From a virus, in IMG/VR virus record IMGVR_UViG_3300030104_005726, positions 1 to 21,541 of that record: a stretch of 21,541 nucleotides of DNA; one strand, given 5' to 3'. Position numbers and translations under genes: made by a program. The notes below the pieces were generated by a model, which worked only from the letters and a program-made list of their open reading frames with translations, had not been told where the DNA came from and searched no databases. This document shows, in pieces, positions 1 to 21,541 of the stretch (positions are counted from its first letter, which is position 1; each line of letters opens with the position of its first letter).

Positions 1-2
1 CA

Positions 3-3000
3 ACCTCTGCTGAAACTACAACAGGAACAGATGCGGCAAGAGTTACTACTCCTGCTGGTGTTAAGGCTGTTACTGATGCAGAACGAACCACATCAAATAG
101 TAACTATGTAGCAAAAGCTGGTAGTACATTAACAGGCGTATTAACTATGCCTAATGGTTCTAATTCAGCACCTGCTATAAATTTTGGAGATAGCGATAGT
201 GGAATATTTGGTGGAACGAATACTGTTAGTCTGGCTGCTGGAGGAGCAACAAAATTAACAGCAAATGCAACTGGTATCGGTATTGGTGCTGCTGCGGGTG
301 CATTGTTTCATGTAACAGCATCAAATCCAGAATTAAGAATACAAGGAACAAATGGTAGTGGAGCTACTCATAAAATTTTTACAGCAGGAACAAATAGTGA
401 GTCTTTACAAATAACAGGTAGCTCAAATTTATTTTTAAATGCAAATGTTCAATATTTTAGATCATCTAATGAATCTACTGAGTACGCGAGGATAGATAGT
501 TCAGGTCGGTTGCTTGTTGGTACGTCTAGCTCAAGAAATACTGGAGGATCAACAGGCTCGATTCAAGTAGAAGGAACTTCTTATAGTACTTCAAGTTTTT
601 CTTTAACTAGAAATTCTAACGATAGTGGTAATGCCTTTCTTGTATTAGGAAAGGCAAGAGGAGCAACTGTAGGTTCTAATACAATTGTTCTAGACGACGA
701 TAATTTAGGAGCAATCAGGTTTGCAGGTTCAGATGGAACAGACTTAAATAGTATTGCTGCTCAGATACAAGCTCAAGTAGACGGCACTCCAGGGGCTAAT
801 GATATGCCTGGTCGTTTGGTATTTAGTACGACAGCAGATGGAGCAGCTTCACCTACAACACGACTAACAATAGGTAGCGATGGTAAGGCTACTTTTACTG
901 TTGATGCAAGTATAAATTCAGTCAATATTGGTAAAGGTGCAAACTCTGTTGCTGGTAATACTGTTCTTGGAGAGAGTGCTTTAGATGCTGCTGTTACTGG
1001 TGGATATAATAGTGCGATTGGTAAATATGCACTTACAGCTAATACTTCTGGAACAAATAATACTGGTGTTGGGTATGGTGCCTTATTTACAAATACTACA
1101 GGCTTAACAAACACTGCTGTTGGTATTCACGCTTTATATTCAAACACAACAGCATCTGGGTGTGTTGCCGTTGGGGGCAATACATTATATGCAAACACAA
1201 CAGGTAGTGCTAATACAGCCGTTGGTCTTGATGCCTTAGTAGCAAACACAACTGCAAACAATAACGTTGCGGTTGGTTCGACAGCATTAAATGACAACAC
1301 AACTGGAGCAGATAATACAGCTTTAGGAACTTATTCATTACAAACAAACACAACTGGTGCCAGCAATGTTGCTGTTGGGCATGATGCTTTAGGTTTAAAT
1401 ACAACAGCATCTAATAACACTGCTGTTGGTCGTAAGGCTTTATACGCAAACACAACAGGAACAAGAAACACTGCTGTCGGTTATACAGCATTAGACGCTA
1501 ATACAACTGCAGATAGGAACACTGCTGTTGGTGCATATAGTTTAACTGCAAATACAACAGGTGAATATAACACTGCTTTTGGTGATTCTGCATTACAACA
1601 CACTTCAACAGGTAGTTACAACACTGCTATAGGTAACAGTGCATTAACAACAAACACAACAGGAGCTAATAACGTAGCTGTAGGTGAAAGTGCTTTGTAT
1701 GCAGGAACTGATGGCAGCGGTAAAGTTGCTATTGGGTATCACGCATTAAAGACGGCAACAGATGGTAGTTATCAAATTGCTATCGGTTTCGAAGCAATGA
1801 AGTCTACTACGACAGGAACAGGTAATACAATGATTGGTTTTAGATCTGGACATAACCATACAACAGGAATAAGAAATACAGCTCTTGGATATAGTGCTTT
1901 ATATAGCATTACTGAAGGAGCAAGAAATACGGCTATAGGATACAACGCTTGTTCTTCAATCACAGATGGAGGTCACGATAATACGGCTGTTGGTTATGGT
2001 GCTTTGACATGGAATAATAATGGTGATAATAATACTGCTGTCGGTTCAAGTGCATTAATAAATAACACTACAGGAGGTGCAAATACAGCTCTTGGACATA
2101 ATACATTAAGTACCAATACAACTGGTGCTAATAATGTAGCTATTGGAGATACTAGTTTAGAAGATAATACAACTGGAGCAGCTAATGTTTCTATTGGAGT
2201 TATAGCTTTAAGAGATAACACTACTGGATCTGGCAATGTAGGAATTGGTTATCAAGCATTAAACTTAAATACAACTGCTAGCTTCAATGTAGGTATAGGT
2301 TATCAAGCTTTATCAACAACAACAACAGCAACAGGTAATACTGCCGTAGGAGCTGAAGCACTTAGGTTAGCAACTACTGGTGGTACTAATTCAGCATTCG
2401 GAAATGGAGCATTAAGAGCGACCACAACAGGTACGCACAACTCTAGCTTTGGTTATCAAGCATTATATGCAAATACAACAGGACAAAGTTGCGTTGGAAT
2501 TGGTAACTATGCGTTATATTCAAACACAACCGCATCTGATAATACTGCTCTTGGTTATCAAGCATTATTTGTAAACACAACTGGAGATTCTAATACTGCT
2601 GTTGGTTATCAGAGTTTAGCAGCAAACACAACTGCAGATGATAGTACTGCTGTTGGTTATAAAGCATTAAAAGCAAACACAACTGGGCATAGTAATAATG
2701 CTTTTGGTACGTTAGCCCTAGACGCAAATACTACTGGAAATCAAAATACCGCAGTAGGTAGACATGCCTGTGGAGGCAATACAACTGGTGATGGTAATAC
2801 TGGTTTAGGTCATGGTGCTTTAGCTGTTGCTACGACAGCAGATTATAACACCGCCGTTGGTTGGCACTCTATGGTTACAAACACAACTGGAGACAATAAT
2901 ACGGCGATGGGCAGGGAGAGTTTAGAAGACAACACTACAGGTGAAAGAGGTACTGCTTTTGGTGCTTATGCTTTAACCAACAACACAACAGGAGATAGGA

Positions 3001-4067
3001 ACGTAGCTCTTGGTTATAACGCTATGGGGAATAACACAACAGGTCAATATAACACTGCCGTTGGTGCGTATGCTTTAGATGCTCAAAATGCTGATCACAA
3101 TACTGCGATTGGCTATTTCTCCATGTCTAGCAATACAACAGGAACTTATAACACTGCCATTGGTGATTCTACGTTATATACAAATACAACAGGAAGCTAT
3201 AACACAGCAGTTGGTTATCAGGCTTTAACTTCAGCTACAACAGGAGGCAATAATGTAGCAATGGGGTATGGAACCCTAGACGTACTGACTACAGGATCTT
3301 TCAATGTTGCTTTAGGATTAGGTGCTTTAGACGCTGCTACAACAAGTTCTCAAAACACTGCGGTTGGTTCGTATGCCCTAAGTAATGACACAACGGGAGC
3401 AGATAATACAGCAATAGGTTATTACTCGCTGCTTGACGTATCGACAGGTTCTTATAACACTGCTATCGGAAGACAAAGTGGAGAAGAAATTACAACGGGA
3501 AACTATAATGTTTGTGTTGGTTATAGAGCTGGTGATTATGGGACTGTTTTAACCACGGGACAAAGGAATGTCTTAATAGGTGCCTATGCTAATAGTTCTG
3601 CTGCTGCTGCTGAGTATGAAATGGTGATAGGGTATAACATTACAGGACAAGGTGATAATACATCTTCTGTAAGAGGTACACCTTATAACTCAAGCAACGC
3701 AGATTGGGGTACTTATTCAGATATAAGAATTAAGAAAAACGTAACAGAGAACAAGAAAGGATTAGATGCTATTAATCAAATTAAAGTTAGAAATTTTGAA
3801 TATAAAACAAGAGAAGAAATCTTAAATGATAGTCCTGAATTAACAGATGTTATTGATGCTGCTGTTAAGGAACAAGAAGGAGTACAAGTTGGTGTAGTTG
3901 CACAAGAACTACAAGCAGTATTACCTGAGTTAGTGCAAGAAGAAAGTACAACAGTGCTTTCAGTTGTTCCTACAGAATTGAAGTGGTATATGGTTAACGC
4001 CGTTCAAGAGTTATCAGCAAAGATAGAAGAGTTAACCGCAAAAGTCACTGCCCTCGAATCAGGGTAG
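3..4067 (+). CDS. Giant tail fibre-like protein, 17-residue repeat array plus C-terminal S74 chaperone (5' truncated)
   Basis: The reading frame is open to the left edge (1354 residues visible), so the true start lies outside the window. The first ~300 residues are fibre-type sequence (for example YVAKAGSTLTGVLTM, then PAINFGDSDSGIFGG) with beta-rich segments ending in G-x-L-x-V-G. About fifty repeats of NTAVGYxALxxNTTGxx follow, predicted to form a trimeric beta-roll shaft like YadA-type heads. The last ~116 residues start at SDIRIKKNV (S codon at 3717) and match the Peptidase_S74 intramolecular chaperone: the Ser/Lys region, GVVAQELQAVLPELV, and a C-terminal helix with heptads (ELSAKIEELTAKVTALE). 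This family trimerises the fibre and then cuts itself off before or at the SD motif. Expected role: distal tail fibre for receptor binding. The S74 call is secure; which fibre it is cannot be told. Confidence 0.93.
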   Translation, partial: TSAETTTGTDAARVTTPAGVKAVTDAERTTSNSNYVAKAGSTLTGVLTMPNGSNSAPAINFGDSDSGIFGGTNTVSLAAGGATKLTANATGIGIGAAAGALFHVTASNPELRIQGTNGSGATHKIFTAGTNSESLQITGSSNLFLNANVQYFRSSNESTEYARIDSSGRLLVGTSSSRNTGGSTGSIQVEGTSYSTSSFSLTRNSNDSGNAFLVLGKARGATVGSNTIVLDDDNLGAIRFAGSDGTDLNSIAAQIQAQVDGTPGANDMPGRLVFSTTADGAASPTTRLTIGSDGKATFTVDASINSVNIGKGANSVAGNTVLGESALDAAVTGGYNSAIGKYALTANTSGTNNTGVGYGALFTNTTGLTNTAVGIHALYSNTTASGCVAVGGNTLYANTTGSANTAVGLDALVANTTANNNVAVGSTALNDNTTGADNTALGTYSLQTNTTGASNVAVGHDALGLNTTASNNTAVGRKALYANTTGTRNTAVGYTALDANTTADRNTAVGAYSLTANTTGEYNTAFGDSALQHTSTGSYNTAIGNSALTTNTTGANNVAVGESALYAGTDGSGKVAIGYHALKTATDGSYQIAIGFEAMKSTTTGTGNTMIGFRSGHNHTTGIRNTALGYSALYSITEGARNTAIGYNACSSITDGGHDNTAVGYGALTWNNNGDNNTAVGSSALINNTTGGANTALGHNTLSTNTTGANNVAIGDTSLEDNTTGAANVSIGVIALRDNTTGSGNVGIGYQALNLNTTASFNVGIGYQALSTTTTATGNTAVGAEALRLATTGGTNSAFGNGALRATTTGTHNSSFGYQALYANTTGQSCVGIGNYALYSNTTASDNTALGYQALFVNTTGDSNTAVGYQSLAANTTADDSTAVGYKALKANTTGHSNNAFGTLALDANTTGNQNTAVGRHACGGNTTGDGNTGLGHGALAVATTADYNTAVGWHSMVTNTTGDNNTAMGRESLEDNTTGERGTAFGAYALTNNTTGDRNVALGYNAMGNNTTGQYNTAVGAYALDAQNADHNTAIGYFSMSSNTTGTYNTAIGDSTLYTNTTGSYNTAVGYQALTSATTGGNNVAMGYGTLDVLTTGSFNVALGLGALDAATTSSQNTAVGSYALSNDTTGADNTAIGYYSLLDVSTGSYNTAIGRQSGEEITTGNYNVCVGYRAGDYGTVLTTGQRNVLIGAYANSSAAAAEYEMVIGYNITGQGDNTSSVRGTPYNSSNADWGTYSDIRIKKNVTENKKGLDAINQIKVRNFEYKTREEILNDSPELTDVIDAAVKEQEGVQVGVVAQELQAVLPELVQEESTTVLSVVPTELKWYMVNAVQELSAKIEELTAKVTALESG
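952..3600 (+). repeat. Tandem 51-bp (17-codon) repeat array inside the fibre gene, about 50 copies
   Basis: The unit reads N-T-A-[VIF]-G-x-x-[AS]-L-x-x-N-T-T-[GA]-x-x, with five successive units visible without gaps around 1420-1680. Diverged first copies start near GNTVLGESAL; the last are near NVCVGYRAG and NVLIGAY. The N-T-A-V-G and N-T-T-G cores are nearly invariant, while the two residues after G and the last two of each unit vary. The DNA copies differ by synonymous changes, so the array is old or under selection rather than freshly amplified. A few units are longer (around DYGTVLTTGQ). Copy number is estimated from span divided by 51, not counted one by one. Confidence 0.9.
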
Positions 4068-4093
4068 AATAAACCTATTCATTCTTAATTTCC

Positions 4094-4342
4094 ATGGAAG
4101 AAAAAACAACCAATGAAGTAGCAGCAATTTTTTCTGCTTCTGGTGATAGCGTTACCGTTATCAACACTGCTAAAACGTCAGATGAAACTGATGATGAATT
4201 TAAGGACAAAATCAAAAGAAACGTAGAGCATCTTGAAACAATCAAGGCTTATAAAAAGTTAGATGGAACAACTTCTATCTGGGGTTCTGAAAGCTTTACC
4301 GCTATTGATGCGGCAATCACCAAAGGCAAAGGGTTACTCTGA
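4094..4342 (+). CDS. Small hypothetical protein downstream of the fibre gene
   Basis: This 82-residue acidic, soluble protein begins with ATG 26 bp after the fibre stop. It has no signal peptide, membrane segment or cysteine. The sequence is a mixed alpha/beta type: a short strand (SVTVINTAK), then a charged helix (DEFKDKIKRNVEHLETIKAY), then a small hydrophobic tail. It is probably co-transcribed with the fibre gene, and the next gene starts one base after its stop, so translation is likely coupled. I do not recognise a family. Position directly behind a fibre gene would fit a fibre-associated or assembly protein, but that is inference from location only. Confidence 0.75.
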   Translation: MEEKTTNEVAAIFSASGDSVTVINTAKTSDETDDEFKDKIKRNVEHLETIKAYKKLDGTTSIWGSESFTAIDAAITKGKGLL

Positions 4343-4343
4343 T

Positions 4344-4580
4344 ATGCAAAAAATTATTAACATCGTCGCTATTGCGTCTGGTGCTGTATCTATCGCTGTT
4401 GTCGGGAGTGGTCTATTTATATACCTACAAAGAGATCAACTTATTAATAAGGTTAAGTCTCAAGTCCTTGAATCAGTTACTGGATCACTACCTTCTTTAG
4501 TAGATACTAAACTCCCAAGTATGACTGGACCAGCTAGTCCAATTCCTTCTGCTGGTTTAGGTATAAGTTTTCCTAGATAA
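4344..4580 (+). CDS. Small single-pass membrane protein
   Basis: The chosen ATG at 4344 lies one base after the upstream TGA and gives 78 residues. An in-frame ATG at 4263 exists but would put the first 27 codons inside the preceding gene and displace the membrane segment from the N terminus. Residues ~3-28 (IINIVAIASGAVSIAVVGSG...) form one hydrophobic helix, followed by a basic/polar stretch (QRDQLINKVKSQVLE) and a Pro/Ser-rich tail (ASPIPSAGLG). The topology suggests an N-terminal anchor with a cytoplasmic or periplasmic amphipathic tail. The stop overlaps the next start (TAATG), so the two are translationally coupled. Function unknown; a holin-like or envelope role is possible but unsupported. 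Confidence 0.75.
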   Translation: MQKIINIVAIASGAVSIAVVGSGLFIYLQRDQLINKVKSQVLESVTGSLPSLVDTKLPSMTGPASPIPSAGLGISFPR

Positions 4581-5341
4581 TGGAACAAATACCTGATATT
4601 GATATTCAGGTTACTCAGATAAGTACATCACAAATTCAAATATGGAGTCTACCTGTAAGACCTACAGCTCCTGAGACTCCACCAGTTACTGTACTTATTG
4701 GTACCCCTGTAGTTGATATACCAGGTTGTGTTGAATTTCATCCTGATGATAAGAGAGCACAGAATCTACCAATAGAGGATACAAATGGTTTAAGAACATT
4801 ATGTCCTAATGGGCAATATCCTAGTTTTAACGCTATGGATTACAGTCCTGAGGATTTAATTTATACCACTGCAGCAAAGCCACCTGCTTATGCAGCCCCA
4901 CCTGATCCTGAAACTCCTGAGACAAAAGTACCTGAAGTACCTAAGGAAGAGGTTCCATGCCCTGGTCCTAATGCTCCTCGTATAGGAGACGTTGCTCAGA
5001 ATCAAAAAGAAAAGGTAGTAGGTTTTGAGTTAAATGAAGATAAGACAATTTGTATAACGTTATATGAGGATATTGGAGTTGTTGAACAATATCTACCCTC
5101 CGCACAGCTTGCTACCACTACTGCGGTTATTGCATCTACTGCTGTTATTTCTAGTGTCCTTGCAAAGCCTTTAGCTGATTTACTTTTAAAAGCTGTAAAA
5201 CCTATCGTCAAAAAAGTTATTACAGCAGTTCAAAAGAAGCTTGGTAAGACTCCAAGAAAATTAACTATTTCTGAGATTCGTTCAAATCAGTACCGAGAGA
5301 AAAGGAGTCTCCCTCCTTTAAAGGAGCCGAAGAAGAAATAG
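4580..5341 (+). CDS. Proline-rich protein with C-terminal hydrophobic/basic region, unknown
   Basis: This 253-residue protein has its ATG overlapping the previous stop by one base. Residues 20-55 are rich in Pro/Thr/Val (RPTAPETPPVTVLIGTP). A segment with paired Cys (CVEFHPDD..., TLCPNG) and a second Pro/Glu-rich linker (PDPETPETKVPEVPKEEVP, ~108-126) follow. Near the end is a hydrophobic Ala/Val/Thr helix (~180-205, TTAVIASTAVISSVLAKPLA) followed by a strongly basic tail (KKVITAVQKKLGKTPRK... KEPKKK). This looks like a virion-associated or membrane-interacting protein with a flexible spacer. Its 3' end overlaps the converging minus-strand gene by 77 bp. No family recognised. Confidence 0.75.
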   Translation: MEQIPDIDIQVTQISTSQIQIWSLPVRPTAPETPPVTVLIGTPVVDIPGCVEFHPDDKRAQNLPIEDTNGLRTLCPNGQYPSFNAMDYSPEDLIYTTAAKPPAYAAPPDPETPETKVPEVPKEEVPCPGPNAPRIGDVAQNQKEKVVGFELNEDKTICITLYEDIGVVEQYLPSAQLATTTAVIASTAVISSVLAKPLADLLLKAVKPIVKKVITAVQKKLGKTPRKLTISEIRSNQYREKRSLPPLKEPKKK

Positions 5342-5984
5342 AATGTTTATGAGGACCAACTACACCTGGCGGATTCACCAACATAACGTCAGAGCAAATA
5401 ACTGCTGACTTTGATTTAGGGTGAAAGACTATTCCAGATTTTAATAATTCCCCACAATTTTTTAGACGTGCTATTTCAAAATCTAATCTTTTATTAGCTA
5501 TAAGTTGATTTCGCATGGCGAGCCGTGTATCCACCGCCCGTTTACATCTGGCTTGCAATCCTCCATCAAGGGGTATGGAAATGGTTGCGGAAAGTCCCAA
5601 GGATAAGTTGAATTGATCTTTCTGACCTGTTCTTGTGGGCACGTGGTAGAGAATGCTTCCTGGGTTATCGATGACGCCATCATTGTCGGAGTCAGAAACA
5701 TCATATACAGGATCGTCATAATAATATTGGCGTGGTTTCTGAAAGCTATGGCTATCAGTAATAAATGGGGTGATATTTAGAGTAGGTCCTTGGCAGCTGA
5801 TTCCATCTCCGTAGGTATTGGTAATGTATGGTCCTTGTAAAACCTGGATGGCTTGGTTGGTAACAGAGCCTGAGCTATTAGCCACAGGATTAGCAGTGGC
5901 GCTAACACCGCCAACGTCCGAAGAGCGTACTGCTGTAGGGAATAGTGCATTCGCATTTAATAAGATTAATAAAAAGTAGCTTAG
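5265..5984 (-). CDS. Exported protein with calcium-loop motif; start codon unresolved
   Basis: The coding frame is convincing from about 5984 down to the stop at 5265 (about 239 residues). It opens with a signal-like hydrophobic run (YFLLILLNANA-LF), a Ser/Asn-rich linker (ANPVANSSGSVTNQAIQV), then DSDNDGVID, a textbook D-x-D-x-D-G-x-I-D calcium-binding loop. It ends with a helical Cys-containing part (ARCKRA, RLKNCGE, AVICSD). No ATG, GTG or TTG lies in frame between the end of the upstream gene (5981) and the hydrophobic run. The nearest in-frame ATG (6152) would read 55 codons antisense-quality sequence overlapping the neighbour. Possible explanations are a rare start (for example ATC at 5966), a -1 shift out of the upstream gene, or a sequence error. 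The 3' end overlaps the gene on the other strand. Confidence 0.7.
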   Translation of the reverse strand, partial: LSYFLLILLNANALFPTAVRSSDVGGVSATANPVANSSGSVTNQAIQVLQGPYITNTYGDGISCQGPTLNITPFITDSHSFQKPRQYYYDDPVYDVSDSDNDGVIDNPGSILYHVPTRTGQKDQFNLSLGLSATISIPLDGGLQARCKRAVDTRLAMRNQLIANKRLDFEIARLKNCGELLKSGIVFHPKSKSAVICSDVMLVNPPGVVGPHKHSISSSAPLKEGDSFSLGTDLNESQK

Positions 5985-6412
5985 TTGCTGAAAGTTGAAG
6001 TTGTGTCGGTGACGCTTTGTATTTCTGTAACTCTCTGAATTATTGTTTGATTGACCATCCCTGGAGCGCGATAATTTTCTGTAAATTGAAAGCTGCCAGC
6101 AGGATTTACTATTGTCCAGTCTGGTTTGTTTGCAGCGTCTAGACCCGTCCATGTGGAAGTAACACCCTGAAGTGTATTTGAATTACCAGTTACCGCATTT
6201 GGTGAGATACTTGATCCCGAATGCTCAACTCCTGTGCCGGTCACAGTATACTGCCACCCTGTCTGATAATCAATTGAATTTATCGTCTCCGTTACCTTAG
6301 ATGTTGTCTCTGTATGGCTGGTCATTCCACCTTGAGTGAAATTTGGAATAACAGGAACTGCTCCAGCTTCAGGTATAAACAGTAGTGATAAGAAGGTTAA
6401 TAAGCGCTTCAT
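5981..6412 (-). CDS. Small exported protein, paralogue of its upstream neighbour
   Basis: This 143-residue protein has a clear signal peptide (MKRLLTFLSLLFIPEAGA, cleavage likely before VPVIPNF). The mature part is rich in Thr, Ser, Asn and Gly with alternating beta pattern and lacks cysteine. The segment NPAGSFQFTENYRAPG matches NTAGSAFSFSESYTQGDG in the next gene upstream (6423-6935), so the two are probably diverged duplicates. It ends with TEIQSVTDTTSTFSN and is followed at once by the third exported protein. The gene starts 10 bp after the upstream stop and is in one transcript with its neighbours. The likely location is periplasm, outer surface or virion; function unknown. Confidence 0.8.
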   Translation of the reverse strand: MKRLLTFLSLLFIPEAGAVPVIPNFTQGGMTSHTETTSKVTETINSIDYQTGWQYTVTGTGVEHSGSSISPNAVTGNSNTLQGVTSTWTGLDAANKPDWTIVNPAGSFQFTENYRAPGMVNQTIIQRVTEIQSVTDTTSTFSN

Positions 6413-6422
6413 ACTTGCCTAT

Positions 6423-6935
6423 TTAGTCTCCTATGACTACCTCACTTACAAATTGCCCAGTTGCAGTTGTACCAGCCGACCCGGCAACTATCGTAACCAC
6501 TCCTGCCGAAGTAATTGTTCCTGCAAGGTTACCTGCTACACCTCCAGATTGTGTTGTGGTATTTCCGAAAGCTGGCATATCAGCTACCACTCCAGAGGCA
6601 ACATCCACACCACTACCTATTGCGGGTATTCCGTCTCCTTGAGTGTAACTTTCCGAAAAACTGAAGGCACTACCTGCAGTATTTACCTCGTAAGTGCCTG
6701 CTTTCATCGTTGCAGCAGCTGTTGCTGATCCAATCGTCAATCCTCCAAACACGTCACTATTTCCAGCACCAACTTTAATGTTTGATCCTGAGACGGCGTA
6801 GGTTGAGCCGATTCTTTCTGCACTTGTTGCTGCTCCCGTGACTGATAGCTGAGTTGACGTTGATAGTCTATGAACTAGATCTGCCTTTACAGAAGGTGCA
6901 ATAAAGAACATTAATAAGGGGATTAGTTTCCACAT
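6423..6935 (-). CDS. Exported Gly/Ala/Thr-rich beta protein
   Basis: This 170-residue first gene of the minus-strand trio has a signal peptide MWKLIPLLMFFIAPSVKA with likely cleavage before DLVHRL. The mature protein is dominated by Gly, Ala, Ser, Thr and Val in short strands (GSTYAVSGSNIKVGAGNSD, GVVTIVAGSAGTTATG), with no Cys, suggesting a beta-sandwich or beta-helical surface protein. It shares the F-x-F-[ST]-E-[SN]-Y core with the protein encoded at 5981-6412. It is divergent from the plus gene at 7007, leaving a 71-bp shared promoter region. Having the word 'adhesin' or 'structural' attached would be guesswork; the export signal is what the sequence shows. Confidence 0.8.
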   Translation of the reverse strand: MWKLIPLLMFFIAPSVKADLVHRLSTSTQLSVTGAATSAERIGSTYAVSGSNIKVGAGNSDVFGGLTIGSATAAATMKAGTYEVNTAGSAFSFSESYTQGDGIPAIGSGVDVASGVVADMPAFGNTTTQSGGVAGNLAGTITSAGVVTIVAGSAGTTATGQFVSEVVIGD

Positions 6936-7006
6936 AGGACTAAATACTTCTTTGTCGCAATATAAGTTTACCTGAGGTTAAACTTAATACGTCTTGCTAC
7001 TATACG
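6936..7006. promoter_or_regulatory. Divergent intergenic region, candidate promoters
   Basis: This 71-bp gap separates two gene sets transcribed away from each other, so promoters for both should lie here or just inside the flanking genes. On the plus strand TTAAAC and TATACG are spaced 17 bp apart, but the -10-like box abuts the ATG at 7007, which is an awkward geometry. No phage late-promoter TATAAATA motif and no strong Shine-Dalgarno sequence were found. Confidence 0.25.
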
Positions 7007-7471
7007 ATGACTGAGAAAGTAAAAGAATCTTCGGTAAAAAATGATACTGAAAAGAAAAAAGGCGTGTTTGGAAAAGTAAAAGATGCAATCCTTCCTGATC
7101 AAGAAGAACAGGCTGCAATTATATCTACAGGGGTCAGAATTGTAGTACTTGGGTGGTCCGGTGCGATCTTGACGTTAAATTATGTTGCGATTCCAGGTGT
7201 GCCTCAACAGAAAATAGATCCAACCTTCATAGCTTCAGTGTTCACAGGGGTTCTCGCCAGTTTTGGCATTGCTACAGCGAGTAAAAAAGGTGATGGAACG
7301 ATGAAAATGAATGGTGAAAATAATGGACAAGTTAGTAAGAAAGATATGGAGATAATGATTGAAAAAGCTGCTGCTAATTCTGCTGTACAAACTATTAGAA
7401 TTGAACAAGCTCCATTAGTAATTAAGGCTGAAAATCCTAATTCTAAAGATGATACAAAGTATCAGTTGTAA
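7007..7471 (+). CDS. Two-helix membrane protein, candidate holin
   Basis: This 154-residue protein has a charged cytoplasmic N terminus (MTEKVKESSVKNDTEKKK) and a hydrophobic helix at ~41-62 (TGVRIVVLGWSGAILTLNYV). After a Pro-containing turn (IPGVPQQKIDP) comes a second helix at ~72-92 (TFIASVFTGVLASFGIATA), then a long charged C-terminal tail with a helical part (KKDMEIMIEKAAANSAVQT). Two transmembrane helices with charged ends match class II/III-like holin topology, though the tail is longer than usual. The next gene encodes a C39-like papain-fold protein, so a lysis pair is conceivable. It could equally be a membrane anchor for other phage functions. Topology is confident, function is not. 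Confidence 0.75.
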   Translation: MTEKVKESSVKNDTEKKKGVFGKVKDAILPDQEEQAAIISTGVRIVVLGWSGAILTLNYVAIPGVPQQKIDPTFIASVFTGVLASFGIATASKKGDGTMKMNGENNGQVSKKDMEIMIEKAAANSAVQTIRIEQAPLVIKAENPNSKDDTKYQL

Positions 7472-7515
7472 CTAGATAAGGATTCGGTAAGATACGGACA
7501 GCTTTTCTCTGAAAT

Positions 7516-8316
7516 GTGTCATCTATTCATTGGGCATGGGTTTCCGTCACGTCAAGATGTCATACATGGTTAAAAAGCCATCCTGTAGATGTAAATAAAT
7601 TACCTGTTGAAGAGAAAGCTCAAGTAATGCCATCGCGCTCTATATTGCGCTGTAGGGTGCTTGATAGGCAGGATGAGCATACAAAGCTAGATATGCGTGG
7701 ATTAGGCGACTGGTGGGTGTTAGATAGCCATTGGAATGGATTGGCTCCTGATACAGAAAAAAAGCCTTACTCAGTTAAAGGAGATTTAATCTTTTTAAAA
7801 GATTTCCCTTATTACTACCAAGAGTCAGATAAAGATGATGATAGCCATGTTTTTACTTTCTCCATGTGCTTAAAATATCTCAAAATACCAGGTATCAATG
7901 GGGTTATGGATTATGTAGAAGCTGTTAATAAGCATGGTTTAAGTCGGATTAAGAGTTCAAATGCTAAAGCTTTAGAAGAATTTGGAATAAAAGCTACATT
8001 TACATACTCTGCTGATCCAGAAGATATAAAAAAACAGATAAGAGCTGGTCAACCCGTTGCAGCTAGTTTGTTATGTAGAGGAACACCAGAATATCCAGCT
8101 GGTAAAACTCATCTTGTAGCAATTACCGGATATGGGAAAGATTACTGGTTAGTTCAAGATCCGTTTGGAAAAATGGATCTAATTAACGGACTTTGGTCTG
8201 ACAGAAACCCTTTAGCTGGAAAGGATATGCGTTATAGCTTTCAAGATATGAACCCAAGATTATTTGCCAGTGGTGGTGCATCTGGTTGGTGTTGGTTAAA
8301 TTTTAGGGAGATGTAG
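7516..8316 (+). CDS. C39-like papain-fold protein with N-terminal SH3-like region
   Basis: The GTG at 7516 is the only possible upstream start, because a TGA lies two codons before it (266 residues). Residues ~1-80 look like a beta-rich binding domain (WLKSHPVDVNKLP ... DWWVLDSHW). Residues ~95-265 resemble Peptidase_C39_2: the helix FTFSMCLKYLKIPGINGV (113-130), then GKTHLVAITGYGKDYWLVQDPFG, carrying the expected His (199) and Asp (215). In this family the nucleophilic Cys usually lies about eight residues before the conserved M-C-L; here that position is S110 in DDSHVFT, and the remaining Cys is C118. It may therefore be inactive or altered. Possible roles are cell-wall binding/cleavage or tail protein processing. 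Confidence 0.75.
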   Translation: MSSIHWAWVSVTSRCHTWLKSHPVDVNKLPVEEKAQVMPSRSILRCRVLDRQDEHTKLDMRGLGDWWVLDSHWNGLAPDTEKKPYSVKGDLIFLKDFPYYYQESDKDDDSHVFTFSMCLKYLKIPGINGVMDYVEAVNKHGLSRIKSSNAKALEEFGIKATFTYSADPEDIKKQIRAGQPVAASLLCRGTPEYPAGKTHLVAITGYGKDYWLVQDPFGKMDLINGLWSDRNPLAGKDMRYSFQDMNPRLFASGGASGWCWLNFREM

Positions 8317-8363
8317 ATTTAGGACGGCTATTCTCTCTTTGATGAGTATTTAATTTTCAAATC

Positions 8364-8570
8364 ATGGCAGACGCTCCGAAATCATTAGACGATCAGTTAC
8401 AAGAACAGCGTGAACAGTTAGAAGCACAAATTAAAGAGCTTGAATCGCAGCTTATGCGTTCTAAAGAGGGCTATTTAAAAATCTTAGGTGCTCAAGAGTT
8501 CTCTGCAATTCAAAAGCAACAAGCTGAAGCAGCAACTACAGAAACCACTACCGAGGTCGTAGACCCCTGA
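8364..8570 (+). CDS. Small coiled-coil protein
   Basis: This 68-residue protein has an N-terminal helix with strong heptad pattern from about residue 8 to 45 (LDDQLQEQREQLEAQIKELE then SQLMRSKEGYLKILGAQ), followed by a Gln/Ala/Thr-rich tail. It has no Cys, Trp or membrane segment. A parallel coiled-coil dimer or trimer is likely. Four bases separate its stop from the next ATG, so it sits in the same transcript as 7516-9646. Family not recognised. Confidence 0.7.
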   Translation: MADAPKSLDDQLQEQREQLEAQIKELESQLMRSKEGYLKILGAQEFSAIQKQQAEAATTETTTEVVDP

Positions 8571-8574
8571 TATT

Positions 8575-8808
8575 ATGTTGGGCGAGTTTAACAAAAGTCG
8601 ATATCGAGCCCTTGAATTACTAGCTGATCATGTCCGTGCTCCATCTCGTGAACTTTCTATAGATGCGATTATTTGTGACGTTAGCGATGAAGATCTTCGC
8701 TGGGTCACAGACAGAATTCATTATTACCTATTGAAATTACTGGAAGATGCTGATTACGATCCAGCAGATGAAGAAAATATAATGATTACTGAAGAAGTCA
8801 AAAGCTAA
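8575..8808 (+). CDS. Small acidic helical protein
   Basis: This 77-residue protein starts with ATG four bases after the previous stop. The sequence is largely helical: FNKSRYRALELLADHV, a loop (RAPSRELS), IDAIICDVSDEDLRWVTDRIHYYLLKLL, then an acidic tail (DADYDPADEENIM). It has a single Cys and no membrane segment. Size and charge suggest a small regulatory or DNA-mimic-like protein, but nothing in it identifies a family. It lies directly upstream of the HNH nuclease gene. Confidence 0.7.
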   Translation: MLGEFNKSRYRALELLADHVRAPSRELSIDAIICDVSDEDLRWVTDRIHYYLLKLLEDADYDPADEENIMITEEVKS

Positions 8809-8849
8809 GTTAATGCGCTTTACAGTTTTTTCATACGCGAAAAACGCCT

Positions 8850-9170
8850 GTGTTTCATTGCGAGCAAGATCTTCTCTCCAACTTAATTGTTCTTTCTACA
8901 AATAATGCTAGACATAGATTTCGACAATATATTTTTGATGCATGGGAGTGGAAGTGTGCTTATTGTGGCGAGCAATTAACAGCTCAAACAGCAACAATTG
9001 ATCATATAATTCCAAAATTTAGAGGTGGGCAACATGTAAGGGTAAACATGTGTTGCTGTTGTAGTCCTTGTAATAAGGCAAAAGCTACCTCAAAGCTTGA
9101 GGATTGGTATACAGAAGAGAATGAGCATTATTGCGAGGAAAGATTTGTTAAACTAAAACAGTGGTGTTGA
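8850..9170 (+). CDS. HNH endonuclease
   Basis: This 106-residue protein has a canonical zinc-type HNH domain: C36-x-x-C39 (CAYCG), D51-H52 (TIDHIIPKFRGG), N66, C71-x-x-C74 and the following N-K (CSPCNKAKA). It should bind one structural zinc and cut DNA through His52. An N-terminal helix (NARHRFRQYIFDAW) precedes the domain. The frame used here begins at GTG 8850. An ATG at 8813, four bases after the upstream stop, opens another frame (MRFTVFSYAKNACVSL) that would join this one smoothly after loss of one base near 8861, so the 5' end may be frameshifted. It may be free-standing homing-type or used for superinfection exclusion; a terminase-linked role is not indicated. Confidence 0.85.
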   Translation: MFHCEQDLLSNLIVLSTNNARHRFRQYIFDAWEWKCAYCGEQLTAQTATIDHIIPKFRGGQHVRVNMCCCCSPCNKAKATSKLEDWYTEENEHYCEERFVKLKQWC

Positions 9171-9182
9171 TTATTTTTTACA

Positions 9183-9356
9183 GTGGAACCTAAAAGAGAT
9201 CCTTACGAATTTTTACGTGAAAAAGCATTGAATGTTGCTGCTGAAATGGAAGCGCATAGAAATGAACGTGATGTAAATATAGGTAGACGTGCTATTGCAG
9301 GTGAGAAACCAGCTACTGTAAGGGAAAAAATGGATGATAGAGTTTTTAATACATAA
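9183..9356 (+). CDS. Small charged helical protein
   Basis: A 57-residue frame from GTG 9183 to TAA 9356 fills the space between the HNH gene and the gene at 9359. It reads MEPKRDPYEFLREKAL, NVAAEMEAHRNERDVN, then IGRRAIAGEKPA and VREKMDDRVFNT. The composition is rich in Arg, Glu, Asp and Ala with a helical pattern and no Cys. The spacing (12 bp from the upstream stop, 2 bp to the next ATG) and protein-like composition support a real gene. No family recognised. Confidence 0.7.
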   Translation: MEPKRDPYEFLREKALNVAAEMEAHRNERDVNIGRRAIAGEKPATVREKMDDRVFNT

Positions 9357-9358
9357 TT

Positions 9359-9646
9359 ATGACTAATAGAGCTAAAGCAGTGCATCTTGCAAAAGAACAC
9401 TTAAAATGCAATAAACCTAAAAAAACACCTAGTCATAAGACAAAATCTCATGTTGTAAAGGCTTGTAAGGATGGTGAAGAAAAATTAATAAGATTTGGTC
9501 AACAGGGGGTTAAGGGTGCAGGAAAGAATCCACAGTCTGCAAAAGATAAAGCAAGAAAGAAATCTTATTATGCTAGACACAATGCTCAAGATTCCAAGCC
9601 TAGTAAAATGTCTGCTCGATATTGGTCACATAAAGTTAAATGGTAA
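9359..9646 (+). CDS. Small basic phage protein (RFGQxGVxGAG ... KxxYYARH type)
   Basis: This 95-residue, very Lys-rich protein contains KACKDGEEKLIRFGQQGVKG, then a helix (SAKDKARKKSYYARHNAQD), and ends with KMSARYWSHKVKW. This signature recurs in many phage genomes; I believe it carries a DUF label (possibly DUF6321), but the label is from memory. Strong positive charge and conserved Tyr/Arg/His suggest nucleic-acid or capsid-DNA contact. The gene ends one base before the stop of the converging oxygenase gene at 9647, so there is no room for a terminator between them. Confidence 0.8.
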   Translation: MTNRAKAVHLAKEHLKCNKPKKTPSHKTKSHVVKACKDGEEKLIRFGQQGVKGAGKNPQSAKDKARKKSYYARHNAQDSKPSKMSARYWSHKVKW

Positions 9647-10453
9647 TTAAATTAAAGACCAGCTACGCCACCATTTAGTTATTACATATTTATCACCTTT
9701 TATTGGTGGTAAGGCTTCATGCATAGTTTTGTAATTTGGTTTGCCATCTCTATATAAATTATTCCACGCTAAAAGTAATCCAGGTTCTGGTTTAACTTTT
9801 AAATTTAGATGTTTAAAATAAGTTTCTCCTCCTTCTTTGACATGATTTAAGTACATCATAGTGGTCCAAGTTCGTTGTCCCATCCATTCGCAATAGACTT
9901 TATGTTGTTTTTTATCACTTGGTGGGAAAAAATCCCAATGTTCTTTGTAATATTCACCAGGTTTATATTTTTGTGCTTGCATCGCCTCTCCAATAAAAGG
10001 ATCTAGCTCTGTTAGATCTTCTAATTTATTATCTATATCAAGAATTAATTCTGTTGGAAAGAAGTGTAGATCTGCAGTTTCACTAGTTCTATAATCCGAT
10101 GTAATTGCTTCATCTTTATCATTTGCTAGTGTGGATTTTCTAGTAGATTTATTTATACATTCAATTAATTCTTTACATTCATAATCTGTTAAAAAATTTC
10201 TATGAAAGTATATTTGTGTAAAAGGGTATGGTATTTTTTCTGTTTTATATATTAATGGATTGTTGTAGAAGTATTCATAGTTAATTGATTTTGGTGCTGA
10301 TTTAAAATTACAGAGTATAAGTAAAGCCTTTATTTCATTATCACTTAAGTTATAAGCCTCTTTATAAGACCTTAAAATTTGTTCTTTTGTTACTCCACAT
10401 AATGCAGTTCTAGTAAAATTTTCTGCTATTTTAGTTAATTCATCTATATGCAT
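9647..10453 (-). CDS. 2OG-Fe(II) oxygenase, prolyl 4-hydroxylase-like
   Basis: This 268-residue protein has the full set of P4H residues in its C-terminal half: iron ligands H172-x-D174 (YYKEHWDFF) and H245 (TMHEALPP), and the 2-oxoglutarate Lys K255 (KYVITKWW), ten residues after H245. Conserved QRTWTTMMYLN and GGETYFKHL lie between them. It should use Fe(II), O2 and 2-oxoglutarate to hydroxylate a protein or peptide, probably on proline; the target is unknown. The N-terminal ~85 residues are a helical extension. ATG 10453 was preferred over TTG 10501, whose extra 16 residues (MIYSYTYILYEY...) look non-coding and which lacks a ribosome site. It is a single minus gene between two plus clusters. 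Such oxygenases are common in marine T4-like cyanophages. Confidence 0.92.
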   Translation of the reverse strand: MHIDELTKIAENFTRTALCGVTKEQILRSYKEAYNLSDNEIKALLILCNFKSAPKSINYEYFYNNPLIYKTEKIPYPFTQIYFHRNFLTDYECKELIECINKSTRKSTLANDKDEAITSDYRTSETADLHFFPTELILDIDNKLEDLTELDPFIGEAMQAQKYKPGEYYKEHWDFFPPSDKKQHKVYCEWMGQRTWTTMMYLNHVKEGGETYFKHLNLKVKPEPGLLLAWNNLYRDGKPNYKTMHEALPPIKGDKYVITKWWRSWSLI

Positions 10454-10502
10454 TTGTAAGTTTGAGTACTCGTACAATATATAAGTGTAACTATAGATCA
10501 AA

Positions 10503-10643
10503 TTGGAGCTGATTGCCCTAAATTTTATAGTATTATTTGGTGGGAGCTATGGGATTAGTACGCTTCTACTTAAACGTAGTGAAAAGAAGATTGTAAGTAG
10601 GCGTTCTAGACGAGGAATTGCAGTGTCAGTTCAGCGCTGGTAA
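10503..10643 (+). CDS. Possible small membrane protein, TTG start
   Basis: The stretch between the oxygenase gene and the NblA-like gene contains an open frame of 46 residues: LELIALNFIVLFGGSYGIST, then LLLKRSEKKIVSRRSRRG and IAVSVQRW. It has one hydrophobic helix (residues ~2-23) followed by a strongly basic tail, as in small inner-membrane proteins with the tail in the cytoplasm. The start is uncertain: TTG 10503 is the first plausible one and has no obvious ribosome site. If it is not coding, this 165-bp gap is empty apart from promoters. It would be divergent from the oxygenase. Confidence 0.4.
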   Translation: MELIALNFIVLFGGSYGISTLLLKRSEKKIVSRRSRRGIAVSVQRW

Positions 10644-10668
10644 TATATTGATAAGGTTCTAACTTTTT

Positions 10669-10884
10669 ATGGATGCATTAGAGCTTCCGGTTGATGTCGA
10701 ATTTTCAATTCATGCAGCTTCCCTTGCGATTCAAAATCTTGATCGTGTGGATCTAGAGGAGGCATTTATTGAGATGCTTCATCAAAAGGCTTTAGATAAG
10801 CAAATGTTTTTCAACATCATGAAGGACCACGGCATTGATGCCGATATTAAATTCAACATTTCCACCGTAGGACAGATCTCTTAA
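10669..10884 (+). CDS. NblA-like small protein (putative phycobilisome degradation adaptor)
   Basis: The 71-residue sequence follows the NblA plan. It has LPVDVEFSIHAASLAIQNL (helix 1; NblA has L-x-x-E-x-x-F-x-I/L-x-x-F-x-x-Q-V-x-N-x), then DLEEAFIEMLHQKALDKQM (helix 2; NblA E-Q-A-x-x-x-L-x-x-L-Y-x-Q-x-M-x-x-x), then FFNIMKDHGI (NblA y-x-x-L-L-K-x-x-W/H-G-I). NblA dimers of two-helix hairpins bind phycobilisomes and the Clp chaperone so that the antenna is degraded. Phage NblA has been reported in freshwater cyanophages and more recently in marine ones. The gene starts 25 bp after the small upstream frame and 5 bp precede the next gene. The fit is by eye, and some NblA aromatic positions differ, so a paralogous use remains possible. 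Confidence 0.55.
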   Translation: MDALELPVDVEFSIHAASLAIQNLDRVDLEEAFIEMLHQKALDKQMFFNIMKDHGIDADIKFNISTVGQIS

Positions 10885-10889
10885 GTACC

Positions 10890-11273
10890 ATGGCTACTCG
10901 CACAATTGAAGGCACTCTAGACACACAAAGCGTTGATACTGGTTCTGAGATTACCTATCTCGGTTCTACAGCTGCTAATAACCCTGGGGAGGCTGTAAGA
11001 GGCTTTCGTGTTAACCCAGGAGGTACAGGAGATATCAAGGTAACAATTGATCGTAGTAGTTCTATCAACACTATGGAGATCTTCCAAGAGGATTCCTACA
11101 CAGCAGGATCTGCTCCAGCTGGTTATTCAAAATTTGCAAATATTGGTAGAGATGGAAAGGGTAAAGGAGTTGTAGGTGTAACCGTAACTAATGCTGCCAA
11201 AAATTATATTGTTCTTTTGAGATTAGACGGTTATTCTAGTGTTAGTTACAGCGGTAACGTTGTCGTCCCATAA
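10890..11273 (+). CDS. Putative virion beta-sandwich protein
   Basis: This 127-residue protein has ATG five bases after the previous stop. Its composition is rich in Gly, Thr, Ser and Val with no Cys or His, and strands alternate regularly (MATRTIEGTLDTQSVDTGSE, FRVNPGGTGDIKVTIDR, GVVGVTVTNAAKNYIVLL, SSVSYSGNVVVP). It looks like a compact beta-sandwich of the head-decoration or fibre-tip type. No exact family recognised. The last codons overlap the start region of the lysozyme-like gene. Confidence 0.7.
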   Translation: MATRTIEGTLDTQSVDTGSEITYLGSTAANNPGEAVRGFRVNPGGTGDIKVTIDRSSSINTMEIFQEDSYTAGSAPAGYSKFANIGRDGKGKGVVGVTVTNAAKNYIVLLRLDGYSSVSYSGNVVVP

Positions 11274-11991
11274 GAATCAGAAATTACGTACTAGGTGGAA
11301 GGAACATCCTTTTTTAACTAGAAAAGGAATAAATTTAATAAGAACTCACTCAATGCCTCGTACCAATATTGGTATGGGGCGTTATGCGTCTTATAAGGAG
11401 TATGGAGAGGATATATGGCGTATTGGGTATGGAAGTAAGAAGTTAGGGAAAAGATGGTTGTCGTCTACGGATAAGGCTACTGAGGAAGAAATAGATTTAC
11501 AGTTAGAAGAAGACTTGAAAGAATTTTCCGATTTAGTAGCTAACTATATTTTTGTTCCTTTAAATACTAATCGAAAGGCTGCTTTATTAAGCTTTGCATA
11601 TAGCATTGGAATATGTTCTTTTAAAACTTGTCGTTTATTAGAATTAATAAATTCTTCCGCTGGTAAAACTAAAATTATCCGAGAATGGAGTCCTTATATC
11701 AATCAAATTTGGTTGTCTGGGGGTGATCTAATGAGAGATAGACGTCGTGTTGAATTGGATACTTATTATTCTGCAGATAAAGAGATTCCCACGTTAGTTC
11801 CTCATCGTTGTCGGGTAAAGAGATGTTTATTGAATCTCCCTGAAACTTATACTGGGGTTCCCAATCAGTTGAAAGCAATTGAATATCTTGAGAAAAAATT
11901 GGCTGAGTGGGACCCATCTGGAGAGGTTCTTCGCCAGTTCTTTCGTTATTGGACTCAGAAGCCCACTGGTCTAGGATCTCCGCCGCCTTAG
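11260..11991 (+). CDS. T4-lysozyme-like (GH24 fold) protein lacking catalytic residues
   Basis: The fold signature is clear: LTRKGINLIRTHS (helix 1), IWRIGYGSK (the TIGYGH turn), ATEEEIDLQLEEDLKEF, then VPLNTNRKAALLSFAYSIG (matches vpLnq-q-aLvSfayNiG), and GGDLMRDRRRVELDTYY (GLxxRRxxExxLy). The active-site Glu expected at the end of helix 1 is absent: no acidic residue occurs between the first helix and YKEYGED, and the TIGYGH Thr is Arg. So it is unlikely to cut peptidoglycan like T4 lysozyme. An extra C-terminal ~70 residues (LKAIEYLEKKLAEWD ...) follow. The start is TTG 11260 (MSSHKNQKL) or GTG 11239; both overlap the previous gene. Its 3' 293 bp overlap the gene on the other strand. Confidence 0.75.
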   Translation: MSSHKNQKLRTRWKEHPFLTRKGINLIRTHSMPRTNIGMGRYASYKEYGEDIWRIGYGSKKLGKRWLSSTDKATEEEIDLQLEEDLKEFSDLVANYIFVPLNTNRKAALLSFAYSIGICSFKTCRLLELINSSAGKTKIIREWSPYINQIWLSGGDLMRDRRRVELDTYYSADKEIPTLVPHRCRVKRCLLNLPETYTGVPNQLKAIEYLEKKLAEWDPSGEVLRQFFRYWTQKPTGLGSPPP

Positions 11992-12073
11992 GTTCAAAGT
12001 GTTTAAGCATGTCTAGAGAGTCTATTAATTGGAGTTCAGGGGTGTAGTTTTCTATTAGAGTTGTATAGTCCAT
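11699..12073 (-). CDS. Hypothetical acidic protein, antisense to the lysozyme-like gene
   Basis: This 124-residue last gene of the minus-strand string starts directly at the stop of 12074-12292 (TAA followed by ATG). Residues 1-45 are convincing protein sequence (MDYTTLIENYTPELQLIDSL, then a helix FEPKAAEILDQWASESNN). The remainder, from about residue 50, is antisense to the lysozyme-like coding region and poorer in pattern (acidic, many Asn/Gln/Asp). The gene may therefore be real throughout, or a short gene whose stop was lost. No family recognised. Confidence 0.55.
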   Translation of the reverse strand: MDYTTLIENYTPELQLIDSLDMLKHFEPKAAEILDQWASESNNERTGEEPLQMGPTQPIFSQDIQLLSTDWEPQYKFQGDSINISLPDNDEELTWESLYLQNNKYPIQHDVYLSLDHPQTTKFD

Positions 12074-12292
12074 TTAAGATTTATTTTCTTTATATCTTAT
12101 AGCTTTACTAACGGCTTTCCTAGCTTTTTTAGCCGTTTCTGTGTTTTTAACAAATTGTTCTCCTCTTAAACTCCCTCTTTTCTTTTTGTCATCAGTCTTT
12201 TTTCGGTCTTCCTTTGACATGGCAGCCCATGCTTTTTTAGGGAGATACCTTTCAGTGCTTTTCTTACCAGCTTCAATAGCTTTATCAGCCAT
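12074..12292 (-). CDS. Small Lys-rich protein
   Basis: This 72-residue protein is very basic: MADKAIEAGKKSTERYLPKK, then AWAAMSKEDRKKTDDKKKR, GSLRGEQFVKNTETAKKARK and a basic end. It has no Cys and no hydrophobic core beyond a few Ala/Val, so it is probably helical and nucleic-acid binding. Its first codons overlap the small gene upstream by 8 bp (ATGGCTGA) and its stop abuts the next start. Similar in style to 9359-9646 and 12838-13071. Function unknown. Confidence 0.7.
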   Translation of the reverse strand: MADKAIEAGKKSTERYLPKKAWAAMSKEDRKKTDDKKKRGSLRGEQFVKNTETAKKARKAVSKAIRYKENKS

Positions 12293-12422
12293 TTTTTTCA
12301 GATGATTTCAATACAGACAGGATTGTACTTAAACGATCTGCTTGACCTTTGTGCATTTTAGAAGCTTTTTCTAACTCCTTAATAATTACACCCATTTTCT
12401 TTTTTGTTTGTTCAGAAGCCAT
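12285..12422 (-). CDS. Small helical Lys-rich protein
   Basis: A 45-residue frame starts with an ATG that overlaps the upstream stop by one base (TAATG) and ends 8 bp inside the next gene (ATGGCTGA). It fills the only gap in this part of the string. Sequence: MASEQTKKKMGVIIKELEKA, SKMHKGQADRLSTILSVLKS, SEKNG. It is an amphipathic helix with basic residues. The perfect fit of both junctions supports a real gene. Confidence 0.7.
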   Translation of the reverse strand: MASEQTKKKMGVIIKELEKASKMHKGQADRLSTILSVLKSSEKNG

Positions 12423-12841
12423 TAATTTTGAATTGAACCTCCATAAAGCCAAGCATCACAGGTACGAGAGCCAGCACATTTAAATTTAAATAATTGACAG
12501 TATCCAAGATCTGCACGGTCTTGAACATTTCTAGGATCAGCTCCTTTTGTCTCATTAATACCTTCAATAATACAAGAAATAACTAAATCTGATTGATCAA
12601 ATGCAGCACAATTACAGCAACGAGCTGTCATTACCGTATCAACGTTACTATTCCAAAGGTCTGCTTTTTTTTCCCAAAAACCAGGATCTGGAAAAGCAGG
12701 GTTTAAAGGACCATAACCAAAGTTATCTATAGTCCAATCTCGATTTTTTATATTCTCTTCAATGTCCTTTGTAGCAGTAGGACAAGAATCCCCAACTTTT
12801 GTAGAGGTTTTATTCAGAAGAATGGTTACTTTAGAATTCAT
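12422..12841 (-). CDS. Cysteine-rich protein, possible metal or Fe-S binder
   Basis: This 139-residue protein has cysteines at 20, 75, 76, 78, 90, 115, 122 and 128. The cluster ARCCNCAAFD...ISCIIEG...GYCQLFKFKCAGSRTC resembles a small [4Fe-4S] or zinc module of the HiPIP-like kind (last part AGSRTCDAWLYGG). The N-terminal region has VTILLNKTSTKVGDSCPT and a conserved-looking NFGYGPLNPAFPDPGFW. The four-base ATGA overlap with the gene upstream implies coupling. I have seen this pattern as an unnamed cyanophage gene but cannot name it. Cluster type is inference. Confidence 0.75.
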   Translation of the reverse strand: MNSKVTILLNKTSTKVGDSCPTATKDIEENIKNRDWTIDNFGYGPLNPAFPDPGFWEKKADLWNSNVDTVMTARCCNCAAFDQSDLVISCIIEGINETKGADPRNVQDRADLGYCQLFKFKCAGSRTCDAWLYGGSIQN

Positions 12842-13071
12842 TTTTTCTTTTCGTATTCCTCTTTAGTCATCCACTTTTCTTTTCCCCATCTTTTTAAATC
12901 TTTTTGTTTTTCAGTTTTATCTCCTTTATACCCTCCACCTTTTTCTTTATATGCTTTAGCAAGCATTTGAGCTTTACGAGCTGACCATTGTCCTTCTTTC
13001 CCTCCTTTATCTCCTGCCATAATGCGATCTTTTATCCGCTCACGCATTTCTGGCTTTGTGTAATTCGCCAT
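12838..13071 (-). CDS. Small basic protein, GGKxGQWSARKAQ type (DUF5872-like)
   Basis: This 77-residue protein carries YTKPEMRERIKDRIMAGDKG, GKEGQWSARKAQMLAKAY, GGGYKGDKTEKQKDLKRWG and the end EKWMTKEEYEKKK. The K-P-E-x-R-E-R-I-K...GGK-x-G-Q-W-S-A-R-K-A-Q...GGGY pattern is widespread in phages and microbes; I recall it as DUF5872, unverified. High Lys/Arg/Gly content and Trp residues suggest nucleic-acid contact. Overlaps both neighbours by 1-4 bp, so it is tightly coupled. Confidence 0.8.
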   Translation of the reverse strand: MANYTKPEMRERIKDRIMAGDKGGKEGQWSARKAQMLAKAYKEKGGGYKGDKTEKQKDLKRWGKEKWMTKEEYEKKK

Positions 13072-13352
13072 TAAAATTGATTTTGAATCGGCTTCTTATT
13101 AAGAATAACAGAAGGAATATTATCTGAATGTGACCTATAAACTTCTCTCATGTAAGCAGGATTATTCATTTCATAGTGTGGATCTTTTTCTCCAGTGTAA
13201 GAAACAACAAAATTACAAGGATTATTTTCTTCTTTACGTTTTGAATTAAAAGGATCACTAAATCCAGCTGTTTCTAATGAGTAATCATTATACATATTGC
13301 TATATTTAACTGGAAAACTGGAGCTATATCGTGGTGCTTGTGCAAATCTCAT
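13071..13352 (-). CDS. Hypothetical Asn/Tyr/Ser-rich protein
   Basis: This 93-residue protein has low complexity of Ser, Tyr, Asn and Pro (MRFAQAPRYSSSFPVKYSNM, YNDYSLETAGFSDPFNSK) and one Cys. It ends with DNIPSVILNKKPIQNQF. No membrane segment. Mostly coil is expected; the only strand-like part is NPCNFVVSYTG. Its stop overlaps the next gene's start by one base. No family recognised. Confidence 0.65.
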   Translation of the reverse strand: MRFAQAPRYSSSFPVKYSNMYNDYSLETAGFSDPFNSKRKEENNPCNFVVSYTGEKDPHYEMNNPAYMREVYRSHSDNIPSVILNKKPIQNQF

Positions 13353-13353
13353 A

Positions 13354-13635
13354 CTACTTTTTCTCTTCTTTTAATCCTATTTTAAGCAGTATTAAATATC
13401 CAATTAAATCCATAATTACATCTTCATCTTTATTTAGTAAGCCTGCACCTTTCTTTATCCTATTTAATTTATCATCAATTCGTACTAATAATTGTTCAAC
13501 CGCGCTGGATTTACTAAATACCCGAAGAGGTTCAAGTGCAGAATTACCATAATTTTTATTTTTATATAATAAAAGTTCTTTAACATCTTCACAGATAGCT
13601 GCTATTTCAATTTGGGTATCGGTCATCTCTAACAT
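13354..13635 (-). CDS. Nmad1/DUF1599-like protein
   Basis: This 93-residue helical protein has the signature K-N-K-N-Y-G-N-S-A-L-x-P near residues 25-36, FSKSSAVEQLLVRIDDKLNR (41-60), and EDVIMDLIGYLILLKIGL at the end. This matches the K-x-x-D/N-Y-G...R-x-x-D-K...D-x-x-x-Y-x-x-L pattern of the nucleotide modification associated domain 1 (DUF1599), all-alpha proteins found in phage and operons with DNA modification genes. The methyltransferase-like gene is next upstream, separated by 18 bp. A second ATG three codons in is possible. Biochemical activity of the family is not established. Confidence 0.65.
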   Translation of the reverse strand: MLEMTDTQIEIAAICEDVKELLLYKNKNYGNSALEPLRVFSKSSAVEQLLVRIDDKLNRIKKGAGLLNKDEDVIMDLIGYLILLKIGLKEEKK

Positions 13636-13653
13636 GACGGTTAAAGTTTTAAT

Positions 13654-14283
13654 TTAGCAGATAATTTTTCCTAAATTAGAAAAAATCTCTTTAAATCGTT
13701 CAGTTTGATCAAATCCAAACTCAAGATTAGGTAAATAGATAAAATAACCCCAAAATAAAGGTGCTTTTAAAGTAAATAATTTGTCTCCATGAATAGTATT
13801 AGCTCTATCGGTAGGTATACAAACTGGAAAATCCCACATTTCTGGACATGTTCTCATCATTTCGGGGTAGAGAGTATAAAACAGAGCTTCTGGAACGTTT
13901 CTGAGCTTCCATTCTCTTACTAGACGTCTAAACCAGATAACTGAAGGAGCTTTTGCTGCTGCTCCAGCTTTTACACTCCATCTCCATGTACCTCTTTCCT
14001 TACTAAAAGAACACCTACCAAATGTAGGAGGAAATAAATATGTTTTTCCTGTCCATGGTTCTTCAATATTTAATCCATCTTCTTCTAATGTATATATTTT
14101 CTTAGCTCTTACAAATTCGACGTTTGCAGAGTGAGTAGAACAAGGATCTAAATCAATATCTCCTAATAGTGCGGAGATATAAGGCAAATATTCTGCTGGA
14201 GTTATCCAATCATGATTGAGATGAGCTATGCGTCCTAAGACAAAGTGATAGTCAGCCCAACGTAACTTTCTTTTATGCTTCAC
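13654..14283 (-). CDS. DNA N6-adenine methyltransferase (Dam)-like protein with altered catalytic motif
   Basis: This 209-residue protein has GTG start; GTGA overlaps the upstream stop. The N-terminal half follows the phage Dam family: HDWITPAEYLPYISALL (cofactor-side helix), GDIDLDPCSTHSANVEF (the DLDP-x-S motif), AKKIYTLEEDGLNIEEPW, then the motif IV position, normally N-P-P-Y/F or D-P-P-Y, reads FPPT (84-87). The rest (FSKERGTWRWSVKAG, VIWFRRLVREWKLRNVPEA, FPVCIPTDRANTIHGDKLF) extends the fold. Loss of the first Asp/Asn and the Tyr of motif IV makes the enzyme doubtful, so it could be a DNA-binding or modified-base protein. Adjacent to the Nmad1-like gene. Confidence 0.65.
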   Translation of the reverse strand: MKHKRKLRWADYHFVLGRIAHLNHDWITPAEYLPYISALLGDIDLDPCSTHSANVEFVRAKKIYTLEEDGLNIEEPWTGKTYLFPPTFGRCSFSKERGTWRWSVKAGAAAKAPSVIWFRRLVREWKLRNVPEALFYTLYPEMMRTCPEMWDFPVCIPTDRANTIHGDKLFTLKAPLFWGYFIYLPNLEFGFDQTERFKEIFSNLGKIIC

Positions 14284-14687
14284 ATCATTTTTATAAAATC
14301 AGCACCTTCACTATCGTGTTTGTAGTGAATTAATTGCATTTTCTTTTGATCTTGAATGATGAATAGCGATTCTTTTTCTGGATCGATCTGTTCAGCTCGT
14401 GATATTGCTTTTTGCATTACCTCTGCAACTCCCTCCATATCTCGGTTATTGAAGTCATTAAGAGCATTTATTAAGTGATCTACTGTTAGGTAAAACATAC
14501 TTTTTTTCTCTGGTGCATCAGGAACGTAAACCATGGCGCCAGGTCCTTCTTTTTTATAAAATTCACCATAAAACTCACACATATCTGCACATATGCGTTC
14601 AATCGTTAATTGAAGAAGCTTTGCTTCATCTTCACTGGTTACAGTTCTTAGAAGTTTTTTTAGAAGTTCGTTGCGTCTACTTGTCAT
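14280..14687 (-). CDS. Hypothetical helical protein
   Basis: This 135-residue protein is mostly helical: MTSRRNELLKKLLRTVTSED, AKLLQLTIERICADMCEFY, a loop with PDAPEKKS, then MFYLTVDHLINALNDFNNRD and VAEVMQKAISRAEQIDPEKE. It ends SEGADFIKMM. Two Cys fall within one helix. It overlaps the methyltransferase-like gene by four bases, so it may be functionally linked. No family recognised. Confidence 0.7.
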   Translation of the reverse strand: MTSRRNELLKKLLRTVTSEDEAKLLQLTIERICADMCEFYGEFYKKEGPGAMVYVPDAPEKKSMFYLTVDHLINALNDFNNRDMEGVAEVMQKAISRAEQIDPEKESLFIIQDQKKMQLIHYKHDSEGADFIKMM

Positions 14688-14712
14688 AGGATTCTCTATC
14701 TGATTAAGTTTA

Positions 14713-15324
14713 TCAAGCTTTTTCTTTAGTACCAGTCTTTTCTTCAGTTTCAGGCTTTTTCTTTAAAACAGATTTAATAAGATGACCTAATCCTGATTTT
14801 TTTAATGTCTCTAATAGTTTTGGTAATGGTTGATAAAGGACTACTGCTTTTTGCATATTTCCTATTTTTTTAATCAATTTTCCATTTTCATCTCTTAGTT
14901 TTGTTAGTTCCCCCTGTCGTATTAAGTATTCTGCAACGCATCTATATCTCCTTTTTTCTGCTAAATTTATCTCTGGATAACGATCACAGATGGTGCTTGT
15001 TCTCATATCACTGAATGTAAGTCTGATTTGATCAGCTAATGACAGTCCTAGCATTAAATCTGTTGTACTTGTCTCATAACTACAAATTAACTCTAAATAG
15101 CGTCGTAAATCGGCATTTTCAAAGCTACCTGAAGGAGGTATAAATATTTCTAGTTGTTCGATTAAGGAGTCAACTAGTAGGTCTTTAAAATTTTTTGTTG
15201 TAACAGAATTTATATCAAGTTCTGAAAACCTATAACTTTGATACAGATTTTCATCTGTTTCTATTGGTTCATATTCTGTTTGATTTAAGGCTTCAATCCA
15301 GTCCTCATTTTTTATAACTGTCAT
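14713..15324 (-). CDS. Hypothetical protein with basic C-terminal tail
   Basis: This 203-residue helical protein runs through FKDLLVDSLIEQLEIFIPPS, ADLRRYLELICSYETSTTD, LMLGLSLADQIRLTFSDM and AEKRRYRCVAEYLIRQGELT. A hydrophobic part (NMQKAVVLYQPLPKLLETL) follows, and the tail is Lys/Glu-rich (KKKPETEEKTGTKEKA) and likely disordered. Its ATG overlaps the upstream stop by four bases. The middle (RRYRC...LIRQGELTKLR) could be a helix-turn-helix, but this is a weak reading. No family recognised. Confidence 0.65.
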   Translation of the reverse strand: MTVIKNEDWIEALNQTEYEPIETDENLYQSYRFSELDINSVTTKNFKDLLVDSLIEQLEIFIPPSGSFENADLRRYLELICSYETSTTDLMLGLSLADQIRLTFSDMRTSTICDRYPEINLAEKRRYRCVAEYLIRQGELTKLRDENGKLIKKIGNMQKAVVLYQPLPKLLETLKKSGLGHLIKSVLKKKPETEEKTGTKEKA

Positions 15325-15722
15325 TCGAGGACTTTATCTTCTGTAATATTAGCCCAAAATCTCTGATTGTCCCATTGTTTTTTGTGATCAATCCTTAAAA
15401 CCCATCGATAGTAGTCATTAATGTCATCCATATGCTCATCTATTGAAGTAAGTTGATACCATTTAGATCCATAAATTTCTTTAAGTCTCTTTTCACATTT
15501 AATATGTGATCCTCCATAATTGCAAGCCTCCCATAGGGCTTTAGCGAATTGCTTTTGTTGATAAGTAGTTAATTCTAAAAGATCTTCTATGGACAATTTA
15601 GCTATAAGTTCGCTAAACTCTGGGAGGAAAGGATATTGTTCATCATGCGCCGTCCGATTACTTACGCTGAGTTGTTGTTGATCCTTGCTCTCTTGCCAGT
15701 TGGTGTTATTGGTGTCCAGCAT
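15321..15722 (-). CDS. Hypothetical protein, first gene after the break in the minus string
   Basis: This 133-residue protein has a Gln/Asn/Ser-rich, probably disordered start (MLDTNNTNWQESKDQQQL), then PEFSELIAKLSIEDLLELT, YQQKQFAKALWEACNYGG, a loop with KCEKRLKEIYGSKWYQL, then HMDDINDYYRWVLRIDHKKQ and an end rich in Trp. Predicted all-alpha. The first 78 bases are antisense to the small plus-strand gene at 15645, so its promoter or leader must lie inside plus-strand coding sequence. Its unusual start raises the chance that the true gene begins later. No family recognised. Confidence 0.65.
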   Translation of the reverse strand: MLDTNNTNWQESKDQQQLSVSNRTAHDEQYPFLPEFSELIAKLSIEDLLELTTYQQKQFAKALWEACNYGGSHIKCEKRLKEIYGSKWYQLTSIDEHMDDINDYYRWVLRIDHKKQWDNQRFWANITEDKVLE

Positions 15723-15773
15723 TTACATGGGTTTGTGACAGATAGAATCAGTATAGAGATAAAACTTAAATAG
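15645..15773 (+). CDS. Small single-pass membrane protein
   Basis: A 42-residue frame runs from ATG 15645 to TAG 15773 (MRRPITYAELLLILALLP, VGVIGVQHLHGFVTDRIS, IEIKLK). It has one hydrophobic helix (residues ~8-25) after a positively charged start, which fits insertion with the N terminus in the cytoplasm. A purine-rich GGAGGAAAGGA run ends about 11 bases before the ATG, one of the best ribosome-site-like sequences in the window. Five bases separate it from the next plus gene, so they form a two-gene unit. Its 5' part is antisense to the start of 15321-15722. Confidence 0.65.
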   Translation: MRRPITYAELLLILALLPVGVIGVQHLHGFVTDRISIEIKLK

Positions 15774-15778
15774 ACGAT

Positions 15779-16387
15779 ATGGGCAGGAAGTCTCCCCCAC
15801 CTCCAACAATAATAATGCCGCCTCCACCTCCACCACCGAGTGTGATAACGGAAGTGACGCCTCAAGAGACTTATCAAGATGCATCAGCTTATTTAAATCG
15901 AATACACAATCAAAGAGAAGAACTAGCTCGTAGAAGGTGGAATAGAGGTGAAACTGATGCAACCGTCGCAGTTAGCCATGCTGATGTTAATTTGCGGCAT
16001 GCTGAACGTGCAGCTAAGTGGGCTAATAGAAATGATCCAGCTTTTGGAGCTCAATCTGGAGCACCTAATTTAGGTGGTACATCAGCAATTCTTGGTCAAT
16101 TAGCACCTCCTCAAAGTGGTAGTGTTAGTCGAGATGCACGTATTAGACCAGGTTTACCTTCTCCAACTGTTGGTCCAAGTAGACCTTCTACACCTAATGA
16201 TCGTCTTGCTGCTGCACAACAGGCTTATGCTAAAGCTCTAATTAGGAAAGATAATGAGGAGTTCTATTTCCCTGAGTTCCAAGAACCATCTTGGAAAGAT
16301 AGAGATTGGTATGACACCATTAAGAAGTGGGATGATAGAAGTGAAAAGGTCGAAATTGGTGATGCTACACCGAAGATAATTAGTTAA
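15779..16387 (+). CDS. Polyproline-containing protein, unknown
   Basis: This 202-residue protein has two poly-Pro runs at the start (residues ~6-21: SPPPPTIIMPPPPPPPS) that make a stiff extension. A helical middle (YLNRIHNQREELARRRWN, DVNLRHAERAAKWANRND) is followed by a Pro/Gly/Ser linker (RIRPGLPSPTVGPSRPSTP), a second helix (LAAAQQAYAKALIRKDNE) and an aromatic/acidic end (FYFPEFQEPSWKDRDWYD). No Cys. Probably a virion or scaffold-type protein that binds partners through the proline part. It converges with 16391-17062, 3 bp apart, with no visible terminator. Confidence 0.7.
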   Translation: MGRKSPPPPTIIMPPPPPPPSVITEVTPQETYQDASAYLNRIHNQREELARRRWNRGETDATVAVSHADVNLRHAERAAKWANRNDPAFGAQSGAPNLGGTSAILGQLAPPQSGSVSRDARIRPGLPSPTVGPSRPSTPNDRLAAAQQAYAKALIRKDNEEFYFPEFQEPSWKDRDWYDTIKKWDDRSEKVEIGDATPKIIS

Positions 16388-16390
16388 TTT

Positions 16391-17062
16391 TTATACTTCT
16401 CCAAAGTTAAGAAGCTCATCTTCATTTTGAGTTACTAATCCAAAATTAAGAGATAGGTCAACATTGTCTTTAACTAGACCCCAATCTAAAACGTTGACGT
16501 TTAAGCTTATTGCATAAGTAGTTTCTAAATAGCGTATATCATTTGTAATTAAGAATAAATATTCGCCTTTAGGTAGTTTAGTAATTGGATAATCGTCAGT
16601 ACTTAAATTTGTATTTTCGTCTGTGTAATCAATAGAACCTTCATTATGTACATAACCATCATTATTAATAGGTAATTCTTCTCTTCTTTTGTCTTCTGTT
16701 ATTCGATAAAAAGCGAGTAATGTATTTTTATTTGTATTTTTTTCATATGAAAATTGTGATTGGTCTTGTGTAAATTGAACAGATCTTGGTTCAACTAATT
16801 TTATTTTATAAAAAGTTGTTTGTTTACGAGATAAACCACCATGACTATTTTTTATTGAAAATGATCGAAATACGGAAGTAAAGTCTCCTAAATCAATAGG
16901 ATTGTTTAAATTATCACCATCTTCTGCTGGAAGTGGATCAGATCCATAATATGAAGTAGGACCATAAGCGGTAGGTCCTGCTCCGCCAGTAGGATATGAT
17001 TCGACTGTTCCTAGATTATAAAAACCTGTATTACTTGGAATTGTTGTTAGATACCTGCTCAT
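16391..17062 (-). CDS. Beta-sandwich protein with PPC-like domain
   Basis: This 223-residue protein has residues ~66-190 resembling the bacterial pre-peptidase C-terminal (PPC) domain: FRSFSIKNSHGG (opening strand), FYKIKLVEPRSVQFTQDQ, NTLLAFYRITEDK, an Asp-rich loop, then LPKGEYLFLITND and TTYAISLNV, equivalent to L-P-x-G-x-Y-x-x-x-V...Y-x-L-x-V. The N terminus has YPTGGAGPTAYGPTSYYG. The C terminus carries two LNFG motifs (LSLNFGLV and LLNFGEV), maybe a short repeat for partner binding. It is probably a structural or surface-binding protein. Its start overlaps the upstream gene by 32 bp. Confidence 0.7.
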   Translation of the reverse strand: MSRYLTTIPSNTGFYNLGTVESYPTGGAGPTAYGPTSYYGSDPLPAEDGDNLNNPIDLGDFTSVFRSFSIKNSHGGLSRKQTTFYKIKLVEPRSVQFTQDQSQFSYEKNTNKNTLLAFYRITEDKRREELPINNDGYVHNEGSIDYTDENTNLSTDDYPITKLPKGEYLFLITNDIRYLETTYAISLNVNVLDWGLVKDNVDLSLNFGLVTQNEDELLNFGEV

Positions 17063-17447
17063 TTTGTGATCTTAAGCCAGTAAATAGTCCGTGCATAGGA
17101 TGATTGAAATCATCTCTGCCGTCCTTTTCATATAGTTCATTCATTATTCTAACTCGTGCAGCCATAGCCTTAACTCCTTCTCTCCCTGTACTCTCTTCTT
17201 CCATTGTTGGATAATTATGATAATCAAGAGCAATCTCTAAATGATTTAAACGAGCATCAGCTTCTTCTTTTGTATTACACCATGCACCAAAAGTTGTTTC
17301 GCCATCAATAACAACCATTGGCGCATAACTTCTCTCCTCTAAATGATAATTACTAGGAAATATATCACTTTTTTTTGTTACTACTTTTTGTCTTCTTGTG
17401 ATGTTCGAAGATGTTTCCGTGGGTGAGTTTGATGTTCTCAATTTCAT
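17031..17447 (-). CDS. Hypothetical protein, start uncertain
   Basis: The full frame gives 138 residues. The confident part begins near MVVIDGETTFGAWCNTKEEA and continues with ADARLNHLEIALDYHNYPTM, GREGVKAMAARVRIMNELYE, KDGRDDFNHPMHGLFTGLR. ATG 17447 would overlap the preceding gene by 83 bp, with Ser/Thr/Lys-rich sequence; ATG 17318 (MVVIDG) avoids this, but it then begins directly at the first strand. A purine run (GAGGAGAG) lies 15 bases before 17318. Mixed alpha/beta, one Cys. No family recognised. Confidence 0.65.
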   Translation of the reverse strand: MKLRTSNSPTETSSNITRRQKVVTKKSDIFPSNYHLEERSYAPMVVIDGETTFGAWCNTKEEADARLNHLEIALDYHNYPTMEEESTGREGVKAMAARVRIMNELYEKDGRDDFNHPMHGLFTGLRSQNEQVSNNNSK

Positions 17448-18504
17448 TTGGATGCTTGCAGTTTTTAAGTTCTCGGATTGTGAGATGAGTTGGATTACAG
17501 CAGAAAGCTTTGCAGGTTGGTCTACTGAAGATCCGGTATTTTCCAGTGTATCCGCGAGAGAGCCAGAAAGCTACCCTTGAAGCAGATTGAGTTTTAGCTG
17601 CATGAAAAGGTGATGGAAAATAGGCAGTTGATTCAGTTCCATGTTTTCTAGTAGCCCCCTGCCATACCCAGCAATCATCTGGTCCTTGTATATCAACCTG
17701 ATCCCAGAAGGTTTTAGCTTGCCAATAGAAAGTACGAAAATCAAAATTGGTAACATCTACAGTGCATCTTCCTTTTTTTATTTCTTCCATACAGTCCAAG
17801 CATTCTCCCATTAGACCAAAATTTCCTTTGTGACCTGGTTTTAAACCTTGGTGCCAAGGGCATGTTTTACTTTCATTCATGAGATAGTTAATCCGAAAGT
17901 TTTTAACTTCAGTTGGATGTGCTTCAATTAATTTTTTACAAGTTAATAATAGCTTTTCCCAAACTTCATTAAAACTATCAGATTTTAACTCACCTGCAAC
18001 GTCTTCATAAGTTATCTTATTGCAGATTCTTCTAACTGTGTGATAAGGGATTTTATAAACTTTTGATAGTTTTTTAATATTTATTCCTTCTTCATTTTCA
18101 AGTCTTAATTTAGTTATTAAGTCTTTAGTGAGTGCTTTATGAACTGGAAAACATCTTTTTGACTCTTCATATGCAACATCTGATCTTGTCCCCCAATAAT
18201 AATGAGTTGGATTGATACAGTGTTTAGAGTTACAAATGGATCGACGAACAAGTACATTTTTTGTTTCTTCTTTATAACTTCCAATCATTGCTAACAATAG
18301 TGGTCTAGCATCTTTATTTTTATAACGAGGCATATTTGCCTTTGTCGTTTTAAAACCTTGTAATGCTGTTGAATTATATTTCTTGAGACACCAACACTGA
18401 TCTTTTCCTATTTCTTTAATAGCTGCTTGAAGGGCTATTGCAAAGGTTATTTGGTCTTCTGGAGTTAAATCTGCATCTAAAAAAGGTGATTCAATAGGAT
18501 TCAT
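17365..18504 (-). CDS. Multi-zinc-module protein with HTH-like core and two degenerate HNH units
   Basis: This 379-residue protein is the first gene of the minus string. Module 1 (~36-106): CWCLKKYN ... RRSICNSKHCINPTHYYWGT. Module 2 (~276-345): DDCWVWQGATRKHGT ... SRPTCKAFCCNPTHLTIRE. Both match the phage HNH_3 pattern CWxWxG...VxHxC...CvNPxHL, but the catalytic His two residues before the first Cys is Ser in one and Pro in the other. Between them a helix-turn-helix-like stretch (~126-161: KALTKDLITKLRLENEEG, NIKKLSKVYKIPYHTVRR) and a C-x-x-H...C-x-x-C finger (C215, H218, C235, C238) occur. It is likely a DNA-binding protein, perhaps a regulator or a decayed homing nuclease. Basic C-terminal tail. 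Confidence 0.7.
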   Translation of the reverse strand: MNPIESPFLDADLTPEDQITFAIALQAAIKEIGKDQCWCLKKYNSTALQGFKTTKANMPRYKNKDARPLLLAMIGSYKEETKNVLVRRSICNSKHCINPTHYYWGTRSDVAYEESKRCFPVHKALTKDLITKLRLENEEGINIKKLSKVYKIPYHTVRRICNKITYEDVAGELKSDSFNEVWEKLLLTCKKLIEAHPTEVKNFRINYLMNESKTCPWHQGLKPGHKGNFGLMGECLDCMEEIKKGRCTVDVTNFDFRTFYWQAKTFWDQVDIQGPDDCWVWQGATRKHGTESTAYFPSPFHAAKTQSASRVAFWLSRGYTGKYRIFSRPTCKAFCCNPTHLTIRELKNCKHPNEIENIKLTHGNIFEHHKKTKSSNKKK

Positions 18505-18540
18505 AAGTAGGGTAATGGGTGTTGTGTGACTAAGACTTCA

Positions 18541-18570
18541 GTTATAGCAAGAAAAACCGTTGACACCCAA
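18541..18570 (-). promoter_or_regulatory. Candidate sigma70-type promoter for the minus string
   Basis: On the minus strand TTGGGT (complement of 18565-18570) and TATAAC (complement of 18541-18546) are 18 bp apart, about 37 bp before the ATG at 18504. This is a weak match to TTGACA/TATAAT. The plus strand of the same place contains a perfect TTGACA (18560-18565), but no good -10 box follows it. Confidence 0.35.
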
Positions 18571-18719
18571 ATTGTAACTTTTTTGCCCTATTTTATTTAA
18601 TTCTAGTCAGTATGAGGTTAGGTCTTTGCTTGTCACTATGTTATATATACATACTCTTACCTATCCACAACATGTACGTACTTAAGTAAAACCGCCTTTA
18701 TTTTCTAAAATTTGGGTGT
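18563..18719. repeat. Inverted repeat pair, 11 bp perfect arms
   Basis: ACACCCAAATT at 18563-18573 is exactly complementary to AATTTGGGTGT at 18709-18719, with 135 bp between. The left arm overlaps the candidate -35 region of the minus string. This could be a paired operator or a long-range RNA stem. Confidence 0.6.
18670..18688. promoter_or_regulatory. Nested palindromes (possible operator)
   Basis: Three overlapping palindromes lie within 19 bases: ACATGT (18670-18675), GTACGTAC (18674-18681) and TACTTAAGTA (18679-18688). They sit inside the long non-coding stretch, between the arms of the 11-bp inverted repeat. Overlapping palindromes of this kind suit a dimeric DNA-binding protein. Confidence 0.35.
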
Positions 18720-18737
18720 TCATAGCAAATCTATTAA

Positions 18738-18763
18738 TTTAACAAGGTTTTTAAGGTGTTAAA
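18738..18763. terminator. AT-rich hairpin, possible weak terminator
   Basis: TTTAACA (18738-18744) and TGTTAAA (18757-18763) form a perfect 7-bp stem with a 12-base loop, about 30 bases beyond the stop of the small minus-strand gene at 18795. The stem has only one G-C pair and the U-run is poor, so termination would be inefficient at best. Confidence 0.25.
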
Positions 18764-18794
18764 AGTTAAAAAATGGCTTTCCCCCTACCTAAAT

Positions 18795-18959
18795 TTAGCG
18801 ATAGTTGAACATTTTCTCGTAAAGGTTGGCAAAATCATCGGCTTCATATGAGTCTCTAGCTATTCGACAGATACCACCTCCTGGGCAGCACACTCGGTGT
18901 TGATATAAGCCTTTATTTCCTAAGACTTCGATTGTTGTTCCGTGGGGTAAAACTGTCAT
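18795..18959 (-). CDS. Small Cys-containing protein
   Basis: A 54-residue frame runs from ATG 18959: MTVLPHGTTIEVLGNKGLYQ, HRVCCPGGGICRIARDSYEA, DDFANLYEKMFNYR. Cysteines at 24, 25 and 31 around a Gly-rich turn could hold a metal or a disulphide. The first half is SH3-like beta (GTTIEVLGNKGLYQHRV), the second half a helix. It is divergent from 19011, with 51 bp between starts, and has protein-like composition throughout. No family recognised. Confidence 0.6.
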   Translation of the reverse strand: MTVLPHGTTIEVLGNKGLYQHRVCCPGGGICRIARDSYEADDFANLYEKMFNYR

Positions 18960-19010
18960 CTTACTTATTATTCCCCGATGTTATTATTATAAGAACGTTG
19001 TTAATAGAAA

Positions 19011-19244
19011 GTGTTAAATTCAGGATTTGATCCATCTGGTTTAGGGATGCCTCAGGATATTGGTGATCCTCGTAGACAATCAAAATTACCTGGTGGGTAT
19101 GCAACACAAGGACAAGCTGTTAGTGCGCCTTATGCAGAAGCAAATATGGCAGCGGCTCAAAAAATTAATCCCATGAATGCAGCTTCTCAGGAGCCAGGTG
19201 TGGGAGAAAAAGTTGACGATTTTCTTAGTAGACTTGGTGCATAG
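19011..19244 (+). CDS. Small Gly/Pro/Ala-rich protein
   Basis: This 77-residue protein has GTG start. The sequence is mostly extended (MLNSGFDPSGLGMPQDIGDP, RRQSKLPGGYATQGQAVSAP), with an Ala-rich helix (YAEANMAAAQKINPMNAAS) and an end VGEKVDDFLSRLGA. It looks disordered with a C-terminal helix, as in small virion accessory proteins. Two bases separate it from the next gene. No family recognised. Confidence 0.65.
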   Translation: MLNSGFDPSGLGMPQDIGDPRRQSKLPGGYATQGQAVSAPYAEANMAAAQKINPMNAASQEPGVGEKVDDFLSRLGA

Positions 19245-19246
19245 TA

Positions 19247-19474
19247 ATGGGTGATACTGATTTTCCAGCAGTAATGGCAAATGGAGGTTGGGACGAAGCT
19301 AAAGATAAGGCGTCTAAATGGAAGACGTATAGAAGTGGATCATCTTCATATAGTCAATCAGGAACAGATATTCCAACCGGAGGTATGTATAGTCACGGTG
19401 AAGCTACTGATGGATCTGATATTGCACCTTATGGATACGAAGAATTTGGCATAACTCCAAGCTTATTAAGGTAA
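19247..19474 (+). CDS. Small Gly/Ser/Tyr-rich protein
   Basis: This 75-residue protein starts with ATG two bases after the previous stop. MGDTDFPAVMANGGWDEAKD, then KASKWKTYRSGSSSYSQSG, a turn-rich part (TDIPTGGMYSHGEATDGSD) and the end GYEEFGITPSLLR. No Cys and no membrane segment. Together with 19011-19244 it precedes the fibre gene by 56 bp, so both may be virion-related. No family recognised. Confidence 0.65.
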   Translation: MGDTDFPAVMANGGWDEAKDKASKWKTYRSGSSSYSQSGTDIPTGGMYSHGEATDGSDIAPYGYEEFGITPSLLR

Positions 19475-19530
19475 GGGACTAGATTTTGTAAGCGTAAAAT
19501 TGAATATATAGATTAAAAATTAGTCGGTAG

Positions 19531-21541
19531 ATGTCACAAACAAAAGCCCAGTTACTTGACAATATCAAGGATAACGTTCAACTTGATGCACGAAACTCTT
19601 TACGTTTTGCTGATACTGACTCAAGTCATTATGTAGCTTTCAAGGCGCCAGCTACGGTTTCGAGCAATGTGACTTGGACCCTCCCATCGGCTGATGGCTC
19701 TGCCAACTACGTTTTGGCTACGGATGGATCTGGAACGCTATCTTGGATAGCTGATCCAGCTGGACAATGGACAACTAGTGGTAGCAATATTTATTTCACA
19801 GGAGGCAACGTAGGAATAGGAGATAGCTCACCAAGTAATCCTCTATCTGTGACAGGGGCTTCAGCTTTTAATGGAGACGTAACTTTAACAGGTGCTAGTT
19901 ATAACGTTACTTGGGATAAGTCAGCAGATGATTTGATCTTTAATGACAATGCAAAGGCTGCGTTTGGAACTTCGTCAGATTTATCTATTTACCATGATGG
20001 GTCTAACTCATTCATAGATGATTCTGGCACTGGCAATTTAGTAGTTCGATCAAGCACTATTGCTTTTGAAAATGCTCCAGGTGGAGGAGAAAGTCTTGCT
20101 AAATTCATAGGGAACGGAGCCGTAGAACTCTATCACGACAACACAAAGCGTTTTGAGACAACGGGTTCTGGTATAACTGTTACAGGAGGTGCTAATTTCT
20201 CATCAAATGTAGTTGTTGATAATGGCACAGTAAGATGTAATAGTGGTTTTAGTTCTGATACCGACTTAATTTTTAATTCTGATGCAAATGCTAACGGATC
20301 CAGCGCAATAATTTTTCAAGATGGTGGTAGTGAAAAAGCAAGAATCACAAGTGGGAACATACGAATAGCAAACGACTCAGGCAAGATACAATTAGGAGCT
20401 TCTCAAGATTTATCTATTTACCATGATGGAAGCGGATCGCAGATTACCAACTCAACTGGTTACTTAGTTATACAAAGTGACGATCTACGTTTAAGAGACC
20501 AAGCTAGTGGTCATCCTTATCTTAAGGGTGTAGCAGACGGAGCCGTAGAACTCTATTGGAATAATGCTAAAAAGCTAGATACCTATGAGTACGGAGTTAA
20601 TGTAACAGGAAACATAACGACAACCAGTCATGTTTATTGGGGCGATAACGGTGAAGCGATATTTGGTGCTGGATCAGATCTAAAAATATTCCATGACGGC
20701 AGCCACTCTAGGATTTATAGCTTAACAGGTAATATATCTTGTAAAGCAAATGCATACTATTTTAATAATGCTTCTGGTACTGAGAATTGTTTAGATATAG
20801 TTCAAGATGGGGCTGTAAGTCTCTATTACGACAACGCTAAAGTTTTCTACACGGAAGCCTATGGAGCAGTAGTCAAACGACCTTCAGGTGGTTCAACAGT
20901 TCTTGAAGTTTACGGATCGGAAGGGGAAAATGCTGAAATCAATTTAAAAGCTGATGACGGTGACGATAGTGCTGACCGTTGGAAAATAAAAGCTAATGCT
21001 AGTTCTAGCTTGTTTGAAATACAAGACTATGCGTCAGGCAGTTGGGTAAGTAAAATACAAGTTCAAGGTGGAGCTGCTGGAGCTGTTTTCTTAAGTTATG
21101 GAAATTCTCAGAAATTGTACACAACTTCCGCAGGAGTTACAGTATCGGGAACTATAACGTCAGAGGTTACAGGTACCAGTATGGTTGCCGCTACATTTAT
21201 AAACAGTGGATCAACATCAGACGGAACAGAAGTTCAAATTAGAAATGATACTAATACACCTGCTGATGGTGATCAAACTGGTTATTTACAATTTTCTGGT
21301 AAAGATTCCAATGGAAACTCAACTATATATAATGCAATAATTGGATATACGGATGACGTTACAGATGGCACAGAAGATGGAAGTTTAAAATTCTTCTGTA
21401 GAACTAATGGTGGCTTTGCTCAAAGGTTAGCAATAGCTGCAGATGGTACGTTTACAGGTTCTGCTTCTAATGATATTTCTGACCAAAGATTAAAAGACAA
21501 CATTGCAACTGTTGTAGATCCAATTGGAAAAATAAAAGCAT
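19531..21541 (+). CDS. Second tail fibre-like protein with S74 domain start (3' truncated)
   Basis: The frame is open from ATG 19531 to the right edge (670 complete codons). The start MSQTKAQLLDNIKDNVQLDA is followed by a beta-rich collar region (FKAPATVSSNVTWTLPSADG) and G-G-N-V-G-I-G. Then come three shaft modules carrying DLSIYHDGS...G-x-L...DGAVELYxDN. The last residues before the edge (DISDQRLKDNIATVVDPIGK) are the opening of a Peptidase_S74 domain, so the same self-cleaving chaperone closes this fibre too. Expected to be a virion fibre binding the host surface. A 56-bp gap precedes it, containing AT-rich sequence (TATATAGATTAAAAATTAG) that may hold a promoter. Confidence 0.92.
   Translation, partial: MSQTKAQLLDNIKDNVQLDARNSLRFADTDSSHYVAFKAPATVSSNVTWTLPSADGSANYVLATDGSGTLSWIADPAGQWTTSGSNIYFTGGNVGIGDSSPSNPLSVTGASAFNGDVTLTGASYNVTWDKSADDLIFNDNAKAAFGTSSDLSIYHDGSNSFIDDSGTGNLVVRSSTIAFENAPGGGESLAKFIGNGAVELYHDNTKRFETTGSGITVTGGANFSSNVVVDNGTVRCNSGFSSDTDLIFNSDANANGSSAIIFQDGGSEKARITSGNIRIANDSGKIQLGASQDLSIYHDGSGSQITNSTGYLVIQSDDLRLRDQASGHPYLKGVADGAVELYWNNAKKLDTYEYGVNVTGNITTTSHVYWGDNGEAIFGAGSDLKIFHDGSHSRIYSLTGNISCKANAYYFNNASGTENCLDIVQDGAVSLYYDNAKVFYTEAYGAVVKRPSGGSTVLEVYGSEGENAEINLKADDGDDSADRWKIKANASSSLFEIQDYASGSWVSKIQVQGGAAGAVFLSYGNSQKLYTTSAGVTVSGTITSEVTGTSMVAATFINSGSTSDGTEVQIRNDTNTPADGDQTGYLQFSGKDSNGNSTIYNAIIGYTDDVTDGTEDGSLKFFCRTNGGFAQRLAIAADGTFTGSASNDISDQRLKDNIATVVDPIGKIKA
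19957..20880 (+). repeat. Three shaft modules with identical DNA stretches
   Basis: Modules start near 19957, 20389 and 20659. Each reads F/L-G-x-S-x-D-L-x-I-Y/F-H-D-G-S, then an I-x-x-x-x-G strand pair, then D-G-A-V-x-L-Y-x-[DN]-N-[TA]-K. Modules 1 and 2 share a 23-bp identical stretch covering the D-L-S-I-Y-H-D-G codons (19978-20000 and 20408-20430) and a 20-bp identical stretch over G-A-V-E-L-Y (near 20117 and 20537). Module 3 has diverged at both sites. Confidence 0.8.

Follow-up and report, generated by a model that had tools for sequence, protein, structure and literature searches.

The locus studied here raises the question of whether a short open reading frame of a virus encodes an NblA-type adaptor, and on which proteins such an adaptor would act. 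The ORF (10669..10884, plus strand; 71 codons) lies in the window, the whole stretch of 21,541 nucleotides that was analysed (positions 1 to 21,541 of the IMG/VR record IMGVR_UViG_3300030104_005726). Cyanobacteria employ NblA to deliver their light-harvesting antenna for degradation. The N-terminal region of NblA binds ClpC and its C-terminal region binds phycobiliproteins (cited in PMC4103541), and NblA proteins of phages, once expressed in cyanobacteria, degrade phycobilisomes (reviewed in PMC9602691). Certain cyanophages of fresh and marine waters are already known to carry NblA, but for the S-EIV1 group, in which we place the window phage, no NblA is listed in a 2017 photosynthesis-gene survey (PMC5332604).

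A conserved gene in a fixed neighbourhood

The 71-residue ORF, whose coordinates and sequence agree with those of the first-pass annotation, starts with ATG, and the initial methionine is invariant in 27 aligned relatives, which indicates a conserved start codon. Stretches encoding confirmed relatives numbered 154 in one scan of IMG/VR and 226 in a second, and those retained encode proteins 70-100% identical to the window protein on contigs of up to 88 kb. The median dN/dS of 0.075 (maximum 0.26; 821 pairs, 70 distinct coding sequences) reveals purifying selection. The ORF is a real gene. When 50,697 phage records were searched by tblastn with the window protein and with one of its divergent relatives, no cultured relative was returned, a result that does not prove absence.

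A 127-aa ORF with no assigned function (10890..11273, plus strand), present in 106 of 107 family loci, begins 5 bp after the end of the NblA-like gene and is followed by a phage lysozyme gene (11239..11991, plus strand; PF00959, E 7.6e-15). The order NblA-like gene, 127-aa ORF, lysozyme is fixed, with lysozyme downstream in all 94 loci that have enough downstream sequence. A 2OG-Fe(II) oxygenase gene (9647-10501, minus strand) lies upstream and is found in 84 of the 107 loci. Conservation is higher in the NblA-like protein than in its downstream neighbours, for instance 85% versus 62-63% in QQUU01000116.1. This contig bears the full phage cassette (NblA-like gene, lysozyme, and 2OG oxygenase); its binning as a Bacteroidetes MAG is probably an error, the contig being that of a cyanophage.

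Distant homology to NblA

The first-pass annotation had proposed PF04485 as the test of a relationship to NblA, and neither the window protein nor its record gives a match to this family. The gathering score of 25 bits is not reached by any tested member, the best result among 27 being an E-value of 0.12, and we therefore name the protein NblA-like rather than file it as a member of PF04485. More generally, Pfam and PHROG searches with the 71-aa protein found no family above the cut-off; matches of its family to DUF3231 (E 0.043) and to FF domains (E 0.079) fell below it and were dropped.

In the PDB, NblA ranks first with the single window protein as query (3cs5, E 0.0083), and a profile of 27 relatives finds 3cs5 at an E-value of 0.0011. 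We also used a 47-sequence profile, made from the phage family and relatives of the S-EIV1 protein and containing no NblA. Its sole significant matches among 177,635 PDB sequences are the two NblA sequences, 1ojh (E 4.6e-5) and 3cs5 (E 5.2e-5), the next match being at 1.1.

Aligned by hhalign with 11 NblA sequences, the family gives a probability of 93% and an E-value of 3.4e-7 over 57 columns, or 95.8% and 6.7e-9 with the S-EIV1 relatives added; these E-values are computed for a single pair from shallow alignments, and more weight should be given to the shuffles. The profile-profile scores against NblA range from 37.7 to about 47, and 300 column shuffles give at most 21.3 against the real 37.7, while 200 shuffles of the combined alignment give at most 17.3 against the real 46.5.

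The NblA-like pattern noticed in the first-pass annotation also exceeds chance in the reverse comparison. Scored on an 11-sequence NblA profile, the 27 relatives all lie at 17.0-24.7 bits, compared to 13.1 for the best of 20,000 shuffles. Applied to 11,901 ORFs of the family loci, the same profile gives the best unrelated ORF 10.6 and family members at least 15.5, and only true NblA proteins are not outscored by the family. Single-sequence tblastn with the Anabaena and T. vulcanus NblA against phages gave nothing useful; such a search is too weak for proteins this short, given that Ma-LMM01 is present in the collection and is found by PF04485. The PDB profile searches, hhalign, and the shuffles all uphold the likeness to NblA as distant homology, and we conclude from these sequence comparisons that the window protein is very probably a divergent NblA homologue.

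Predicted structure and signature residues

AlphaFold2, run with the 47-sequence alignment, predicts a short helix (residues 8-21) followed by a long one (26-53), i.e. a helix-loop-helix, in agreement with the two-helix protein first described. The mean pLDDT is 76, rising to 85-87 for residues 11-50, with an overall pTM of 0.45. In a Foldseek search of the family models against the PDB, NblA was not among the matches, the model being a short hairpin of low pTM; neither Foldseek against viral models nor VIA-align produced an informative match. The first-pass annotation had held that the lack of a PF04485 score together with a fold other than a hairpin would speak against NblA; the former was found, whereas the predicted fold is a hairpin.

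Cyanobacterial NblA (PF04485; 1ojh from Anabaena sp. PCC 7120, 3cs5 from Thermosynechococcus vulcanus) can be aligned with the window protein over about 50-57 residues, NblA residue n corresponding to residue n-1 of the phage protein. In this register, L7, F13, I15, and K53 of NblA are kept, as L6, F12, I14, and K52, and L51 becomes I/V50. L51 and K53 are the C-terminal residues with which NblA binds phycobiliproteins. In the alignment, the lysine is found in 36 of 36 family sequences, and the L51 position is occupied by Ile or Val. The candidate N-terminal ClpC-binding motif keeps L6, D9, F12, and I14.

The differences are equally clear. The identity of the 71-aa protein to NblA is 17-19%. 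The invariant or nearly invariant Gln residues of NblA and W56 are replaced (V10, E11, A20, and H54 in the window protein), V10 and E11 being the two Gln positions of the candidate ClpC-binding motif. The family also has a conserved C-terminal tail of about 14 residues, starting at about residue 58 and reading roughly DADIKFNISTVGQIS, which is absent from NblA.

Relationship to S-EIV1 and other phage NblA proteins

The window phage and S-EIV1 have in common a large primase (34% over 859 aa), an HNH protein, a phrog_7595-type protein, and several others. The S-EIV1 protein AHV82245.1 (KJ410740, 73902-74222), annotated as hypothetical, is matched by the family profile (E 6.6e-5) and, independently, by PF04485, which is its sole Pfam match (E 5.9e-4 within the record, 0.014 over all of Pfam). 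On the evidence of these common proteins and of AHV82245.1, we place the window phage in the S-EIV1 lineage, a relationship which replaces a T4-like reading based on DUF6322. A psbA gene cut by the contig end (38779-39126) and a weak hli-type match (24319-24402), both in the record outside the window, together with the S-EIV1-type proteins identify the virus as a cyanophage. A search of 12 related records for CpeT was negative. The phrog_7595 gene (window 9410-9647) has 70% DNA identity to a gene of Puniceispirillum phage HMO-2011, which has an unrelated host.

AHV82245.1 belongs to the same family by profile, adjoins lysozyme, and has a tail whose pattern in the S-EIV1 relatives is similar, but not identical, to that of the window family. 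It differs in its length of 106 aa and its acidic C-terminus, and the S-EIV1 relatives, which share 23-26% identity, have Ala, Glu, or Gln where NblA has K53. The gene order also differs, the NblA-like gene directly following lysozyme in S-EIV1 and preceding it in the window.

The NblA of Microcystis phage Ma-LMM01 (also found in PaV-LD and MaMV-DC) is likewise a phage-borne protein of this type, but it scores 52 bits on PF04485, above the cut-off, and its phage group and gene neighbourhood are different. The picocyanobacterial "NblA" of S-SCSM1 (QFG06501.1, 54 aa) is a small marine cyanophage protein named via HHpred (PMC9602691). It is not matched by the window-family profile and aligns with a second small ORF of the record (82 aa; 31393-31641), outside the window. 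This second ORF is also carried by the related record G004 and by S-EIV1, and its homologues in records G005 and G006 give weak PF04485 matches below the cut-off. With an hhalign probability of 11%, it is not established as a true NblA.

Host

The first-pass annotation had taken NblA as a mark of a Synechococcus rather than a Prochlorococcus host. This claim is not supported. Prochlorococcus has no nblA orthologues and uses chlorophyll-binding proteins in place of phycobilisomes (PMC7439483), but S-SCSM1, a phage that encodes NblA, infects strains of Synechococcus and of Prochlorococcus alike (PMC9602691). Moreover, the psbA of the record is closest to that of Prochlorococcus phages at both the DNA and protein levels, so that NblA cannot decide the host. 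The nearest D1 proteins are those of P-RSM6 (89%) and P-SSM2/P-SSM5 (87.6%) over 145 aa, 34 of the 512 matching records being named Prochlorococcus, and the psbA of G005 is likewise nearest to Prochlorococcus phages. A tree of the 115-codon psbA fragment puts the window phage in one group with its own relatives and with P-TIM40 and S-RIM12; the host genera do not separate in it. S-EIV1, the only cultured relative, infects Synechococcus.

The GC content of the family loci is bimodal, with one group at 34-40%, including the window at 37%, and another at 41-50%. Among the records checked, which are fragments, psbA and hli-type matches were seen only in those of low GC.

Proposed function

We favor as the best explanation that the protein is a divergent phage-borne NblA homologue of the S-EIV1 lineage, probably acting as an adaptor like NblA, and it seems fairly likely that this action concerns phycobilisomes or phycobiliproteins via ClpC. 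The small helix-loop-helix protein, probably a dimer, would dock on the host ClpC chaperone through its N-terminal helix region (L6, D9, F12, I14) and hold phycobiliproteins at the C-terminal end of helix 2 (I/V50, L/M51, K52). ClpCP would then degrade the phycobiliproteins delivered. The phage would likely gain amino acids for the synthesis of its own proteins, and photosystem II would be less over-excited. What the data show is the profile-level homology, the helix-loop-helix as a prediction, the purifying selection, the constant neighbourhood, and the conservation of the upstream element; the dimerization, the binding of ClpC and of phycobiliproteins, their degradation, and the timing of expression are what we infer. 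The failure to reach the PF04485 cut-off, the lack of NblA among the Foldseek matches, the loss of the Gln residues and W56, the low identity to NblA, the Ala, Glu, or Gln at the K53 position of the S-EIV1 relatives, and the lean of psbA toward Prochlorococcus count against this adaptor reading.

An adaptor derived from NblA could also have been retargeted, still recruiting ClpC but delivering a cargo other than phycobilisomes, such as residual phycoerythrin or another protein of a Prochlorococcus host. The tail that NblA does not have and the strong purifying selection on the gene would be consistent with this possibility, which we nevertheless consider rather unlikely, as the residue at the phycobiliprotein-binding lysine is invariant in the family. 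The D1 of the record, the psbA of G005, and the place of the window in the low-GC group point in the direction of such a host, but psbA moves between phages, the short-fragment tree leaves the genera mixed, and the sole cultured relative infects Synechococcus. A more specific proposal, which we regard as quite unlikely, is that widespread phages of the S-EIV1 lineage that are low in GC and have a Prochlorococcus-like psbA infect phycobilisome-free hosts, where the tailed NblA homologue would be a retargeted Clp adaptor sending another host protein to ClpCP, and where the second NblA-like ORF might provide a heterodimer partner.

The location of the gene in a module with lysozyme means that a late structural or lysis role would also fit. 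The protein would then be an accessory of morphogenesis or lysis, working with the 127-aa protein and lysozyme, and its helical hairpin would resemble NblA by convergence. The fixed gene order, with lysozyme downstream at every locus long enough to show it, and the adjacency to lysozyme in S-EIV1 agree with such a role. We judge it improbable, given that the profile similarity is specific, NblA alone being significant in the PDB, and exceeds both the shuffled and the natural controls. A chance ORF or a chance resemblance, which the lack of a Pfam or PHROG family might suggest, is extremely improbable and is refuted by the shuffles, the natural-ORF control, and the dN/dS, in addition to the hundreds of relatives with conserved start and context.

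Phage NblA itself is already known; what is new is the lineage, the abundance of the family, its escape from standard annotation, the conserved tail, the upstream element described below, and the tension with psbA. Standard Pfam annotation misses this family, and if its NblA-like function is true, the remodeling of host antennae is commoner among uncultured cyanophages than annotation indicates. The role of an NblA homologue in a phycobilisome-free host would become a sharper question should Prochlorococcus prove to be the host of the low-GC members.

A conserved element upstream of the gene

The conservation among relatives reveals a promoter-like element, TTG-N8-GTTCAGCGCTGGTAATATA (10618..10647, plus strand), upstream of the NblA-like gene. 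Its spacer contains the palindrome CAGCGCTG. A strict promoter consensus scan did not list the element, an Rfam search with it gave nothing, and a profile search found no second copy in the window or in the rest of the record. The core is of the extended -10 type (TGG TAATAT, hexamer at 10641-10646), with a weak -35-like TTG at 10618, and an extended -10 promoter would be the simplest reading of the element. Of the 80 relatives with the strict pattern, 78 have the start of the TAATAT hexamer 28 nt ahead of the ATG and two have it 29 nt ahead; a further 28 relatives have variant cores, apparently in the same place.
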